The position numbers and the translations under genes were made by a program. A DNA stretch of 64,000 nucleotides from Clostridia bacterium (lineage in GTDB: Bacteria > Bacillota > Clostridia > Christensenellales > Aristaeellaceae): NCBI GenBank assembly GCA_017541105.1, contig JAFXZS010000001.1, forward strand, positions 62,001 through 126,000, written 5' to 3'. The notes under the pieces were generated by a model, which saw only the letters and a list, made by a program, of their open reading frames with translations, was not told the origin of the DNA and ran no database searches. This document shows positions 1 through 64,000 of this stretch, piece after piece (the stretch's first letter is position 1; every line of letters begins with the position of its first letter).

Positions 1-3
1 ACC

Positions 4-1104
4 ATGAGTGAAAAGAGCATTATGACCTATGAAACCGTGGAACTGAACGAGCAGGAAGGTGCGCTGGTGATCCTGGACCAGACGAAGCTGCCCGGCGAGG
101 TGAAGATCCTGCATCTGACGGACCAGAAGGACATCTGGCAGGCGATCTATCTGCTGCAGGTCCGCGGCGCGCCGGCCATCGGCGTGGCGGCGGCCTTCGG
201 CGTGTATCTGGCCGCGAAGGATATCCGGACGGACGACTATGAGGAGTTCTTCAGGCAGTTCCATGAAGCCAAGGAATACCTGAATTCCTCCCGGCCAACG
301 GCGGTGAACCTGTCCTGGGCGCTGAACCGGATGGAACAGGTTGTGACCGGCAACAGGGACAAGCCTGTTGCCGAGATCAAGGAACTGCTGCGCAGGGAGA
401 GCATAGAGATCAAGGCCGAGGATGTGTGGATGTGCCGGAAGATCGGTGAGTACGGACTGACGCTGATCAAGGACGGCGACGGTATTCTGACCCACTGCAA
501 CGCGGGCCAGCTGGCCACCTCCAAATATGGCACGGCGCTGGCGCCGATTCACCTCGGACGGGAGAAGGGCATGAATTTCCGGGTGTTCTGTGACGAGACC
601 CGGCCGCTGCTCCAGGGCGCGCGGCTGTCCTCCTTTGAACTGTATGCCGACGGCGTGGATACTACGGTCATCTGTGACAACATGGCATCCCAGGTCATGA
701 AAAACGGCTGGGTGAACGCCGTGTTTGTCGGCTGTGACCGGGTGGCGGCCAACGGGGACGCCTGCAACAAGATCGGCACCTCCGGCGTGGCAATTCTTGC
801 GAAGTACTACGGGATCCCCTTCTATGTGCTGGGGCCGACATCGACCATTGATATGAGTATTGAAAAGGGCGATGATATCGTGATCGAGCAGCGGCCGCAG
901 GAGGAAGTGACGGAGATGTGGTACAAGCAGCGCATGGCTCCGCAGGGCGTCAAAGCCTATAATCCGGCGTTTGACGTGGCCGACCATGAGCTGATTGCCG
1001 GCATTGTGACGGAGTACGGTATCGCGCGTCCGCCCTACTCGGAAAGCCTGAAGGAGATCTTCCGGAAGAAGGCGGAGGCTCAGGCGCGGGGAAAAAGGGA
1101 ATGA
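4..1104 (+). CDS. mtnA: MtnA-family sugar-1-phosphate isomerase (methylthioribose- or 5-deoxyribose-1-phosphate isomerase)
   Basis: This 366-residue protein has the hallmarks of the MtnA/eIF2B-like aldose-ketose isomerases. An RGAPAIG segment lies near residue 54, a THCNAGQLAT block holds the catalytic Cys, and a GCDRVAANGD block holds the catalytic Asp. Family members convert 5-methylthioribose-1-P or 5-deoxyribose-1-P to the 1-phospho-ketose, which a class II aldolase then cleaves to an aldehyde and DHAP. It is the first gene of the visible BMC operon, 18 bp before pduL, so I infer that it feeds an aldehyde-producing step of the metabolosome rather than only methionine salvage. The true substrate cannot be read from sequence. 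The start is two codons into the window, so an upstream start cannot be excluded. Confidence 0.85.
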   Translation: MSEKSIMTYETVELNEQEGALVILDQTKLPGEVKILHLTDQKDIWQAIYLLQVRGAPAIGVAAAFGVYLAAKDIRTDDYEEFFRQFHEAKEYLNSSRPTAVNLSWALNRMEQVVTGNRDKPVAEIKELLRRESIEIKAEDVWMCRKIGEYGLTLIKDGDGILTHCNAGQLATSKYGTALAPIHLGREKGMNFRVFCDETRPLLQGARLSSFELYADGVDTTVICDNMASQVMKNGWVNAVFVGCDRVAANGDACNKIGTSGVAILAKYYGIPFYVLGPTSTIDMSIEKGDDIVIEQRPQEEVTEMWYKQRMAPQGVKAYNPAFDVADHELIAGIVTEYGIARPPYSESLKEIFRKKAEAQARGKRE

Positions 1105-1122
1105 CGGGAATGAGGATTCGGC

Positions 1123-1983
1123 ATGAATGAACAGGAACTGCGCGGAATGATCCAGCGGCTGGTGCTGGCTGAAATGGCCAGGCTCGGTTTTGCGTACGCG
1201 CCGGTCATGTCCTCCAACAGGCACTGCCATCTGAGCCAGGAGGACACCGAGCGGCTTTTCGGACCCGGATACCGGCTGACAAAGCTGCGGGACCTGGTAC
1301 AGCCCGGGCAGTTTGCGTGCAATGAAAAGGTCCTGCTCGAGACTCCAAAGGGTTCGGTATCGCTGCGGGTGGTCGGGCCGGTCCGGAAAGAGACACAGGT
1401 GGAGCTGAGCCTGACGGACTGCGCCAAACTGGGGCTGAAGCCGCCGGTGCGGATGTCCGGCCGCCTGGAGAACACACCGGGATGCATACTGAAGAACGAG
1501 GGCAGGAGCATTCAGATTCCCCGGGGTGTGATCGTCGCGGCCAGGCATCTCCACATGTCCGCGGAGGAGGGAGTTGCCTACGGCCTGAAGGACGGGGATG
1601 TGGTCTCCCTCCGCATGGACGGCATCCGGTCCGTGACGATGGAGAACGTCGTGGTCCGCTGCGGCGAGGGGCATGTGCTGGAGGCCCATATCGACAAGGA
1701 TGAAGCCAACGCGTGCGGGCTGGAGGACGGAACGCTCTGCAGGATCCTTATCCCCGGGAAACCCGGGGCCTCCGGGCTTCCGCCCCGGCAGGAACCCCCG
1801 AAGAAGGAAACCATGCTTGACCTGACCGGGGAAAAGGCAAGGCTGATTACAGAGGAGAACATCCTTGCCGCGGAACGGAACGGGTACCGGGCGATCCGCT
1901 TCGGGAAAGATGCGATCGTCACACCGCTGGCCAGGGACGCGGCGGCGGAGAGGCACATTGAGCTGATCAGGGCGATCGGGTAA
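1123..1983 (+). CDS. pduL: PduL-type phosphate acyltransferase with C-terminal extension
   Basis: This is a BMC-associated phosphotransacylase (acyl-CoA + Pi to acyl-P + CoA) that recycles CoA inside the shell. Metal-binding His motifs are visible as SNRHCHLS (about residue 32) and AARHLHMS (about residue 140). The first ~20 residues (EQELRGMIQRLVLAEMARL) form a plausible amphipathic helix, as in encapsulation peptides. At 286 residues it is clearly longer than typical PduL (about 210). The extra ~70 residues are a proline-rich linker followed by a segment with ITEENILAAERNG and VTPLARDAA, resembling a short motif I associate with several BMC proteins. It sits between the isomerase and the aldehyde dehydrogenase, which fits the aldehyde to acyl-CoA to acyl-P chain. 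Confidence 0.92.
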   Translation: MNEQELRGMIQRLVLAEMARLGFAYAPVMSSNRHCHLSQEDTERLFGPGYRLTKLRDLVQPGQFACNEKVLLETPKGSVSLRVVGPVRKETQVELSLTDCAKLGLKPPVRMSGRLENTPGCILKNEGRSIQIPRGVIVAARHLHMSAEEGVAYGLKDGDVVSLRMDGIRSVTMENVVVRCGEGHVLEAHIDKDEANACGLEDGTLCRILIPGKPGASGLPPRQEPPKKETMLDLTGEKARLITEENILAAERNGYRAIRFGKDAIVTPLARDAAAERHIELIRAIG

Positions 1984-2009
1984 GACAGAAGACAGAGAGG
2001 ACAGGAAAC

Positions 2010-3443
2010 ATGGCACTGACAAAGGAAGAACTGCAGCGGCTGACGGACGAGATTGTACGCAGCCTCGCGGGGAAAGTGGACGTATCCCATCTGGCGGGAA
2101 CGGCAGCTTCCGCGGCGGGAAGTACCGGACGATGGCTGTGCGATACCGCGGAGGAAGCTGTCGCCAACGCGAAAGCGGCGCAGGCGCAGCTGATGGACAT
2201 GACGCTGGACCAGCGGGCGGATCTGATCGCGGCGATGAGAAAAGCCGGGATCGAACACGCGGAACCGCTGGCCAGGCTCGCGCATGAGGAGACCGGATAC
2301 GGGCGGGTGGAAGACAAAGTCCAGAAGAACCTGCTGGTATCCCGCAAAACTCCCGGCCTGGAAGATCTGACAACCCGCTGCGAAACAGGCAGCAAGGGAA
2401 TGATGATGATCGAGCAGGCTCCCTTCGGGGTGATCGGATCTATTACCCCTTCCACGAATCCGACATCCACGATCATCAATAACTCCATCAGCATGATTGC
2501 GGCAGGGAACGCGGTGGTGTTCAATCCCCATCCCGCGGCCAAGCGGGCATCCCAGGAAGCGATGCGGGTGATGACGGAAGCCATCGTATCCGCGGGCGGC
2601 CCCGCGACCCTGATCACCACCGTGCGGGAACCCACGCTGGAATCCGGCCAGGCAATCATGACCCATCCGGACATCCCGCTTTTATCCGTAACCGGCGGGG
2701 AAGCTGTTGTCAGGGTGGCCATGAAAACAGGGAAAAAGTGCATCGCGGCGGGGCCCGGCAATCCGCCGGTCATTGTGGACGAAACGGCGGAGATTCCGGA
2801 AGCGGCACGGAAGATCGTTGCCGGGGCAAGCTTTGACAACAATGTGCTGTGCATTGCGGAAAAAGAGGTATTTGTGGTGGACAGCGTGGCGGACCAGCTG
2901 CTGCGTGAGATGGAGAAAAACAACTGTGTCCGGATTTACGGGGAGGATATCGACCGGGTGCTCCGGACGACGCTGATTCCGAAGGACGGAAAGCATGTGA
3001 TCAACCGGAAATACGTCGGGAGGGACGCGGGGGTCATCCTGCGGGACGCGGGGGTTTCCTTCAGCGGCGATCCCAGGCTGGCCATAGCGGAAGTGGACCG
3101 GAATCATCCGTTTGTGATGACGGAGATGCTGATGCCGGTGCTTGCCGTCGTCCGGGTCCGCAATATCGACGAGGCGATCTCGGAGGCGTACCGGGCGGAA
3201 CAGAACTGCAGGCACTCGGCGATGATCTATTCCACGAACGTCCATAACATGTCCAACGCGGCCCGGAAGATGAACACCACGATCTTTGTGAAGAACGCGC
3301 CGAGCTATTCCGGCCTGGGCTTTGACGGAGAAGGCTATACCACGATGACCATCGCGACGCCGACAGGCGAGGGAGTGACAAGCGCGAGATCCTTCACCAG
3401 GTTAAGGCGCTGCGTCCTTTACGGTGATTTCCGCATCTGCTGA
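2010..3443 (+). CDS. pduP: CoA-acylating aldehyde dehydrogenase of the EutE/PduP type
   Basis: It oxidises an aldehyde to acyl-CoA with NAD+ and is the central core enzyme of metabolosomes. It has 477 residues, a normal family length. The catalytic Cys is at about residue 281 in NNVLCIAEK, the C-terminal TGEGVTSARSF block is typical of EutE/PduP, and the fold runs end to end. The N-terminal ~20 residues (LTKEELQRLTDEIVRSLAGK) form an amphipathic helix followed by an Ala/Gly/Ser linker, the usual encapsulation-peptide layout. It follows pduL by 26 bp and precedes the two shell genes. Acetaldehyde, propionaldehyde or a substituted aldehyde are all possible substrates. The name pduP is used for the family, not to claim propanediol use. 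Confidence 0.94.
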   Translation: MALTKEELQRLTDEIVRSLAGKVDVSHLAGTAASAAGSTGRWLCDTAEEAVANAKAAQAQLMDMTLDQRADLIAAMRKAGIEHAEPLARLAHEETGYGRVEDKVQKNLLVSRKTPGLEDLTTRCETGSKGMMMIEQAPFGVIGSITPSTNPTSTIINNSISMIAAGNAVVFNPHPAAKRASQEAMRVMTEAIVSAGGPATLITTVREPTLESGQAIMTHPDIPLLSVTGGEAVVRVAMKTGKKCIAAGPGNPPVIVDETAEIPEAARKIVAGASFDNNVLCIAEKEVFVVDSVADQLLREMEKNNCVRIYGEDIDRVLRTTLIPKDGKHVINRKYVGRDAGVILRDAGVSFSGDPRLAIAEVDRNHPFVMTEMLMPVLAVVRVRNIDEAISEAYRAEQNCRHSAMIYSTNVHNMSNAARKMNTTIFVKNAPSYSGLGFDGEGYTTMTIATPTGEGVTSARSFTRLRRCVLYGDFRIC

Positions 3444-3494
3444 TGTGGCAATACATAGAAACATGATACAGGAAACTGAAAGGAGAAAAGGAAA

Positions 3495-3791
3495 ATGGCA
3501 CAGGAAGCATTGGGAATGATTGAGACCAGAGGACTGGTCGGGTCGATCGAAGCAGCGGACGCGATGGTTAAAGCCGCCAATGTCCACCTGATCGGCAAGC
3601 AGCTGGTGGGCGGCGGACTGGTGACCGTGATGGTGCGCGGAGACGTCGGCGCCGTAAAATCAGCTGTGGAAGCGGGCGGCGCGGCAGCCAAGCGGGTCGG
3701 CGAACTTGTCAGCGTGCATGTGATCCCGCGTCCCCATGAGGAAGTCGAGGATATTCTGCCGACAACCCCAGCAGCACCCAAAGGGAAATAA
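3495..3791 (+). CDS. pduA: BMC-H shell hexamer protein (PduA/EutM type), copy 1
   Basis: A single BMC domain of 98 residues that forms hexameric tiles of the microcompartment facet. The N-terminal [20 protein letters not shown] and the [14 protein letters not shown] stretch are diagnostic of PduA/EutM/CcmK-like proteins. The C-terminal tail is short and Pro/Ala/Lys-rich (TTPAAPKGK). A clear ribosome binding site (GAAAGGAG) precedes the ATG. It is nearly identical to the next gene over its whole domain, which indicates a recent duplication or ongoing gene conversion. Confidence 0.97.
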
Positions 3792-3823
3792 GCAGGACAG
3801 GACAGAAGAAAGGAGCAGGAAAA

Positions 3824-4099
3824 ATGGAACTGCAGGCATTGGGAATGGTGGAAACAAAAGGGCTGGTCGGATCGATTGAGGCGGCGGACGCGATGGTCAA
3901 AGCGGCCAATGTGCATCTGATCGGCAAGGTGCTTGTCGGAGGCGGACTGGTAACCGTGATGGTACGCGGAGATGTCGGCGCCGTGAAGGCCGCCGTGGAA
4001 GCGGGCGGAGCTGCCGCGAAGCGCGTCGGCGAACTTGTCAGCGTGCATGTGATTCCGCGTCCCCATGAGGAAGTGGAAGCGATTCTGCCTCAGGATTAA
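3824..4099 (+). CDS. pduA: BMC-H shell hexamer protein (PduA/EutM type), copy 2
   Basis: A 91-residue single BMC-domain protein differing from its upstream neighbour at only a few positions (first residues, K versus Q around residue 36, K versus S in [10 protein letters not shown]) plus a shorter tail ending ILPQD. It should form homo- or mixed hexamers in the facet. The 32-bp gap carries its own AGGAG site. No trimeric BMC-T protein is seen in the window, so larger-pore shell proteins may be encoded upstream or elsewhere. Confidence 0.97.
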
Positions 4100-4141
4100 G
4101 CAACCGCCAGACCATACAGACAGAAAGAGAGGGAACCGGAC

Positions 4142-4567
4142 ATGTTAAAAGGGATTTCTCCGCTCCTGACGCCGGAATTGCTGAAAATTCTGGCAGAGAT
4201 GGGACATGGTGATGAACTGGTCATCGGAGACTGCAATTTTCCGGCACAGTCCATGGGACAGCGCTGTGTCCGCTGCGACGGGCACGGCGGAGCGGAACTG
4301 CTCGATGCGATCCTGCAGTTGTTTCCGCTGGACCAGTTTGTTCCGGCTCCCGTAGCCGTCATGGATCCGGCGGGAGGCATGGAGGGAGATCCTCCGATCT
4401 GGGCGGAGCTGGACCGCGTCTGCCAGAAATACCAGCCGGGCGTACAGTTCGAAAAGATCGGGCGGTTTGATTTCTATGACCGCGCAAGGAAGGCTTATGC
4501 CACGGTCGCAACAGGAGAGAACGCTCTGTACGCGTGTTTTATCATCAAAAAAGGCTGTGTCATCTGA
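4142..4567 (+). CDS. fucU: FucU/RbsD-family sugar mutarotase
   Basis: A 141-residue protein of the RbsD/FucU fold, which interconverts sugar anomers (fucose for FucU, ribose for RbsD). The N-terminal LKGISPLLTPELLKILAEMG and GHGDELVIGDCNFPA motifs (catalytic His in GHGD) match FucU well, and the C-terminal FYDRARKAYATVATGE block with its conserved Tyr is also typical. It lies between shell genes and kinase genes, so a free aldose or deoxy-aldose is probably handled before phosphorylation. FucU is the closest fit by motif. The true sugar is not known. Confidence 0.9.
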   Translation: MLKGISPLLTPELLKILAEMGHGDELVIGDCNFPAQSMGQRCVRCDGHGGAELLDAILQLFPLDQFVPAPVAVMDPAGGMEGDPPIWAELDRVCQKYQPGVQFEKIGRFDFYDRARKAYATVATGENALYACFIIKKGCVI

Positions 4568-4579
4568 GGAGGACAATCC

Positions 4580-5596
4580 ATGAAAAAGATCATCAATACG
4601 CCTGAGCGCTTTATTCCAGAAATGCTTGAGGGCATTTATGCAGCGCATCCCGATGAGCTGGCCTGCGTCGACGGAGACCTGCACTGCCTGGTGACGAAAC
4701 ACAGGCAGAAGGGGAAAGTGGGGATTGCGACCGGGGGCGGCTCCGGGCATCTTCCCCTGTTCCTGGGCTACGTGGGAAGAGGAATGCTGGACGGGTGCTC
4801 GATCGGCGATGTATTCCAGTCTCCCAGCGCGGAACAGATGCTGGCCGTAACCAAGGAGATCGACCAGGGAGCCGGAGTTCTGTATATCTACGGAAACTAT
4901 AACGGGGATATCTTCAACTTCGATATGGCGGCAGAGATGGCGGACATGGAGGAAGATATCCGGGTGGAAAGTGTGGTTGCCGGCGAGGATGTCGCTTCCG
5001 CGGCACCTTCCGCAGCGGGTGAACCCAACAGGCGCAGGGGAGTTGCCGGCATCTTTTTCGTGTACAAGTGCGCCGGCGCGGCCGCGGCGGAAGGCAAGGA
5101 CCTGGACGGAGTGAAAGCCGCGGCGGAAAAAGCCTGCGCGAATGTCCGCACCATGGGCGTTGCGCTGACATCCTGCACCGTGCCGAGAGTAGGCCATCCG
5201 AGCTTTGAAATCGCCGATGATGAGATGGAAATCGGAATGGGAATCCACGGTGAGCCGGGGATCCGCAGGGGAAACCTGAAACCGGCGGATGAAATTGTCG
5301 ATGAGATGATGGAACCGATCCTGAAGGATATCCCCTATCAGGCAGGCGATGAGGTCGCCGTGCTGATCAACGGCCTGGGAGCGACACCGCTGGAAGAACA
5401 GTATGTGATGTTCCGGCGGGTGAAACAGATTCTGGACGAACAGGGAATCCGCGTCTGGCATACCTATGTGGGAGAATTTGCCACCTCCATGGAAATGGCC
5501 GGCGCTTCCATCTCCCTGCTGCGGCTGGATGAGGAACTGAAGAGATACCTGGCGGCACCGGCGGATACGCCTTTCTTTAAACAGTTTCAACTGTAA
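4580..5596 (+). CDS. dhaK: DhaK-like dihydroxyacetone (or related ketose) kinase subunit
   Basis: A 338-residue DhaK-family protein that binds a short-chain ketose covalently through a His. The binding His is kept at about residue 223 in GMGIHGEPG, and an Asp corresponding to E. coli Asp109 is present at about residue 110 (NYNGDIFNFD). The first glycine loop reads GGGSGHLPLF where classical DhaK has GGGSGHEP, so the Glu next to the conserved His is replaced by Leu. The dhaL-like gene follows 9 bp downstream, and no DhaM phosphotransferase gene is seen. Dihydroxyacetone is the default substrate, but erythrulose or another ketose is plausible given the altered loop. Confidence 0.88.
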   Translation: MKKIINTPERFIPEMLEGIYAAHPDELACVDGDLHCLVTKHRQKGKVGIATGGGSGHLPLFLGYVGRGMLDGCSIGDVFQSPSAEQMLAVTKEIDQGAGVLYIYGNYNGDIFNFDMAAEMADMEEDIRVESVVAGEDVASAAPSAAGEPNRRRGVAGIFFVYKCAGAAAAEGKDLDGVKAAAEKACANVRTMGVALTSCTVPRVGHPSFEIADDEMEIGMGIHGEPGIRRGNLKPADEIVDEMMEPILKDIPYQAGDEVAVLINGLGATPLEEQYVMFRRVKQILDEQGIRVWHTYVGEFATSMEMAGASISLLRLDEELKRYLAAPADTPFFKQFQL

Positions 5597-5605
5597 GGAG
5601 GTATT

Positions 5606-6202
5606 ATGGACGCTGCATTTCTGAGGGCGCTGCTCTCCTCCTGGGCGGAACTGATGGCGGAAAAAAAGGAATGGCTGATTGAACTGGACAGCGTAGTCGG
5701 CGACAGTGATCTGGGGCTGACGATGAGCGACGGTTTTCAGGCGGCAGCTGCCGCCTCCGCGGAAAGCGATGAAACGGATGTCGGAAAACTGGCTTACCTG
5801 GCGGGAAAGGCTATGGCAGCCGCCGTACCTTCCACCATGGGAACGCTGATGGCCAGCGGACTGATGAACGCGGGGAAAACACTGAAAGGACAGGCGGAAG
5901 CCGCGGACAGAGCATTCTTTCAGGCTTATTATGACGGTGTGCGGAACCGCGGCAAAGCCGAACTTGGCGAAAAAACCTTTCTGGATGGATTTGCTCCGGC
6001 CGTCGAGGTGCTGAAAAACGGCGGGACGCCGGCGGAAGCCGCGGAAACCGCTTGGCAGGCCTTTCAGGACACCCGGGGAATGCTGGCAAAACACGGAAGG
6101 ATGGCAATCCGCGGAGAAGCCTCCCGGGATCTGCTGGATCCCGGCGCCGCTGTTGCGGCACTGCTGATGAAGGGATATTCGGAAACAATGAAACAAGGAT
6201 GA
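5606..6202 (+). CDS. dhaL: DhaL-like kinase ADP/ATP-binding subunit
   Basis: A 198-residue helical DhaL-type subunit partnering the upstream DhaK. The three metal-binding Asp residues are retained at about 28, 33 and 35 (LDSVVGDSDLG), but the usual GDGDHG reads GDSDLG. The later Gly/Ser-rich nucleotide loop reads PSTMGTLMASG where classical DhaL has a GASGPL-like sequence. In the classical PTS-dependent system ADP stays bound to DhaL and is rephosphorylated by DhaM. With no DhaM here, direct ATP use is likely (inference). A GGAGG site lies 7 bp before the ATG. Confidence 0.85.
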   Translation: MDAAFLRALLSSWAELMAEKKEWLIELDSVVGDSDLGLTMSDGFQAAAAASAESDETDVGKLAYLAGKAMAAAVPSTMGTLMASGLMNAGKTLKGQAEAADRAFFQAYYDGVRNRGKAELGEKTFLDGFAPAVEVLKNGGTPAEAAETAWQAFQDTRGMLAKHGRMAIRGEASRDLLDPGAAVAALLMKGYSETMKQG

Positions 6203-6268
6203 ATCGTATCAGAATGATTATGCGCTGAGTCGGTTGCAACAGACAGGCCAGCCGGGGAGTGACACGAC

Positions 6269-7282
6269 ATGACCATTCGGGAGATTGCTGCGCAGGCAGG
6301 GGTTTCCCCCGCTGCGGTATCCCTTGTGATCAACAACAAAAAAGGAGTCAGCGAAGATACCCGGAAACGGATCCTGACGGTGATGGAGGAGAGCGGTTAT
6401 TCGCCGGCTGCCCGGAAAAAGAGCGAAAAACCGCTGAAAATCGTTGTCCTGAAATACAGGGTTCACGGGATTGCGTTTGAGGAAAACCAGGGTTTTATCG
6501 CATCCATTGTGGACCGGATCGAGAGCGAATGCAGGCATCACGGATATGACCTGATGATGTATAACTGTGAGCCTGCCACCGCCGCGGTGACCATCCGGGA
6601 TATGATGAACATTCCTCCGGACGGCGTGATCCTGATAGCAACGGAATTGCCCCGGGAGGATTTCCAGCTGCTGGACCTGATCGATGTTCCGCTTGTGGCT
6701 CTGGACCAAAACCTGTATCATCCGAACGCGGACTGTGTCGTCATGGACAATTCAAACCTGATGGCGAGCCTGGTGGAATACCTGGTGGAATGCGGGCACA
6801 GGGATATCGGGTATTTCAAATTCTCCCAGGCTGTGCGGAACTGTGACGAGCGGTACCAGGGCTACCTTGCGGCGCTGGAACGCCTGGGGCTGAACATCCC
6901 CGGGCCGATCCTGCTGAAACCGACCGTGGACGGCGCCTTTGAAGACCTGGCCCGGATGATCCGCAACGGGGAGTATATTCCGCACGGGGCCGTAGTCTGT
7001 GACAACGATACGATTGCAATCGGAGCGATCAAGGCGATCCGGGAAGCAGGCTACTCCATTCCGGAGGATATTTCCATCATCGGATTTGATGATATCCCGT
7101 TCAGCGCAACAACCATGCCGGCGCTGACCACGATGCGGATTTCCCGGTCCGCCATGGGAGAGATGGCGGTCAATATCCTTCGCAGGCGGATGAAGCACCC
7201 GGATTATCCCTGCATGAAGCTGCTGCTGGGCGGGAAGCTGATCATCCGGAATTCGACCCGGGTGCTGGAGGGAAAGCCATGA
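6269..7282 (+). CDS. LacI-family transcriptional regulator
   Basis: A 337-residue LacI/GalR repressor. Residues 1-50 form the DNA-binding helix-turn-helix with hinge (TIREIAAQAGVSPAAVSLVINN), and the rest is a periplasmic-binding-protein-like sugar sensor domain. It lies inside the BMC operon and its stop overlaps the start of the first BMC-P gene (ATGA), so it is co-transcribed and presumably autoregulates the locus in response to the sugar or a sugar phosphate. I could not assign its operator with confidence. The obvious target promoter is upstream of the window. Confidence 0.93.
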   Translation: MTIREIAAQAGVSPAAVSLVINNKKGVSEDTRKRILTVMEESGYSPAARKKSEKPLKIVVLKYRVHGIAFEENQGFIASIVDRIESECRHHGYDLMMYNCEPATAAVTIRDMMNIPPDGVILIATELPREDFQLLDLIDVPLVALDQNLYHPNADCVVMDNSNLMASLVEYLVECGHRDIGYFKFSQAVRNCDERYQGYLAALERLGLNIPGPILLKPTVDGAFEDLARMIRNGEYIPHGAVVCDNDTIAIGAIKAIREAGYSIPEDISIIGFDDIPFSATTMPALTTMRISRSAMGEMAVNILRRRMKHPDYPCMKLLLGGKLIIRNSTRVLEGKP

Positions 7283-7614
7283 TTGTTGGACGCGTTACGG
7301 GCAATGTGGTCAGCTCCAATAAAAGCGAAAAACTGCGGAACGCAAAGCTGCTTATTGTTCAGACAGTCGATCTGTCCACGATGGAGATGAAGGAAGACTA
7401 TCAGGTGATGGTCGACGATGTGGGAGCCGGTGTCGGGGATCTGGTGTTCGGCGCATACGGAAGCTCCTCCCGCCAGTCTGACACATCCCGCCAGTTTGCT
7501 TCGGACTATACGATCTACGGGATTATCGATTCGGTCGATCTGCGCGGCAGGCGCACATATGATAAAGCGGAGGAGGAAAACCCGTGCAATTGGCAAAAAT
7601 CATCGGAAGTGTAG
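7279..7614 (+). CDS. BMC-P vertex protein (EutN/CcmL family), paralogue 1
   Basis: A 111-residue EutN/CcmL-type pentamer-forming shell vertex protein. It begins MIVGRVTGNVVSS, has a conserved GAGVGDLVF segment, and ends its fold with IYGIIDSVDL. It is the first of four consecutive BMC-P genes. It overlaps lacI upstream by 4 bp and its last ~10 codons overlap the start of paralogue 2. The C-terminal tail after the fold (ENPCNWQKSSEV) is unlike the others and contains the next gene's start region. Confidence 0.93.
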   Translation: MIVGRVTGNVVSSNKSEKLRNAKLLIVQTVDLSTMEMKEDYQVMVDDVGAGVGDLVFGAYGSSSRQSDTSRQFASDYTIYGIIDSVDLRGRRTYDKAEEENPCNWQKSSEV

Positions 7615-7883
7615 TTTCCACCCGCAAGTGCGACAGGCTGGAAGGCATGAAGCTGCTGGTTGCGATCCCGATCGATATGGACACTTTTGAGGAAAAGGGA
7701 TCCCCTTTTGTCACTGTGGATACGGTGGGGGCAGGAGAAGGAGAAATCGTCATGTGGTGCGGAGGTTCCAGCTCCCGGGCGACAGAGATGACAACCAATA
7801 AACCGGTGGACGCAACCATCATCGGCATTGTGGATAATGTGGATATCCTGGGCAAACGGGTATTCACCAAAGGAGCATTATGA
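7584..7883 (+). CDS. BMC-P vertex protein (EutN/CcmL family), paralogue 2
   Basis: A 99-residue EutN/CcmL homologue starting from GTG with an AGGAGG site 8 bp upstream. It contains the family segments MQLAKIIGSVVST, VDTVGAGEGEIVMW and IIGIVDNVDI. This is the most canonical of the four paralogues (SSSRAT and GIVD segments as in EutN). The gene overlaps paralogue 1 by 31 bp and paralogue 3 by 4 bp, so translational coupling is likely. Confidence 0.94.
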   Translation: MQLAKIIGSVVSTRKCDRLEGMKLLVAIPIDMDTFEEKGSPFVTVDTVGAGEGEIVMWCGGSSSRATEMTTNKPVDATIIGIVDNVDILGKRVFTKGAL

Positions 7884-8170
7884 AACTTTCAACAGTGACG
7901 GGCACGGTGGTGTCCACGATCAAATACGGCCGGTACCAGGGATATAAGCTGCTGAAGGTGCGCCATCTGGACCTGGACGGCTGGACGGTCGGGGAGGATC
8001 TGGTGGCCATTGATATGGCGGACGCCGGGATCGGGGATATTGTGCTGACCAATAATGACGGCGGAGCGGCCAAGATGATTACCGGCGATACGGAAATCAT
8101 CGCGGGGCTGACGATCTGCGGGGTCGTGGATTCCTACAGCTGCAGGGGACGGACCGTGCAATGCCACTGA
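7880..8170 (+). CDS. BMC-P vertex protein (EutN/CcmL family), paralogue 3
   Basis: A 96-residue vertex-protein homologue with MKLSTVTGTVVSTIKYGRY at the N-terminus, DMADAGIGDIVL in the centre and ICGVVDSYSCRG at the end. The loop after the conserved Gly-Asp reads TNNDGGAAK, different from the other paralogues, so the pentamer pore may differ. It overlaps paralogue 2 by 4 bp (ATGA). Confidence 0.92.
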   Translation: MKLSTVTGTVVSTIKYGRYQGYKLLKVRHLDLDGWTVGEDLVAIDMADAGIGDIVLTNNDGGAAKMITGDTEIIAGLTICGVVDSYSCRGRTVQCH

Positions 8171-8183
8171 AGGAGGCGGAAGG

Positions 8184-8459
8184 ATGAATATCGGCCGGGT
8201 GGAGGGCAGTGTTGTCTGTTCGGTGAAAACACCGACACTGACAGGGGTCAAGCTGCTGGTGGTCCGTCAGCTGGCAAACGGAAAACCGAAAGGCCTGGTG
8301 ATCGCGTCCGACGGAACGCACCAGGCCGGGATCGGTGATACGGTGTATATGATCGGAAGAATGGAAGCGGCGATGATGACGGATCTGCAGAAACTGCCTC
8401 CCTGTGATCTGTGCATTGCCGGCATTATCGATCCGGAAACACTGGAGGACGGTGTGTAA
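8184..8459 (+). CDS. BMC-P vertex protein (EutN/CcmL family), paralogue 4
   Basis: A 91-residue divergent EutN/CcmL homologue with MNIGRVEGSVVCSVKT at the N-terminus, HQAGIGDTVYMIG in the centre and CIAGIIDPETL near the end. It is the most divergent of the set, with the pore loop replaced by a Met-rich EAAMMTDLQKL stretch. It is preceded by a GGAGG site 13 bp after paralogue 3, and it is the last gene before the convergent kinase gene on the other strand. Confidence 0.9.
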   Translation: MNIGRVEGSVVCSVKTPTLTGVKLLVVRQLANGKPKGLVIASDGTHQAGIGDTVYMIGRMEAAMMTDLQKLPPCDLCIAGIIDPETLEDGV

Positions 8460-8467
8460 CGGCCGGG

Positions 8468-9349
8468 TTATTCCGCCCGGCTGATTTCCTCAGCGGTGGG
8501 AATGGAATCGGCCGCGCCTTTCCGGCTGACGGCAATGGAAGCGGCGAAGGCAGCACGGCGCAGGGCATCCGGGATCTGCAGGCCGCTGCCGATTCCGGCC
8601 AGAAAATAACCGGTGAAGGTATCGCCCGCGGCGGTGGTATCAACCGCTTTCACTTCGAATGCGGGCTGGAAATACCGCTTCCCATGGCTTGAAGCCCATG
8701 CTCCGCTCCTGCCAAGCGTCAGGACCACGCTGCTGCCGGGATATTTCTGTTCCAGGCAGTCAAGCATTTTTTCGGGGTCGGATTCCCCGGTCAGCGCTTC
8801 CCCCTCAATTTCGTTCAGCAGGAACCAGCTGACCGATTCCAGCGGATATCCGAGCATTTCCGCGCTCACGGGAGAGGGATTGAAAATGATGGTCATTCCC
8901 TTTTCGGCCGCTTTTTTCATCATCAGGGGCGTATTGTACAGCTCATTCTGCATGAGTACGGCGTCCTCCGGGGAAAAGTCCTCCAGAATCCGGTCAATAT
9001 CGGCTTCCGAGGGGCGCATGTTTTCGCCGCTGTAGACGATAATGCAGTTCTGTCCGCCCGGATCCACCTGGATGATGGTGTGCGCGCTGGCACCGGATGC
9101 CCGGCGGACATGGCGGACGTCCACACCGGCTGAGCGCAGCGCCTCCAGCAGGATGTCCCCATCCTCACCGACGACGCCGGCATGGCAGACTTCGGCGCCT
9201 GCCTTCGCCAGCGCAATGGACTGATTCAGCCCTTTACCGCCGCAGAAAAGATCCTGCGCTCCGGCCAGCAGCGTTTCCCCCGGCTGGACGATATGAGGCA
9301 CCTGATATACGTGATCGAGATTGATGGAACCGTAATTTACGATTTTCAT
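8468..9349 (-). CDS. rbsK: Ribokinase-family (PfkB) sugar kinase
   Basis: A 293-residue PfkB-family kinase. Family signatures are the N-terminal GSINLDHVYQVPHIVQPGET, the GGKGLNQSIALAKAGA motif (PfkB signature 1) and the C-terminal VDTTAAGDTFTGYF motif with the catalytic Asp (signature 2, with Ala replacing the first Gly of the usual GAGD). I chose the start at 9349 because it has a GGGGG-type site upstream and begins at the conserved MKIVNYGS. Longer in-frame starts only add non-conserved residues. It is divergent from the alcohol dehydrogenase gene across 88 bp. It presumably phosphorylates the free sugar entering the BMC pathway (ribose or a related pentose). Confidence 0.9.
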   Translation of the reverse strand: MKIVNYGSINLDHVYQVPHIVQPGETLLAGAQDLFCGGKGLNQSIALAKAGAEVCHAGVVGEDGDILLEALRSAGVDVRHVRRASGASAHTIIQVDPGGQNCIIVYSGENMRPSEADIDRILEDFSPEDAVLMQNELYNTPLMMKKAAEKGMTIIFNPSPVSAEMLGYPLESVSWFLLNEIEGEALTGESDPEKMLDCLEQKYPGSSVVLTLGRSGAWASSHGKRYFQPAFEVKAVDTTAAGDTFTGYFLAGIGSGLQIPDALRRAAFAASIAVSRKGAADSIPTAEEISRAE

Positions 9350-9437
9350 GGAGTGTACCCCCTTTTTATCTACGGATATGGTATCAGAAACCCAGATCTT
9401 CGTCAATGAGATCCCTGCAGACGAAAGGAGAAGCGGC

Positions 9438-10589
9438 ATGGCGTTCCGTGTCAATTCGGTGAAAACAAGCTTTTTCGGAAAAGGAGCCGTTTCCCTGCTG
9501 ATTCCGGAATTGAAAAAGATGGGGGTCAGCCGTGCGCTGATTGTGACAGATCCTTTTCTGTATCAGTCCGGAGCGGCTGATTACGTAGGGGAAGCGCTGT
9601 CGAAGGCAGGCCTGGCCTATGCGGTTTATCATCAGGTTCAGCCCAACCCGACGGTTACGGTGGTCAACGAATGCATCACTGCGGCAAAACTGCTGCAGAT
9701 TGATCTGCTGGTGGCTGTGGGCGGCGGCAGCGCAATTGACACGGCAAAGGCGGCCAGTATTGTCACAGCCAACGGCGGCCGGGTGGAGGACTATGAAGGG
9801 GTGAACCGATCCGCCAAACCGGGAATCCCGATTGTCGCGGTGAACACGACTGCCGGAACCGGCAGTGAATGTACTTCTTTCTATATTGTCACCGACCCTG
9901 TCCGCCACAGCAAAATGGCGATGGTGGACCCCAACTGTATGGTGACGGTCGCGGTCAACGACATTGAACTGATGATGTCCATGCCTCCGAAGCTGACCGC
10001 TTCCACGGGACTGGATGCGCTGACCCATGCGATTGAGGCGCTTCTGGCCAAAGGCGCCAATCCGATGACGGACCGGGACGCACTCTGGGCAATGGAAACC
10101 ATCTGGGAATATCTCCCCCGGGCTGTCCGGAACGGCCGGGACGAGGAAGCCAGAACAAGGATGGCCTATGCGGAATATGCCGCAGGAATGGCTTTTTCCA
10201 ACGCGGGCCTCGGCATGGTTCACGCCATGGCGCACGCACTGGGCGGCCACAGCAATCTTCCTCACGGCGTCTGCAATGCGGTGCTGCTTCCGTATGTGAT
10301 TGATTTCAACGCGCAGCACAGCGCGGAGGCACGGGAAAGAATGCCGCGGATTTCAGCGGCGCTTTCGCTGCCGGATGGAAGGCCGTATACATTGGTACAG
10401 GCGCTCCGCCGGACTGCCGCGGAGATGGGGATTCCCGGAACGCTGAAGGAAATGGGCGGCGTATCCCGGGAAGACTTCGGGGATCTGGCCGGGCTGGCCC
10501 TGAAGGACGCCTGCATGGCGGACAATCTTTATACGCCTTCCGCGGACGAAGTCATCAGCGTATACGAGAACGCGTGGACGGGAAAGTAA
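9438..10589 (+). CDS. Iron-containing alcohol dehydrogenase (FucO/PduQ-like)
   Basis: A 383-residue group III metal-dependent ADH. The NAD-binding GGGSAIDTAK motif and the metal-binding HAMAHALGGHSNLPHG block are intact. In metabolosomes such enzymes reduce part of the aldehyde to alcohol and regenerate NAD+ for the aldehyde dehydrogenase, which is the likely role here because of its place at the end of the locus. I used the ATG at 9438 because AAAGGAG lies 7 bp upstream and the family-typical FRVNSVKTSFFGKGA follows at once. It is divergent from rbsK, so a regulatory region shared by both probably lies at 9350-9437. Confidence 0.92.
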   Translation: MAFRVNSVKTSFFGKGAVSLLIPELKKMGVSRALIVTDPFLYQSGAADYVGEALSKAGLAYAVYHQVQPNPTVTVVNECITAAKLLQIDLLVAVGGGSAIDTAKAASIVTANGGRVEDYEGVNRSAKPGIPIVAVNTTAGTGSECTSFYIVTDPVRHSKMAMVDPNCMVTVAVNDIELMMSMPPKLTASTGLDALTHAIEALLAKGANPMTDRDALWAMETIWEYLPRAVRNGRDEEARTRMAYAEYAAGMAFSNAGLGMVHAMAHALGGHSNLPHGVCNAVLLPYVIDFNAQHSAEARERMPRISAALSLPDGRPYTLVQALRRTAAEMGIPGTLKEMGGVSREDFGDLAGLALKDACMADNLYTPSADEVISVYENAWTGK

Positions 10590-10603
10590 AAACAATTTAA
10601 GCT

Positions 10604-11032
10604 TTACTCATTATCACGGATGGTGTCCAGCGCGTGATTGATCTTTTTTTCATCCTGCTTGTCGAGCCAGTGGCCGGAGAGCCAGACAAACACATAGACG
10701 ATGAAAAAGGTGATGCTTACACCGGCAAAGCTTTCCGGATCGGAATACCATCCGAAAAGCCAGCCCGCGCCGGCTACGATCAGATAGAGCAGCAGGCAAT
10801 GTACGGACACCCTGACCCAGAATGTTTTCCTGTCCCACTGATCTTCATTCCGCAGCAGTACCGTCGGTAAAGCACAAAGGATACCGGTCAGGACGATCGT
10901 AATGGGATGATACCATTGCAGGGAGATATCATGCCCGGCAAAATGCTGTATCACGGCGTTTATGCCATTCAGGAACAGGATGGCTGTGGTAATGGCCATG
11001 CTCTGAACAAACAGCTTTTTTGTGATATTCAC
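10604..11032 (-). CDS. DUF3021-type four-helix membrane protein
   Basis: A 142-residue protein with four hydrophobic segments (about residues 10-28, 42-58, 73-95 and 100-120) and a charged C-terminal tail (KQDEKKINHALD). Small membrane proteins of this type (DUF3021) are commonly paired with LytTR regulators, as here: the gene overlaps the stop of the upstream lytTR gene by 4 bp. It may hold the regulator at the membrane or transduce a membrane signal (inference). It ends 14 bp from the convergent BMC adh gene. Confidence 0.8.
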   Translation of the reverse strand: MNITKKLFVQSMAITTAILFLNGINAVIQHFAGHDISLQWYHPITIVLTGILCALPTVLLRNEDQWDRKTFWVRVSVHCLLLYLIVAGAGWLFGWYSDPESFAGVSITFFIVYVFVWLSGHWLDKQDEKKINHALDTIRDNE

Positions 11033-11466
11033 TGGATCCCGAGCCTCCTTTTGATCTCTTTGACATAGCTTCTGGAGATAATCACCCGCTCCCCGTTCAG
11101 GAGCTCGGCAACCATCCTGCCGCCCGGTTCAGCGCTGACATTCCGGATTTTCCGCAGGTTTACGATCATGGATTTGGAAATGCGCACATAGTACATTCCC
11201 AGCTTTTCTTCCAGTTCATACAAACGGTCCCGGGATTCATAACAGTCACCCCTGGTGCAGACATATGTCCGCTTGTCCACAGACTCGATATAGTAGATCT
11301 GGGTCAGTTTGCAGAAATAGGTGCTTCTGTCCCGGGTGACGGTGATCCCGCCGGAACCGTTTTCCAGCAGATCCATCGCGCTGAGGATGTCCGCGGTCTT
11401 CTCAACCGCGCGAATCAGCGCCTGCTCCTTTTCCACTGCATCCACCTGCTCGAACCGAACCCGCAT
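11029..11466 (-). CDS. LytTR DNA-binding transcriptional regulator
   Basis: A stand-alone LytTR regulator of about 145 residues with no receiver domain. The C-terminal ~95 residues match the LytTR DNA-binding fold: IYYIESVDKRTYVCT, LYELEEKLGMYYVRISKSMIVNLRKI, and a terminal SRSYVKEIKRRLG. The N-terminal 45 residues are helical. GTG at 11469 and ATG at 11466 are adjacent candidate starts behind AAGGGGA, and the ATG was taken. It is coupled to the DUF3021 gene and presumably controls this operon. Confidence 0.88.
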   Translation of the reverse strand: MRVRFEQVDAVEKEQALIRAVEKTADILSAMDLLENGSGGITVTRDRSTYFCKLTQIYYIESVDKRTYVCTRGDCYESRDRLYELEEKLGMYYVRISKSMIVNLRKIRNVSAEPGGRMVAELLNGERVIISRSYVKEIKRRLGIQ

Positions 11467-11490
11467 CACAACTTTCCCCTTTGCCGCGCA

Positions 11491-12261
11491 TTATTGATCC
11501 TTGCCCGTAATTATACTACAACCGGCATCCGGTTTGAACCGGGAAAACCATCCGCGGAAGAAGCCGCCCTGAAAAACGGAGATGATTGTAAAGAAAATAT
11601 CCGCGCACAGAATGAAAATGAAGGAGGGCAGCATGATGCGGGTGTACCGTTTTCCCGCGTCCGTGCCTTTGCTGATATGCAGCGCCAGCCGAACGGTGAA
11701 GGCAATGATCCCGCAGCAGAGGACCAGCAGTTCCGCAACGCTGATTCCAAAGGACCGGACCGGTTCCAGAATGTTTTCCCCCTGAATGCCGCGGAGCAGC
11801 ATGTTCAGGATCATCAGGCCGAACAGCACGGTGATCATGATCCGCTCCACGTTCAGCATAACACCGCCGCCGATTCCGACACCGCCGCACCATTCCAGCC
11901 CGCTGCGCGCGCAGAAGTTTTCCATCACCTGCATCAGGGGCTCGTTCTGCCGGCCTTCGATGAAACCGTTGTTGGCAATGACATATACCTTCAGGCGGAG
12001 ACCGTTTTCCAGGCAGAACCTTTCCATCTCCTTCATGAAGGGCAGAACGTGTGAGGGAACCCCGTCGACATACAGCGGAACAGCAAAGACCACTTTCCCG
12101 GCATCCTTCAGCGCCTGCAGGATCCTTTCGCGGTCCGCCGGCGTCCGCAGGTGCAGGTATTCCTTTTTGCCCCGGACCATCAGGCCGGCGCATTTCATGA
12201 TGAAACCCGAAACACTCAGCTTTTTCTTTGGGCTGCAATTAATCAGAACTGTATGATCCAT
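11491..12261 (-). CDS. Flavodoxin-fold NAD(P)H reductase-like protein with C-terminal membrane segments
   Basis: A 256-residue protein. The N-terminal ~160 residues look like an FMN-reductase/flavodoxin-fold domain (ATVLINCSPKKK-type start, then VVFAVPLYVDGVPSHVLPFMKEMERF). It is followed by three hydrophobic stretches (about residues 138-157, 170-190 and 212-235). The start at 12261 overlaps the stop of the upstream flavoprotein-like gene (TAATG), so the two are translationally coupled. A membrane-attached flavin reductase is a reasonable guess, but the substrate is unknown. Confidence 0.65.
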   Translation of the reverse strand: MDHTVLINCSPKKKLSVSGFIMKCAGLMVRGKKEYLHLRTPADRERILQALKDAGKVVFAVPLYVDGVPSHVLPFMKEMERFCLENGLRLKVYVIANNGFIEGRQNEPLMQVMENFCARSGLEWCGGVGIGGGVMLNVERIMITVLFGLMILNMLLRGIQGENILEPVRSFGISVAELLVLCCGIIAFTVRLALHISKGTDAGKRYTRIMLPSFIFILCADIFFTIISVFQGGFFRGWFSRFKPDAGCSIITGKDQ

Positions 12262-12749
12262 TATGCCAATCCTCCCGCTTCTTCCGCGTCCGCGCAGAAT
12301 GCGACCCTGCACTCCCTGAATCCCATATTCACCGCATTTCGTTCAGCCATCAGCTTCAGGGTGCTTTTTTCCGGCTCGCTGATATTCCCGTAGGCAATTA
12401 TATAAAGGCAGTTTCGCCTGCCATAGCGAAGGGTATGGTGCATCTGGCCTCCCCGGTAGGTGCTGAACGGAGTGGAGATCCCGATGCTTCTGTCCAGCAG
12501 GTTCTTGACCGCCGGGCTGTACCCTCCGTACAGGTTTTCTGTAATGACGGTCAGGTCATCGCTCATGCCCAGCACCCGGCAGGACTGATAAAGCGCGTCC
12601 TTCATTTCGCAGGCGGCAGGATGCTTTGTCCAGCATTTGAAGCATCCCTGGCAAGGCGCATACCGGCCGTCCGCACAGATGACCTGGTCCGCGGCGGCAA
12701 GAAGCTTTTCGTTCTGTTCTTTTCCGAGATCATGAATGATGGTTTTCAT
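12261..12749 (-). CDS. Flavodoxin-family / NADPH-dependent FMN reductase-like protein
   Basis: A 162-residue flavodoxin-fold protein lacking the usual extreme N-terminal phosphate loop. It contains a CQGCFKCWTKHPAAC cysteine cluster, as in multimeric flavodoxin WrbA-like iron-sulfur flavoproteins, and VITENLYGGYSPAVKNLLDRSI typical of the family. Its start is supported by GGAAGG upstream. It forms a two-gene operon with the membrane flavodoxin-fold gene. Electron transfer or redox sensing is likely, but no specific role can be assigned. Confidence 0.75.
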   Translation of the reverse strand: MKTIIHDLGKEQNEKLLAAADQVICADGRYAPCQGCFKCWTKHPAACEMKDALYQSCRVLGMSDDLTVITENLYGGYSPAVKNLLDRSIGISTPFSTYRGGQMHHTLRYGRRNCLYIIAYGNISEPEKSTLKLMAERNAVNMGFRECRVAFCADAEEAGGLA

Positions 12750-12932
12750 ACAATGCCTTCCTTCCGGTCATTCATTAGCGGGTTCGCGTGCCCGCAGAAC
12801 AGAGCATACAGGAATCGGCCGAAAAAGCAATATATCCGCTACCAGGATACACTCAGGCGCGACCAAGATGCACATGCTGAGCGCATCCCTGCGCAGAAGA
12901 GGACGGAAGGATGCGCTGAACAGAAGAAAGGC

Positions 12933-12960
12933 TTGACAGTGACCGCTCGTTCGCTATAAT
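12933..12960 (+). promoter_or_regulatory. Sigma70/A-type promoter for the double-GNAT gene
   Basis: A TTGACA box at 12933 and a TATAAT box at 12955 with a 16-bp spacer, both perfect consensus. The predicted transcript would start near 12967 and run into the acetyltransferase gene with a leader of roughly 100 bases. The rest of the 12750-13072 gap shows nothing else I can name. Confidence 0.75.
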
Positions 12961-13072
12961 CGTAAACGACCGGCCGCGTTCCGCCGCGGGAGGTAAGGGC
13001 GCGGCGAAAAGGACAAAGGAAAAATACCCATCAATGGTGCAGGATGATCGGGAAACGCGGGAGAAGACCGAC

Positions 13073-14089
13073 ATGATGATAATTGAGACGGAGCGCCTGC
13101 TGCTGAGGGAGTATACGGCGGATGATTTTGACGCACTTTATGAGATCCTGTCTGATCCGGAAACGATGCGGCACTATCCGGCGCCTTTCGATGCGGCCCA
13201 AACAAGGCGCTGGATTGACTGGAACCTGGAAAACTACGCGAAGTACGGGTACGGGCTGTGGGCTGTTGTATTGAAGGAAACAGGGCAGTTTATCGGAGAC
13301 TGCGGCATTACCATACAGTGCATCGACGGAGAAATGCTTCCGGAGATCGGGTATCATATCCATAAAAAGTTTCAGAGGCAGGGCTTCGCCAAAGAAGCGG
13401 CGAGGGCCGTGCGGGACTGGGGATTCCGGCACACGCAGTATGATACGTTCTATTCCTATATGAAGTATACCAACCTGGCCTCCCAGGCCACCGCCGCCGC
13501 GAACGGCATGAGGAAAGTCAAGGAATATCCCGATCCGAAGAATACCATATCCTGTGCTTATGCGATTACGCGTCCGGAATGGGAAAGATCTTTTCGGACG
13601 GACTTCCGGATCGTTCCGGCGGCAGCGGCGGACACGGACGCGGTGCTGCGCCTTTACCGGGAACAGATCGGCCGGGCGTTCTGCCCCTGGAATATGTACT
13701 ATCCAGGACCGGAGACAATCGAAAACGACCTGTCCAGGGACGCTCTGTTTGTGATGAAAAATGAAGCAGGCGGGATCCTTGCGGCTATCTCTGTCGAAGA
13801 GGACGAGGATATGGACAGGCTGGAATGCTGGGACCCGTCCCTGCAGCCGGCCGGCGAATACGCGCGGCTGGCAGTCACTCCCGCTTACCAGAACCGGGGA
13901 CTTGCCCGGAAAATGGTCTCCCATGTACTGGATGTGCTGAAGGAGCGGGGATTCAAAAGCGTACACATCCTCGTGGCCAGGGATAACCTTCCGGCGATCC
14001 GCTCCTATGCGCGGTTCGGGTTCCGCACCGCCGGAGAATGCGAGATGTATGACCAGCATTTTCTCTGTTACGAGAAAAAACTGGACTGA
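13073..14089 (+). CDS. Tandem GNAT-domain acetyltransferase
   Basis: A 338-residue protein with two GNAT domains. The first (about residues 1-170) resembles RimJ/RimL-type N-acetyltransferases (IIETERLLLREYTADDFDAL, then a KKFQRQGFAKEA acetyl-CoA loop). The second (about residues 180-338) has LAVTPAYQNRGLARKMV and FKSVHILVARDNLPAIRSYARFGF. Both acetyl-CoA loops have the R/Q-x-x-G-x-[AG] pattern, so both may be active. The start at 13073 matches the family N-terminus, while an in-frame ATG at 13034 adds 13 non-conserved residues. The substrate is unknown. Confidence 0.85.
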   Translation: MMIIETERLLLREYTADDFDALYEILSDPETMRHYPAPFDAAQTRRWIDWNLENYAKYGYGLWAVVLKETGQFIGDCGITIQCIDGEMLPEIGYHIHKKFQRQGFAKEAARAVRDWGFRHTQYDTFYSYMKYTNLASQATAAANGMRKVKEYPDPKNTISCAYAITRPEWERSFRTDFRIVPAAAADTDAVLRLYREQIGRAFCPWNMYYPGPETIENDLSRDALFVMKNEAGGILAAISVEEDEDMDRLECWDPSLQPAGEYARLAVTPAYQNRGLARKMVSHVLDVLKERGFKSVHILVARDNLPAIRSYARFGFRTAGECEMYDQHFLCYEKKLD

Positions 14090-14146
14090 TTCATTTCCGG
14101 GAATGACGGTCCGGACCGTTCTGCGTGTGAAGGGAGGCCGCTGATT

Positions 14147-14971
14147 GTGGGAAAGAAAACCGTGACCTTTCTGCTCCTCCTGATCCTGTGCTTCATGAAC
14201 CTGGCTTCCTGTGCGGAAACCGTGATCCCGGACGGGCAGCCGCAGCTGGAAGACATTCTGTCATCATACGCCGGAAAAGAAGCGGTCCTGTCCGGCCGGC
14301 TTCAGATCATCCGGGACGGGGTCAATTTCCGGGAGGCTCCCGGGGGAAAGGTGCTGGGCCGGCTTCAGGGCGGAACGGTCCTGGACTGCCTGGATGAAAC
14401 ACAGGATCAGGGAGCGCTCTGGTATTATGCCCGGTCAGCGGAATATGGATGCGGATACGTAGTATGCACCTTTGCCAAGCCTGTCTGGAATGAACTGGAC
14501 TGGTGGCCGCTGCCGGCAGCGGGGGACGTGGTATCGGATAACATGCTGCTTTTTGCGTACTGGATGGGGACCTACCAGCTGGACCACGGGCTGTCCGTCA
14601 TCGAAACCGCCGGCACGGAGAAACTGCTCAGTATTGCGCCGGCAGCTGTCCGGGGGAATGCTTCGCTGATTCCCGGGGATATGAAGATTCAGCTTGTTTC
14701 CAAACTCTTTGAATACGGCCTGATCTGCAGGAACCCGGCATATGACCGGTTGAGGGATCCTTCCGTATCTCCGGAGGAAAAGAACGGAATCGCGGTTTCT
14801 GTCCTTCAGAAGCACTATGGAACGGATGATATCTGGAAGATTATCACGGGACAGTCCATCGTTCTGTTCATTCATCAGAACGATTTGCACGCAATGCCGG
14901 AGGGCCCTGTTTCAGGCAGGGATCAGATGCTGATGCACGCAGTGATGGACAGGCTGATTGAAGAACACTGA
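14147..14971 (+). CDS. Lipoprotein with a bacterial SH3-like domain
   Basis: A 274-residue protein from a GTG start with a GGGAGG site upstream. A lipoprotein signal peptide ends in the lipobox LASC at about residues 19-22, so it should be anchored at the outer face of the membrane. Residues ~45-105 resemble an SH3b domain (VNFREAPGGKVLGRLQGGTVLDCLDE), a fold that often binds cell-wall peptides. The C-terminal ~170 residues match no family I can name. It is monocistronic or co-transcribed with the Nudix gene. Confidence 0.75.
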   Translation: MGKKTVTFLLLLILCFMNLASCAETVIPDGQPQLEDILSSYAGKEAVLSGRLQIIRDGVNFREAPGGKVLGRLQGGTVLDCLDETQDQGALWYYARSAEYGCGYVVCTFAKPVWNELDWWPLPAAGDVVSDNMLLFAYWMGTYQLDHGLSVIETAGTEKLLSIAPAAVRGNASLIPGDMKIQLVSKLFEYGLICRNPAYDRLRDPSVSPEEKNGIAVSVLQKHYGTDDIWKIITGQSIVLFIHQNDLHAMPEGPVSGRDQMLMHAVMDRLIEEH

Positions 14972-15101
14972 AAGAGGAGATTCCTCTGCGCGCCTTCCGG
15001 CCGGCGCGGGCGGCTGTGCCCGCTGCTCCGGCCGGGGTGACGCGGCGATGAATCAGGGGACGGTGAATCGTCCTGAGACCTTCAGGTACGGAGGGATTCT
15101 G

Positions 15102-15620
15102 ATGCAGGAAAAGGAAAGAGAGTATGTTTACCGCCGCAGCCGCAGCGCGGCAATTGTTGTGCGGGACGGTAAGATTCTGATGGAGCGGGTGTTCTATTTC
15201 GGACGGGAGTTCTTTACGGTTCCGGGCGGCGGGATTGAAGAAGGCGAAACACCGGAGGAGGCAGCACTGCGCGAACTGAAGGAAGAATGCGGACTGGACG
15301 GAACGATTGTCAGGCCGCTGGCCGTTCAGTACAAGACCGGCGGCGGAGCGGAGTATTCTTTTGAAGTCAGCATCCCAGCGGAACAGGAACCTGTGACCGG
15401 ATACGATCCGGAAGAAACGGCGGAGGATCCGCCGCTGAAGGAAGTCCTCTGGATGGCGCTGGACGAGATCAGCGAAAAGGACAGGGCTTTCCTCTGGTCC
15501 TACGGTTTGATTTCAGTGGCCGGCTTTTTTGACCGGGTCAAGGCCTGGGGAAACGCGATCAGTTACCCGCATCCGGACGATGGGGGAAAATGCGGACGCG
15601 GTCAAGAGGTGAACCGATGA
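15102..15620 (+). CDS. Nudix hydrolase
   Basis: A 172-residue Nudix-fold hydrolase of nucleoside diphosphates linked to another moiety. The Nudix box is intact: GGIEEGETPEEAALRELKEE followed by CGL, with all catalytic Glu and Arg positions present (about residues 43-66). ATG at 15102 follows a GGAGGG site. The longer in-frame ORF upstream has no conserved residues. Its stop overlaps the start of the methyltransferase gene (ATGA), so the two are coupled. The substrate cannot be inferred. Confidence 0.88.
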   Translation: MQEKEREYVYRRSRSAAIVVRDGKILMERVFYFGREFFTVPGGGIEEGETPEEAALRELKEECGLDGTIVRPLAVQYKTGGGAEYSFEVSIPAEQEPVTGYDPEETAEDPPLKEVLWMALDEISEKDRAFLWSYGLISVAGFFDRVKAWGNAISYPHPDDGGKCGRGQEVNR

Positions 15621-16447
15621 CGACGGAAGCGGAAACGAAATCGAATGACAGCGCGGCGGTCAGAAAACAATACAGCACAGCAGAAAAACTGAACACACGG
15701 ATTTCGATTCACAGCAAGTATTCCGTGAACAAACAGGGTTTCGGAAACTGGATCGCCTCGCATTACCGGATCCGGGAAGGCGTGTCCGTACTGGAACTCG
15801 GGTGCGGCACAGGCGAAATGTGGATCGGAAAGCAGGAGCTCATCAATCGGTGCGCCCGGTTCATCCTGTCCGACCTGTCCGAAGGCATGCTGGGGAAGGC
15901 AAAGGAAGTACTCCGGGAGTATGGCGGCATTGAATACCGGACGATTGATATTCAGGAGATTCCGTTTGCGGACCATTCATTTGATATTGTGATTGCGAAT
16001 ATGATGCTCTATCATGTTCCGGATCTTTCCCGGGGCCTGCGGGAGGTCCGGCGTGTTCTGAAGGAATGCGGCACATTCTATTGCGCGACATACGGCGAAA
16101 ACGGCATGATGAAATATATTACCGGCCTGTTCCGTGATTATGGGATTCAGTACGAACCCAACAGCAGCTTCACGCTGCAGAACGGGGAGGACAAGCTTCG
16201 GGCTGTTTTCCCGGATGTCCGGCGCTTTTTGTACGAGGACGCGCTGGAAGTGACCCACGCGCAGGATCTGGTTGATTATATCCGTTCCCTGACCGGCATG
16301 ACAGAAGTGGGGAAGCTGCCGGAAGAAACCGTCCGGTCCGTCCTTGAGCAGCATATGACGGACGGGGTGCTGAGGATTCCCAAAGAATACGGGATGTTTA
16401 CCGCGCGCCGCGACGAATCCGGCGCACGCAGCGGCGGGGACGGCTGA
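15617..16447 (+). CDS. Class I SAM-dependent methyltransferase
   Basis: A 276-residue UbiE/Methyltransf_11-like enzyme. SAM motif I is VLELGCGTGEMW (about residues 57-68), motif II/III lies around FADHSFDIVIANMMLYHVP, and the acidic residue after beta-2 is in FILSDLSEGM. The start overlaps the Nudix stop. The methyl acceptor is unknown. A GC-rich hairpin follows the gene. Confidence 0.88.
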   Translation: MTTEAETKSNDSAAVRKQYSTAEKLNTRISIHSKYSVNKQGFGNWIASHYRIREGVSVLELGCGTGEMWIGKQELINRCARFILSDLSEGMLGKAKEVLREYGGIEYRTIDIQEIPFADHSFDIVIANMMLYHVPDLSRGLREVRRVLKECGTFYCATYGENGMMKYITGLFRDYGIQYEPNSSFTLQNGEDKLRAVFPDVRRFLYEDALEVTHAQDLVDYIRSLTGMTEVGKLPEETVRSVLEQHMTDGVLRIPKEYGMFTARRDESGARSGGDG

Positions 16448-16461
16448 ACAAGGCTTCGTGT

Positions 16462-16487
16462 GGCCGCGGGATCATGCAGCGGCCTTT
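16462..16487 (+). terminator. Possible weak terminator after the methyltransferase gene
   Basis: GGCCGC at 16462 pairs with GCGGCC at 16479, giving a six-pair all-GC stem with an 11-base loop followed by TTT. It lies between convergent genes. The short T tract makes efficiency uncertain. Confidence 0.35.
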
Positions 16488-16519
16488 CCCGGGCTTTTCA
16501 GCCGGCGCCTGTTCCTGCT

Positions 16520-17689
16520 TTACAGCATGATTCCGTTGATGACCGCACGAACCCTGTGATGATGATACAGCTCCTCATTCGGCCGCATGTTATGCATATA
16601 GGCGACCGCAAACCGGTCGACCGGATCCGCTTCCACCCATATGCCGGTCCCGCCGGTCCAGCCGAAATCGCCCAGGTGGCCGTTATGGCCGTACCGCTGC
16701 GTCATCAGTGTCCGAAAGCCCAGGCCGTAACCGTATCCGGCCAGATAGTCGTTTTCAAAATCCGCCAGCTGAACCGGCCCGAGCTGGTTTTCATGCAGCA
16801 TGGAAACCGTTCCGGCGCCCAGATACTTCCTGCCCCTGTAGACGCCTCCGTTTGCCAGCATCTGCATGAACACGGCAAAATCCCGGGCGCTGATAAGCAG
16901 GTTCGGCCGGGCGCCCGCGGGCACGCTGTCCGGATCCAGGGATGAAAAATCCGCCGCCGGTTCAAACTGTCCCGGCCCTTTTTTTACATAGTTTGTCACA
17001 ATCCGGTCCCTGTTCCACGGGCGCGCGAAAGTGTCCGCGTCCTCCAGCTCCAGCGGATCAATCAGCCGGTCGGTAAATACCTCCCGCAGCGGTTTTCCTT
17101 CGAAGATTTCGACCAGGACGCCCGTGATTTCAGACCCGAACCCGTACTGCCAGTGGGAACCCGGTTCAAACATGACCGGCACGCCGGCCATTGCGCGGAC
17201 TTCCTCCGCGATCGTACTCGGCCCTTTTTTCAGCAGTTCCTCCATCTTCCGGCTCATGGAGGCCAGCGTCGGTGTTGCCGGATCGACGGCCGGCACCATA
17301 CAGTAAGGCAGGCCGCACATCATGTCGACCGCGTCCCGGACGGTGATTGGTTTTTCCAGCGGCGCTGTATCCACCGATCCGTTTGGAAGCGTGATGTATT
17401 TCCGGGTGTTTTTCCATTCCGGGAGATAGTCGGACAGCGGATCGCTGAAAAGGAACTTTCCCTCTTCATAGATCATTCCGAGAATGGCATAGGTAAAAAG
17501 CTTCGTGGTGGAAGCCTGGCTGAACATACTGTGGATATCCACTTTTTTTCCGGACGCAATATCCGCATATCCGGCCTCGCCGTGATAAATCAGTTCATCC
17601 CCCTGCATGACCGCGACCGCGCAGCCGGGATTGGTTCCCTGCTCCACGAAACGCTTCAGCAGGCTGTCCATTCTGGAAAAATCCCTCAT
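16520..17689 (-). CDS. Beta-lactamase-family serine hydrolase
   Basis: A 389-residue class C-like serine hydrolase. The nucleophile motif SxxK is STTK in FSQASTTKLFTYA (about residue 60), the YxN-type motif corresponds to the QYGFGSE region, and the third motif resembles HNGHLGDFGWTGG. There is no signal peptide, so it is probably cytosolic, as for many family members acting as esterases or peptidases rather than beta-lactamases. The start has a GGAGGAG site. Confidence 0.87.
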   Translation of the reverse strand: MRDFSRMDSLLKRFVEQGTNPGCAVAVMQGDELIYHGEAGYADIASGKKVDIHSMFSQASTTKLFTYAILGMIYEEGKFLFSDPLSDYLPEWKNTRKYITLPNGSVDTAPLEKPITVRDAVDMMCGLPYCMVPAVDPATPTLASMSRKMEELLKKGPSTIAEEVRAMAGVPVMFEPGSHWQYGFGSEITGVLVEIFEGKPLREVFTDRLIDPLELEDADTFARPWNRDRIVTNYVKKGPGQFEPAADFSSLDPDSVPAGARPNLLISARDFAVFMQMLANGGVYRGRKYLGAGTVSMLHENQLGPVQLADFENDYLAGYGYGLGFRTLMTQRYGHNGHLGDFGWTGGTGIWVEADPVDRFAVAYMHNMRPNEELYHHHRVRAVINGIML

Positions 17690-17767
17690 GGTATACTCCT
17701 CCGCCGGAATTGTCCGCAGATCCTCCGCGAATTGCCTCTCGCCGGGCCGGAAGGTCTGCGGGTTCCG

Positions 17768-18088
17768 TTATTTCGCCCTGTATTTTGCAAGAATCCGATG
17801 ATAAGCGATCATCAGCGCGATGGTGATCCATGCCACGCCCAAAACAGAGAGCAGGAAGCCCGGGAAATTTTGCCTCAGAAAAAGGAACGGCAGCCCCAGC
17901 AGCTCAAACAGCACGGCATACACAAACCACAGGATGGCTACCGAACGGTTATACTTCCGGACGTCCCTGACTTCCGGAGGCTTCACTCCGGCAAAAAAGC
18001 CCACGGCTTTGCCGGACTTCCATGCCCAGATACCGATACACAGGAGTACGATACTTACAGCACTCCATATCACAAAACCAGCAATCAA
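17768..18088 (-). CDS. DUF3784-like three-helix membrane protein
   Basis: A 106-residue protein with three predicted membrane helices (about residues 3-21, 45-67 and 74-94) and the conserved GIWAWKSGKAVGFFAGVKPPEV loop after the first helix, which is typical of DUF3784 proteins. No function is known. It lies between the serine hydrolase and the EAL gene on the same strand. Confidence 0.7.
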   Translation of the reverse strand: MIAGFVIWSAVSIVLLCIGIWAWKSGKAVGFFAGVKPPEVRDVRKYNRSVAILWFVYAVLFELLGLPFLFLRQNFPGFLLSVLGVAWITIALMIAYHRILAKYRAK

Positions 18089-18177
18089 ACCATATTCCCT
18101 TCTTTTTCTTTTTCTGTGATCTGTTCTTGGCCTTCATACAATGCGGGAGGAATGATCTGCCGCCCGGAAAACGTTCT

Positions 18178-19944
18178 TTACGCGAACCACTTCCGGATAT
18201 TTGCCTCGCGCTCCTCGGGCGTTTCACAGGGCTTGGGTTTCTGGCCGTTTTTCCGCTTGTAGAGCATGGCATCCAGCGCTTCCGGTTTGTGGAACAGATA
18301 GCCCTGTGCCAGTTCACATCCGCTGTCCCTTAAAAACTGCCTTTGTTCTTCCGTCTCCATGCCCTCCGCCAGCGTGTGAATTCCCAGTTCCCTGGCCACG
18401 CCGATCATCGCTTTGATGATCCGGCGGTTTGCTCCGTTGTGTTCATCCAGATGGCGGAGCAGATCCATATCAAATTTGATCAGGTCGAAATCAAACCGGC
18501 TGAACATACTGAGGGATGAATACCCGCTTCCGAAATCATCAAGCCAAAGCCAATGCCCGTTTTTTCTTAAGGACTGAAGCTGCTCGCGAAAGCGGTCTGT
18601 ACCGGTAACGATATCCTGCTCGGTAATCTCAATAATGAGGTAACTCTTATCCACATACTGACTGACTCCGTAACGGTTGTACAGGGCATCGATTTCTGCC
18701 GGAATATCCACATAGTCAAAATCCTGCGCGGCGAAATTAATGGAAACAGGAAGAAGATGAAACCCGTTTTCCACACGGACCCGGATCTCTCTGCAAACCT
18801 GCTCCACCATATAAAGATCCAGCTTGTACAGAAGATGGTACCGCGTGAGAACCGGAATAAACTCTCCGGGAGGAATGATGCCGCGCACCGGGTCGATCCA
18901 GCGGGCCAATGCTTCCAGAGCAGCCCCTTTGTTGGAGTCAATCCGGGAGATGCACTGATAATACACCTTGATCCAGCCTTCCTCCAGCGCACGGCTGAAG
19001 TTCTCCAGAATGTACCGCTGATTCCAGTAGGGGTCATCATCTCCATTGGAGTAGAATTTGACCTCCTTATTCAGATCATCCCGGATCAGTTTAACCGCCT
19101 GTTTTGCCAGGTCGATGGCTTCCGCTGTTACGGTTCCCTCATCATACAGGCTGATTCCTGCCTGAATACCGTATGTGCTTCCGTAGGCGCGTTTACGGAT
19201 GCTCTCATTTGCGGCGGTGATTTTTTCCGACAGCTCCTTCTGCCCCGGGAAGGAATCGATAATGATAAAATGGTCCTCGGCTCCGCGCATCACGAGGCCA
19301 TGCGGGAAAGCTTTTTTCAGCTCGTCCGCAATGATGCACAGCAGCTCGTTTCCATGGGAAAAACCGTACTGGTTGTTGTAGAACTGCATGGAATGCGTAT
19401 CCGTATAGATCAGGACAGGCTGCCGGTTGTCAGCCCGGATCAGATTCACCCGTTCATCCGCGAACTGGATCAGGAAATTAATGTTCGGCAATCCTGTCAA
19501 AGGATCCGAGTAAAAGTGATCCTGCTGGAACAAACCGTATCGGTCCGCGACCTGTTTGACTTCCTTCGACCATTTTTTCAGATCCAGGTAAATGACCAGG
19601 ATCAGTTCATTCCCGTCATCCATGGGCCACCAGAAGGCAACGGAATGGACATAATGGTAAGTATTGTCAACATTCCTGACCCGGTAAACGACATCGTAAT
19701 TGGACTGCTTGTTCCAGAAGGCCCGGACGGCCTGGGATATTTTGCCGACATCTTCCGGGTGAATACGGTCGAATTTGCTCAAATGCTGTTCTTTCATCAT
19801 CTTTTCCCTGTCAATGCCCAACAGCCTGCAAAAACCATCGGAGACCAGGAGCGGAACGTTCTGCCCGTCGACATTCTGAAAGAAAGAGAGAGGCAGCGAA
19901 AGCTGTTCCAGGGCTTTTCTCGCCATATCAGGAAACTGATACAT
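18178..19944 (-). CDS. PAS-GGDEF-EAL cyclic-di-GMP signalling protein (degenerate GGDEF)
   Basis: A 588-residue protein with a PAS-like sensor (about residues 15-130), a GGDEF domain (about 145-300) and an EAL phosphodiesterase domain (about 320-565). The GGDEF signature is replaced by RGAEDHF near residue 220, so cyclase activity is unlikely. The EAL domain keeps EALARW, IIEITEQD, LDDFGSGYSSL and LAEGMETEEQ, so it is probably an active c-di-GMP phosphodiesterase. It is soluble, with no membrane segments. A consensus promoter lies just upstream. Confidence 0.9.
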   Translation of the reverse strand: MYQFPDMARKALEQLSLPLSFFQNVDGQNVPLLVSDGFCRLLGIDREKMMKEQHLSKFDRIHPEDVGKISQAVRAFWNKQSNYDVVYRVRNVDNTYHYVHSVAFWWPMDDGNELILVIYLDLKKWSKEVKQVADRYGLFQQDHFYSDPLTGLPNINFLIQFADERVNLIRADNRQPVLIYTDTHSMQFYNNQYGFSHGNELLCIIADELKKAFPHGLVMRGAEDHFIIIDSFPGQKELSEKITAANESIRKRAYGSTYGIQAGISLYDEGTVTAEAIDLAKQAVKLIRDDLNKEVKFYSNGDDDPYWNQRYILENFSRALEEGWIKVYYQCISRIDSNKGAALEALARWIDPVRGIIPPGEFIPVLTRYHLLYKLDLYMVEQVCREIRVRVENGFHLLPVSINFAAQDFDYVDIPAEIDALYNRYGVSQYVDKSYLIIEITEQDIVTGTDRFREQLQSLRKNGHWLWLDDFGSGYSSLSMFSRFDFDLIKFDMDLLRHLDEHNGANRRIIKAMIGVARELGIHTLAEGMETEEQRQFLRDSGCELAQGYLFHKPEALDAMLYKRKNGQKPKPCETPEEREANIRKWFA

Positions 19945-19991
19945 CTCATTTCTCCTTATAATAACTGACTGTTCAAACGGTATATTCAGAT

Positions 19992-20020
19992 TATATATCC
20001 CAGAGCCCGCTTTCTGTCAA
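19992..20020 (-). promoter_or_regulatory. Sigma70/A-type promoter for the EAL-domain gene
   Basis: On the minus strand a TTGACA box (plus-strand 20015-20020) and a TATATA box (19992-19997) are separated by 17 bp, about 50 bp before the start codon of the EAL gene. Confidence 0.65.
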
Positions 20021-20127
20021 TAAGGGAATGCGGAAAATATGCAAATTACGGACTTCCGGCTGCGGGAGTCTTGAACTGTACACAGGTCGGCTGCCCGCGC
20101 ATGATCGTCGGCGCCGGCAAAAATGCT

Positions 20128-20155
20128 TTGACTTTTTTCCGGCATGTGCTACAAT
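20128..20155 (+). promoter_or_regulatory. Sigma70/A-type promoter of the glycine cleavage operon
   Basis: TTGACT at 20128 and TACAAT at 20150 with a 16-bp spacer. Transcription would start about 8-10 bases before the glycine riboswitch. Confidence 0.7.
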
Positions 20156-20170
20156 AATTTTACGATTGAT

Positions 20171-20342
20171 GTGTCCGGGAGAGACCCGCGGCCGGCGTGC
20201 GCGCGGGAACCGAAGGGGCAAAACTCTCAGGTAAAAGAACCGGGCGCGGACGTATCCCTGGAAAGTGATATCACACCGAAGAAGCAAGGCTGCCATTCCG
20301 CGGGCGGAAGCGGCTGAATCTTTCAGGTACCATGACAGGGCT
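20171..20342 (+). ncRNA. Tandem glycine riboswitch (two aptamers)
   Basis: Aptamer 1 (about 20173-20250) carries the conserved GGGAGAGACC, then CCGAAGGGGCAA and CTCTCAGGTAAAAGAACC. Aptamer 2 (about 20254-20340) carries CCCTGGAAAG, ACCGAAGAAGCAA and CTTTCAGGTACCATGACAGGG. These are the core elements of the gcvT-type glycine riboswitch. P1 of aptamer 2 is CCCTG (about 20256) with CAGGG (20336-20340). It sits between a promoter and gcvT, so it controls the whole glycine cleavage operon. Confidence 0.93.
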
Positions 20343-20380
20343 CACAGGTCATCGCGAAATGCGGTGCCGTGGGCCTTTTT
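20338..20380 (+). terminator. Riboswitch-controlled intrinsic terminator
   Basis: GGGCTCAC (20338-20345) pairs with GTGGGCC and the following T, with an inner CGC/GCG helix capped by GAAAT, and is followed by five T residues (20376-20380). The left arm shares its GGG with the 3' side of aptamer 2 P1. Glycine binding should therefore block terminator formation and turn transcription on. Confidence 0.75.
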
Positions 20381-20437
20381 CGCGGTTGCGGAAGCGGGAA
20401 AGGCACGGCGTTGCCCAAAGAAAGAGGAGGGAACCGG

Positions 20438-21523
20438 ATGGAACTGAAACACACGCCTCTGTATGAGGCACATCTGCGGTGCGGCGGGAAGATGGTGGAG
20501 TTCGGGGGCTTTGAGATGCCGGTGCAATACAGGACCGGCGTAATCCGGGAGCATATGGCCGTGCGCACGGCCTGCGGCCTGTTTGATGTTTCCCACATGG
20601 GGGAGGTCATCCTGCAGGGGCCGGATACGGTCCGCAACCTGAACCGGCTGCTAACAAACGACTATACGGTGATGGAGGACGGGCAGGCGCGCTACAGCCC
20701 CATGTGCAACGAACAGGGCGGAACCGTGGATGACCTGATTGTCTATAAGGTGGCCGGGGACCGCTATTTTGTGGTGGTCAACGCCAGCAACCGGGAGAAG
20801 GACGTAGCCTGGATCCGGGCGCATGTTTCAGGTGAAACCGCGGTGGAGGATGTCTCGGAGTCCTACGGCCAGATTGCGCTTCAGGGCCCGCTGGCGGAAC
20901 GGATTCTGCGGAAGCTGACCGCGGAGGAAAACATCCCGCGGAAGAATTACACAGCCCTGTGGGACCGGAGCGTGGGCGGCGTGAACTGCATCGTGTCCCG
21001 CACCGGATATACCGGCTCCGACGGGTTTGAGCTCTACACACACGCGAAGGATACGGAGAAGCTTTGGGACCTGCTGCTGGAAGCGGGCCGGGAGGAGGAA
21101 CTGATCCCCTGCGGCCTCGGCGCCCGGGATACCCTGCGCCTGGAAGCGGGCATGCCGCTGTACGGCCATGAGCTGAGCGACACGATTTCCCCGATGACGG
21201 CGGGCCTGGGCTACTTTGTGAAGATGAACAAGGAGGATTTTATCGGGAAAGCGGCCCTGGAGACGGCCGGCGTCCCGGCGCAGTGCCGCGTGGGCCTGAA
21301 GGCAGTCGGCCGCGGAATCATGCGCGAGCATCAGGATGTGTACGCGGACGGGCGGAAGATCGGGCAAACCACCTCCGGCACCCATTGCCCGTACATCGGC
21401 TATCCCGCCGCCATGGCGATCATCGACAGGGGATACGGTATTCCCGGAACCGCGGTGCAGGTGGATGTGCGGGGGCGGCTGGTGGAGGCGGAGGTTGTGA
21501 AGCTGCCGTTCTACAAAAGGTAA
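20438..21523 (+). CDS. gcvT: Glycine cleavage system T protein (aminomethyltransferase)
   Basis: A 361-residue aminomethyltransferase that transfers the methylene from H-protein-bound aminomethyl to tetrahydrofolate, releasing ammonia. Family blocks are present: HTPLYEAHLRCGGKMVEFGG, FDVSHMGE, NDLIVYK-like DDLIVYKV, SRTGYTGSDGFELY and the folate-binding LGARDTLRLEAGMPLYGHEL. I chose ATG 20438 because AGGAGG lies 8 bp upstream and the conserved MELKHTPLYEAH follows. It is the first gene of the riboswitch-controlled operon. Confidence 0.97.
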   Translation: MELKHTPLYEAHLRCGGKMVEFGGFEMPVQYRTGVIREHMAVRTACGLFDVSHMGEVILQGPDTVRNLNRLLTNDYTVMEDGQARYSPMCNEQGGTVDDLIVYKVAGDRYFVVVNASNREKDVAWIRAHVSGETAVEDVSESYGQIALQGPLAERILRKLTAEENIPRKNYTALWDRSVGGVNCIVSRTGYTGSDGFELYTHAKDTEKLWDLLLEAGREEELIPCGLGARDTLRLEAGMPLYGHELSDTISPMTAGLGYFVKMNKEDFIGKAALETAGVPAQCRVGLKAVGRGIMREHQDVYADGRKIGQTTSGTHCPYIGYPAAMAIIDRGYGIPGTAVQVDVRGRLVEAEVVKLPFYKR

Positions 21524-21584
21524 ACCGAAACAGCGAAAAACACATCGCGCGCGGCGGCGCGGATGAAAGAAAGGGAGGACGACC

Positions 21585-21965
21585 ATGAATTTTCCAAAGG
21601 AACTGAAGTATTCCAGAACACATGAATGGGTCAGGTTTCAGGAGGACGGAACCGCGTATATCGGCATCACGGATTACGCCCAGGACCAGCTGGGAGACCT
21701 GGTGTTCGTGAACCTGCCTGCGGCGGGGGATTCCCTGCAGGCCGGTGAGGCTTTTGCCGACGTGGAATCCGTGAAGGCGGTTTCCGATGTGAACGCGCCG
21801 CTTTCCGGCACCGTGAAGGAAGTGAATGACGCCCTTGCGGACGCACCGGAAAAGATGAACGAGGCGCCGTATGACGCATGGTTTGTCCTGGCAGAGGAGA
21901 TCACGGAGACCGACGGGCTGATGACCGCGGAGGAGTACGAGGCTTTTATCGCTGAAGAAGGCTGA
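21585..21965 (+). CDS. gcvH: Glycine cleavage system H protein
   Basis: A 126-residue lipoyl carrier protein. The lipoylated Lys is at about residue 64 in [11 protein letters not shown], and the N-terminal [11 protein letters not shown] is typical. It shuttles the aminomethyl group between P, T and L proteins. Its own lipoate ligase (lplA) is in the same operon. Confidence 0.97.
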
Positions 21966-21988
21966 CCAATCCGAAAGGAGAGCGGCAT

Positions 21989-23314
21989 ATGGGTACCTAT
22001 GTTCCGAACACAAAGGCAGAGCAGCAGAAGATGCTCGAAAGCTGCGGCTTTCAGAGCTTTGACGAAATGTATGCCTGCATTCCGGAAGAGCTGCGGCTGA
22101 GGAAACCGCTGGAACTGCCGGAGGGGAAAACCGAGCTGGAAGTGACGCGCGCGGCGGAGGCGGCCGCGCGGAAAAACCGCGTGTATACCACCGTTTTCAG
22201 GGGCGCCGGCGCTTACCGCCATTTTATTCCGTCCATCGTGCGGGAAGTGGTCGGCAAGGAGGAATTCCGTACGGCCTATACGCCCTACCAGGCAGAAATC
22301 AGCCAGGGTGTACTGCAGTCGATTTTTGAATTCCAGACCGACATCTGCGAACTGACCGGCATGGCCGCGGCCAACGCCAGCGTGTATGACGGCGCCACGG
22401 CGGCCGCGGAGGCCTGCGAGATGTGCCGGGAAAAAACGCGGCAAAGGATACTGGTTTCAGCAACAGTGGATCCGAAGATCCTGTCTGTGGTACGCACCTA
22501 CAGCTTCGGCCGCGGCACGGAGGTGGCTGTCGTGCCGGAAAAGGACGGCGTGACGGATCCGGACGCCCTCAGGCAGATGACGGACGCGGAAACGGCCTGC
22601 CTGCTTCTGCAGCAGCCGAACCGCTATGGCTGCATGGAGGACGCTGACACGGCGGCGGAGATCGTGCACGGGGCGAAGGCAAAGCTGATCATGAGCTGCA
22701 ATCCGATTGCCCTGGCCGTGATGAAAACCCCGGGAGAGACCGGAGCGGACATCGCCGTGGGCGAAGGGCAGCCCCTGGGGCTTCCGCTGGGATTCGGCGG
22801 GCCTTATCTGGGCTTTATGGCGGCGGATGAGAAGATGATGCGCAAACTCCCCGGCAGGATCGTGGGGGAGACGACAGACATGAACGGAACCCGCTGCTAT
22901 GTGCTGACGCTGCAGGCCAGGGAACAGCATATCCGCCGGGAAAAGGCCGGCTCCAACATCTGTTCCAATGAAGCGCTCTGCGCGCTGACAGCGGCCGTGT
23001 ATCTGGCTGCCATGGGGCCGGAGAACCTGAAAAGGGCGGCGCTGACCTGCCATGCCAACGCGGCCAGCCTGAAGGCGAAGCTGACGGAAAGCGGCATGAA
23101 ACCCGTGCATTGCCGTCCTTTCTTTCACGAATTCGTGATGCAGACGGCGGATGAAGCGCAGGCGGAACGGATTCTCGCGGCGCTGGACAGGGAGGATATT
23201 CTGGGCGGACTGCCGCTGGGAGACGGAAAGATCCTCTGGTGCGCCACGGAGATGAACACACCGGAAGAGATCGGCAGGACAGCTGCCATCGTGAAGGAGG
23301 TGCTGCAGGCATGA
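21989..23314 (+). CDS. gcvPA: Glycine dehydrogenase (decarboxylating) subunit 1
   Basis: The N-terminal half of P-protein, encoded separately as in many Bacillota, with 441 residues. FIPSIVREVVGKEEFRTAYT, PYQAEISQGVLQSIFEFQ and MAAANASVYDGATAAAEAC are diagnostic. It pairs with gcvPB, whose ATG overlaps its stop (ATGA), ensuring coupled synthesis of the two subunits. It has a GAAAGGAG site. Confidence 0.97.
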   Translation: MGTYVPNTKAEQQKMLESCGFQSFDEMYACIPEELRLRKPLELPEGKTELEVTRAAEAAARKNRVYTTVFRGAGAYRHFIPSIVREVVGKEEFRTAYTPYQAEISQGVLQSIFEFQTDICELTGMAAANASVYDGATAAAEACEMCREKTRQRILVSATVDPKILSVVRTYSFGRGTEVAVVPEKDGVTDPDALRQMTDAETACLLLQQPNRYGCMEDADTAAEIVHGAKAKLIMSCNPIALAVMKTPGETGADIAVGEGQPLGLPLGFGGPYLGFMAADEKMMRKLPGRIVGETTDMNGTRCYVLTLQAREQHIRREKAGSNICSNEALCALTAAVYLAAMGPENLKRAALTCHANAASLKAKLTESGMKPVHCRPFFHEFVMQTADEAQAERILAALDREDILGGLPLGDGKILWCATEMNTPEEIGRTAAIVKEVLQA

Positions 23315-24738
23315 AGCTGGTCTTTGAAAGAAGCGTGCCCGGCAGAGGCACGGCTTATCTTCCGGAGGCTCCGGAGACGACCCTGGACTTCCCGCTGCGG
23401 GAAAGGCCCCTGCGGCTGCCGGAACTGGCGGAAAACCAGGTGGACCGGCATTATACGGAACTGGCCGGGGAAACGCGGGGCGTAAACGGCGGCTTTTACC
23501 CGCTGGGTTCCTGCACCATGAAGTACAACCCGGCTGTGCTGGAAACAGCGGCGAACCAGCCCGGGTTTACGGACGTACACCCGCTGCAGCCGGACGAGAG
23601 CGTTCAGGGCTGCCTGGAAGTGATGCGCCTGGCGGAACGGTATCTGTGTGAAATCACCGGGATGGACGCCATGACGCTCCAGCCTGCGGCAGGCGCCCAC
23701 GGGGAATTTACCGGACTGCTGCTGATCAAGGCCTGGCACAGGTCCAGGGGCGATCTTGCCCGGACGAAGGTGATCGTTCCGGATTCCGCCCATGGAACCA
23801 ATCCCGCCAGTGCAGCGATGGCCGGCTTTGAAGTGGTGAATATCCCCTCTGACAGCCACGGCTATGTGGATCTGAATGCCCTGCGCAGCGCGGCCGGGCC
23901 GGATACGGCCGGCCTGATGCTCACCAATCCCAACACGGTGGGACTGTTCGATCCGCATATCGCGGAGATTACGCGGATCGTGCATGATGCCGGCGGCCTG
24001 AATTATTATGACGGCGCGAATCTGAACGCGATCATGGGCATCGCGCGGCCGGGAGACATGGGCTTTGATGTGGTGCATATCAATCTGCATAAAACCTTTG
24101 CCACGCCCCACGGCGGCGGAGGCCCCGGCAGCGGCCCCTCCGGCTGCAAGGCGTTCCTGAAGCAATTCCTGCCGGGCATCCGGATCAGTGAGGAGAACGG
24201 CATGCTGCGCCGGGCGGAGGCTGAAAGCCGCATCGGTGACGTGCGCAGCTTTGCCGGGAATTTCCTGGTTGTGGTGAAAGCACTGGCCTATCTGGCAATG
24301 ATCGGGCGGGAAGGCGTCACCGAAACCGCCTCCAACGCGGTGCTGAACGCAAATTATATGATGAACCGCCTGAAGGATCTGTATCCGATGGCATATGACG
24401 CCACATGCATGCATGAGTTTGTGATGACCCTGGAGCAGATGAAGCATGACACCGGCGTGTCAGCCCTCGACATGGCCAAGGCACTGCTGGATTACGGCAT
24501 GCATCCGCCGACCATGTATTTCCCCCTGATTGTCCATGAGGCCCTGATGGTGGAGCCCACGGAGACGGAAACCATGGAAACCCTGGACGAGGCGGTCGAT
24601 GTTTTCCGAAAGATCATGGAGGAAGCGAAAGCGGATCCCGAGCGGATGCACGAACGGCCCCTCACCACCCGGGTGCGCCGGCCGGACGAGGTGAAGGCGG
24701 CGAGAAAACCGGTGGTACGGTATGATTTCGGCACTTAA
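23311..24738 (+). CDS. gcvPB: Glycine dehydrogenase (decarboxylating) subunit 2
   Basis: The 475-residue PLP-binding half of P-protein. The Schiff-base Lys is at about residue 261 in VVHINLHKTFATPHGGGGPG, and PLGSCTMKYNP and LQPAAGAHGEFTGL blocks are present. It decarboxylates glycine and loads the aminomethyl group onto lipoyl-GcvH. It begins inside the gcvPA stop and its end overlaps the lplA start by 17 bp. Confidence 0.97.
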   Translation: MKLVFERSVPGRGTAYLPEAPETTLDFPLRERPLRLPELAENQVDRHYTELAGETRGVNGGFYPLGSCTMKYNPAVLETAANQPGFTDVHPLQPDESVQGCLEVMRLAERYLCEITGMDAMTLQPAAGAHGEFTGLLLIKAWHRSRGDLARTKVIVPDSAHGTNPASAAMAGFEVVNIPSDSHGYVDLNALRSAAGPDTAGLMLTNPNTVGLFDPHIAEITRIVHDAGGLNYYDGANLNAIMGIARPGDMGFDVVHINLHKTFATPHGGGGPGSGPSGCKAFLKQFLPGIRISEENGMLRRAEAESRIGDVRSFAGNFLVVVKALAYLAMIGREGVTETASNAVLNANYMMNRLKDLYPMAYDATCMHEFVMTLEQMKHDTGVSALDMAKALLDYGMHPPTMYFPLIVHEALMVEPTETETMETLDEAVDVFRKIMEEAKADPERMHERPLTTRVRRPDEVKAARKPVVRYDFGT

Positions 24739-25741
24739 GTGGATCGCCGCGGAGGGTACGGATCCCTACCGGAATCTGGCCGCGGAAAAGCTGCTGACGC
24801 TGGATGTCCGGGAGGGGGAATGCATCCTCTTTCTGTGGCAGAACCGGCGTACGGTGGTGATCGGCCGGAACCAGAACGCCTGGGAGGAATGTGCCGTGCG
24901 GAAGCTGGAGGAGGACGGCGGGCATCTTGCCCGCCGCCTCTCCGGAGGCGGCGCCGTGTACCATGACCTGGGCAATCTGAATTTCAGCTTTGCTGTCCGG
25001 AAGGCGGACAGTGATCCGGGGAAGGAGAGCGAGGTGATCCGCCGCGCGGCGGAGAAGCTCGGCATCGCGGCGGAAAGAACGGGAAGGAACGATTTTGAGG
25101 CCGGAGGACGGAAGTTTTCCGGCAACGCGTATTATGAAACCCGGGGCTGCCGCTGCCACCACGGGACGGTCATGATGGATGTGGACCTGGGCGCCCTGGC
25201 CGCATACCTGACGGTATCCGGCGCAAAGCTGCGCTCAAAGGGAGTCGCTTCGGTGCGCGCCCGGGTGGTGAACCTGAAGGAACTCTGCCCGGACCTCACC
25301 GCGGACCGGCTGAAGGCCGCGATGCTCGAAGCCTTCGGCGAGGTATACGGCCTGCCGGCGGAAGCATTGGAGCCGGGGCGCCTGCGCGAAACGGAGATCC
25401 TGCGCGAGGCCGCGGCCTTTTCTTCCGAGGCCTGGCTGTTTCCGCCCCGGCTCCCCTTCACCGCGGCACTGGAGAACCGGTACGCGTGGGGCGGCATCCG
25501 TGTGGAACTGATGGTGCGCGGGGATCGCGTGGCTCGGGCGGAATGCGTGTCGGACGCGATGGACGAAAGCCTGATCCGCCGGATCCGGGATGCCCTGCAG
25601 GGCTGCCCCTGGAGCGGGGAGGAACTGGCGGCGCGCGTGGAGGCCGTATCCGAGGAAGAGGAGGAGGCCGCGGCAGGCCGGGAACTGCGGGTCCGGACGG
25701 GCCGGGATATCGCGGAACTGATCCGTACGCGGATTCCGTAG
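24722..25741 (+). CDS. lplA: Lipoate-protein ligase A
   Basis: A 339-residue ligase that activates lipoate with ATP and attaches it to GcvH. The catalytic core is in the N-terminal ~240 residues (VVIGRNQNAWEE, ARRLSGGGAVYHDLGNLNF, NDFEAGGRKFSGNAYYE). The C-terminal ~100 residues match the LplA accessory domain (FPPRLPFTAALENRYAWGG-like region). It overlaps gcvPB by 17 bp, so its dedicated client is the H protein of this operon. Confidence 0.93.
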   Translation: MISALKWIAAEGTDPYRNLAAEKLLTLDVREGECILFLWQNRRTVVIGRNQNAWEECAVRKLEEDGGHLARRLSGGGAVYHDLGNLNFSFAVRKADSDPGKESEVIRRAAEKLGIAAERTGRNDFEAGGRKFSGNAYYETRGCRCHHGTVMMDVDLGALAAYLTVSGAKLRSKGVASVRARVVNLKELCPDLTADRLKAAMLEAFGEVYGLPAEALEPGRLRETEILREAAAFSSEAWLFPPRLPFTAALENRYAWGGIRVELMVRGDRVARAECVSDAMDESLIRRIRDALQGCPWSGEELAARVEAVSEEEEEAAAGRELRVRTGRDIAELIRTRIP

Positions 25742-25805
25742 CCCGGCAGGCGGAAGCGCCCCCGGCGGGAAAGGCCGCGGGAGAAAAGAACGGGAGAGGG
25801 AAGAA

Positions 25806-27164
25806 ATGGACTACGATCTGATTGTGATCGGGGCAGGCCCCGGAGGGTACGAAGCGGCCTTTGAGGCGGCGGACCTGGGGATGAAAACAGCGCTGGTGGA
25901 GAAGGAGGAGACGGGCGGCACCTGCCTGAACCGCGGCTGCATTCCGACCAAGGCGCTTCTGCATGCGGCGGAACTGTACCGGAGCATGAAGGAAGCGGAG
26001 GCCGCGGGCGTCTGCGCAAAGGAAATCCTGTACGATCCGCGGAAGATGCAGCAGCGGAAGCGGGAGGTAGTGCTTCAGCTGCGCAAAGGGATCGAAGATA
26101 CCGCGAAGCGGAAAAAGGTTGAACTGATCCGGGGGACAGGCACCGTCTGCGGGGAAGGCAGGGTATCGGTGCGCACCGCCGCGGAGGAGCGGCTGCTTAC
26201 GGCGGACAGGATTCTGATTGCCACGGGCTCCCGCCCGATCCGGCCGCCGATTGAGGGAATCAGCCTGCCCGGTGTGGTGACCAGCGATGAGCTGCTGGAA
26301 TACGAGGAACCTGTCGGCAGCCTGGTGATAATCGGGGGCGGCGTGATCGGCGTGGAGTTTGCCGCGCTGTACCAGGCGCTCGGGACACAGGTGACCGTGA
26401 TCGAAGCGATGCCGCAGCTGCTGCCGAATCTGGACCGCGAGCTGGCCCAGAGCCTGAAAATGCTCATGAAGAAACGCGGGATTGCCGTATGTACCGGCGC
26501 GAGGGTGGAAGCGATCCGGCAGCGTGAGAGCGGCGGGCTGGTCTGCGAATATACCGCCGACAAGCCTGATACCGCGGAGGCGGACGCGGTCCTGGTCTGT
26601 GTGGGCCGGCGCCCGTATACGGAGGGGCTCTTCGCCGAGGGCTTCCGGCCAGACATGGACCGGGGCTGTATCCGGGTGAACGAACGGTATGAAACCAGCC
26701 TGCCCGGGGTATACGCCATCGGGGACGTGACCGGCGGCATCATGCTGGCGCACGCGGCGGCCGCGGAGGGAAGGAATGCCGCAAGGATCATGGCGGGCCG
26801 GGCGGAAGCGGCGGATATGCGCTGGATTCCGTCCTGCATTTATACGGAACCGGAAATCGCCTGCGTCGGAATGACCGCGGACGAGGCGAAGGCGGCGGGA
26901 ATCGACGCGGACAGCCGGAAGGTGCCGATGGGCGCCAACGGCAGGACCGTGATTGCCGGGGGAGAGCGCGGATATATCCGTGTGGTGTCTGAAAGGGAAA
27001 CGGGCAGGATTCTCGGCGCGCAGATGATGTGCGCGCGCGCGACGGACCTGATCAGCGAATTCACCCAGGCGCTTTCCGCCGGGCTGACCGTCGGGGATCT
27101 GGCACGGGTGATCCGTCCGCATCCCACCTTCAGCGAGGCGATCTCCGACGCGGTCCGCGGATGA
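25806..27164 (+). CDS. lpdA: Dihydrolipoyl dehydrogenase (L protein)
   Basis: A 452-residue FAD/NAD disulfide oxidoreductase reoxidising the dihydrolipoyl group of GcvH. It has the FAD motif IVIGAGPGGYEAA, redox Cys residues at about 40 and 45 in GGTCLNRGCIPTK, the NAD motif VIIGGGVIGVEFAALYQALG, the ATP-binding YAIGDVTGGIMLAHAA and the C-terminal HPTFSEA block. It lies 64 bp after lplA with an AGAGGGAAG site. Confidence 0.96.
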   Translation: MDYDLIVIGAGPGGYEAAFEAADLGMKTALVEKEETGGTCLNRGCIPTKALLHAAELYRSMKEAEAAGVCAKEILYDPRKMQQRKREVVLQLRKGIEDTAKRKKVELIRGTGTVCGEGRVSVRTAAEERLLTADRILIATGSRPIRPPIEGISLPGVVTSDELLEYEEPVGSLVIIGGGVIGVEFAALYQALGTQVTVIEAMPQLLPNLDRELAQSLKMLMKKRGIAVCTGARVEAIRQRESGGLVCEYTADKPDTAEADAVLVCVGRRPYTEGLFAEGFRPDMDRGCIRVNERYETSLPGVYAIGDVTGGIMLAHAAAAEGRNAARIMAGRAEAADMRWIPSCIYTEPEIACVGMTADEAKAAGIDADSRKVPMGANGRTVIAGGERGYIRVVSERETGRILGAQMMCARATDLISEFTQALSAGLTVGDLARVIRPHPTFSEAISDAVRG

Positions 27165-27225
27165 CCGGGGCACGGAACGGAGAACAGGGGAAGAACCGGA
27201 AGACCGGAAGGAGGAGCATCCATTT

Positions 27226-28641
27226 ATGCGGAAGACAAAGATCATCTGTACCATCGGGCCGGCCTGTGACAATGAGGAAACCCTGACTGCGCTGTGCAGG
27301 GCCGGGATGAATGTCGCAAGGCTGAATTTCTCTCACGGGACGCAGGAAGAGCACCTGAGGAGGATTAACCTGATCAAAAAGGTCAGGGAAAAGCTGGATC
27401 TCCCGATTGCGATCATGCTGGACACGAAAGGCCCGGAATACCGGATCGGTACGTTTCGGGACGGCCCGGTAACGCTGCGGGACGGGGCGGATTTCACGCT
27501 GACGACAGACAGCGTTCCCGGGGATGAAACCCGTGTTTCCGTGTCATACCGGAGGCTGACGGAGGAGCTTTCCGAAGGCGATACGGTCCTGATCAATAAC
27601 GGGCTGGTGGTCCTGGCCGTGCGGCAGGTCACCGGCAGCGAGATCCTCTGCCGCGTGACCGCGGGAGGGGTGCTGAGCGACCGGAAGAGCATGAACTTCC
27701 CGGGCAAGGTGCTCAGGCAGGACTTCCTTTCCGAGCAGGACCGGAAGGACATCCTGTTCGGCCTGGAAAACGATATCGACTTTGTGGCGGCCTCCTTTGT
27801 CAGCACCCGGGCGGATGTCCAGCAGCTCCGGGACCTGATGGACCAGAACGGCGGCGGGGATGTGGACCTGATTGCCAAGATCGAGAACCGGAGCGGCGTC
27901 GATCATATCGAGGAAATCTGTGAGGTCGCAGACGGCGTCATGGTTGCCCGCGGCGACCTGGGCGTGGAAATCCCCTTCATGGAAGTGCCGGCGCTGCAGA
28001 AATACCTGATCAGCAAATGCCGGATGCTCGGAAAGCGGGTCATCACCGCCACGGAAATGCTGGAGAGCATGATCCAGAATCCGCGGCCGACCCGGGCGGA
28101 AATCTCGGATGTGGCGAACGCGGTCTATGACGGCTCCTCCGCGATCATGCTCAGCGGGGAAACCGCCGCGGGCAAGTATCCCGTCCAGGCGGCAGCCACC
28201 ATGGCGAAGACGGCGGAGTTCACGGAAGCGGGGATTGATTACGCGGAACGTTTCCTCACCATGGAATTCCGGATTCATAACAATCTCGACGCGATTTCCC
28301 ATGCCACCTGCTCCATGGCGGTGGATGTCGGCGCCAAAGCGATCGTCGTCAATTCCATTTCCGGGCGGACAGCCCGGATGGTCAGCCGCTTCCGGTGCCC
28401 TGTGAACATCATCGGGACGACGACCAGCCCCAAAGCCTGGCGAAAGCTGAATATGTCCTGGGGTGTGACCCCGGTGCTGACGGAAGCGTATTCTTCCATG
28501 GATGTGATGTTCTGGCAGGACCTGAAACTGGCGAAGGATCTCTTTGCGCTCCAGCCGGGGGACAATGTGGTGCTGACCGGAGGGCAGATCAACGGCGCGC
28601 CGGGCAACACCAATACCATCAAGGTGGAAACGGTGAAATGA
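27226..28641 (+). CDS. pyk: Pyruvate kinase
   Basis: A 471-residue pyruvate kinase, close to the family length of short (no PEP-synthase-like domain) enzymes. TKIICTIGPA, MNVARLNFSHG, IMLDTKGPEYRIG, ARGDLGVEIP and the MLESMIQNPRPTRAEISDVANAV active-site helix are all present. Position after lpd with an AGGAGC site suggests readthrough from the gcv operon and links glycine/serine flux to pyruvate, though a separate promoter in the 61-bp gap cannot be excluded. Confidence 0.95.
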   Translation: MRKTKIICTIGPACDNEETLTALCRAGMNVARLNFSHGTQEEHLRRINLIKKVREKLDLPIAIMLDTKGPEYRIGTFRDGPVTLRDGADFTLTTDSVPGDETRVSVSYRRLTEELSEGDTVLINNGLVVLAVRQVTGSEILCRVTAGGVLSDRKSMNFPGKVLRQDFLSEQDRKDILFGLENDIDFVAASFVSTRADVQQLRDLMDQNGGGDVDLIAKIENRSGVDHIEEICEVADGVMVARGDLGVEIPFMEVPALQKYLISKCRMLGKRVITATEMLESMIQNPRPTRAEISDVANAVYDGSSAIMLSGETAAGKYPVQAAATMAKTAEFTEAGIDYAERFLTMEFRIHNNLDAISHATCSMAVDVGAKAIVVNSISGRTARMVSRFRCPVNIIGTTTSPKAWRKLNMSWGVTPVLTEAYSSMDVMFWQDLKLAKDLFALQPGDNVVLTGGQINGAPGNTNTIKVETVK

Positions 28642-28693
28642 CAGGACAGGAACGGCCGGGAAGCATATCGGCTGAAGGGGGCACAGGATTGTG

Positions 28694-29353
28694 ATGACGA
28701 TCATGGAAGCAATAGACGCCAGGCATTCCGTGCGCGCATATCTGGACCGGCCGATTGACCGGGACACCCGGCAGCGGCTGGATGAGTTTGTGCGGGAATG
28801 CAACCTGGCATCCGGGCTGGATATCTTTATCCGGTACGGCGATCCGGACGGTTTTGACTCAAGGCTTGCGCACTACGGGCATTTCCGCAATGTGAAAAAC
28901 TATATCGTTCTGGCCGGGAAAAAGGGCCCGGATTTCGAATATGCCTGCGGCTACTATGGCGAGAAGATCGTCCTGTTTGCGCAGCAGTGCGGACTGAACA
29001 CCTGCTGGGCAGCACTGACGTTCAACAAGCGGAAGGTCAGAGAGCTGATTCCCGAAGGGGAAACCCTGTGCATGGTGATCGCGCTTGGCTACGGAGAGAC
29101 ACAGGGAGCCATCCGCAAAAGCAGGAAGGCGGAGGATGTCGCAGATTCCGGTATGGAACAGGAATGGTTCGCAAAGGGCGTGATTGCCGCGCTGAAAGCT
29201 CCGACCGCGGTCAATCAGCAGAAGTTCATGTTCAGCCTGAAGGACCGGGAACCGTTTGTGAGGGTCAGGGGGCTGGGATCATACACGAAGGTGGATCTGG
29301 GGATTGCTGCCTGCCATTTTGAAGCCGCATCGGGGCGAAAAGTGAGGCACTGA
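28694..29353 (+). CDS. Nitroreductase-family protein
   Basis: A 219-residue FMN-dependent nitroreductase fold. ARHSVRAYLDRPID-type N-terminus, ACGYYGEKIVLFAQQCGLNTCW, MVIALGYGE and the APTAVNQQKF motif fit the putative TM nitroreductase subgroup. A GTG at 28691 and ATG at 28694 are adjacent starts. It is the last gene in the gcv-pyk direction. No substrate can be named. Confidence 0.87.
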   Translation: MTIMEAIDARHSVRAYLDRPIDRDTRQRLDEFVRECNLASGLDIFIRYGDPDGFDSRLAHYGHFRNVKNYIVLAGKKGPDFEYACGYYGEKIVLFAQQCGLNTCWAALTFNKRKVRELIPEGETLCMVIALGYGETQGAIRKSRKAEDVADSGMEQEWFAKGVIAALKAPTAVNQQKFMFSLKDREPFVRVRGLGSYTKVDLGIAACHFEAASGRKVRH

Positions 29354-29377
29354 GAAACGCCGCAGCCTGACGGACAT

Positions 29378-29420
29378 AAAAAACGCACGGAACTGCCCGA
29401 TATACCGGGAGTCGTGCGTT
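29378..29420 (-). terminator. Intrinsic terminator for the minus-strand GNAT gene
   Basis: AACGCACG (29382-29389) pairs with CGTGCGTT (29413-29420), with a further GC-rich inner helix. On the minus strand the stem is followed by six T residues (A-run at 29378-29383). The stem overlaps the GNAT stop codon. In the plus direction there is no T tract, so it mainly serves the minus strand. Confidence 0.75.
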
Positions 29421-29934
29421 ATTCATTCAGATGAAAGGCATACCGGCAGATGCGCTGTTCTGTCCCATGCTCCATGCCGTTTCCCTCGTATTCCAGTTCA
29501 AATCCGCACTTTTCCATGACTCTGCGGGAAGCAAGGTTATCCTGCACGCAGATGCCTGTGATCTGATGAATCCCGAGATGTTTCATGATTGCGGGAAGAA
29601 AAGCCTTCATGGCTTCCGTGGCATACCCTTTTTTCACATGGCGCTTTCCGATATGGTACCCGGCTTCCCACGCGCCGCCGCCGATCGGAACGGCCTGTAC
29701 GTGGCCGATGGGCGTTCCGTTTTTCAGCAGCACGGGGTAGACCAGCGGCCCTTCCGCGCTTCCGTACTGCGCCCTCAGGAACCGGATGGTTTCCGCTGCT
29801 TCCTCAACGGTCTCAAAAACCTCGTCGGGTAGGAACCGCCGGTTATCCTCGTCCAGCGAGTTCTCATGAACTGCCTGCGCCATTTCCGGCGTGAATTCGG
29901 AAATCATCAATCTTTCTGTCTCCAACTGAAACAT
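29419..29934 (-). CDS. RimJ/RimL-type GNAT acetyltransferase
   Basis: A 171-residue GNAT enzyme with FQLETERLMISEFTPEM at the N-terminus, the acetyl-CoA loop GKRHVKKGYATEAMKAFL, and ICVQDNLASRRVMEKCGFELE near the end. The start at 29934 has a GGAGGTGG site 7 bp upstream, while an in-frame ORF extends a further 77 codons without conserved sequence. The acceptor is unknown. Confidence 0.9.
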   Translation of the reverse strand: MFQLETERLMISEFTPEMAQAVHENSLDEDNRRFLPDEVFETVEEAAETIRFLRAQYGSAEGPLVYPVLLKNGTPIGHVQAVPIGGGAWEAGYHIGKRHVKKGYATEAMKAFLPAIMKHLGIHQITGICVQDNLASRRVMEKCGFELEYEGNGMEHGTEQRICRYAFHLNE

Positions 29935-29992
29935 GCAGATTCCACCTCCCGCAGCGGTGTTTTCCATACAGCTCCTGACGGCAGCCAGCCAT

Positions 29993-30021
29993 ATTGTAGG
30001 AAGGAACTTCCGGCATGTCAA
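29993..30021 (-). promoter_or_regulatory. Sigma70/A-type promoter for the minus-strand GNAT gene
   Basis: On the minus strand TTGACA (30016-30021) and TACAAT (29993-29998) with a 17-bp spacer, about 60 bp before the GNAT start codon. Confidence 0.75.
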
Positions 30022-30048
30022 GGCGGGAAGCCGGCGGGGGAAAACGGT

Positions 30049-30077
30049 TTGACATGCGCCGGATCGCCTGTTACAAT
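30049..30077 (+). promoter_or_regulatory. Sigma70/A-type promoter for the plus-strand GNAT gene
   Basis: TTGACA (30049-30054) and TACAAT (30072-30077) with a 17-bp spacer, about 70 bp before the start of the 30149 gene. It is back to back with the minus-strand promoter, with only 27 bp between the two -35 boxes. Confidence 0.75.
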
Positions 30078-30148
30078 GCGGGAACGGACGGTCACAATTC
30101 TGATGCGGAAGGCGCCTGCGCGGCGCCCGGCCGGGAGGGCATGATGCA

Positions 30149-30910
30149 ATGATCCATGAAATCAAGGATACCGGAAAAGTCCGAAGCCTCTTTGAAGGAT
30201 GGGAGGAAACACTTATTTATTCATGCCTGCAGAATGTGATGGGGAAGGTCTATGTGACGGATCCCGGGCATCCAAAGTCCGCCTTGGCTTTTGCCGGCTG
30301 CTTTTGCTTTTATGCCGGAGAGCCGGACAGGGAGCTTGTGGCGCATAAGCCGGAAGGATTTGTCATCATGGTCCCTCAGGATGAAAAGTGGGCAGCGCTG
30401 ATAGAAAGCTGTTTTCCAGACGCCCGGAGAGTGACCCGGTACGCGATGAAAAAGGACACCTGTTTCGATCCGGCCATGCTGCAAAAAGAAGCGGACCGGC
30501 TGCCGGAAGGTTATGAACTGAAGGAAATCGACGCGGAGATTTATGATCAATGCCTGGAGGATCCCGTGACAAGGGACTTTGTCTCCTCCTTCGGAAGCAA
30601 GGAAAAGTATCTGGAATCGGGAAGGGGCATGGTCATCCTCAAAGGCGGCAGGATCGTTTCCGGAGCCTCTTCCTATACCCGCTACCGGGAAGGAATTGAA
30701 ATCGAAGTGGATACGGTTGAAACCGAAAGGAGAAGGCACCTGGCAACCGCCGTGTGCGCGGCGCTGATCCTTCGATGCCTGAAAGAAGGGCTTTATCCCA
30801 GCTGGGACGCGCAGAACATGAATTCCGTCCATCTGGCGGAAAAGCTCGGCTACGAATTTGATCATGAGTATACAGCGTATGAGGTGGACAGCGCGGCAAG
30901 AACTCATTAG
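30149..30910 (+). CDS. GNAT acetyltransferase (two-part GNAT_acetyltran type)
   Basis: A 253-residue protein with a divergent N-terminal half and a C-terminal GNAT fold (VETERRRHLATAVCAALILRCL acetyl-CoA loop, AQNMNSVHLAEKLGYEFD helix). The EIEVDTVETERRR pattern is typical of the GNAT_acetyltran family that includes uncharacterised Bacillota enzymes. It is divergent from the other GNAT gene. The substrate is unknown. Confidence 0.82.
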   Translation: MIHEIKDTGKVRSLFEGWEETLIYSCLQNVMGKVYVTDPGHPKSALAFAGCFCFYAGEPDRELVAHKPEGFVIMVPQDEKWAALIESCFPDARRVTRYAMKKDTCFDPAMLQKEADRLPEGYELKEIDAEIYDQCLEDPVTRDFVSSFGSKEKYLESGRGMVILKGGRIVSGASSYTRYREGIEIEVDTVETERRRHLATAVCAALILRCLKEGLYPSWDAQNMNSVHLAEKLGYEFDHEYTAYEVDSAARTH

Positions 30911-31344
30911 CGCCTGTTCCCCGCAGAGAGGTTTTTCCCGCAATGTGAATTTTGTTTTCCTGTTTCAAGGCATCGTTTTACCCATATGGCAGGAACTGCA
31001 GACGGTTTCGTACAACCTCTTACCCGCTAAAGCTGTTGTTTTCCTTGGATTCGTGATTTCTTTATAAACTATGCAAGTGTACGAAAAAATGCTGTGCGTG
31101 AAAGGATTTCGTACACTTCGTACAGGTGTACGAGCCGTACAAAATTCGTACAGGGCACAGCAAGTCTTGCAACCGAAAAGTGCTTTCATGCTAAAATGTC
31201 ACTGATATTTTTATCAGGAGACCAAAATATCTTGAGTTTTCGTGTTATGGAACATAAAAGCAATATGACATTTTTCTGCCCAAAAGTTTTTGATTGTGAA
31301 GCATCTGTGCCGGATCAATCGTTTATATCGCGGAGGTGCTGTTC
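30911..31344. other. 434-bp AT-rich non-coding interval at the island boundary
   Basis: No convincing gene is present. The middle holds a cluster of TTCGTACA-type elements (described separately). The 3' part (31190-31330) is strongly AT-rich and could carry the promoter of the lipoprotein gene, but no box pair with normal spacing was convincing. Composition shifts here from GC-rich to AT-rich. Confidence 0.6.
31007..31152. repeat. Cluster of TTCGTACA elements (seven copies, five at 8-10 bp steps)
   Basis: TTCGTACA or close variants occur at 31007-31014 (+), 31078-31085 (-), 31108-31115 (+), 31117-31124 (+), 31127-31133 (-, TGTACGA), 31135-31141 (+, CCGTACA) and 31145-31152 (+). The last five start 8-10 bp apart, roughly one helical turn. 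This is not a CRISPR array: the units are too short and there are no uniform spacers. A multi-site operator or nucleating site for a DNA-binding protein fits best. Confidence 0.7.
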
Positions 31345-32574
31345 ATGAAGAAGTTTGTGATTATTCTGATTGTCGTTTTGCTGAGCATGACCGTTTCATC
31401 CTGCACAGCCTCCGAAAAACCTGAAGCATTGGTTGAGCTTAGCTGCGGAAAAGTGGAATACCTGAATTACCGGTGTACACTGCCGGACGGACGACTGCTG
31501 CTGACCGGCGGAACAAGAAGGGACGAGTACGGCGGGGACGCTGCGTGGATCATGTGCCTGAACACGGATCGGACGATCAGCTGGGAATATATCAGCCGGA
31601 AGGATGGTTATACTTCGGCCGAGGAGGCCACGGTGCTGACGGACGGGACAGTCGCGGTCATCATGGAGGATTATCCGAGAAAGCGGGCAGTGATGTTCTT
31701 TACGCCGGATGGGAAAAAAGCCCGAAAAAAGCTTGATCTGAAGAAGAAACGCGGGATCATATATACCATCACACCTTCTTTTATTATGTCATACGATGAT
31801 GTGAGCAAAAAAGCAGAAGATTATCGGTACAAGACCATTTTGTATGACTGGAAAGGAAAGGAAATCAATCGGTATGATGGCCTGATCATGAAAGACGGAT
31901 ACGGCTATATTGTCCCAAACAATGACGAATATGTATTCTTTGGCCATGATGCTGTATTCAACGGCCATGCGATGATCCAGAAGCTGGACGGATCGCTGGA
32001 CAAGGTGTTGTGGGAAACGAGGATGGACTGGCAATTGTCCGGCAGTGATACAGCGATGCTTGACTATGCCCTGAAAACCAGCGATGGCGGATATGTTGCG
32101 TGGCTGCGGGAAGGCTGCCCCGGAGAAAATGAATGGTCATCTTATGAGTGGGCTCATTTCCTTGTAAAGTTTGACGCGGACGGCCGTCTGCTGTGGGTGA
32201 AAGGTAAAGATGAGTACGGCCCTGACACCGGATATCTGTTTCTGCATGACGGAAAAATCGGTATTTTCTGTAAGGACAGTTTACAGATTGACGCATCCAG
32301 TTATATTTGCTGGCTGGATATGGACGGAAACAAGCTGGGAAATACGGAAGTCAAACTGAATCCTGATGACTTTAGGGTGCTTCGGGATTATATGGAGCCG
32401 GAAACTGCCGAAGAAAAGAGAACCACTATCATGGACCAGCAGCAGTTCATTCCGATGGATGACGGGCTTTGGGTCATGGCAACATGCTTTGCTGCAAACG
32501 ACCATGGGGAAGAAGGATTCAGCACGATCTTTGACAGCCAGGAGATCGTCATGTTCAAAATACCGGAGACCTGA
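31345..32574 (+). CDS. Predicted lipoprotein of unknown function
   Basis: A 409-residue protein with a lipoprotein signal (MKKFVIILIVVLL..., lipobox-like VSSC at about residues 17-20). The rest shows repeated beta-strand blades of the type seen in beta-propeller or WD-like secreted proteins (LTGGTRRDEYGGDAAWIMCL, TSDGGYVAWLREG, LHDGKIGIF). I do not recognise a family. It has a GGAGGTG site. It sits between the TTCGTACA cluster and the LytTR gene and may or may not belong to the downstream system. Confidence 0.75.
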   Translation: MKKFVIILIVVLLSMTVSSCTASEKPEALVELSCGKVEYLNYRCTLPDGRLLLTGGTRRDEYGGDAAWIMCLNTDRTISWEYISRKDGYTSAEEATVLTDGTVAVIMEDYPRKRAVMFFTPDGKKARKKLDLKKKRGIIYTITPSFIMSYDDVSKKAEDYRYKTILYDWKGKEINRYDGLIMKDGYGYIVPNNDEYVFFGHDAVFNGHAMIQKLDGSLDKVLWETRMDWQLSGSDTAMLDYALKTSDGGYVAWLREGCPGENEWSSYEWAHFLVKFDADGRLLWVKGKDEYGPDTGYLFLHDGKIGIFCKDSLQIDASSYICWLDMDGNKLGNTEVKLNPDDFRVLRDYMEPETAEEKRTTIMDQQQFIPMDDGLWVMATCFAANDHGEEGFSTIFDSQEIVMFKIPET

Positions 32575-32673
32575 GCGATTTGTTACAATGTAAGGGGTAC
32601 TGGGGGAAGAGATTATTAGTGATGATTTTTGTGAGGATCAGTTTTGCGCAAAATGTTGACATAAAAGGAAAAC

Positions 32674-32702
32674 GTGACAGAAGTCTAAAACCGTTGTATA
32701 AT
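32674..32702 (+). promoter_or_regulatory. Probable promoter for the LytTR regulator and downstream operon
   Basis: GTGACA (32674-32679) and TATAAT (32697-32702) with a 17-bp spacer. The remaining 32575-32893 interval is AT-rich with no gene. It gives a leader of about 185 bases before the regulator. A second TTGACA at 32655 has no well-placed -10. Confidence 0.6.
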
Positions 32703-32893
32703 CTTTAAATAAGTTACCAAAATGGCATCGCCGTTCAGGTTGTTCTTCAGAACTTCATGTTCGAACGCTTTCTGGAATGTTTATCCCGATCAGAATACAA
32801 CAGAAATTCGTAATCAAAGGCGGAATGCTGGTAGACCAAACGGCAGAAAACTGAAGGAGAATGATGCCAGTCGGCGAGAGGAAAAGAGCAGAC

Positions 32894-33709
32894 ATGAACA
32901 TAGCTTTTTTTGAAAAGAACGAGCAGAGCTGGATCAAACTGAAAGAGTGGCTTTGCGAATACACGATCCGTAAGGATATGGACTTCTCTGTTTTACGCTT
33001 TTACCGCAAGGATGCGGCAGAGGTATTATTTAAATACGCAATAGGCATCAGCTTTGCTTTTATTTCGCTGGATCATGAGGAGAGCATGAAAATCGGCAAG
33101 GCTTTGGCCAGGCTGAATCCTCATTGTTATATTTGCTATTACGCTCAGAAGCCATGTGAGTTTCAGCCGTTTTTACATACCCGTCCGTTCGATTTTTACT
33201 TCGGGATCCGTTATCAAAACGATATGGATACTGTCATGGATGCGATGCTGTCAGAATACATTCAGTCAAGCGGTACTTTTTTGTATGAAACAAGAAGGAG
33301 CTTTTTATATTATCCCATTAAAAATATCGCCTATTTTCAAAGTGATTTGAAATATGTTCATGTCATTGAGACGAACAGAATCCCAAACGAAATGCAGGAA
33401 CAGGAGAATACGCATCGTCTTTATGCCCGATTGAGCGATATAGAAGCCGAATTGGAAAAACAGAAGACCGCATGGTGTTTTGTGCGAATCCACAAGAGCT
33501 ATCTTGTGAATCAATACCATATTGCCAGCGTTGACAAGCAAAACCACTCGGTTCAGCTTACTAACGACGAGATACTGCCGATATCCGCCTCTTTTTACAA
33601 TGAAGCCATTGGAAAGATCAGGAGTTTTAGAGCGCCTGTGATGCAGGAGAATCCTGATTCTGCTGTTTCGCACATCAATTATAACCAAATCAATTCCTGC
33701 TTAGAATAA
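32894..33709 (+). CDS. LytTR-type transcriptional regulator with atypical receiver-like N-terminus
   Basis: A 271-residue protein. The C-terminal ~120 residues are a LytTR DNA-binding domain (SFLYYPIKNIAYFQSDLKYVHV, LYARLSDIEAELEKQKTAWCFVRIHKSYLVN). The N-terminal ~120 residues align loosely with a response-regulator receiver (MNIAFFEKNEQSW, FAFISLDHEESMK, CYICYYAQKP), but the phosphoacceptor position reads ISLD and I am not sure it is phosphorylated. I took the start at 32894 over the in-frame ATG at 32861 because it begins the receiver-like strand. It is first in the AT-rich gene set and probably regulates it. Confidence 0.82.
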   Translation: MNIAFFEKNEQSWIKLKEWLCEYTIRKDMDFSVLRFYRKDAAEVLFKYAIGISFAFISLDHEESMKIGKALARLNPHCYICYYAQKPCEFQPFLHTRPFDFYFGIRYQNDMDTVMDAMLSEYIQSSGTFLYETRRSFLYYPIKNIAYFQSDLKYVHVIETNRIPNEMQEQENTHRLYARLSDIEAELEKQKTAWCFVRIHKSYLVNQYHIASVDKQNHSVQLTNDEILPISASFYNEAIGKIRSFRAPVMQENPDSAVSHINYNQINSCLE

Positions 33710-33754
33710 ATAAGTAGCATAATGCGTGAAGAACAGTACAGAGGAGGATTCCAT

Positions 33755-36466
33755 ATGTTGAAAGATATATTGAATATGCTTAGCAGAAACGAACTCAGCC
33801 TGGATGACCAGCACATTCCGATGAATATAAACGTTCCGGACGATTTTTACCAGTCACTGCTGGCGCAGCTTCTGGAACGAGACTACCTTTGCGGCACATC
33901 AGAAATGAAGTTCATCAATCTCTATGCGAAAAACCCAGGGACCGTCCCCCTGCGCAGACCGCAGATCCATTGGATGCAGATCACCCGGCTGCCGGTTCAT
34001 CCCAATGAAAAAGAGGACTATGACCTTCTCTCCCGCTGGCAGGGCGTATTGTCAAGCATTCATGCCTGGGGGTATAGGTTGTATTTCCTGCTTTTGAGAA
34101 ATGAAGGAAAAACAAAACTCTTCCTGGGTACGGCATCAGCCAATCAGAATATCACTGGCAATGACGCCATTCAGCAATTACGGCAAGCCACCTTCGGCTC
34201 TATGCCCGGAATGGGGCTTCAGGTGCTCGACGCAGGGGAGAAGGTTCTGAATGAGATTCATACACCGCTTCAGAGTATGGACAGCATCGGAGCGGTTACC
34301 GGGATTCCGTCATTCCAGGAGAACCAGAAAAAAGGGCTCCTTCAGACATTGGATCAACTGGCGTTTGGCATTCGGGACGCCCACGGAGAAGAAAAGAACT
34401 ATGCAATGCTGGTGATCGCCGATCCCATCAACGATGAAGAAATCACGGAAATCATCTCTTGCCATCGCAGACTGAGCAGCCAGATCCACTCGGCGGTAAA
34501 AATGACTGTGAACACATCGGATTCAAAGCAGGAATCCTTTGATCCTTTGGCGAGAAAAAAGGCGGGAGCCAATCTTCTTGGGACAGTTCTCGGCGGAATT
34601 GGCGGAATCTTATTGGGCAATCCTCAGGTTGGGGCGCTGATCGGCGGCAGTATCGCCAATACAGTTACATCAGACATCAGTCGGCCGAAAAGCGTCAGCA
34701 GCAGCTCTGGCCTCAGCACCGAATACCTCGACAAGTTTGCCGAATATGCGGAATCTGCTACAGAACATCATATCAAGCGATTGAATGACGGCAGAAATTT
34801 TGGCTTCTGGAATACGGGAGTTTATGTTCTTGGGAATCTGCCTGTCGATGTGAAAACTGTTACCGGGATGCTGCGCTCCATCTATTCCGGAGAAGAGACC
34901 TATTATGAACCGATTCGTCTTCATCTGTTCCAGACTGACTCCAATGCCCTTTCAATCGTACGAAACAATTTTGACCTGCTGCCCATGCTGGACGCCAGAA
35001 TTGTTAAGCCCAAAGAGGGGTTTACCTATGCCCAGAGCCAGTGGCATCTGTTTGGCAAGAATTATCAGTATCTCAGTACCCCGCTCTCCACGAAAGAACT
35101 GAGCCTTGCCACCTCCCTGCCCCGGCGTGATGTTCCGGGCCTCCGTTTTGTGAAGACCGCAGTACGTTTTGCAAACAACCCGGCAGAGGTTCCTGACGAG
35201 AAGAGCAAGATCCGCTTGGGCAGCATCGTGGATACAGGCATTATCCAAGGGACCACCTACGATATCGACGTCAATTCTCTGGTGCGTCACGCGCTTATTA
35301 CAGGTATCACCGGCAGCGGCAAGTCCACTACCTGTAAGCGCTTGCTGGGCAAGGCAATGAAGCGGAGTATCCCCGTCATGGTCATTGAACCTGCAAAGGA
35401 TGACTATGTGCGCTGGGCAATTGCTCAGAACCGTCACCTTCCTGCGGAAAAGCGTTTCAAAATCTATATGCCCGGCCTGGCTGAATTTGAAGGTTATCCG
35501 CTTGAACAGTTGAAGCTGAATCTATTTGAACCGGCTCACGCAAAGGATGCGCCGGTCGATCTGCTTCAGCACAGCGAAACGGCGGCCACGCTGCTGAATG
35601 CCTGCTTGCCGTCCGAGGAGGTTGTCCCAATCCTGATTGAAGAAACGATCTATAACACGATTTCCGATTTTGCGAAGGATAATGACAGAGATTTTGATGA
35701 CGGACTTGTAGCCCCCCTGACAGCCTATCCAAAGGTAGAGTACCTCATAGGACAGGCAGAAACCCTCATGCGACACAAAACGTACGAGGATCGGGTTCGG
35801 GAGAATATGAAGGAAATACTGATAACTCGCTTTTCATCTCTGACTCGGGGAATGAGGGGAAAAATTCTGAATGTCAAAAAATCAACGGATTTTGCCGAAC
35901 TGTTTTCTTCCAACGTCATCATCAATATCAGCAAGCTGTCAGGCTCCAAGGACAAGGCGCTGATTATGTCCCTGCTCATGCAGGCGCTGTACGAATACCG
36001 TGTTTCGTGTTATACCTATGATCGGAGTTACAGGGAGAAAGCGCAGAAGAATCAGCTTTTGCACCTTACGCTGATTGAAGAAGCGCATAATGTGCTGCTG
36101 AAGCCTGCTGATCACCAGAGCAGCGGAAGCCCCCAGCGCGCAGTGGCTGATTTGTTTGGAAATATGCTGTCCGAGGTTCGGGGCTACGGTCAGGGGCTGG
36201 TGGTCGTGGATCAGGTTCCCACCCGTCTGATCGACGATGTGATCAAGAACACAAACTACAAAATCGTGCATCGGATTACCGCTCCGGACGATCAGACGAT
36301 CATGGCCTCCTGCATGGCGTTCCGGGACGATCAGAAGTATATTATCCCCGCACTGGAGAAAGGCTATGCGATCATTTGCGGCGACGATGACGACGCAGCT
36401 GCCTGGGTAAAAATTCCGATGGCCGGATCCGAGGAGGAGCATGCGCTGGATATCGAGGAAAGCTGA
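33755..36466 (+). CDS. HerA-like (DUF87/FtsK-superfamily) ATPase with N-terminal glycine-zipper segment
   Basis: A 903-residue P-loop ATPase of the HerA/VirB4 branch. Walker A is GITGSGKSTT at about residues 517-526, followed by VMVIEPAKDDY typical of HerA-type helicases. Walker B is LTLIEEAHNVL near residue 772, and then LVVVDQVPTRLIDDVIKNTNYKIVHR, the usual sensor region. The N-terminal half is unlike HerA; around residues 270-305 is a hydrophobic glycine-rich stretch (GTVLGGIGGILLGNPQVGAL), which could insert in or associate with a membrane. HerA partners (NurA, DUF4297, Sir2) are not adjacent. It has an AGGAGG site. Role inferred: hexameric DNA or protein translocase. Confidence 0.85.
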   Translation: MLKDILNMLSRNELSLDDQHIPMNINVPDDFYQSLLAQLLERDYLCGTSEMKFINLYAKNPGTVPLRRPQIHWMQITRLPVHPNEKEDYDLLSRWQGVLSSIHAWGYRLYFLLLRNEGKTKLFLGTASANQNITGNDAIQQLRQATFGSMPGMGLQVLDAGEKVLNEIHTPLQSMDSIGAVTGIPSFQENQKKGLLQTLDQLAFGIRDAHGEEKNYAMLVIADPINDEEITEIISCHRRLSSQIHSAVKMTVNTSDSKQESFDPLARKKAGANLLGTVLGGIGGILLGNPQVGALIGGSIANTVTSDISRPKSVSSSSGLSTEYLDKFAEYAESATEHHIKRLNDGRNFGFWNTGVYVLGNLPVDVKTVTGMLRSIYSGEETYYEPIRLHLFQTDSNALSIVRNNFDLLPMLDARIVKPKEGFTYAQSQWHLFGKNYQYLSTPLSTKELSLATSLPRRDVPGLRFVKTAVRFANNPAEVPDEKSKIRLGSIVDTGIIQGTTYDIDVNSLVRHALITGITGSGKSTTCKRLLGKAMKRSIPVMVIEPAKDDYVRWAIAQNRHLPAEKRFKIYMPGLAEFEGYPLEQLKLNLFEPAHAKDAPVDLLQHSETAATLLNACLPSEEVVPILIEETIYNTISDFAKDNDRDFDDGLVAPLTAYPKVEYLIGQAETLMRHKTYEDRVRENMKEILITRFSSLTRGMRGKILNVKKSTDFAELFSSNVIINISKLSGSKDKALIMSLLMQALYEYRVSCYTYDRSYREKAQKNQLLHLTLIEEAHNVLLKPADHQSSGSPQRAVADLFGNMLSEVRGYGQGLVVVDQVPTRLIDDVIKNTNYKIVHRITAPDDQTIMASCMAFRDDQKYIIPALEKGYAIICGDDDDAAAWVKIPMAGSEEEHALDIEES

Positions 36467-36542
36467 CTGCTGAATGGGGAAGGATTCATACGTCGAGCCT
36501 GGCAAAAAACAAACCATGAAGGAATGAAAGGGGCATCTGGCA

Positions 36543-37304
36543 ATGAATGAACTTTTAGGCGGAATGGAACTGAATGAAATGGGCGAAAACTCCGCAACGC
36601 GCGAGATCGCGAGTCAGCTTCAGGCGTATCAATCAAGACTATTTGAAGCAATGAAGGCGGGAGATGCGGAAACCGCCAATTACTTCCGCGGCCAAATCGA
36701 AAAGCTGAATGAAGAAATGGGTGCCAGCCAAGGAACAGCGGCAGGTGTCGGAGCAGAAAATGCCAGCGGTATTCCTGGATATCATCCGGAACAATTGAAG
36801 GCAGCGCAAGACAGGTTGACAAACGCAAAGAGGGAGTTGAGCGCGCTGGAGCATCAGCGCAAGGGAAGGACTGATGATCCAGCGCTGGAAAAACTGATCA
36901 GCAAAAAAGCGCAGGAAGTACAAAAATTGGAGCGGGAATATAAAAGGACACAGTATTATAACCGCCCCCGGCTCCGAGGAGAGGATGAAGGAATCGACAC
37001 CCCACAAGGCGCGAAAGAGGCGGTGAAGCAGGGTGCCCGCCAGGGAAGCAAGGGCCAGGAGATCAGCTTTGGCGGTGGAGCCGGCGTAACGGAGATTATT
37101 CACAGCCGTGGTTCTATGAAGATCAGCGAAGCAAATAGCAAAAGATCAACCGCCTCCAGTTATGAATCAAGCGCACGCAGAGCGCGCAATGAGGGCAATT
37201 TCAGCAAGGCATCAAGCTTGGAATCCACAGCAAGATCTTTGCGCAGCGAGGCAAACAAATTGGAAACGGAAGGAAAGAATCTAAGAGCGTATAAGCCCAA
37301 ATAA
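36543..37304 (+). CDS. Coiled-coil protein of unknown function
   Basis: A 253-residue hydrophilic protein. Residues ~80-125 form a heptad-rich coiled coil (EQLKAAQDRLTNAKRELSAL, LISKKAQEVQKLEREYKRT), with a second helical Ser/Ala/Arg-rich heptad region at about 195-245. Gly/Gln-rich linkers connect the two. No signal peptide, no membrane segment and no family recognised. It lies between the ATPase and the peptidase gene and may act as adaptor or scaffold. Confidence 0.75.
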   Translation: MNELLGGMELNEMGENSATREIASQLQAYQSRLFEAMKAGDAETANYFRGQIEKLNEEMGASQGTAAGVGAENASGIPGYHPEQLKAAQDRLTNAKRELSALEHQRKGRTDDPALEKLISKKAQEVQKLEREYKRTQYYNRPRLRGEDEGIDTPQGAKEAVKQGARQGSKGQEISFGGGAGVTEIIHSRGSMKISEANSKRSTASSYESSARRARNEGNFSKASSLESTARSLRSEANKLETEGKNLRAYKPK

Positions 37305-37336
37305 TCTTCATGATTACACATTGAGGAGCATCAAGC

Positions 37337-38014
37337 ATGGGAATTGAATTCTTTTCTGAAGGATCCGAAAGCCTAAAAGCAGAGCGCTACGAGGGATTGA
37401 GGGAGCTGGAACCCGGTGTTTCTTTGGAGCACGTCGGCCCCCGGCAAGCGTTTAGACCGGAGCAGGAAAACTTCGAGCTCAGCGCAGGAACGCCGGAGAA
37501 GGATGCAGAGCACTGGCACCGTCAGGGAGAGGCGTACTCCTGTGCCGTAGTCTGTCAGGAATTTGTGGCGGAACAGCTTCTGGATCGTGACTTTTCAGAG
37601 CAGAGCCTGATCGAATTCGCCAAAGAAAGAGGCTGGTACGATCCTGAATCCGGAACCACAGCCAATGATGTCGGAAAGATATTGGAAAGTCTGGGTATCC
37701 ATGTGGAGCGGGCAAAGGACCTGAACCTGCGTGATTTGGCTCAGGAACTGGATTCCGGGGCAAAACTGATCTGCGGTGTAAACAGCGCGATTATGGCGAA
37801 ACCGGAGCTTGCAGAGGTGCCGGGTTTCAATATCAATCACGCAGTTGAGGTCATCGGAATCAAACAGACACCGTCGGATACGTGGGTAATTCTGAATGAT
37901 CCCGGCCTTGAAGGCGGCCGCGGAGTCCAGATTCGGGCATCCACCTTCCTGAAAGCGTGGAAGCCCGGAAACAACTATACTGTGATTGCAAGGAAAGGAG
38001 GCATCAACGCCTGA
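37337..38014 (+). CDS. Papain/C39-like cysteine peptidase
   Basis: A 225-residue protein whose C-terminal 165 residues resemble the bacterial C39-like (papain-fold) peptidases. The likely catalytic Cys is 69 (GEAYSCAVVCQ, with Gln63 as possible oxyanion residue), the His is 168 (NINHAVEVIGI) and the third residue is Asn187/Asp188 (VILNDPG). The N-terminal ~55 residues are charged and may be a propeptide or docking segment. It has no signal peptide, so it is not an ordinary C39 bacteriocin-exporter protease. Its stop overlaps the next start (TGATG). Confidence 0.78.
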   Translation: MGIEFFSEGSESLKAERYEGLRELEPGVSLEHVGPRQAFRPEQENFELSAGTPEKDAEHWHRQGEAYSCAVVCQEFVAEQLLDRDFSEQSLIEFAKERGWYDPESGTTANDVGKILESLGIHVERAKDLNLRDLAQELDSGAKLICGVNSAIMAKPELAEVPGFNINHAVEVIGIKQTPSDTWVILNDPGLEGGRGVQIRASTFLKAWKPGNNYTVIARKGGINA

Positions 38015-38475
38015 TGGACGCATTGGAGCTTGTTAAGGAGCTGTCGCAGCGCGATATCGTTGCGTCAGAGCTGCCGATAGGCCTTCAGTTAGGGCTGCCA
38101 TGGCTTGAACAGCGAAACGGCCGGCTCTGTATCCGCTTTTTGCCTCACCGGGAGGAATACGCCGAGGATCGCATCTGTTATTATGCTCCTCAGTTTGAAA
38201 TCGCGTGGGTCTGGCCCTTTACACACCTGGCCTCTTTCCGCAACCTGACCTTGGAGAACGAGGTGGACGTATCGCAGCCGCTGTGCACTGTCAGCGCGGA
38301 TCGTCTTCTCTCTGTTGGAAAGCATGGGATGGAAGAGTTATATCAAGCGTGCTCGAAAACCCTGACCATTCGGGAAGACACCGGCACGATTACAAGTGCT
38401 TGGGTTCGCGCATACCAGAAGAAATACATGAGTCTGATCGAATCATTGGATCTGACAGAGCTGTACAACAGATAA
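38014..38475 (+). CDS. Small protein of unknown function, coupled to the peptidase
   Basis: A 153-residue soluble acidic protein starting within the peptidase stop. It contains a mixed beta region (GRLCIRFLPHREEYAEDRICYYAPQFEIAWVWPF) and a C-terminal helix. I do not recognise a family. Tight coupling to the cysteine peptidase suggests an inhibitor, immunity or substrate-docking partner, but this rests on context only. Confidence 0.7.
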   Translation: MDALELVKELSQRDIVASELPIGLQLGLPWLEQRNGRLCIRFLPHREEYAEDRICYYAPQFEIAWVWPFTHLASFRNLTLENEVDVSQPLCTVSADRLLSVGKHGMEELYQACSKTLTIREDTGTITSAWVRAYQKKYMSLIESLDLTELYNR

Positions 38476-38492
38476 CCGGGAGCGTGAGTATT

Positions 38493-40508
38493 ATGCCAGC
38501 AGAGAGAATTATAGGGGTGGACTTTGGCACCAGCACTTCGGTGATCCGGGTAAAACGGTACACAGAGAACGGTGCACCAATCGGGGAGCGATTTGAAACA
38601 AAGGAAGTCGTTTTCGGAGGCAAAGGCGGCATGGTGCCTACGTTGATCCAAAAAAAGATCGGTGATCCGAGTGTGGTGTACTTCGGCTACGAGGCGGAAC
38701 AGAAAAGGCGCAATCATACGCTTTACCAGGGGTTCAAGGTAGAGCTGGAAAGCCAGGACCCGGATCAGCGGGCCTTGGCCAGAATTTTGACCGCAGAATT
38801 CTATGGCTATCTGGCGAAACAATACAAATCGCAAAGCGATGGAGGCCATCTGGGAGAGGCAGACGACCGCGAACGTACCATCATCAGTTATCCGGTGAAG
38901 TGGAAAGATGAGACCAAGCAATTCGTGGTGGAAGCCGCAATAAAGGCCGGATTTCCGAGCGTGGAGGGAATGGACGAGGCGCAGGCGGCGATCCAGGCGG
39001 CGCTGGTGCAAAGCGAAGCACACCTGAAATCCATCGGGCTGCTGCGGGACGGCGTGCCTGTTACAATCCTGCTGATCGACATGGGAGCGGGGACAACGGA
39101 CCTGGTGCTGTGCAATTATACACCGGGGGATGCGGTCATGGAGACTTTGAACACCTGGCCGAGAGGCGAACAGGCGCTTTTCGGCGGGCGGGAATTGGAT
39201 CAGCTGCTGCAGGGGTTTTTCCGTCCGATGCTGTCTCCGGAGATCGCGGAAAGCATTTTCCAGCGCATAGGTGTGGAGAAATTCAAGGGATGGAAGGAAA
39301 CGGTTGTTTCTCCTGCGCTGCTTCGAAAGGCGCAAGTCGAGGATTTTGAGGCGTTGGACAGCTGCCTGGAACTTCTGGGCCAGGAGATTGGCGATTACCG
39401 CTTGGATAGAGCTGGATTTGAGACGCTCATGGAAGCGTATCTGAAACAGTTTCCGACCCTGATTAACGACTGCATTCGGGAATCGCCCGTAAAGGGGGAT
39501 GACGTGGATCTGGTAATCGTCACCGGCGGCCATAGTCAGTGGTATTTTGTGGACGATATACTCACTGGCAAAAGCAGCAGATTCGGAACGGTAAACCTTC
39601 CTAAAATCAAGGAAGCATCGAAACGATTGATTTCAATCGCGCGTCCCCAGGAGACGGTGGCTCTGGGCCTCGCGTTTCAGAAAACGCCGATCAGCACGTT
39701 GCCCAAGCCCGCGCAGAAAAAAGCTGTCAATTCAGCACAGGGCGAGCAGATAAGCATTGGAGATAAGAAACAGTTTCAGAAAACGCCAGTCAGCACGCTG
39801 CCTAAGCCCACGCAGAAAAAAGCCGTCAATTCGGCACAGGGAGAACAGACAAGCAGTGGAGATAAGGAGCATACTGAATTTGAAGAAGCGATGACGGCGT
39901 ATCGGGAAGCCTACATGAAAGGCGTGGGTGTCGATCCTCAAGCGGAGAGAAAGGCGGTGAAATTGTTCCGAAAGCTCGCGAATCAGGGACATTCTGAAGC
40001 GCAGTTTTATCTTGGCGAATGCTATAAAGCAGGCCTGGGCGTAAAAGAAAATTACGAAGAAGCAGAGCATTGGTACGGTCTGGCCGCAAAACAGGGAGAT
40101 AAAGCTGCCAGGAAAGCCTTGGAACGTGTGCGGCAAAAGGCAAAACAGCAGAAAGAGCAGCATGAGAGCGTGCGGAACATGATAGCGTCGTTGAACCAGA
40201 AAGGCGCGGATGCACAATCATATGCAAAAATTCATATTGTTCGAAGAAAGCGGTTTGTCGGAAGCGGAAGGGATCAATTTATCCGTATTGACAAAGACAG
40301 CACGCAAACTTACAGGATCTCAAATGGGGACGATTATATGATCACAGTCTCTGTTGGTACTCATTGTGTGGAATTGTGTGACGCCACCTATTGGGGGAAT
40401 AATCAGAATTGGACCAATCCAGCCTATTTTCCTGATTTGCAATTCTCTGAAGGGGATGTTTTGTTAATTGATCTGACGGGCGACGTGAAAGTCGTATGGG
40501 AATCATGA
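38493..40508 (+). CDS. Hsp70-like ATPase with tandem repeats, Sel1 repeats and a C-terminal beta domain
   Basis: A 671-residue protein. Residues 1-390 form an actin/Hsp70-fold ATPase (phosphate 1 GVDFGTSTSVIRVK, phosphate 2 LLIDMGAGTTDLVL near residue 190, adenosine motif VIVTGGHSQWYFV near 341). A substrate-binding domain of DnaK type is missing. It continues with two 33-residue tandem repeats (395-460), Sel1/TPR-like repeats (about 475-560: AQFYLGECYKAGLGVKENYE) and a C-terminal ~90-residue domain that looks beta-rich. Such Hsp70 variants without a DnaK C-terminus are likely dedicated to one client. A GrpE-like gene follows directly. Confidence 0.85.
   Translation: MPAERIIGVDFGTSTSVIRVKRYTENGAPIGERFETKEVVFGGKGGMVPTLIQKKIGDPSVVYFGYEAEQKRRNHTLYQGFKVELESQDPDQRALARILTAEFYGYLAKQYKSQSDGGHLGEADDRERTIISYPVKWKDETKQFVVEAAIKAGFPSVEGMDEAQAAIQAALVQSEAHLKSIGLLRDGVPVTILLIDMGAGTTDLVLCNYTPGDAVMETLNTWPRGEQALFGGRELDQLLQGFFRPMLSPEIAESIFQRIGVEKFKGWKETVVSPALLRKAQVEDFEALDSCLELLGQEIGDYRLDRAGFETLMEAYLKQFPTLINDCIRESPVKGDDVDLVIVTGGHSQWYFVDDILTGKSSRFGTVNLPKIKEASKRLISIARPQETVALGLAFQKTPISTLPKPAQKKAVNSAQGEQISIGDKKQFQKTPVSTLPKPTQKKAVNSAQGEQTSSGDKEHTEFEEAMTAYREAYMKGVGVDPQAERKAVKLFRKLANQGHSEAQFYLGECYKAGLGVKENYEEAEHWYGLAAKQGDKAARKALERVRQKAKQQKEQHESVRNMIASLNQKGADAQSYAKIHIVRRKRFVGSGRDQFIRIDKDSTQTYRISNGDDYMITVSVGTHCVELCDATYWGNNQNWTNPAYFPDLQFSEGDVLLIDLTGDVKVVWES
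39675..39872 (+). repeat. Tandem 99-bp in-frame repeat (2 copies) inside the Hsp70-like gene
   Basis: Copies at 39675-39773 and 39774-39872 encode 33-residue units beginning FQKTP[IV]STLPKP and ending with a Gly-Asp-Lys segment, differing at a handful of positions. Copy number may vary between strains. They form a Lys/Gln/Ser-rich linker between ATPase and Sel1 domains. Confidence 0.9.
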
Positions 40509-40541
40509 ATGAATGCAAGTCAAACAAAGCAGGTGAATTCT

Positions 40542-41090
40542 ATGAAACAGGAAGCAAGTTTAGTCAGGCAGCTTTTAGTGCGGTTGATCTGCCGGCTGCG
40601 CCGAAGTACGAAGCTGTTTCCGCTTCGTCAAAAAGACGTTTTTGTCCGCGCCTGGCGCGATACGCTTCGTACCAATGCCAAGCTTTTCAACGGCCTTTAT
40701 GCCGGGCTGGTTCGCGTGGGGTCCGGGAACGCAAAAACGCCCCAGAAAGCGCTTAAGGAGTGGTATGATCGGACACGCTTCAAATGGGAAGACGGGGAAA
40801 TCACGAAGCTTTGTGAAAAGTCTCTGTGTCCCGTGATTGAGCGTTCAAACCCCGACGAATGCGCATCATGGGCAGGTTTGCTGCTAAAAGCGGCAGAAGC
40901 GGCGGGGCTGCAAAGAGAGGAAGAAAAGCATCTGGTCCTGAACGAACAAAACGCAAATTCCTATACGGAATGGAACGGCAAGGAGCTGTACGTGGGCGAT
41001 ACGGTTGAAGTCATGCTTCCCGCCTGGTATCAAAACGGAGAGCTGATCGAGCAGGGCATCTGCACCCTGCTTACCAGCGGAGAAGAGTAA
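40542..41090 (+). CDS. GrpE-like protein (possible dedicated nucleotide exchange factor)
   Basis: A 182-residue protein. The N-terminal half is basic and helical, and the C-terminal ~45 residues (GKELYVGDTVEVMLPAWYQN, then LIEQGICTLL) resemble the beta-wing of GrpE, which ends in a similar VVEV-x(8)-RPA-V-V pattern. Its position right after the Hsp70-like gene fits an exchange-factor role. Similarity is weak and partial, so this is an inference. ATG 40542 was chosen for its AGGTGA site; an in-frame ATG at 40509 adds 11 residues. Confidence 0.55.
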   Translation: MKQEASLVRQLLVRLICRLRRSTKLFPLRQKDVFVRAWRDTLRTNAKLFNGLYAGLVRVGSGNAKTPQKALKEWYDRTRFKWEDGEITKLCEKSLCPVIERSNPDECASWAGLLLKAAEAAGLQREEEKHLVLNEQNANSYTEWNGKELYVGDTVEVMLPAWYQNGELIEQGICTLLTSGEE

Positions 41091-41241
41091 ATCGCGGCGG
41101 AGAAAACCATTGGCATAAGCTTTAGAATATCTAAGGATACGGGAAAAACGCCGGCGAGATGAATCTGCATGACAGCGGACAGAGGGAAAACCTAATAGAG
41201 ATTGGACAAGAAGCACCTGCAGAGGGGATGGAGGTGTGAAG

Positions 41242-42414
41242 ATGCCGTTCCTATCGGACTATGAACAGCGTACAGTATGGAAATATGAGCCGATTCACGG
41301 TTCCTTCCATACACATGAGGGACTCGGGAGAAAAGTTAATCCCGACGGAAGCTATGCTCCATTCCATGGCAGCACAGTGGCGTTCCGACCCGGAAAAAAG
41401 TGCTTCCGAATCATTCGGCTGATGATGAGCGTTCTTTATCAGAAGCTGGACGGAACGGGAATGCTGGCGATCCCTCTTCCTGACGATGCGATTCATATGA
41501 CACTGCATGACTTGGTTTCTCCTGAGATGTGTTCATCTTACCCGGCGGAAGCGTATGACCCTGAAGTTGTGCAGAGCATTGACAGGGCGGCTGGCATCGT
41601 TGAAGATATCCGAAAAGAATATGCGGGAAGAAAGATCACCATGGTATCGGATCGGATTGTCAGCATGGTGGCCAAGTCTGTGGTATTGATGCTGCGTCCA
41701 CAGACAGAGGAAGATTTTGAACTGCTGATGGAGCTGTATCGGCGGTTCGACGAGATACAGAGTCTTCCTTATCCCTTGACGCCGCATATTACTCTTGCGT
41801 ATTTCAAGCCCGGCATGATCGATGGAGACACACTCGGAGAAGCGGTTGAATTTGCGCAGATAGATCCGGAAAAAGCGCCGGTATTTGCGTTTTTTCCGGA
41901 GGCGCTGACTGCGCAGAGCTTCCTCGATATGCAGTCGTATCTGGATATCCCCGCGCGGATTTGCTTTTGCTGCGACGGAGGTCTGAACCGCAGTGTCATG
42001 GCGGCTCAGATTCTCAATTATCTTGCGCGTGAAAGACACCTTCCGGTGATCGGAGAAGCAAGAGCCGCCTATCCCAGCACACAAGGATGGCCTGTACGGG
42101 AGCAGGTCTGGAACACGCTGGAAAGCCATGGTATTCGTCCCGACAGGACATATTCGTCGGCGAAATACCTACAGGATGATGAGGCTGCATTATTCTCATC
42201 GCTCGTTGGAATCTCAGGCGGAGCAATGGATCGGATTGCACGGCTGGGCCTGCCGGAAGAAAGAGTATATCATGCGAGCCGGTTTTTCTTTGGCGTTCGG
42301 GATCCGGAGTACGGCGAAATAACCCACGAACAGGCTTTTGCGGATTTATACTGCAGGGCGGAAAAATACCTGGATGACTTTGAAACCGTCTACAGAAAGC
42401 ATGTGAGGAAGTGA
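41242..42414 (+). CDS. 2H-phosphoesterase-like / low-molecular-weight tyrosine phosphatase-like fusion
   Basis: A 390-residue protein with two recognisable parts. The N-terminal ~225 residues contain two H-x-T motifs, HMTLH at residues 85-89 and HITLA at 182-186, with the spacing of 2H phosphoesterases (LigT/CPDase-like), which open 2',3'-cyclic phosphates or ADP-ribose cyclic phosphates. The C-terminal ~160 residues contain the phosphatase P-loop C-x5-R (CDGGLNRS, Cys244 and Arg250), as in low-molecular-weight phosphotyrosine phosphatases or arsenate reductases. I know no common family with this fusion. A GGAGG site precedes ATG 41242. Confidence 0.75.
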   Translation: MPFLSDYEQRTVWKYEPIHGSFHTHEGLGRKVNPDGSYAPFHGSTVAFRPGKKCFRIIRLMMSVLYQKLDGTGMLAIPLPDDAIHMTLHDLVSPEMCSSYPAEAYDPEVVQSIDRAAGIVEDIRKEYAGRKITMVSDRIVSMVAKSVVLMLRPQTEEDFELLMELYRRFDEIQSLPYPLTPHITLAYFKPGMIDGDTLGEAVEFAQIDPEKAPVFAFFPEALTAQSFLDMQSYLDIPARICFCCDGGLNRSVMAAQILNYLARERHLPVIGEARAAYPSTQGWPVREQVWNTLESHGIRPDRTYSSAKYLQDDEAALFSSLVGISGGAMDRIARLGLPEERVYHASRFFFGVRDPEYGEITHEQAFADLYCRAEKYLDDFETVYRKHVRK

Positions 42415-42418
42415 CGAT

Positions 42419-43636
42419 ATGGATATGGAAGCGTTCCTGAAAAGGCAGGAGGAGTTTAAACGGCAAGCGCTGGAGGCTGAAAAAGAACGCGCTGAAAGGC
42501 GCAGGGCAGAAAAACGGCCGTACCTCAATAAAATCATGGGCGGGCTGGTCGGAGGCGCAATCGGCGATGCCCTTGGCTATCCTGTGGAATTTTCATCCTG
42601 GAAAGAGATACAGAAGGAATACGGTTTCGAAGGGATACAGAAATACGATCTGGATTTTGAAACCGGTGCCGCAGTGTTTTCAGATGACACGCAGATGAGC
42701 CTGTTTACAGCGAACGGAATTCTGATCGGCGAAACGCATGGCCATCTGAAAGGAATCCAGGGGCCAATTGCCAATTACGTGCATACAGCCTATAAGGAAT
42801 GGCTCAGGACGCAGGAGTGGGGTTCTGATCCCCGGCAGGATCATCATTGCTGGCTGTATGAAATCCCGGATCTTCACTGTGACCGCGCGCCTGGCACAAC
42901 GTGCCTCTCTGCGCTGCGGTCAGGCAAAATGGGCAGCATTGACGCGCCGCTGAATTCCAGCAAAGGCTGCGGCGGCGTGATGCGCGTTGCCCCCCTTGCC
43001 TTGCATTATCAGCCGATATCCGACGCAGACCGCAGATTCCTTGACATGGACGGTGCTGAGATTGCGGCAATTACGCACGGGCATCCGCTTGGCTATATTC
43101 CTGCCGCCATTCTGACCCATATCATCAGCATCGGCGTATACGGCGATGGAACAAAGAGCATCCTGGCAGCCGTGGATGAAGCCTGGGCTGCGGCGAGAGA
43201 CATGTTTAAGGAAAAAGCCTCTGCCGCGGATCTGGACTGCATGGAATCGCTGATCACAAAGGCCAGGGCGCTTGCAGATGCGGAAGGCTCCGATGAAGAG
43301 CATATCAGGGCAATCGGTGAAGGCTGGTCAGGGGATGAGGCGCTTGCCATAGCCGTCTATTGCAGTCTGCGGTACGCTGATGATTTCAGCAAAGCCGTGA
43401 TTGCGGCTGTCAATCACAGCGGCGACAGCGATTCCACAGGAGCCATTACGGGGAACATACTCGGTTCCTGGCTTGGATATGACGCGATTGACGAAAAATG
43501 GAAAACGAATCTGGAGATGAAGGGCATTCTCCTGGAGATGGCGGAAGACCTTTGCTATGGCTGTGTAATGTACGAGGGCGAAAACTACGTGGATGAGGCC
43601 TGGGTCAGGAAGTACTGCGAGGGACACGCGGGATGA
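42419..43636 (+). CDS. ADP-ribosylglycohydrolase (DraG/ARH family)
   Basis: A 405-residue ADP-ribosyl hydrolase. Family motifs: GGAIGDALG (about 45-53), FSDDTQMSL with the Mg-binding DDT (about 88-95) and NHSGDSDSTGAITGNILG (from about residue 332) holding further metal-binding Asp residues. The N-terminal 35 residues are a charged helix not typical of the family. Its start is 4 bp after the 2H/phosphatase stop, so it is co-translated. It would remove ADP-ribose from a modified protein or nucleic acid, or cleave ADP-ribose derivatives. It ends the AT-rich gene set. Confidence 0.92.
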   Translation: MDMEAFLKRQEEFKRQALEAEKERAERRRAEKRPYLNKIMGGLVGGAIGDALGYPVEFSSWKEIQKEYGFEGIQKYDLDFETGAAVFSDDTQMSLFTANGILIGETHGHLKGIQGPIANYVHTAYKEWLRTQEWGSDPRQDHHCWLYEIPDLHCDRAPGTTCLSALRSGKMGSIDAPLNSSKGCGGVMRVAPLALHYQPISDADRRFLDMDGAEIAAITHGHPLGYIPAAILTHIISIGVYGDGTKSILAAVDEAWAAARDMFKEKASAADLDCMESLITKARALADAEGSDEEHIRAIGEGWSGDEALAIAVYCSLRYADDFSKAVIAAVNHSGDSDSTGAITGNILGSWLGYDAIDEKWKTNLEMKGILLEMAEDLCYGCVMYEGENYVDEAWVRKYCEGHAG

Positions 43637-43673
43637 ACGGCGTGGAAAAGAGCACCGTGCATTGTCCGGCCTG

Positions 43674-44492
43674 TCATTTGCTCCATGTCCGGAAGAATTC
43701 AGTTTCCTGCGCTTTGGCGTCTTCCCGGCTTTGCCCCATGAATCCGTGCCCCTGCCCCGGATAAACGATCAGCTGCGCATTGGGATAGACCTCGGAAGCT
43801 CGTTCGGAGTATTTCAGCGGAACGATCGGATCCCTGTCCCCGTGGAGGATGAGCACGGGGCCGGAATACCGCGGAAGCAGGTCGTAAAGATCAAAAGACG
43901 TCGCATCCTCATCATACTTCCGGCTGACCTTTACCCCCATAATGCTGCTGGTTTCGGGGAAGCTTCCGTCCTCCCGCCTGCGCTTTTCGGAATCGTCCTG
44001 CAGCACGATTGCCGGAAACTCCAGAACAACCGCTTTTACATCATCCGGCCGCAGCGCGGACACATAGGCGGAAACGAAGCCGCCCTGGCTGGCACCCCAG
44101 AGCAGGATACAGCTGAAACGCGGATCCCCGCGGAAAGAGTCAATGACGGCATTCAGATCCGCAGCCTCTGTCAGCACGGACATCTCCAGCATGCTCCCGC
44201 TGCTCTTTGATCCGATTCCGCCGCCGCAAAAATCGAAATTGTATACCGCAAAGCCCCGGCTGACAAAAGCATCCGCATAATCCTGGCTGAACGTATGGTT
44301 TCCGCCGAAACCGTGGGACAGAATAATCAGCGGCACCGCTTCCCTGGACGCGGGCGCCTGCAAAACACCGTAGATTTCACCGTTGGGTCCGGAAACAATG
44401 ATCTCTTCCATCTGGCTCTCCTCCGCTGCTCCTCCGCACATAAATCCCAGAATCAACACTGTGACAAGTATCCCCGCGAACCTTTTTATCAT
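43674..44492 (-). CDS. Secreted alpha/beta hydrolase
   Basis: A 272-residue alpha/beta hydrolase with a signal sequence (hydrophobic residues 5-20, then GGAAEE). The nucleophile elbow is GASQGG (Ser), the oxyanion region is LSHGFGGNH, and the Asp and His are in HGDRDPIVP and GQGHGFMG. It resembles exported dienelactone-hydrolase or cinnamoyl-esterase-type enzymes. The terminal reaction is uncertain. It converges on the ADP-ribosylglycohydrolase gene. Confidence 0.87.
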   Translation of the reverse strand: MIKRFAGILVTVLILGFMCGGAAEESQMEEIIVSGPNGEIYGVLQAPASREAVPLIILSHGFGGNHTFSQDYADAFVSRGFAVYNFDFCGGGIGSKSSGSMLEMSVLTEAADLNAVIDSFRGDPRFSCILLWGASQGGFVSAYVSALRPDDVKAVVLEFPAIVLQDDSEKRRREDGSFPETSSIMGVKVSRKYDEDATSFDLYDLLPRYSGPVLILHGDRDPIVPLKYSERASEVYPNAQLIVYPGQGHGFMGQSREDAKAQETEFFRTWSK

Positions 44493-44544
44493 TCCGCTCC
44501 TCCTTTGTATGTCCGGGACGGATCCTTTCCTCCGGGCAGGGCGG

Positions 44545-45768
44545 TTATGCCTGCTCCAGCCGCTTCAGGAACTCAACGGCCGCCCGGTAGCAGTTTTCCA
44601 GGGCTTCCGCATTCAGGCTGTCGCTGCGATCCAGCCGGGTGTGATAAAACCGTTCCAGCTTGTGGCTCATCCCGGTGATTGCTATGGACCGGAACCCTCC
44701 CTGTATGAAAGCCGCGCTGTCGGTCGCGCCGCCGAGCAGCGGCACCAGCCCTGTCCTGCACGGGACATTCACGGCTTCGGCTGCCTGAAGAAAGAGGCTG
44801 CAGAGGGCCGCGTCCGTGGTGACCGTGCCGTTCAGGTCCTTCCTGTTGACCATCAGATGGCGGGGATCCTGGATCGTATCAAAACAGATCACCGAGGTCG
44901 GGACATCCCGGCAGTCGTCCCGGTGCGCTTTGCTCCATGCTTTCGCGCCGCGCAGCCCGGCTTCCTCCGAACCGGTCAGGATGACGCCGATTTCCGTGTG
45001 CTCCGGCCGAATGCCGTTTTTTTCCATCTCCCGGAGCAATCCGATGCCGATCAGGCAGCCGGTGAGATTATCGTTTGCCCCGTCGACGATCCGCTTCGGA
45101 TTATAGGTCAGGCCGAGCAGCAGAAAGAACGGGATGAAGATCAGCCCGCAGAGCCCGGCTGTATGGGTCCAGCTGCCCGCACCGCACACCGCGCAGACCG
45201 CCAGAACGAGATCATAGCAAATCCCGACGGTTGCCATGACGCCCGGTATTTCAAAAACGATTCCGCCGAAGTGATAATTCAGGGGGAACTCCCACGCGGC
45301 ATCCAGATGCCCGTTCAGAAAGATCCGCTGCCGGACCTCACCGCTGCACGGACGGACGGCGGTTACGTTGGTCCCCTGCCGTGCCGGAAACAGCGGATCG
45401 ATCACCTGCCTGTACAGGACGAAATGGAACAGGAACAGGAGCAGGCTCAGGCTTCCGAAGAGGATACTCAGCCACGGCTGAATAAAAAAGGTGATGCCGC
45501 ACAGGGTATCGCATACCATGGAACAATAGAAATACCCGTAAAAGGAAGCGGGATGTTCGGTAAAGCTTTCCACCCTGATCCCGGTGCAGCCGCAATCCTT
45601 CCCGAGGATACCGGCCATATACTCGGCTGCTTTCCTTTCGTTCTCACTGCCGGGGGAACGCGATTTGAATCTGCGGCAGATCTCGGCAATCTCCCGCATC
45701 ATGTAGGCCACACATTCCCCGCTGCCCGCAGCAAGCACGTCAAAGGCATTCCCGTCCGGCTTTGTCAT
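44545..45768 (-). CDS. M28-family metallopeptidase with membrane segments
   Basis: A 407-residue aminopeptidase of the M28 (PepQ/Iap) type: zinc ligands in NGHLDAAWEF, DGANDNLTG, TGSEEAGLRGA and GATDSAAF. Two hydrophobic segment groups (about residues 80-115 and 195-225) lie within the fold, so it is probably anchored to the membrane, unusual for soluble M28 enzymes. ATG 45768 has a GGGAGAAGGGA site and was preferred over an upstream in-frame ATG. Confidence 0.82.
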   Translation of the reverse strand: MTKPDGNAFDVLAAGSGECVAYMMREIAEICRRFKSRSPGSENERKAAEYMAGILGKDCGCTGIRVESFTEHPASFYGYFYCSMVCDTLCGITFFIQPWLSILFGSLSLLLFLFHFVLYRQVIDPLFPARQGTNVTAVRPCSGEVRQRIFLNGHLDAAWEFPLNYHFGGIVFEIPGVMATVGICYDLVLAVCAVCGAGSWTHTAGLCGLIFIPFFLLLGLTYNPKRIVDGANDNLTGCLIGIGLLREMEKNGIRPEHTEIGVILTGSEEAGLRGAKAWSKAHRDDCRDVPTSVICFDTIQDPRHLMVNRKDLNGTVTTDAALCSLFLQAAEAVNVPCRTGLVPLLGGATDSAAFIQGGFRSIAITGMSHKLERFYHTRLDRSDSLNAEALENCYRAAVEFLKRLEQA

Positions 45769-45903
45769 TTCCCTTCTCCCCGTGTATCCTGCCATTCTTC
45801 CATGGCAATGAAGTGTTTCTGCTTTTCAATCCGGCGGACCGGAACCTCAAAATATGGTAAGGGATTCGCGGAAAAACGTCAAGGGCTTTCCGGCCGGGGG
45901 CAA

Positions 45904-45932
45904 TTGATGTTCCGGTGCGCGTCTGATATAGT
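45904..45932 (+). promoter_or_regulatory. Possible promoter for the phosphodiesterase gene
   Basis: TTGATG (45904-45909) and TATAGT (45927-45932) with a 17-bp spacer, about 80 bp upstream of the 46014 start codon. Moderate match to consensus. Confidence 0.5.
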
Positions 45933-46013
45933 ATATTCAGCTGCGGCGTGTCCGGCAGGGCTTCCGGGAAAAAGCCAAAGGGAACAGGGATCCGAGTGAG
46001 GTGCTGAAAAACC

Positions 46014-46697
46014 ATGAAAGCGGGTATTATTTCCGATACGCATGACCTTCTCCGCACGGAAGTGGTGGATAAGCTTCGGGGATGTGAATGTATTCTTCAC
46101 GGAGGGGATATCAGCAGCCGGGCTGTCCTTGATCAGCTGAAGCAGCTTGCCCCGGTTCTGGCCGTCCGCGGCAACAACGACAGGGAGTGGGCGGAGGAGC
46201 TGCCGATGCAGCTGGATTTCAGGCTGGAGACGCTGCATATCTGCATGGCGCATAAGAAAAAAGACCTGCCCGGGGACCTGAGCGCCTATGATCTTGCCAT
46301 CTGCGGGCATACCCATCAGTACGCGTCCGGCTGGAAGGAGCATGGCGGCGGGAAGCGTACGCTGGTGCTGAATCCGGGAAGCTGCGGCCCCCGGCGATTG
46401 ATCCAGCCGGTCACCATGGCAATGCTGGAAACGGGCCGGGACGGATGGACCGTTGAACGGATCGACATTCCGCATTCACGGAAAGAAGAGGCCGTGAAAA
46501 TTGAAAGCGGCGATATCCGCAGGCAGGTTGAAACCGTGATGCGGGAAATGCAGAAAGGCATGACGGTGGACGCCATTGCGGGAAAGCATCGGCTGGATCC
46601 TGCCCTGACCGAACAGATTGCCAGGCTGTATGTCACTCATCCCGGGGTTACGGCAGAAGGGATCATGACAAAACTGGGCCTGCTGGGGAAACTGTAA
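46014..46697 (+). CDS. YfcE-type metallophosphoesterase with helical C-terminal extension
   Basis: A 227-residue calcineurin-like phosphodiesterase. Metal-binding motifs are GIISDTHD, HGGDISS, GNND, and CGHTHQY with NPGSCG as in YfcE/MJ0936. The first ~155 residues cover the full domain, and the last ~70 are an added helical region (VKIESGDIRRQVETVMREMQ...). The extension looks like a helix-turn-helix-like or dimerisation segment, but I cannot name it. Confidence 0.87.
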   Translation: MKAGIISDTHDLLRTEVVDKLRGCECILHGGDISSRAVLDQLKQLAPVLAVRGNNDREWAEELPMQLDFRLETLHICMAHKKKDLPGDLSAYDLAICGHTHQYASGWKEHGGGKRTLVLNPGSCGPRRLIQPVTMAMLETGRDGWTVERIDIPHSRKEEAVKIESGDIRRQVETVMREMQKGMTVDAIAGKHRLDPALTEQIARLYVTHPGVTAEGIMTKLGLLGKL

Positions 46698-46846
46698 ATT
46701 CAGCCTGTATTTTTCCGCGTCCTTCAGCAGATTGGCCATTGTTTTCTCCTGTTGCATAAAAATGATGCAAAATGATAACGCAGATACCGGAAAAACCGAT
46801 TCCGGCTTCCGGCCTGCCGGGTTTCGGGGGAGGAACAGCCGCGAAC

Positions 46847-47599
46847 CTATGAAGCCGGGCTTCCTTCCGTACCCAGACCGCTCAGAAGCTGAAAGAGCTC
46901 CGTGACATCCTCCCGGATCAGCAGGGAAGCCCGGCTGTCGGCGGGTGTCGGCTCCCGGTTGATGATGACCAGATTCTTTCCCCGGAAATCCTCCGTGAAG
47001 GAAGCGGCAGGCTCAACCGCCAGCGAAGTACCCGCTATGATCAGCGTATCCGCGTTTGTGATTTCCCTTCTGGCTCCGATGCATACATACTTTTCCAGCG
47101 GCTCCCCGTACAGCACAATATTCGGCCGGATCACGCCGCCGCAGTCACAGCGGGGAATGCCGGAGGAACGGAGAATCTTTTCCGGCGGGTAGGAAGCGTT
47201 GCATTCCATGCAATAGTTCTCATGCACATTCCCGTGAAGCTCATAAACCCGGATGTTTCCCGCCTGCTTATGCAGGCCATCTATATTCTGGGTGACAATT
47301 CCCCGCAGCTTATCGCGCTTCTCCAGCTCAAAAAGATACCGATGGACCGCGTTCGGAACCGCATCCGGATAAAGCATGTGCTTCCGGTAGAAGTCAAAGA
47401 ATTCTTCCGGATGCAGATAGAAGAAGCTTCTGCTCAGAATCATTTCCGGTGACAGGCCGTTTTCTTCCTTCGCGAACAAACCCGCCGAAGACCTGAAATC
47501 CGGGATTCCGCTTCCCGTGGAAACACCTGCCCCGCTGAAAAAGACGATCCTCCTGGACCGGCGGATGATTTCACCGAGCTGCTCCGCTTCTTTTTTCAT
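46847..47599 (-). CDS. cobB: Sir2-family NAD-dependent deacylase
   Basis: A 250-residue sirtuin. GAGVSTGSGIPDFRS binds NAD, TQNIDGLH is present, the catalytic His is at about residue 122 (ELHGN), and the zinc ligands are Cys130, Cys133, Cys151 and Cys153. It has the length and motifs of the class III/U bacterial CobB type, removing acetyl or acyl groups from lysines. Several in-frame Met codons lie upstream, and the start at 47599 is the one matching family length. Downstream of it lies a short gap with nothing obvious. Confidence 0.93.
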   Translation of the reverse strand: MKKEAEQLGEIIRRSRRIVFFSGAGVSTGSGIPDFRSSAGLFAKEENGLSPEMILSRSFFYLHPEEFFDFYRKHMLYPDAVPNAVHRYLFELEKRDKLRGIVTQNIDGLHKQAGNIRVYELHGNVHENYCMECNASYPPEKILRSSGIPRCDCGGVIRPNIVLYGEPLEKYVCIGARREITNADTLIIAGTSLAVEPAASFTEDFRGKNLVIINREPTPADSRASLLIREDVTELFQLLSGLGTEGSPAS

Positions 47600-47749
47600 T
47601 GTCAGCATCTCTCCGGCCTGCCATCCTTCGGGACGGGCATTCATTTCGCGCTGAATATACAATGAAAGGGTTCCCGTGTCAAGCGTATCGGGCCGGACAG
47701 GGATTCCGTGATCCGGCGCGCGCGGCAGAGGCATGCCGGCATTTTCCTG

Positions 47750-47780
47750 TTGACTTACAGTAAGCTTTAAGGTTTACCAT
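47750..47780 (+). promoter_or_regulatory. MerR-type operator/promoter with 19-bp spacer
   Basis: TTGACT (47750-47755) and TACCAT (47775-47780) are 19 bp apart, too long for a normal promoter. The spacer carries the dyad CTTACAGTAAGCTTTAAG (47754-47771), with CTTA and TAAG arms, the pattern of MerR-family operators such as those of aldehyde-responsive AdhR-type regulators. It lies about 60 bp before the alcohol dehydrogenase gene. The regulator gene was not seen in the window. Confidence 0.6.
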
Positions 47781-47838
47781 GGATCCGTACAAGGGACGCG
47801 CGTTTTCAGCCAGGCAACAGATAAAGGAGGAAAAGGAT

Positions 47839-49017
47839 ATGTTCGGATTCAATTACTATACGCCGACAAAAGTGGTATTCGGAAAAGGAACGGAAATGAA
47901 GGCGGCTGAACTGATCCGGGAGTTCGGCGGCAAAAAAGTCCTGATCCATTATGGGGGAGGAAGCGTGATCCGCTCAGGACTGCTGAAGAAGGTTACCGAC
48001 ACGCTGGACAATGCCGGGATTCCTTATGTGACGCTGGGCGGCGCTGTTCCGAACCCCCGCCTGGGGCTTGTGTACGAGGGAATCGACCTTTGCAGGAAGG
48101 AAAACGTCGATTTCCTGCTGGCTGTCGGCGGCGGCAGCGCCATCGACTCCGCCAAAGCGATCGGATACGGCGTGACCAATGAAGGCGACGTATGGGATTT
48201 TTATGATTATAAGCGGCAGGCAACCGCGTGCCTTCCGATCGGCGTCATCCTGACGATTGCCGCCACGGGAAGCGAGATGAGCGATTCCTCCGTGATTACA
48301 AAGGAGGAAGGCCTTGTAAAAAGAGGCTACAGCAGTGACTACTGCAGGCCGAAGTTTGCGATCATGAATCCGGAGCTGACCATGACGCTTCCGGACTATC
48401 AGACGGCCTGCGGCTGCGCGGATATTATGATGCACACGATGGAGCGGTATTTTACCAACGGCGGCAATATGGAAATTACCGACGCGCTGGCGGAAGGCCT
48501 GCTCCGGACGGTGATGAAGAACGCCGAAATCCTGGCAAGGGATCCGAAAGACTACAACGCGCGCGCTGAAGTCATGTGGGCCGGAAGCCTGGCGCATAAC
48601 GGGCTCACGGGATGCGGCAACGACGGCGGGGACTGGATGACCCATAAGCTGGAGCATGAGCTGGGCGGGCTGTATGATGTGGCGCACGGCGCGGGACTTG
48701 CCTCGATCTGGGGAAGCTGGGCACGGTATGTCTACAGGGACTGCCTGCCCAGGTTCAGGCGCTTCGCGGTGGAAGTCATGGGGGTCGAGCCGGCCGCGTC
48801 GGACGAGGAAACCGCGCTGAAAGGGATTGAGGCGATGGAGGACTTCTACAGAAGGATCCATATGCCCACGAACCTGCGGGAGCTCGGTGTCCGCGCGACG
48901 GAGGAGGACCTTGCCGCCATGGCGCACAAATGCGCTGTGGGTGTTGGCGGATCGATGGGTTCGGCAAAGGTGCTTTACGAAGAGGATATGCTGGCGATTT
49001 TCAGGGCCAGCCTGTGA
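47839..49017 (+). CDS. Iron-containing alcohol dehydrogenase (YqhD/BdhA-like)
   Basis: A 392-residue group III ADH of the YqhD/butanol-dehydrogenase type, distinct from the BMC-associated one. NAD(P)-binding GGGSAIDSAKAI, metal-binding DIMMHTMERYF and HEL-x(5)-DVAHGAGLASIW regions are intact. It begins at ATG 47839 with AAAGGAGG upstream. Behind a MerR-type promoter, it may serve to reduce toxic aldehydes (inference). Confidence 0.93.
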   Translation: MFGFNYYTPTKVVFGKGTEMKAAELIREFGGKKVLIHYGGGSVIRSGLLKKVTDTLDNAGIPYVTLGGAVPNPRLGLVYEGIDLCRKENVDFLLAVGGGSAIDSAKAIGYGVTNEGDVWDFYDYKRQATACLPIGVILTIAATGSEMSDSSVITKEEGLVKRGYSSDYCRPKFAIMNPELTMTLPDYQTACGCADIMMHTMERYFTNGGNMEITDALAEGLLRTVMKNAEILARDPKDYNARAEVMWAGSLAHNGLTGCGNDGGDWMTHKLEHELGGLYDVAHGAGLASIWGSWARYVYRDCLPRFRRFAVEVMGVEPAASDEETALKGIEAMEDFYRRIHMPTNLRELGVRATEEDLAAMAHKCAVGVGGSMGSAKVLYEEDMLAIFRASL

Positions 49018-49064
49018 CGGGCGGGAACTGTACGGAACAGAAGAGATGAAAGGCGCGGAATCAG

Positions 49065-50264
49065 ATGAAGACACTGTATCTGGAATGCAATATGGGCGCT
49101 GCGGGCGATATGCTGACCGCGGCGCTGCTGGAACTGATCGAAGACCGGCAGGGATTTATCCGCAGAATGAATGATCTCGGCCTGCCCGGCGTGGCGATCG
49201 CCGCCGAGGAATCCGTGAAATGCGGAATCACGGGAACGCACATGAAGGTCACCGTGGGCGGCACGGAGGAAGAGCCGGACGACGCGGAAGCGCATCATCA
49301 CGGGCATCATTCCCATGCCTCCATGGCGGACATCCGCGAACTGATTGACGGCCTGGAGCTGTCCGACCGGGTCAGGAGGGACGCCCTGGCAGTATACGAA
49401 CTCATCGCGGACGCGGAAAGCAAAGTGCATGGCCGCCCGGTCAGCGAAATCCATTTTCACGAGGTGGGCGCCATGGACGCGATCGCGGACGTGGTGGGCG
49501 TCTGCCTGCTGATGGAGATGCTTTCGCCGGATCAGGTGATCGCGTCTCCCGTTCACACAGGCAGCGGACATGTCCATTGCGCACACGGCATCCTGCCTGT
49601 TCCGGCACCGGCAACCGCGCTGATCCTGCAGGGAATTCCTTCCTACGGCGGACAGGTGAAGGGAGAACTGTGCACCCCGACAGGAGCCGCGCTGCTGAAG
49701 CACTTTGTCTCCCGCTTTGGGGAACGCCCGGTGATGACCGTTGAAGCGGTCGGCTACGGCATGGGCAAAAAGGATTTTGAGCAGGCAAACTGTGTACGCG
49801 CGTTCCTGGGGGAAAGCGAAGGCTCCCGGGAAAGAGCCGCGAAGCTGGAATGCAATCTGGATGACATGACCGGCGAGGAGATCGGCTTTGCCATGGAACA
49901 GCTGTTCGCGGCCGGGGCACGGGATGTCTATACAGTGCCCGTCGGCATGAAGAAGAACAGGCCGGGGATCCTGCTGACGGTCATCTGCATGGCGGAGGAC
50001 GCGGACAGGCTTGCGGAAGTGATGATGAAGCATACGTCCACACTGGGGATCCGCCGGCAGGACCTGAGCCGGTATGTGCTGCGGCGGGAAGAGAAAACGG
50101 TCCGGACGGCTTACGGAGAGGTCCGGATCAAACGGGCATACGGCATGGGTGCCGAACGCGAGAAACCGGAATATGAGGATCTTGCCAGGCTGGCAAGGGA
50201 ACACCATGTGCCTTTGAAGACGATCCGGGACACCGTTCCGAAAAGCGCCGGCTCTCCTGAATAA
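49065..50264 (+). CDS. larC: Nickel-pincer cofactor biosynthesis protein LarC
   Basis: A 399-residue LarC, which inserts nickel into the pyridinium bisthiocarboxylate mononucleotide cofactor of LarA-type racemases and epimerases, using CTP. Family motifs: N-terminal ECNMGAAGDMLTAAL, FHEVGAMDAIADVVG, GELCTPTGAALL, and C-terminal LECNLDDMTGEEI and IKRAYG. A His-rich loop (HHHGHHSH) around residue 77 is likely nickel-binding. Unlike several lactobacilli, in which larC is split by a programmed frameshift, it is a single uninterrupted frame. No larA, larB or larE gene is nearby. Confidence 0.95.
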   Translation: MKTLYLECNMGAAGDMLTAALLELIEDRQGFIRRMNDLGLPGVAIAAEESVKCGITGTHMKVTVGGTEEEPDDAEAHHHGHHSHASMADIRELIDGLELSDRVRRDALAVYELIADAESKVHGRPVSEIHFHEVGAMDAIADVVGVCLLMEMLSPDQVIASPVHTGSGHVHCAHGILPVPAPATALILQGIPSYGGQVKGELCTPTGAALLKHFVSRFGERPVMTVEAVGYGMGKKDFEQANCVRAFLGESEGSRERAAKLECNLDDMTGEEIGFAMEQLFAAGARDVYTVPVGMKKNRPGILLTVICMAEDADRLAEVMMKHTSTLGIRRQDLSRYVLRREEKTVRTAYGEVRIKRAYGMGAEREKPEYEDLARLAREHHVPLKTIRDTVPKSAGSPE

Positions 50265-50306
50265 GCGTCCATCAAAGAAAAACATACCGCCGGGTGAAAC
50301 CCACAC

Positions 50307-50343
50307 AAAAAATCCTGCAGGCTGCCGGCCTGCAGGATTTTTT
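50307..50343. terminator. Strong bidirectional terminator
   Basis: AAAAAATCCTGCAGG pairs with CCTGCAGGATTTTTT around a short CTGCCGG loop, a near-perfect palindrome with A-run and T-run on either side. It lies between convergent larC and the secreted nitroreductase gene and should serve both strands. Confidence 0.92.
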
Positions 50344-50372
50344 CGCGGCGCACCGTTTCCGGCCGCGGATGA

Positions 50373-51074
50373 TTACCGGATGATGCTGGTTTTTGTTTCC
50401 AGAGATTCCCGTGTGGTCGCGCCGCTGGTGGCGTCCACACTGCTGTCAGCTTTTCCGATCAGCAGGACGACAACCGCCTGCATGGAAGGATCCACCCCGA
50501 GCTTTTCGCACAGCGCGTCATGGTTTGCTCCGTTCAGGGTCATGGTCGGGGAGGAAACAATTTTGACACCGTACCCCAGGGAAGCCGCGGCAATCACCAT
50601 GTTCTGCGCGGCGAGACCGCAGTCAAAATCCGCATTGGGGGATTTTGACCCGTCATTCCTGTAAATGATGATCGCCGCCGGAGAATCGCCGAGGGAAGCC
50701 TTTGCACCGCAGCCTCCCGCAGGCATCGCGGCAGGCGCGTCTCCTCCGGGCATTCCTTCCGGAGCGCCTTCAGGCTTTTCTCCCATGCCGGCAGGCGGCG
50801 TAAACCCTGCTCCGGGACCCGCGCCGGAACCGGCCAGCTCCTTCATGACATCCGGATCCGTGACGGCCACAAAGAACCATGGCTGCTGGTTGATGGCACT
50901 TGCCGCGGCCAGGCCGGCCCGGAGAATCGTTTCCAGATCATCGGACGAAACCGCTTCATCCGTAAAGGACTGGGTTGTTCCGGTATTCATGATGATATCA
51001 ACCGCTGTTTCAGCGCATGCAAAGGAAGACATCAGAACCAGAACTGCCAGCATCATCCCCATCATTCGTTTCAC
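50373..51074 (-). CDS. Exported nitroreductase-family protein with Gly/Pro/Met-rich insert
   Basis: A 233-residue protein with a signal peptide (MKRMMGMMLAVLVLMSSF, then ACAET), which makes it exported or lipid-anchored. The mature part has a nitroreductase-like fold (LETILRAGLAAASAINQQPWFFV, AQNMVIAAASLGYGVKIVSS). Around residues 82-130 an insert rich in Gly, Pro, Met and Ala (PPAGMGEKPEGAPEGMPGGD) interrupts the fold, ending in GGCGAK. Whether it binds FMN outside the cell is unclear. Its gene ends at the bidirectional terminator. Confidence 0.78.
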   Translation of the reverse strand: MKRMMGMMLAVLVLMSSFACAETAVDIIMNTGTTQSFTDEAVSSDDLETILRAGLAAASAINQQPWFFVAVTDPDVMKELAGSGAGPGAGFTPPAGMGEKPEGAPEGMPGGDAPAAMPAGGCGAKASLGDSPAAIIIYRNDGSKSPNADFDCGLAAQNMVIAAASLGYGVKIVSSPTMTLNGANHDALCEKLGVDPSMQAVVVLLIGKADSSVDATSGATTRESLETKTSIIR

Positions 51075-51531
51075 TATCCTAATCCTCCTTGTCTGTTTTG
51101 TTCACCCGCTTTCAGGCAACCGAATTATACAGCGCCAACCTTATATGAAGCTAAAGATGACCGCCAAGAAGGAATTCTTTCGTCTTCCGGCCGGGCCTGT
51201 CCGGCCGCCCGGAAGCGGACTGCCCGCGCATCTTTCCGGCGGATCCGGAGAATGCGCACGGCACATAAAAGGGAATAATACCCATTATTATGCAAAAATA
51301 AAAGCAAGCATGTATCATAAATACCACTTATAAACGATATTTACATCTTACATAACGCATCAGCCCCACTTTGATGCATAAACCGGACAGCTGCGGACGT
51401 GCCGCGGCCGCAGCGGGTTTTAGATTCCCATAAGGTTCCCTGGCTATGATAGGATCCGGCCGGCCGCAGGCATCCGTCAGAGGATGCCGCGGCCCGGCCG
51501 GAGGAAGACATCAGACGGGGAGGTATGCGGT
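51075..51531. other. 457-bp AT-rich non-coding interval
   Basis: No gene was found. The middle (51260-51360) is strongly AT-rich. The stretch from 51420 includes a TATGAT (51444) that could be a -10 box, but no good -35 was seen. It separates the nitroreductase from the decayed ABC genes. Confidence 0.5.
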
Positions 51532-52124
51532 TTGATCGAAGTCAGGCACCTGACAAAGCGGTACGGCAGCCATACGGCGGTATCGGATTTGAACTTTACG
51601 ATTCAGAACGGCGTTATCTACGGGTTTCTCGGACCAAACGGAGCCGGAAAATCCACTACCATGAATATTATTACCGGCTGCCTCGACGCAACGGACGGTG
51701 AAGTTCTTGTGGACGGGCATTCCATCAGCGAAGAGCCCATGCTGGCGAAGAAGCGAATCGGCTACCTGCCGGAACGACCACGCTGCATCTGGAAGCAAAC
51801 TGTGAAGAGGACGCGTTCCGGAACGTTCTGTCAGGCGTGGTGCAGATTGAGGAGCTTTCCGTCCGGAAGGGGGATCAGAGCCTGATCCTGGCAGACCTGA
51901 AGCCGGAAGGGAACGCGGAGATTCGGGCGCAGGTCTTTACAGCCTTTGCAGAGGCAAAAATCCCGCTGCTGGAGATGAAGAGCGTCCGGGCAAGCCTGGA
52001 GGATGTGTTCCTGGAGCTGACACAGGGCGATGTGCAGGTGCCCGCGGCCGGCAAAGAAACGGAAGCGCCGGATCATCCCTCCGGGAGTGAGGGGACGGAG
52101 GAGAAGGAGGCGATGGAAGAATGA
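51532..52124 (+). pseudogene. Decayed ABC-transporter ATPase (GldA-like), internally deleted and frameshifted
   Basis: A TTG start with GGGAGG upstream opens IEVRHLTKRYGSHTAVS with an intact Walker A (GPNGAGKSTTMNII), ending in KRIGYLPE near 51772. Reading then leaves frame into RPRCIWKQTVKRT. In another frame the tail TTLHLEANCEEDAFRN, then VQIEELSVRKGDQSLI and SVRASLEDVFLELT is the C-terminus of the same protein. The Q-loop, signature LSGGQ and Walker B regions (about 110 residues) are missing, so a deletion with frameshift is evident. The product cannot be a working ATPase. Confidence 0.85.
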
Positions 52125-52879
52125 CGGCAGTCCTGAAACGTGAGTTCGGATCATATTACAAAAACGGGATCGGCTGGCTGCTGGCGGCATTCCTGCTGAT
52201 TTTTGCCGGGATTTACTGCATGTCCTATAACCTGAGCGGATATACCGCCAAGTTTGAATATGTTCTTTCCGCGATCTCCTTTATCTACCTGATTGCAGTC
52301 CCGATTATCTCCATGCGCGCGCTGGCAGAGGAAAAACGGCAGAAAACGGACCAGCTGCTTTATTCGCTGCCTGTGCGGCTGTCCGGGGTCGTGATCGGGA
52401 AATACCTGGGGATGCTGGCTGTTCTTGCTTTGCCTGTGCTGATTCTGGCACTGTACCCCCTGATTCTTTCGCAGTTCGGAACGATTCAGTATGCTTCCGC
52501 ATACGGAGCGTTATTCGCTTTCTTCCTGCTGGGAGCATGCCTTCTGTCCATCGGCCTGTTTATTTCCTCCGTGACGGAGAGCCAGGTAGCTGCCGCCGTG
52601 ATCACACTGGTGACAATGCTGCTGCTGTATTTCATGACCGGGCTTTCCGGCTTTGTATCCACAGAGGCTTCCGCTTCACTGATTGCGCTGATGATTCTGG
52701 TTGTGGTTTTCGCGGTGATCCTGCAGCTGCTGGCAAAGAATCCGGTGATCAGCATTCTTACGGCGGCTGCCGGCTGCGGGGCACTGTATATCTGGTACGC
52801 GGGAAATCCCGGCGTGTTTGCCGACCTGTTTGCCGCCCTGAAAAGGCGCAGGGCCGGCTGTCCGGGAATTACCTATTGA
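52121..52879 (+). pseudogene. ABC-2-type permease (GldF-like), apparently truncated at the C-terminus
   Basis: A 252-residue polytopic membrane protein with five or six visible helices and the N-terminal TAVLKREFGSYYKNGIGW of Gld-type permeases. Its C-terminal end is unusual: after the penultimate helix, FADLFAALKRRRAGCPGITY replaces the expected final helix and DRF-type loop. With its ATPase partner broken, it is probably a remnant, though the remaining reading frame is intact. The stop codon lies inside the following -35 box. Confidence 0.6.
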
Positions 52880-52904
52880 CACAGTAGGCAAGTAGTTATA
52901 TAAT
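52872..52904 (+). promoter_or_regulatory. Promoter and dyad operator of nifS-iscU (copy 1)
   Basis: TTGACA (52876-52881) and TATAAT (52899-52904), 17-bp spacer, are both perfect. The dyad CCTAnTGnnnCAnTAGG spans 52872-52888, centred on the -35 box. It is repeated almost exactly at 54520. It may be an operator of an Rrf2-type (IscR/CymR-like) regulator (inference). Confidence 0.8.
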
Positions 52905-52935
52905 GCAGATGAAATCCAGGGGAGGAGTGAAACGC

Positions 52936-54120
52936 TTGATTTATGCTGATAACGCCGCAACAACAAAAATGAGCGATGCGGCTGTGGAGGCCATGCTGGC
53001 CGCCGTTCGCGAGAATTACGGAAACCCATCCAGCCTGTACAGTACCGGCCAGCGGGCAAAGGAAGCGCTGGAAGAAGCCCGCCGGACCATCGCGGCCGTG
53101 ATCGGGGCAGAGCCCCGTGAGATTCTGTTCACTTCAGGAGGCAGCGAATCGGATAACCAGGCCATTCTGTCCGCCGCGGCAGAAGGCCGAAGGAACGGGA
53201 AAACGCATATCCTTTCCTCGGCGTTTGAGCATCACGCGGTGCTGCATACGCTGGAGAAACTGAAGAAGGAAGGCTTTGATATCACCCTGCTGGACGTGCA
53301 TGAAAACGGGATCGTCCGTCCGGAGGAAGTGAAGGCCGCGATCCGGGAAGATACCTGCCTGGTTACGATCATGTATGCCAACAACGAGATCGGAACCATT
53401 CAGCCGATTCGGGAGATCGGAGCCATCTGCCGGGAACGGGGGGTGCTGTTCCACACGGACGCGGTGCAGGCCGTCGGGCATATCCCGGTTCACACGAAAG
53501 AGGACGGGGTGGATCTGCTTTCCGCTTCCGCGCACAAGTTCCACGGCCCCAAAGGAGTCGGCTTTCTGTACGCGCGGAAAGGGGTGCGCCTGACGAACCT
53601 GATTGAGGGAGGCGCGCAGGAAAACGGGAAACGCGCCGGAACCGAGAATGTTCCGGGAATCGTCGCCATGGCCGCGGCGCTGCAGGAAGCGGACGCGCAA
53701 ATGCGGCAGGGGGCTGCCGCCCTGGCGGAGAAAAGAGACAGGCTGATCCGGGGCCTGAAACGGATTCCCCACGCCGCGCTGAACGGGGATGAAACGCGCA
53801 GGCTTCCGGGAAATGTGAATTTCTGCTTTGAGGGCATCGAAGGGGAATCCCTGCTGCTTCTGCTGGATGACAAGGGGATCGAAGCATCATCAGGCAGCGC
53901 CTGTACATCCGGATCCCTGGATCCGAGCCATGTGCTGCTGGCAATCGGCCGGGTCCATGATGTTGCCCACGGATCGCTCCGGCTGAGCATCGGAGAAGAA
54001 CTGACGGACGCGGATCTGGATTATATCATCCAGTCAGTGGCGGAGACTGTGGAATACCTGAGAAGCTTTTCACCGATCTGGCGTGACCTGGAGAGCGGGA
54101 AAAAACCGCACTTACTGTAA
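52936..54120 (+). CDS. nifS: Cysteine desulfurase (NifS/IscS family)
   Basis: A 394-residue PLP enzyme that removes sulfur from cysteine for Fe-S cluster assembly. The PLP Lys is at about residue 201 (SASAHKFHGPKG), the catalytic Cys at about 323 (SGSACTSGSLDPSH), and IYADNAATTKMSD begins the protein. A TTG start at 52936 behind GGAGGAG is the best fit; a GTG at 52927 lies too close to the site. iscU follows 14 bp downstream, so the two form an assembly operon. Confidence 0.95.
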   Translation: MIYADNAATTKMSDAAVEAMLAAVRENYGNPSSLYSTGQRAKEALEEARRTIAAVIGAEPREILFTSGGSESDNQAILSAAAEGRRNGKTHILSSAFEHHAVLHTLEKLKKEGFDITLLDVHENGIVRPEEVKAAIREDTCLVTIMYANNEIGTIQPIREIGAICRERGVLFHTDAVQAVGHIPVHTKEDGVDLLSASAHKFHGPKGVGFLYARKGVRLTNLIEGGAQENGKRAGTENVPGIVAMAAALQEADAQMRQGAAALAEKRDRLIRGLKRIPHAALNGDETRRLPGNVNFCFEGIEGESLLLLLDDKGIEASSGSACTSGSLDPSHVLLAIGRVHDVAHGSLRLSIGEELTDADLDYIIQSVAETVEYLRSFSPIWRDLESGKKPHLL

Positions 54121-54134
54121 GAGGAGGCTGCATT

Positions 54135-54527
54135 ATGGCATTATACAGCGAAAAAGTGATGGATCATTTCCGGAATCCGAGAAACGTGGGCGTCATTGAG
54201 GACGCGAACGGCATCGGGGAAGTCGGGAACGCAAAATGCGGGGATATCATGAAGATGTACCTGAAGATCGAAGATGAGATCATTCAGGATGTAAAATTTG
54301 AGACCTTCGGATGCGGCAGCGCGATCGCTTCCAGTTCCATGGCAACGGAGCTGATCAAGGGAAAACCCGTGTCGGAAGCCATGAAGCTGACCAATCAGGC
54401 GGTGGCGGAAGCGCTGGACGGGCTGCCGGCCTATAAAATGCACTGTTCCGTTCTGGCGGAGGAAGCAATTCACGCGGCGCTGGAGGATTATCGCAGCCGG
54501 ACGGAAAAAATCCATAAACCCTATTGA
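54135..54527 (+). CDS. iscU: Fe-S cluster scaffold protein IscU/NifU
   Basis: A 130-residue U-type scaffold on which Fe-S clusters form. The three cluster Cys residues are at 35 (AKCGD), 60 (GCGSAIASSS) and 104 (HCSVLAEE), with Asp37 after the first. The N-terminal ALYSEKVMDHFRNPRNVG is typical. It is coupled with nifS. Its stop codon lies inside the -35 box of the next promoter. Confidence 0.97.
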   Translation: MALYSEKVMDHFRNPRNVGVIEDANGIGEVGNAKCGDIMKMYLKIEDEIIQDVKFETFGCGSAIASSSMATELIKGKPVSEAMKLTNQAVAEALDGLPAYKMHCSVLAEEAIHAALEDYRSRTEKIHKPY

Positions 54528-54552
54528 CATAGTAGGCAAATGGTGATATGAT
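54520..54552 (+). promoter_or_regulatory. Promoter and dyad operator of the cys leader/metY unit (copy 2)
   Basis: TTGACA (54524-54529) and TATGAT (54547-54552), 17-bp spacer. The dyad CCTAnTGnnnTAnTAGG spans 54520-54536. Over about 40 bases this site differs from copy 1 at only a few positions, and the match extends past the -10 into ATGCAGA. Confidence 0.8.
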
Positions 54553-54583
54553 GCAGACAAGCTGATGAGAGGAGGCGCCGGAA

Positions 54584-54703
54584 ATGTTCGTGAAGGGCGG
54601 TCAGAGCATGATGTGTTGTCGAATGCAGTTCTCCCGGGCATGTACTGTGGCAGGGGCGTTCGGCCTGTATCCTGTGCGCCTCCGGATTACACGATGTTGC
54701 TGA
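54584..54703 (+). CDS. Cys-rich 39-residue leader peptide (attenuator uORF)
   Basis: A short ORF of 39 codons with a strong AGAGGAGG site 7 bp before the ATG. It encodes five Cys, placed at 11-12 (tandem), 20 and 38-39 (the last two before the stop). It lies between a promoter and the metY gene and overlaps one strand of a predicted antiterminator. It looks like a cysteine-sensing leader peptide, and no function as a protein is needed. Confidence 0.7.
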   Translation: MFVKGGQSMMCCRMQFSRACTVAGAFGLYPVRLRITRCC

Positions 54704-54734
54704 GCCGTGTTCATCCTGATGCCTTTGCCCGGGA
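54632..54734 (+). promoter_or_regulatory. Predicted antiterminator pairing in the cys leader
   Basis: TCCCGGGCA (54632-54640, codons 17-19 of the leader ORF) is perfectly complementary to TGCCCGGGA (54726-54734). The latter overlaps the left arm of the terminator at 54729-54738. The two structures are mutually exclusive. A ribosome stalled at tandem Cys codons 11-12 would leave 54632-54640 free and favour antitermination. Confidence 0.65.
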
Positions 54735-54761
54735 GCTTCCGTAACAAGCCCCCGGTTTTTT
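54729..54761 (+). terminator. Intrinsic terminator of the cysteine attenuator
   Basis: CCGGGAGCTT (54729-54738) pairs with AAGCCCCCGG (54746-54755), with one A/C mismatch and loop CCGTAAC, followed by six T residues (54756-54761). It lies 45 bp before the metY start. Confidence 0.8.
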
Positions 54762-54806
54762 ATGCCGGATCAAGGACAGAAAAAAAGGAAAAAGGAGAAA
54801 TGGATC

Positions 54807-56093
54807 ATGAGCAATTACAGATTTGAAACACTGCAGCTTCATGTGGGGCAGGAACAGCCGGATCCGGCAACAGATGCCCGGGCCGTACCGATTTATCAGA
54901 CAACTTCCTATGTGTTCAGGAACAGCCGGCATGCCGCCGACCGCTTCGGCCTCGCGGACGCGGGCAATATCTACGGCCGGCTGACCAATTCCACCCAGGA
55001 GGTGCTGGAGAAGCGCATCGCGGCTCTGGAGGGCGGAAGCGCTGCCCTGGCAGTGGCATCCGGAGCGGCAGCCATCACCTATACCGTTCAGGCGCTGGCT
55101 GCCGGCGGCGGCCACATCGTGGCCCAGAAAACCATTTACGGGGGAAGCTTCAATCTCCTGGGGCACACACTGCCGCAGTACGGCATTGAAACCACCTTCG
55201 TCAACGCCCACGACCTCCGGGAAGTGGAAGGGGCCATCCGGGAAAACACCCGGGCGATCTATCTGGAAACGCTGGGGAATCCCAACAGCGATATTCCGGA
55301 CATAGACGCGATCGCTGAGATCGCGCACCGCCACGGGCTTCCGCTGGTGATTGACAACACGTTCGGTACCCCTTACCTGATCCGGCCGATTGAGCACGGC
55401 GCGGATATCGTGGTGCACTCCGCGACCAAGTTTATCGGCGGGCACGGCACGACACTGGGCGGAATCATCGTGGAATCCGGAAAGTTCAACTGGAAAGCCG
55501 GCGGAAAGTATCCGAACATCGCGGATCCGAATCCGAGTTACCACGGCGTTTCCTTCTATGACGCGGTCGGTCCGGCAGCCTTTGTGACCTATATCCGGGC
55601 CATCCTGCTGCGGGATACCGGCGCGGCCATTTCTCCCTTCAATGCCTTCCTGCTGCTGCAGGGCGTGGAAACGCTTTCCCTCCGGCTGGACAGGCATGCG
55701 GAGAATACCCGGAAGGTGGTGGAATACCTGCGGAACCATCCGTCGGTGGAAAAGGTCAACCATCCCTCCCTGCCGGACCATCCGGATCACGCCCTGTACG
55801 AAAAGTATTTTCCGAACGGCGGCGCATCGATCTTCACCTTTGAGATCAAGGGCGGGCAGAAGGAAGCCTGGACGTTTATCGACCATCTGGAAATCTTCTC
55901 CCTGCTGGCCAATGTGGCGGACGTGAAGAGCCTTGTGATTCATCCGGCTTCCACCACGCATTCCCAGCTTTCAGAGGAGGAACTGCTGGACCAGGGAATC
56001 AAGCCGAATACCATCCGGCTTTCCATCGGAACAGAGCATATAGACGATATCATCGCGGACCTGGAAAAAGGATTCCGGGCCGCAAACAGCTGA
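54807..56093 (+). CDS. metY: O-acetylhomoserine sulfhydrylase (MetY-type)
   Basis: A 428-residue PLP enzyme of the Cys/Met metabolism family. It makes homocysteine from O-acetylhomoserine and sulfide. ARAVPIYQTTSYVF, the PLP Lys at about residue 208 (VVHSATKFIGGHGTTLGG), PHP-like segment FHGVSFYD-type YHGVSFYDAV and LPDHPDHALYEKYFPNGGASIFTFEIKGG fit the OAH-sulfhydrylase branch rather than cystathionine gamma-synthase, with its longer insert near residue 220. It starts at ATG 54807 (AAAGGAG site) and is controlled by the attenuator. Confidence 0.93.
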   Translation: MSNYRFETLQLHVGQEQPDPATDARAVPIYQTTSYVFRNSRHAADRFGLADAGNIYGRLTNSTQEVLEKRIAALEGGSAALAVASGAAAITYTVQALAAGGGHIVAQKTIYGGSFNLLGHTLPQYGIETTFVNAHDLREVEGAIRENTRAIYLETLGNPNSDIPDIDAIAEIAHRHGLPLVIDNTFGTPYLIRPIEHGADIVVHSATKFIGGHGTTLGGIIVESGKFNWKAGGKYPNIADPNPSYHGVSFYDAVGPAAFVTYIRAILLRDTGAAISPFNAFLLLQGVETLSLRLDRHAENTRKVVEYLRNHPSVEKVNHPSLPDHPDHALYEKYFPNGGASIFTFEIKGGQKEAWTFIDHLEIFSLLANVADVKSLVIHPASTTHSQLSEEELLDQGIKPNTIRLSIGTEHIDDIIADLEKGFRAANS

Positions 56094-56118
56094 CAGACGG
56101 TAAAAAACCCATTATAAT
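56090..56118 (+). promoter_or_regulatory. Promoter for cysK
   Basis: CTGACA (56090-56095) and TATAAT (56113-56118) with a 17-bp spacer. As at 52872 and 54520, the -35 box contains the stop codon of the gene before it. The CCTA/TAGG dyad is absent here. Confidence 0.6.
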
Positions 56119-56149
56119 ACAGGAGCAACAATAAAAGGAGGAAGGAACC

Positions 56150-57082
56150 ATGTCCAATATTTACAAAGGAACGCTTGGCCTGATCGGGAATACTCCCCTG
56201 GTGGAGGTTGCCAATATCGAAAAGGAACTGAACCTGAAGGCGACGGTGCTGGTAAAGCTTGAGTACTTCAATCCCGCCGGAAGCGTAAAGGACCGTATCG
56301 CAAAGGCGATGATCGAGGACGCGGAAGCCCGGGGCCTGCTGAAGGAAGGTTCCGTGATCATTGAGCCCACCAGCGGCAATACGGGCATCGGGCTTGCGGC
56401 CATTGCCGCTGCCAAGGGCTACAGGATTATCCTGACGATGCCGGAAACGATGAGCGTGGAGCGCAGGAATATCCTTAAAGCCTACGGCGCCGAACTGGTG
56501 CTGACCGAAGGCGCAAAGGGAATGAAAGGCGCCATCGCGAAGGCGGAAGAACTGGCGAAGGAGATTCCGGGCAGCTTTATTCCCGGCCAGTTTGTCAACC
56601 CGGCAAATCCGGCCATTCATAAGGCGACCACGGGGCCTGAAATCTGGAGGGATACGGACGGGAAGGTCGATATCTTTATCGCCGGCGTCGGAACGGGCGG
56701 CACCGTGACCGGCACAGGCGAGTACCTGAAGGAACAGAATCCGGCCGTGAAGGTCGTGGCGATTGAGCCGGAAGATTCCCCGGTGCTGTCGGAAGGCCGT
56801 GCGGGTGCGCATAAGATTCAGGGAATCGGCGCGGGCTTTGTGCCGGACGTGCTGAACACGAAGGTTTACGACGAGGTCTTTAAGGCATCCAACGCGGACG
56901 CTTTTGCGACGGCAAAACTGCTGGCGAGAAAAGAAGGCATCTCCGTCGGGATTTCCTCCGGCGCGGCGCTCTTCGGCGCCATTGAACTGGCCAGGCGGCC
57001 TGAAAACGAGGGGAAAGTGATCGTGGCGCTGCTTCCCGACAGCGGTGACCGGTATTATTCCACCCCCCTGTTTACCGAATAA
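56150..57082 (+). CDS. cysK: Cysteine synthase A
   Basis: A 310-residue O-acetylserine sulfhydrylase. The PLP Lys is at about residue 47 ([11 protein letters not shown]), TSGNTG binds the substrate ([12 protein letters not shown]), and [14 protein letters not shown] binds the phosphate of PLP. It makes cysteine from O-acetylserine and sulfide. It is 56 bp after metY with its own promoter, so cysteine and homocysteine branches are placed side by side. Confidence 0.97.
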
Positions 57083-57112
57083 ACGCTTCACTATCCATGT
57101 AAAACGCATTTC

Positions 57113-57147
57113 AAAACGCGCGTCCCGGCGGATGCGCGTTTTGCTTT
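57113..57147 (+). terminator. Intrinsic terminator after cysK
   Basis: AAAACGCGC (57113-57121) pairs with GCGCGTTTT (57134-57142) around a GC-rich loop, followed by GCTTTG. The A and T runs in the stem make it a probable bidirectional terminator. Confidence 0.7.
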
Positions 57148-57148
57148 G

Positions 57149-57177
57149 TTGACCATCTCCGTTGAAGATGGTATGAT
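57149..57177 (+). promoter_or_regulatory. Promoter of the sugar kinase gene
   Basis: TTGACC (57149-57154) and TATGAT (57172-57177), 17-bp spacer, about 60 bp before the start codon. Confidence 0.65.
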
Positions 57178-57239
57178 AAATAAAACATCTGACGGGTGAC
57201 CGATATTTGACGAATATGCTGAAAGCAGGAGAAAACAGA

Positions 57240-58199
57240 ATGTATGATGTGATTGCGCTGGGAGAACTGCTGATTGATTTCGCGCCTTGTTCCGTCAGCG
57301 ACACGGGGTATCCGGTGCTCGCGGCCAACCCCGGAGGCGCGCCGGGGAACTTCCTGGCCGCGCTTGCCCGATACGGATGCAGCACGGCGATGATCGGAAA
57401 GGTGGGGGAGGACACCTTCGGAAAACTGCTGATCCGGACAGCGAAGGACGCGGGGATCGATCCTGCCGGCATTGTCATGGATCCGGCGGTTTTTACCACG
57501 CTGGCCTTTGTTTCGCTGGATGCTTCCGGGAACCGGGACTTCAGTTTTGCCCGGAAACCCGGGGCCGATACCTGCCTGACGCCGGCGGAAGTGGACGAAT
57601 CGCTGTTTGAAGGCGCGAAGGTGTTCCACTTCGGGACCCTGTCGCTGACGGACGAGCCCGCCGCGTCCGCGACCCGGTATGCCGTGAAACTGGCGAAGGA
57701 ACGGAAGATGCTGATCAGCGTGGATCCGAATCTGCGCAAGCCGCTGTGGAAACGGGAGGAAGACGCGAAGGCGGCCATGGAATGGAGTCTGCACCAGGCG
57801 GATATCGTCAAGATCAGCGATGAGGAAATCTCCTGGTTATGGGGCCTGTCCCCGGAGGAAGGCGCGCGGAAGCTGCTGGAAGAGTACGGCGTATCGCTGG
57901 TCTACGCGACCCTGGGCCCGAAGGGCAGCCATGCCGCCACCCGCTCCCGGAAGGTTACGGTGCCGAGCCCCGCGGGGATTCATGTGGTGGATACGACCGG
58001 CGCGGGGGATATCTTCGGCGGCAGCGCGATGAGCCAGCTGATTCAGTGCGGGAAACATCCGGCGGATCTGACAGAAGAGGAACTGGAGCGCATTGTTCGT
58101 TTCGCGTGCACGGCGGCCAGCCTTTCCACCCAGAAGCACGGCGGAATCACGAGCGTGCCCGCTCCGGAGGAAATCCGTAAGCTCATCGGCGGCATATGA
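57240..58199 (+). CDS. PfkB-family carbohydrate kinase (fructokinase-like)
   Basis: A 319-residue PfkB kinase. MYDVIALGELLIDF begins it, the GGAPGNFLAALARYG motif and DTTGAGDIFGGSAM with the catalytic Asp are both present. Residue pattern NPGGAPGNF and SVDPNLRKPLWK matches bacterial fructokinases that also accept related ketoses. It differs from the BMC-linked rbsK. It is monocistronic. Confidence 0.92.
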   Translation: MYDVIALGELLIDFAPCSVSDTGYPVLAANPGGAPGNFLAALARYGCSTAMIGKVGEDTFGKLLIRTAKDAGIDPAGIVMDPAVFTTLAFVSLDASGNRDFSFARKPGADTCLTPAEVDESLFEGAKVFHFGTLSLTDEPAASATRYAVKLAKERKMLISVDPNLRKPLWKREEDAKAAMEWSLHQADIVKISDEEISWLWGLSPEEGARKLLEEYGVSLVYATLGPKGSHAATRSRKVTVPSPAGIHVVDTTGAGDIFGGSAMSQLIQCGKHPADLTEEELERIVRFACTAASLSTQKHGGITSVPAPEEIRKLIGGI

Positions 58200-58290
58200 C
58201 CCGGTATGTGCCCGTTTCCCGCGCCGCGGCGGCGGTGCGAAGGCGCTTCACCGGGAGATCAGGGAAGAAAAAGCAGGGAAGCCATTACGG

Positions 58291-58316
58291 CGCCCGCCCA
58301 AACGGCGGGCGTATTT
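58291..58316 (+). terminator. Probable terminator after the sugar kinase
   Basis: CGCCCGCC (58291-58298) pairs perfectly with GGCGGGCG (58304-58311), loop CAAAC, followed by TATTT. The short T tract suggests modest efficiency. Confidence 0.6.
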
Positions 58317-58385
58317 GGCGGACAGGGATTCCGGCGGTTCAGGGAGGCCGGGCCGGCTGATTACGGCACAAAGCCGATGCCGTGC

Positions 58386-58414
58386 TTTACTTTCCTGAAT
58401 TTGTCTGGTAAAAT
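58386..58414 (+). promoter_or_regulatory. Promoter of the rnf operon
   Basis: TTTACT (58386-58391) and TAAAAT (58409-58414), 17-bp spacer, about 110 bp upstream of rnfC. In the leader, GGCACAG (about 58446) and CTGTGCC (about 58484) can pair across a C/A-rich loop, just before the start region. The remaining 58200-58385 gap holds only the kinase terminator. Confidence 0.55.
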
Positions 58415-58521
58415 ATAGATAATCAGAACATCACAGCTTCGGCACGGCACAGGGATCATCCCAGGATTTCATCCCAGGGTCAGCTGTGCCTCGGCGGGAT
58501 GGGGAAAGGAGTCGGCATACA

Positions 58522-59871
58522 GTGAGAAATACTTTTCGCGGCGGCGTTCATCCGGAAGAGCGAAAGGAGCTGAGCCGGGAAGCGCGGCTGCGCCTGTTTA
58601 ATCCCAGTGGAGAGATGGTATTCCCCCTGCAGCAGCATATCGGGAAGCCCGCGAAGCCTCTGGTACAGAAGGGGGACGCGGTGCTGGTCGGCCAGCGGAT
58701 CGCGGAGGCGGACGGAATGGTTTCCGCGCATATCTATTCCAGCTGTTCCGGCAAGGTAAAGGCAGTGGAGAAACGTCGGGTCCTCAGCGGAGACATGGCG
58801 GAATGCATCGTGATTGACAATGACGGGCAGTTTACCTGCGCGGCGGATTACTCCGTCCGCGACAGCGAAAGCAACCTGTCCGTCAACGAGATCGTGCAGC
58901 GGGTGCAGGACGCGGGCGTGGTCGGCCTCGGCGGCGCCGGTTTTCCGACCCATGTCAAGCTGCGGCCGAAGAATCCGGACGCGATTGAGTACGTCATCGC
59001 CAACGGCGCGGAATGCGAACCGTATCTGACCTGCAACGATCAGCTGATGCGGACCAACGCGCCGGCGATCGTGGAAGGCCTGGAGCTGGTGCTGCGCCTG
59101 TTCCCCAACGCGGAAGGCGTGATCTGCATCGAGGACAATAAGCCCGAAGCCATTCACGCAATGGAGATCGCGGCTTCCGGGAAGCAGCGGATCAGCGTGC
59201 GCACCATGATCACCAAGTATCCGCAGGGCGGTGAGCGGAGCCTGATCCAGGCGGTGACCGGGGTGGATTTCCCGATCAGCAAACTGCCGGCGGATGTGGG
59301 CTGCATCGTCCAGAACGTAGGCACCCTGTACGCGATTCAGCGGGCGGTACTGTACCATGAACCCCTCTTCAGCCAGTGCTTTACACTGACGGGCGAGGCC
59401 GTGGCGGAGCCGGCCAACTTCATGGTCCGGGTGGGCACTTCCTACCGGGAGCTGCTGGAAGCAAACGGCGGGCTGAAACCCGGCACGGAGGCGGTCAAAG
59501 CGCTGGCAGGCGGCCCCATGATGGGCGTCGCCATGGGCTCCCTGGATGTACCGATTCAAAAACAGAACAACGGGCTGACGCTGCTGGCGGAGGATCCGGT
59601 GGCGCAGGCGGAAAAGCTGATGACCGCCTGCCTGCACTGCGGACGGTGCACGACGGTATGCCCGGTCGGCCTGATGCCGCAGCTGATGGCGGACGCGGCG
59701 ATCGCCGGGGACCTGGACAGATATGAAAGGAAGCTGTATGGCCTGGAATGCATCCAGTGCGGCAGCTGCACGGTGGCCTGCCCCGCGAAGCGTCCGCTGA
59801 TGCAGACCTTCAAACAGGCCAAGGCGGAAATACAGGCAAAGAAAAAGCGTGAAGGAGGCGGTCAGAAATGA
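58522..59871 (+). CDS. rnfC: Rnf electron transport complex subunit C
   Basis: A 449-residue peripheral NADH-binding subunit of the Rnf (ferredoxin:NAD+ oxidoreductase) complex, which couples electron transfer to Na+ or H+ export. GGAGFPTHVKL and GAECEPYLTCND are typical, and two [4Fe-4S] motifs are CLHCGRCTTVCP and CIQCGSCTVACP near the C-terminus. GTG 58522 was taken as start (AAAGGA site, then RNTFRGGVHPEE). The stop overlaps rnfDG (ATGA). Confidence 0.95.
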   Translation: MRNTFRGGVHPEERKELSREARLRLFNPSGEMVFPLQQHIGKPAKPLVQKGDAVLVGQRIAEADGMVSAHIYSSCSGKVKAVEKRRVLSGDMAECIVIDNDGQFTCAADYSVRDSESNLSVNEIVQRVQDAGVVGLGGAGFPTHVKLRPKNPDAIEYVIANGAECEPYLTCNDQLMRTNAPAIVEGLELVLRLFPNAEGVICIEDNKPEAIHAMEIAASGKQRISVRTMITKYPQGGERSLIQAVTGVDFPISKLPADVGCIVQNVGTLYAIQRAVLYHEPLFSQCFTLTGEAVAEPANFMVRVGTSYRELLEANGGLKPGTEAVKALAGGPMMGVAMGSLDVPIQKQNNGLTLLAEDPVAQAEKLMTACLHCGRCTTVCPVGLMPQLMADAAIAGDLDRYERKLYGLECIQCGSCTVACPAKRPLMQTFKQAKAEIQAKKKREGGGQK

Positions 59872-61403
59872 ACGGCATGCTGAATCTTTCCTCCGCGCCT
59901 CACACGCGGGACAAATGGACAACCCCGTACATCATGCGCATGGTCACGCTGAGCCTGCTGCCGGCAACCATCGTCGGGATCCTGGTGCACGGCTGGAACG
60001 CCTTCGGCATCGTCGCGCTGGCCATCGTGTCGGCAGTGGCGTCCGAGTGGTGCTTCAACAAAATCTGCCGTAAGCCGGACACGATCTGGGACGGCAGCGC
60101 GGTGGTCACGGGACTGCTGCTGGCCCTGAGCCTCGGGCCGCAGACGCCCCTGTATATTCCCGTGATCGGATCGGTTTTTGCGATCGTGGTCTGCAAGGGA
60201 TGCTTCGGCGGCCTGGGCAAGAACTTCATCAACCCGGCCCTGGCGGCCCGGTGCTTCCTGCTGATCTCCTTCGCCAACGCGATGACGATCAAGCCTTCGC
60301 TGGACGCAATCGCAACCGCGACGCCGGTGGGCGCCCTGAAGGCCTTTGAGCAGGTAGACATTACAAAGATGTTCCTGGGTACGGCGGACGGCGTGATCGG
60401 CGGTTCCATCCTGGCGCTGCTGGTGGGCGGCCTGCTGCTGTGGAGCCTGGACATTATCCACGGCCAGATCTGCTTCTCCGTGCTGATCGGATTCACCCTG
60501 CTGATCGGCCTGTTCGGCGGGGAAGGATTCGCGCCGGGATTCCTGCTGGCACATCTGTGCGGCGGCGGCGTGGTGATGGGCGCCTTCTTCATGGCGACGG
60601 ACTATGTGACCAGCCCGGTCAGCCGGCTGGGGCAGTTCATCTACGGCTGCCTGATCGGTGTGCTGGGCGGCATTTTCCGGCTGTGGGGTAACACGGCGGA
60701 CTCCTTCAGTTACGCGATCATTATCGGAAACGTCTGCACCCCCCTGATTGACACGTATATCGTTCAGAAACCCCTTGCGTACCGGAAGATCGGAAAGACC
60801 CGCAGGGTCAAGCGGGAACCGTTCCGGATTCCGAAGCCGGTGATCGCGCTGACGCTGATTGCCGCGCTGGCCGGCGTGGCGCTGAGCGGTGTCTTCTCCG
60901 TTACCAAGGATCCGATTGAAAAGCAGGAGCTGGCCGCCAAGACCGCGTCCTACAAGGAAGTGTGCCCCGACGCGGCAACGTTCGAAGTGCCGGACGGCGC
61001 GGAGGAGAAGCTGCAGGAGGCGGCGGGCAGTACAACCCGGGTGAACGAGGCCTATATCGCGAAGGACGCGGCGGGCAATACCATCGGATACGCGCTGAAC
61101 GTCAGCTCCAAGGGCTTCGGCGGCGATGTGACCCTGGCGCTGGGCCTGACCGCGGACGGCTCCATTACGGGCATTTCCTTTACGGAGCTGAACGAAACCG
61201 CCGGCCTTGGCATGCGGGCGGATGAACCCGCGTTCAAGGAACAGTTCGCCGGCAAGAGCGGTACGCTGAACCTGGTGAAGGGCGACGCGGGCGACGGAGA
61301 GATCAGCGCCATCACAGGCGCCTCCGTAACCTCCAACGCGGTGATCAACGCGGTGAACGAAGGCCTCAGCTTCTACGAGACGGTATTGAAGGGAGGCAAC
61401 TGA
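59868..61403 (+). CDS. rnfD-rnfG: Fused RnfD-RnfG subunit
   Basis: A single 511-residue ORF. Residues 1 to ~320 are RnfD (eight or more membrane helices, with the candidate flavinylation segment DAIATATPVGAL). Residues ~320-511 form RnfG: one membrane helix (IALTLIAALAGVALSGVF), then the FMN-binding domain, with the covalent FMN motif TGASVTS near residue 482. In most Rnf loci D and G are separate genes. The join around 60780-60850 contains no frameshift or stop, so the fusion appears genuine. It overlaps rnfC by 4 bp. Confidence 0.93.
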   Translation: MNGMLNLSSAPHTRDKWTTPYIMRMVTLSLLPATIVGILVHGWNAFGIVALAIVSAVASEWCFNKICRKPDTIWDGSAVVTGLLLALSLGPQTPLYIPVIGSVFAIVVCKGCFGGLGKNFINPALAARCFLLISFANAMTIKPSLDAIATATPVGALKAFEQVDITKMFLGTADGVIGGSILALLVGGLLLWSLDIIHGQICFSVLIGFTLLIGLFGGEGFAPGFLLAHLCGGGVVMGAFFMATDYVTSPVSRLGQFIYGCLIGVLGGIFRLWGNTADSFSYAIIIGNVCTPLIDTYIVQKPLAYRKIGKTRRVKREPFRIPKPVIALTLIAALAGVALSGVFSVTKDPIEKQELAAKTASYKEVCPDAATFEVPDGAEEKLQEAAGSTTRVNEAYIAKDAAGNTIGYALNVSSKGFGGDVTLALGLTADGSITGISFTELNETAGLGMRADEPAFKEQFAGKSGTLNLVKGDAGDGEISAITGASVTSNAVINAVNEGLSFYETVLKGGN

Positions 61404-61404
61404 G

Positions 61405-62151
61405 ATGAAAGCTTATTTCGAACGCCTCTGGAACGGACTGATTAAGGAAAACCCGGTGCTGGTGCTGATGCTGGGCATGTGCCCGGCGCTGGCGGTATCC
61501 ACCCAGGCGGCCAACGGCATCGGCATGGGCCTGAGCACGCTGGCGGTGCTGGTTCTGAGCAATTTTGTGATCAGCTGCCTGCGGAAGGTGATTCCGGACC
61601 AGGTCCGGCTGCCCTCCTACATCGTGATCGTGGCCAGCCTGGTGACGGTGACGGAACTGCTGATCAAGGCGTATATCCCCAGCCTGTATGAAGCGCTGGG
61701 CATCTACATTCCCCTGATTGTGGTGAACTGCATTATCCTGGGCCGGGCAGAAGCCTATGCCAACAAGCATACGCCGCTGCTGTCCGTGATGGACGGCATC
61801 GGCATGGGCCTCGGCTTTACGGTGGCCCTGACGATTGCCGGCGCGCTGCGGGAGCTGCTGGGAACCGGAAAAATCTTCGGCGCGCAGCTGCTGCCGGAAG
61901 GGTTTGGGATGACGATCTTTATCCAGCCTCCGGGAGCCTTCCTGATCTTTGCGCTGATGATCGCGGTGATGAACGCGGCCGGGATCAAGACCCGCCAGCG
62001 GAAACTGGTGGAGAGCGGCTGCGACGGGAACTGCTCCCTGTGCGCTTCCGCCGCGTCGTGCGATCCCGCCGTGAAGACGGAAAAGGCGGAGAAAACCGAA
62101 AAAGCGGAAAAAGCTGAGAAGGCGGAGAAGAAGGGAGGAGCGCGGAAATGA
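61405..62151 (+). CDS. rnfE: Rnf complex subunit E with Cys-rich and Lys/Glu repeat tail
   Basis: A 248-residue integral membrane subunit (six helices in residues 1-205: NPVLVLMLGMCPALAVS, LPSYIVIVASLVTV, VMDGIGMGLGFTVAL). The C-terminal ~45 residues are unusual: CDGNCSLCASAASC is a four-Cys cluster, followed by KAEKTEKAEKAEKAEKK repeats. I have not seen such a tail as a standard part of RnfE. It overlaps rnfA by 4 bp. Confidence 0.92.
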   Translation: MKAYFERLWNGLIKENPVLVLMLGMCPALAVSTQAANGIGMGLSTLAVLVLSNFVISCLRKVIPDQVRLPSYIVIVASLVTVTELLIKAYIPSLYEALGIYIPLIVVNCIILGRAEAYANKHTPLLSVMDGIGMGLGFTVALTIAGALRELLGTGKIFGAQLLPEGFGMTIFIQPPGAFLIFALMIAVMNAAGIKTRQRKLVESGCDGNCSLCASAASCDPAVKTEKAEKTEKAEKAEKAEKKGGARK

Positions 62152-62726
62152 AGAGCCTGATTATGATCATCATTGCCGGGGCGCTGATCAACAACGTGGT
62201 CCTGAATCAGTTCCTGGGCATCTGCTCCTTCCTGGGTGTCAGCAAACAGATGAAAGCCTCCATCAGCCTGGGCGGCGCGGTGATTTTCGTCATCACGATC
62301 GCGTCCGCGGTGGCGAGCCTGCTGTATGATTTCGTGCTGAAGCCGCTGGGCATGGACTTCATGAAGACAATTATCTTCATTCTGGTGATTGCCGCCCTGG
62401 TGCAGATCGTGGAGATGTTCCTGAAAAAGAAATCCCCCGCGGTCTATAACGCGCTGGGCATCTACCTTCCCCTGATTACAACCAACTGCGCCGTGCTGGG
62501 CGTGGCCCTGACCAACGTGCAGGATGGGTACAACTTTATCCAGTGTGTGGCCAGCGGCTTCGGAACGGCTGTGGGCTATACGATCGCCATTGTGCTGCTG
62601 GCGGGAATCCGCAGCCGGATCAACGAAAAGGACCTGCCGGCGCCGCTGCGGGGAGCGCCCATCGTGATGATCGCGGCCGCCCTGATGTCCATCGCGTTTA
62701 TGGGCTTCGGCGGGCTGAAGCTGTAA
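62148..62726 (+). CDS. rnfA: Rnf complex subunit A
   Basis: A 192-residue membrane subunit, homologous to RnfE, with six helices. The start LIMIIIAGALINNVVLNQFLG is almost invariant in RnfA, and LITTNCAVLGVAL holds the Cys that helps bind the membrane [2Fe-2S] cluster. It is the membrane partner of RnfE. Confidence 0.96.
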   Translation: MKSLIMIIIAGALINNVVLNQFLGICSFLGVSKQMKASISLGGAVIFVITIASAVASLLYDFVLKPLGMDFMKTIIFILVIAALVQIVEMFLKKKSPAVYNALGIYLPLITTNCAVLGVALTNVQDGYNFIQCVASGFGTAVGYTIAIVLLAGIRSRINEKDLPAPLRGAPIVMIAAALMSIAFMGFGGLKL

Positions 62727-62739
62727 GGAGGGTCGAGGG

Positions 62740-63534
62740 ATGAATATTATCTGGATTACGACCCTGGTAATTGCCGTAATCGGCGTGATTGTGGGAGTGG
62801 GCCTGGTTTTCACGGGAAAGAAATTCGCCGTGGAAGTGGACGAGCGGGAAGTCGCCGTCCGGGAAAAGCTGCCGGGCAACAACTGCGGCGCCTGCGGCTT
62901 CGCGGGATGCGACGCGCTTGCCGGCGCGATTTCCCGGGGAGAGGCACCCGTGAACGCGTGCCCGGTCGGCGGGGCGCCCGTGGCGCAGGCCATCGGGGAT
63001 ATCATGGGAACGACGGCGGGAGCTCTGGAACGCAAGACGGCGTTTGTGGCCTGCAAGGGCACCTGCGGCGTGACGAAGAATCAGGGCAACTACATCGGAA
63101 TCCGGGACTGCCGGGCGGCGGTGCTCTCCGGGATGAACGTGACGGACTGCAATTACGGATGTCTGGGCTTCGGCAGCTGCGCGGAAGTATGCCCGGAACA
63201 GGCGATTTCCGTCCGTGACGGAGTGGCTGTCGTGAACCGGAACCGCTGTGTCAGCTGCGGGCTTTGCGTCAAGACCTGCCCCCGGGGCCTGATCTCCCTG
63301 ATTCCGGAAAGCAAAATCATCCGGGTACAGTGTTCGAACAAGGACAAGGGCCCCATGGTCAAGAAGGTTTGCCAGGCCGGATGCATCGGCTGCGGGCTGT
63401 GTGCCAGGCAGTGCGAATCGGAAGCCATCGAGTTTGACGGAACGCTGGCCCGCGTGAATCCCGAGAAGTGCACGCTGTGCGGCAAGTGCGCTGAAAAGTG
63501 TCCGGTGAAGGTTATAACGACGACCCCGGTCTGA
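62740..63534 (+). CDS. rnfB: Rnf complex subunit B (ferredoxin-like)
   Basis: A 264-residue subunit with one N-terminal membrane helix (ITTLVIAVIGVIVGVGLVF), the [4Fe-4S] motif NNCGACGFAGC and further Cys-rich motifs CVSCGLCVKTCP, CIGCGLCARQCE and CTLCGKCAEKCP. It accepts electrons from ferredoxin. It ends the operon, 14 bp before the next gene. Confidence 0.96.
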   Translation: MNIIWITTLVIAVIGVIVGVGLVFTGKKFAVEVDEREVAVREKLPGNNCGACGFAGCDALAGAISRGEAPVNACPVGGAPVAQAIGDIMGTTAGALERKTAFVACKGTCGVTKNQGNYIGIRDCRAAVLSGMNVTDCNYGCLGFGSCAEVCPEQAISVRDGVAVVNRNRCVSCGLCVKTCPRGLISLIPESKIIRVQCSNKDKGPMVKKVCQAGCIGCGLCARQCESEAIEFDGTLARVNPEKCTLCGKCAEKCPVKVITTTPV

Positions 63535-63548
63535 AAGGGAGAGAAAAC

Positions 63549-64000
63549 ATGAATGAATTCAAAAGAAAGCAGTGGATCCGGATCGGCCTGAGCATCGCGG
63601 CGGTCCTTGTGGCCGTGCTGTTCCTGACGGGTATCGTCGGCGGTAAATCCATGACTTACCAGGTGGAGGAACCGCTGACTCCCATGATGGAAGGCATTAC
63701 GGTCACCATGGGGCAGAACGCGGAAAACAGCACCGCGGAGGATTACCTGGAACAGGATCCGTACCTGGTCAACATCTATGAAGGCTTCGGATTCTCCAAG
63801 GATTATATGGCGGCCCGGGGCCATGCCTATACCCTGGAGGATGTAGCCAATACCGGCCGCCCCCATCCCAAAGCCAACTGCATCACCTGCAAAACGCCGG
63901 ATTTCACCAAAATGGTGAATGAGGAAGGCGTCGAGGTCTACAGCCGCGCCTTTGATGAAGTGATGGGGCAGATGACGCAGGCGATCTCCTGCTACACGTG
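63549..64000 (+). CDS. nrfA: Cytochrome c nitrite reductase, catalytic subunit (5' part)
   Basis: The first 150 codons of an NrfA (pentaheme nitrite-to-ammonium reductase), cut by the end of the window. A signal/anchor helix (RIGLSIAAVLVAVLFLTGIV) begins it, and the first haem motif is the diagnostic CITCK (Cys111, Cys114, Lys115) of NrfA, whose active-site haem uses Lys as ligand. The next haem motif begins at Cys148 (SCYT). It follows rnfB by 14 bp, on the same strand. An NrfH-like donor is not seen before it. Confidence 0.88.
   Translation, partial: MNEFKRKQWIRIGLSIAAVLVAVLFLTGIVGGKSMTYQVEEPLTPMMEGITVTMGQNAENSTAEDYLEQDPYLVNIYEGFGFSKDYMAARGHAYTLEDVANTGRPHPKANCITCKTPDFTKMVNEEGVEVYSRAFDEVMGQMTQAISCYT

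What the first reader, a model, noticed from the sequence alone, without database searches (positions are those of the whole stretch)
32894..43636. Candidate undescribed system: LytTR - HerA-like ATPase - coiled coil - C39-like peptidase - Hsp70/GrpE-like - 2H-PTP fusion - ADP-ribosylglycohydrolase
Nine genes in one direction with short gaps or overlaps combine a P-loop translocase, a papain-like peptidase, a specialised Hsp70 with a possible exchange factor, and two enzymes acting on ADP-ribose or cyclic phosphates. The set is more AT-rich than both flanks and starts next to a repeat cluster, which suggests gain by transfer. HerA ATPases and ADP-ribose-processing enzymes occur in known defence and stress systems, but I know of none with this mix. 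A working guess: ADP-ribosylation or RNA-end damage response in which the ATPase and Hsp70 recruit the peptidase. The window lacks an ADP-ribosyltransferase, which weakens that guess.
Basis: partly seen in the sequence, partly recalled or inferred. Interest (0 to 1): 0.85.

Follow-up and report, generated by a model that had tools for sequence, protein, structure and literature searches.

The report
Possible bacterial toxin-deployment gene module
Seven of the nine genes form a conserved bacterial set built around a DNA-pump-like ATPase whose distant relatives often sit beside known toxin and immunity genes, so the set is probably an undescribed way of holding and deploying a protein-cutting toxin; the last two genes are a separate ADP-ribose-processing pair.

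Summary
The nine genes are real but are two modules. Genes 1-7 recur: all 9 loci found with HerA at 45% identity or more carry the C39-like peptidase, a small gene after it and an Hsp70-like ATPase. Peptidase and small gene overlap by one base. Their divergence is coupled (r 0.95 over 7 loci; 0.94 given HerA; p 0.0026); the peptidase follows HerA weakly (0.41). The pair recurs, without HerA in the 18.6 kb read, on an Anabaena plasmid. More distant HerA relatives have a toxin domain over Pfam's cut-off in the following gene in 9 of 31 loci scanned (nucleases, ADP-ribosyltransferase); a SUKH or YezG-like immunity gene follows in 7 of those 9. Best reading: a toxin-immunity pair (peptidase, P0005) run by a HerA/Hsp70 machine, probably against other cells. 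Genes 8-9 occur elsewhere without the others, once beside KptA, NADAR and macro genes, and look like ADP-ribose-phosphate processing.

The parts
32674..32702 (+). promoter-like site GTGACA-17-TATAAT, 11 of 12, about 190 bases before the first gene
   Evidence: consensus match only, sites in the region are about as many as in shuffles (11 against 9.5)
32894..33709 (+). LytTR-type DNA-binding regulator (P0001)
   Evidence: Pfam LytTR E 2.4e-11; 34-36% relatives in 4 other loci
33755..36466 (+). HerA-like ATPase with a glycine-rich hydrophobic stretch at 270-288 and Walker A lysine K523 (P0002; the longer ORF starts at 33722)
36543..37304 (+). coiled-coil protein (P0003); no BLAST relative in the loci fetched; weak Ntox28 (bacterial toxin 28) match below cut-off
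   Evidence: Ntox28 E 0.0095, 16.5 bits against 25; small coiled-coil-like ORFs at similar places in 6 other loci, by eye
37337..38014 (+). C39-like papain-fold peptidase, predicted effector (P0004); Q63, C69, H168, N187/D188 conserved
   Evidence: invariant in 9 of 9; Pfam C39_2 E 2e-4, below cut-off
38014..38475 (+). small partner of the peptidase, predicted immunity protein or inhibitor (P0005); its start overlaps the peptidase stop by one base
38493..40508 (+). Hsp70-type ATPase domain with Sel1 repeats in place of the peptide-binding domain (P0006)
   Evidence: some relatives carry RCC1 or LRR_5 repeats instead
40509..41090 (+). conserved partner gene (P0007), N-terminal hydrophobic stretch in L044 and L046 by eye; GrpE likeness not supported
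   Evidence: 33-41% relatives in 5 other loci; no Pfam hit over cut-off
41236..42414 (+). 2H phosphoesterase - LMW phosphatase fusion (P0008): HMTL 87, HITL 184, CX5RS 246; second module
   Evidence: relatives in 29 of 300 family genomes, own included, 17 of them over both halves
42419..43636 (+). ADP-ribosylglycohydrolase (P0009): DDTQ 89, DSD 336; second module
   Evidence: Pfam E 9e-62; motifs

Best explanation
Genes 1-7 are a toxin-immunity module on a HerA-type machine. The papain-fold peptidase P0004 is the effector. P0005, translated from an overlapping start, is its cognate partner and most likely keeps it silent in the producing cell. The HerA-like ATPase, which has a glycine-rich hydrophobic stretch that could sit in the membrane, is the motor; the Hsp70-type ATPase, whose peptide-binding domain is replaced by a variable repeat domain, recognises effector or target; P0003 and P0007 are adaptors; the LytTR protein controls expression. 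The machine hands the peptidase out of the cell to competitors. Shown: gene order, conservation, conserved catalytic residues, co-divergence of the pair, near full-length kinship of the HerA with HerA proteins that stand before nuclease toxin genes and immunity genes. Inferred: that P0004 is toxic, that P0005 neutralises it, that the motor moves it, that the target is another cell, and the roles of P0001, P0003, P0006 and P0007. Genes 8-9 are an added ADP-ribose module: 2H opens ADP-ribose cyclic phosphate, the fused phosphatase removes the phosphate, the hydrolase removes ADP-ribose from macromolecules (inferred from families); it may protect against ADP-ribosylating effectors.
For: HerA, C39 and Hsp70 in 9 of 9 close loci, a small gene after C39 in 9 of 9 (third type, L027 and L028, by position and weak alignment only). 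C39-P0005 co-divergence r 0.95 over 7 loci, partial 0.94 given HerA, against 0.41 for C39-HerA and 0.78 for HerA-Hsp70: the pair changes as a unit on a stabler chassis. Pair found again at 38.7% (C39) and hhalign E 1e-10 (P0005) on an Anabaena plasmid, no HerA in the 18.6 kb read. L042 6401-7177: a C39-type leader (recognised by eye) in frame with a type-1 P0005, catalytic part missing, near a complete type-2 pair. HerA relatives align over 787 columns including much of the N-terminal half. The following gene has a toxin domain over Pfam's cut-off in 9 of 31 loci scanned, 6 of 9 in the clade that holds the dynamin-associated loci (tree); a SUKH or YezG-like gene follows in 7 of those 9. An ADP-ribosyltransferase fills the slot in S. 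clavuligerus. Hydrolase immunity to ADP-ribosylating toxins is documented (BAH, Tri1: passages of PMC11699363 and PMC10763514); P0009 matches the Tri1 model weakly (50.9 bits, cut-off 490). PF03747 within 20 kb of 3 of 7 close loci: p 2e-5, or 2 of 6 without the window, p 0.001 (the background, 64 matches in 61 genomes of the window's genus and order, is not matched to each locus).
Against: In 22 of 31 loci the gene scanned after HerA has no toxin domain over the cut-off; in 19 of these there was no toxin-like match worth counting. In the window's own HerA clade the peptidase never changes to another fold, only in type (9 of 9), so it may be a core part. P0005 has no Pfam hit and is not SUKH-like (hhalign probability 0.2%). 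No WXG/LXG or other export domain passed a cut-off in the nine proteins; signal peptides were not tested. The best NCBIfam model of the HerA after all is a DNA-translocating ATPase (CedD, E 1e-22, far below its cut-off). P0003, not P0004, has the weak match to a named toxin family. No fold could be predicted. Mantel tests rest on 7-9 loci.
Confidence: 0.45

Rival explanations
1. Same toxin-immunity pair, but used inward: the Hsp70 with its variable repeats (or HerA) senses phage or plasmid entry and frees the peptidase from P0005, which shuts down the infected cell.
For: Variable repeat domains on Hsp70 (RCC1, LRR_5, Sel1) look like sensors. The Anabaena pair sits with DO-GTPase, Hsp70 and dynamin genes, components of the conflict systems of PMC7159879 (passages read; dynamins are mine to add). 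PADLOC's HerA and mad8 (MADS) models match the HerA (E 3e-18 and 1e-12).
Against: No other PADLOC match in the nine proteins but a weak one of the LytTR protein (E 0.07). SUKH and YezG-like neighbours and colicin-type nucleases are typical of toxins aimed at other cells (PMC3482391, passages).
Confidence: 0.25
2. P0004 is not a toxin but the maturation or release peptidase of a HerA-driven export or assembly machine; P0005 is its cofactor, and the true substrates are P0003-like coiled-coil proteins or genes elsewhere.
For: C39 in 9 of 9 close loci, and a zincin-like gene (below cut-off) third after HerA in the cyanobacterial relatives: peptidases may be a fixed part of this branch. Weak Ntox28 match of P0003. 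C39 peptidases of ABC exporters cut leader peptides (recalled). PMC3482391 notes papain-like domains that act as releasing peptidases (passages).
Against: The pair occurs without HerA in the Anabaena stretch, diverges faster than the chassis, and has the place that nuclease plus SUKH have in relatives.
Confidence: 0.2
3. The HerA-like ATPase moves DNA, as other HerA proteins do, in a DNA uptake, transfer or plasmid-maintenance function; the toxin-type neighbours are addiction genes.
For: CedD (DNA-translocating ATPase) is its best NCBIfam model; solved HerA helicases are its best PDB relatives; many relatives are on plasmids.
Against: No nuclease, relaxase or DNA-uptake gene in the 9 close loci was recognised; the same place is filled by peptidases and an ADP-ribosyltransferase in relatives.
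Confidence: 0.05
4. One reading: a damage response in which ADP-ribose or RNA-end signals drive ATPase, Hsp70 and peptidase.
For: P0008-P0009 relatives lie beside KptA, NADAR and macro genes in L078; NADAR and ADPRG genes lie beside the module in L044 and L046.
Against: Complete ADPRG in 3 of 9 close loci, P0008 in 1 of 9; genes 8-9 exist without the HerA module in the neighbourhoods read.
Confidence: 0.05

Closest known systems
Polymorphic toxin systems (Zhang et al. 2012, PMC3482391, passages read), incl. Tox-PLC39 and SUKH immunity
   Same: 9 of 31 scanned HerA relatives are followed by colicin-DNase/WHH, LHH, non-specific endonuclease or ADP-ribosyltransferase domains, 7 of these then by SUKH or YezG-like genes; a C39-type peptidase is listed there as a toxin domain
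   Different: Motor is a HerA/DUF87 ATPase with Hsp70 or dynamin partners; the HerA passages of that paper concern only the T7SS ATPase; no recognised N-terminal trafficking domain
Type VII secretion system (EssC/YueA FtsK-HerA ATPase)
   Same: P-loop motor of the FtsK-HerA superfamily beside toxin genes
   Different: Different ATPase family (HerA/DUF87), no WXG or LXG hit among the nine proteins
DO-GTPase/GAP1 conflict systems with HSP70 and GrpE (Kaur et al. 2020, PMC7159879, passages read)
   Same: Hsp70-type ATPase without peptide-binding domain; the C39-P0005 pair occurs near a DO-GTPase in Anabaena sp. 90
   Different: No DO-GTPase hit in the window set; HerA is the core here; the one HerA mention in that text is in its reference list
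HerA-NurA, HerA-SIR2 and HerA-DUF4297 systems
   Same: HerA-like ATPase (PADLOC HerA model E 3e-18)
   Different: None of these partners among the nine proteins; N-terminal region shared with toxin-associated relatives
KptA / 2H / macro / NADAR ADP-ribose processing sets (PMC9503650, passages read)
   Same: P0008-P0009 relatives stand beside KptA, macro and NADAR genes in L078
   Different: Here the pair stands behind the HerA module; no KptA among the nine genes

Membership tests
Polymorphic toxin system | toxin domain swapped between relatives on a constant chassis | tested here: inconclusive
   across the HerA family in 9 of 31 loci, several folds; in the window's clade only C39, in three divergent types
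Polymorphic toxin system | cognate immunity gene next to the toxin | tested here: inconclusive
   P0005 adjacent, overlapping and co-diverging, but no family hit and not SUKH
Polymorphic toxin system | N-terminal trafficking domain on the toxin | tested here: not met
   no Pfam domain over cut-off in P0004 outside or inside the C39 region; signal peptides not tested
Polymorphic toxin system | toxicity and neutralisation | not testable with these tools
   needs expression tests
Type VII secretion | WXG100/LXG substrates and EssC-type ATPase | tested here: not met
   no such Pfam or NCBIfam hit in the nine proteins
HerA-partner antiphage systems | adjacent NurA, SIR2 or DUF4297 effector | tested here: not met
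   none among the nine proteins; a Sir2-like ORF by eye lies 3.2 kb further on, other strand
DO-GTPase/GAP1 conflict system | DO-GTPase and GAP1 genes | tested here: not met
   no such hit among the nine; DO-GTPase present in the Anabaena locus
Papain-fold C39-like peptidase | Gln-Cys-His-Asn/Asp catalytic set | tested here: met
   Q63, C69, H168, N187, D188 invariant in 9 of 9; Pfam score below cut-off
ADP-ribosylglycohydrolase | Pfam model over cut-off, acidic metal-site motifs | tested here: met
   209.7 bits against 26.2; DDTQ and DSD (their role is recalled)

The most novel reading that the evidence does not exclude
The HerA-like ATPase, with Hsp70 or paired dynamins, is the motor of an undescribed protein-delivery machine used in several bacterial phyla to put interchangeable toxins (peptidase, nuclease, ADP-ribosyltransferase) into other cells; the window holds a Hsp70-type, peptidase-armed version with an added ADP-ribose defence pair.
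Probability: 0.3. Interest if true: 0.93.

Novelty: new variant of a known kind. Interest (0 to 1): 0.75.

Why it matters
If right, a HerA-type ATPase family found in at least six bacterial phyla among the 19 plasmids read, mostly annotated 'ATP-binding protein' or 'DUF87', would be a toxin-handling motor rather than a DNA translocase, with versions on plasmids of Lactococcus, E. coli, Exiguobacterium, Streptomyces and cyanobacteria that can be tested at once. It would also suggest a function for Hsp70-type ATPases that carry variable repeats instead of a peptide-binding domain, and a candidate new immunity family (P0005).

Tried and rejected
Rejected or left open: P0005 as a SUKH protein (hhalign probability 0.2%); P0007 as GrpE; a repeat cluster at the start; an AbiEii-like remnant before the first gene, recognised from memory, gave no Pfam hit for the 31-residue piece tried; a clean empty insertion site in same-genus genomes, since the two flanking genes tried are not kept together (about 540 kb apart in G091). 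The viral-contig scan gave no relative of the HerA by tblastn; two short unannotated records listed as phage hold distant ones (not followed). At E 1e-60 the HerA profile finds the own genome and 2 others of 396 in the order, the own genome and 4 others of 398 drawn from the phylum. One E. coli genome of 5426 holds the E. coli version, so strain-level swapping could not be shown there. The Rhodococcus neighbour of a C39 gene and the small gene after the second C39-like gene in L031 are not P0005-like. A search of the own genome with PF05973 found nothing. P0006 and P0008 have no plasmid match. HerA trees place long branches uncertainly.

Rows dropped or not scanned: of 37 HerA rows outside the window's clade, 31 had a following gene scanned against Pfam (for L035, L040 and L056 the second gene, not the first; for L054 the first and third); L034, L038, L039, L041, L048 and L055 were not scanned. 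Following genes come from my ORF calls or from PLSDB tables, which are incomplete. Among the 22 without a domain over cut-off, 3 had weak toxin-like ones (L031 C39_2, L072 RelA_SpoT, L054 zincin); also seen and not counted: HepT-like E 0.005 in L050, an HExxH by eye in L036. L037 was left out of the tree. Of 42 plasmid records with a HerA hit I read 19; 19 of the other 23 are further S. clavuligerus and Lactococcus records. One search's gene caller put a wrong ORF over the HerA of L046; one search corrected it.

Literature: ten searches of the held library. Four returned no paper; none of the papers listed by the others (capped lists) was seen to describe HerA with dynamin or Hsp70 and toxin-immunity pairs. 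I read passages only, of PMC3482391, PMC7159879, PMC8195603, PMC9503650, PMC11699363 and PMC10763514. Most subscription papers and all bioRxiv preprints are missing from that library.
Full report
What is there. The window holds nine complete ORFs in one direction, 32894-43636. Gaps are short, the peptidase stop and the P0005 start overlap by one base, and GC is 0.510 against 0.583 and 0.588 in the flanks. Pfam supports LytTR, HerA/DUF87, Hsp70 with Sel1 repeats, LMWPc and ADP_ribosyl_GH; C39_2 and 2H score below cut-off, but the catalytic sets are intact: Q63, C69, H168 and N187/D188 in P0004 (invariant in 9 of 9 sequences), two HxTL motifs and a CX5RS in P0008 (motif meanings recalled). The coiled-coil protein P0003 has a weak match to the toxin family Ntox28, below cut-off. 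The reported repeat cluster was not found, and GrpE likeness of P0007 has no support.

The set is conserved. A scan of named genomes with the HerA gave six MAG loci at 57-67% identity, and 200 family genomes gave two more at 45-46%. Counting the window, 9 of 9 loci have HerA, a C39-like peptidase, a small gene after the peptidase, and an Hsp70-type ATPase; P0007 relatives are in 6 of 9, LytTR in 5 of 9, small coiled-coil-like ORFs in 7 of 9 (by eye), a complete ADPRG in 3 of 9 and a fragment in one, P0008 in 1 of 9. Contigs L042 and L047 end close behind the module. In L027 and L028 the Hsp70 is only 24% identical, and the small gene is matched by position and weak alignment. The HerA is rare: in the genus only the own genome of 45 reaches E 1e-30, and few of about 400 genomes each in order and phylum reach E 1e-60.

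Peptidase and P0005 are a pair. In the 9 loci they fall into three types, and peptidase type and P0005 type agree in each. Distances of the two correlate at 0.95 over the 7 close loci and 0.94 after HerA is partialled out (p 0.0026), while peptidase against HerA gives 0.41 and HerA against Hsp70 0.78; over all 9 loci the partial value is 0.835. HerA keeps at least 58% identity in the 7 loci where P0005 falls to 12%. In L042 a C39-type leader (by eye) runs in frame into a type-1 P0005, the catalytic part being absent, near a complete type-2 pair: it looks like a partner kept after its peptidase was lost. On plasmid pANA01 of Anabaena sp. 90 a peptidase 38.7% identical to P0004 is followed by a P0005 relative (hhalign E 1.1e-10, probability 97%), in a locus with Hsp70, DO-GTPase and two dynamin genes and, in the 18.6 kb read, no HerA.

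What HerA's relatives do. Plasmid searches found near full-length relatives in two cyanobacteria and more distant ones elsewhere; the 19 records read are from six phyla. Profile comparison aligns the window's HerA family with a second family (eight sequences, among them the dynamin-associated ones) over 787 columns, much of the N-terminal half included. A glycine-rich hydrophobic stretch 239-278 residues before the Walker A motif is the strongest hydrophobic window in 9 of 9 members of the window's clade and in 4 of 9 of the second clade. The following gene encodes a Pfam toxin domain over cut-off in 9 of 31 loci scanned: colicin-DNase/WHH (L030, L051, L059, L061, L062), LHH (L052, L060), Endonuclea_NS_2 (L032), ADPrib_exo_Tox (L067); a SUKH or YezG-like gene follows in 7 of these 9 (not in L059, which has DUF6985, nor L067). 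Below cut-off are a second C39-like gene (L031; hhalign against the window's family E 3e-5, probability 72%), RelA_SpoT (L072) and a zincin-like gene (L054, third gene). In the remaining 19 no toxin-like match was counted. In the tree the second clade (9 rows, dynamin genes seen in 4: L051, L059, L060, L061) has 6 with such domains of different folds; the window's clade is sister to the cyanobacterial pair (support 100/99). Two dynamin genes also stand before the HerA of L043, a close relative of the window locus. No matched control for toxin adjacency was run.

Hsp70. The ATPase domain is kept, but the part behind it changes from locus to locus: Sel1 in the window, RCC1 in L042, L043 and L047, LRR_5 in L044, none recognised in L045 and L046; L042 and L044 have two copies. 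This suits a recognition part, which is inference.

The ADP-ribose pair. P0008 relatives occur in 29 of 300 family genomes (own included), over both halves in 17. Of six neighbourhoods read, two hold a P0009 relative next to it: L077, and L078, where the order is KptA, NADAR, P0008, P0009, macro, NADAR; none of the six has a hit to P0001-P0007. KptA produces ADP-ribose 1'',2''-cyclic phosphate, on which 2H enzymes act (PMC9503650, passages); a fused phosphatase could then remove the phosphate. That P0008 does both steps is my inference. ADPRG lies near 3 of 7 close loci (2 of 6 without the window), more than a background of 64 matches in 61 genomes would give (p 2e-5 and 0.001), in two of them with NADAR and in one fused to a microbial PARG domain. 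Since an ADP-ribosyltransferase fills the effector place in S. clavuligerus and hydrolases serve as immunity to such toxins (BAH and Tri1; passages of PMC11699363 and PMC10763514), protection against such effectors is a likely reason for the association, but RNA-end repair is not excluded.

Verdict. Genes 1-7: a HerA/Hsp70 chassis with a C39-P0005 pair, best read as a toxin-immunity module (0.45 for outward deployment; 0.25 for inward, abortive use; 0.2 for a processing peptidase; 0.05 for DNA movement). Genes 8-9: a separate ADP-ribose module. None of toxicity, immunity, delivery or membrane insertion was shown. In ten searches of the held library I saw no description of this arrangement.

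Noticed in passing
L059, L060, L061, L051, L062: Module dynamin-dynamin-small-HerA-nuclease-small immunity-type gene on plasmids and in one genome (no dynamin seen in L062); on the plasmids annotated only as dynamin family, ATP-binding or DUF87 protein, HNH nuclease, SMI1/KNR4 or hypothetical.
   Followed up: partly
L067 5161-9418: S. clavuligerus plasmid: HerA-like ATPase followed by an ADP-ribosyltransferase exoenzyme-type gene and a small gene without Pfam hit.
   Followed up: partly
L078 3899-8955: Operon-like run KptA, NADAR, 2H-phosphatase fusion, ADPRG, macro, NADAR fused to a cytidylyltransferase-like domain: a candidate complete ADP-ribose-phosphate processing set.
   Followed up: partly
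L046 15551-17623: ADPRG domain behind a microbial PARG domain in one protein (690 aa).
   Followed up: no
L074 5902-12092: Rhodococcus plasmid C39 peptidase with a small gene that is not P0005-like and a dynamin gene about 3.5 kb on; similar C39 genes are listed on Prescottella plasmids.
   Followed up: partly
window 32717-32860: Piece that resembles (from memory) the start of an AbiEii-type nucleotidyltransferase, not in one open frame; no Pfam hit for the piece tried.
   Followed up: partly
window 46847-47734 (-): Sir2-like ORF (by eye) 3.2 kb behind the ADPRG gene; another Sir2-like ORF lies near the HerA of L038 (4693-5430).
   Followed up: no
window 18178-19944 (-): GGDEF/EAL-like ORF (by eye) in a local GC dip.
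   Followed up: no
L042 12356-16105, L044 15125-20028: Second Hsp70 copies and LRR-type genes beside the module: the Hsp70 part of the set seems to multiply and vary.
   Followed up: partly
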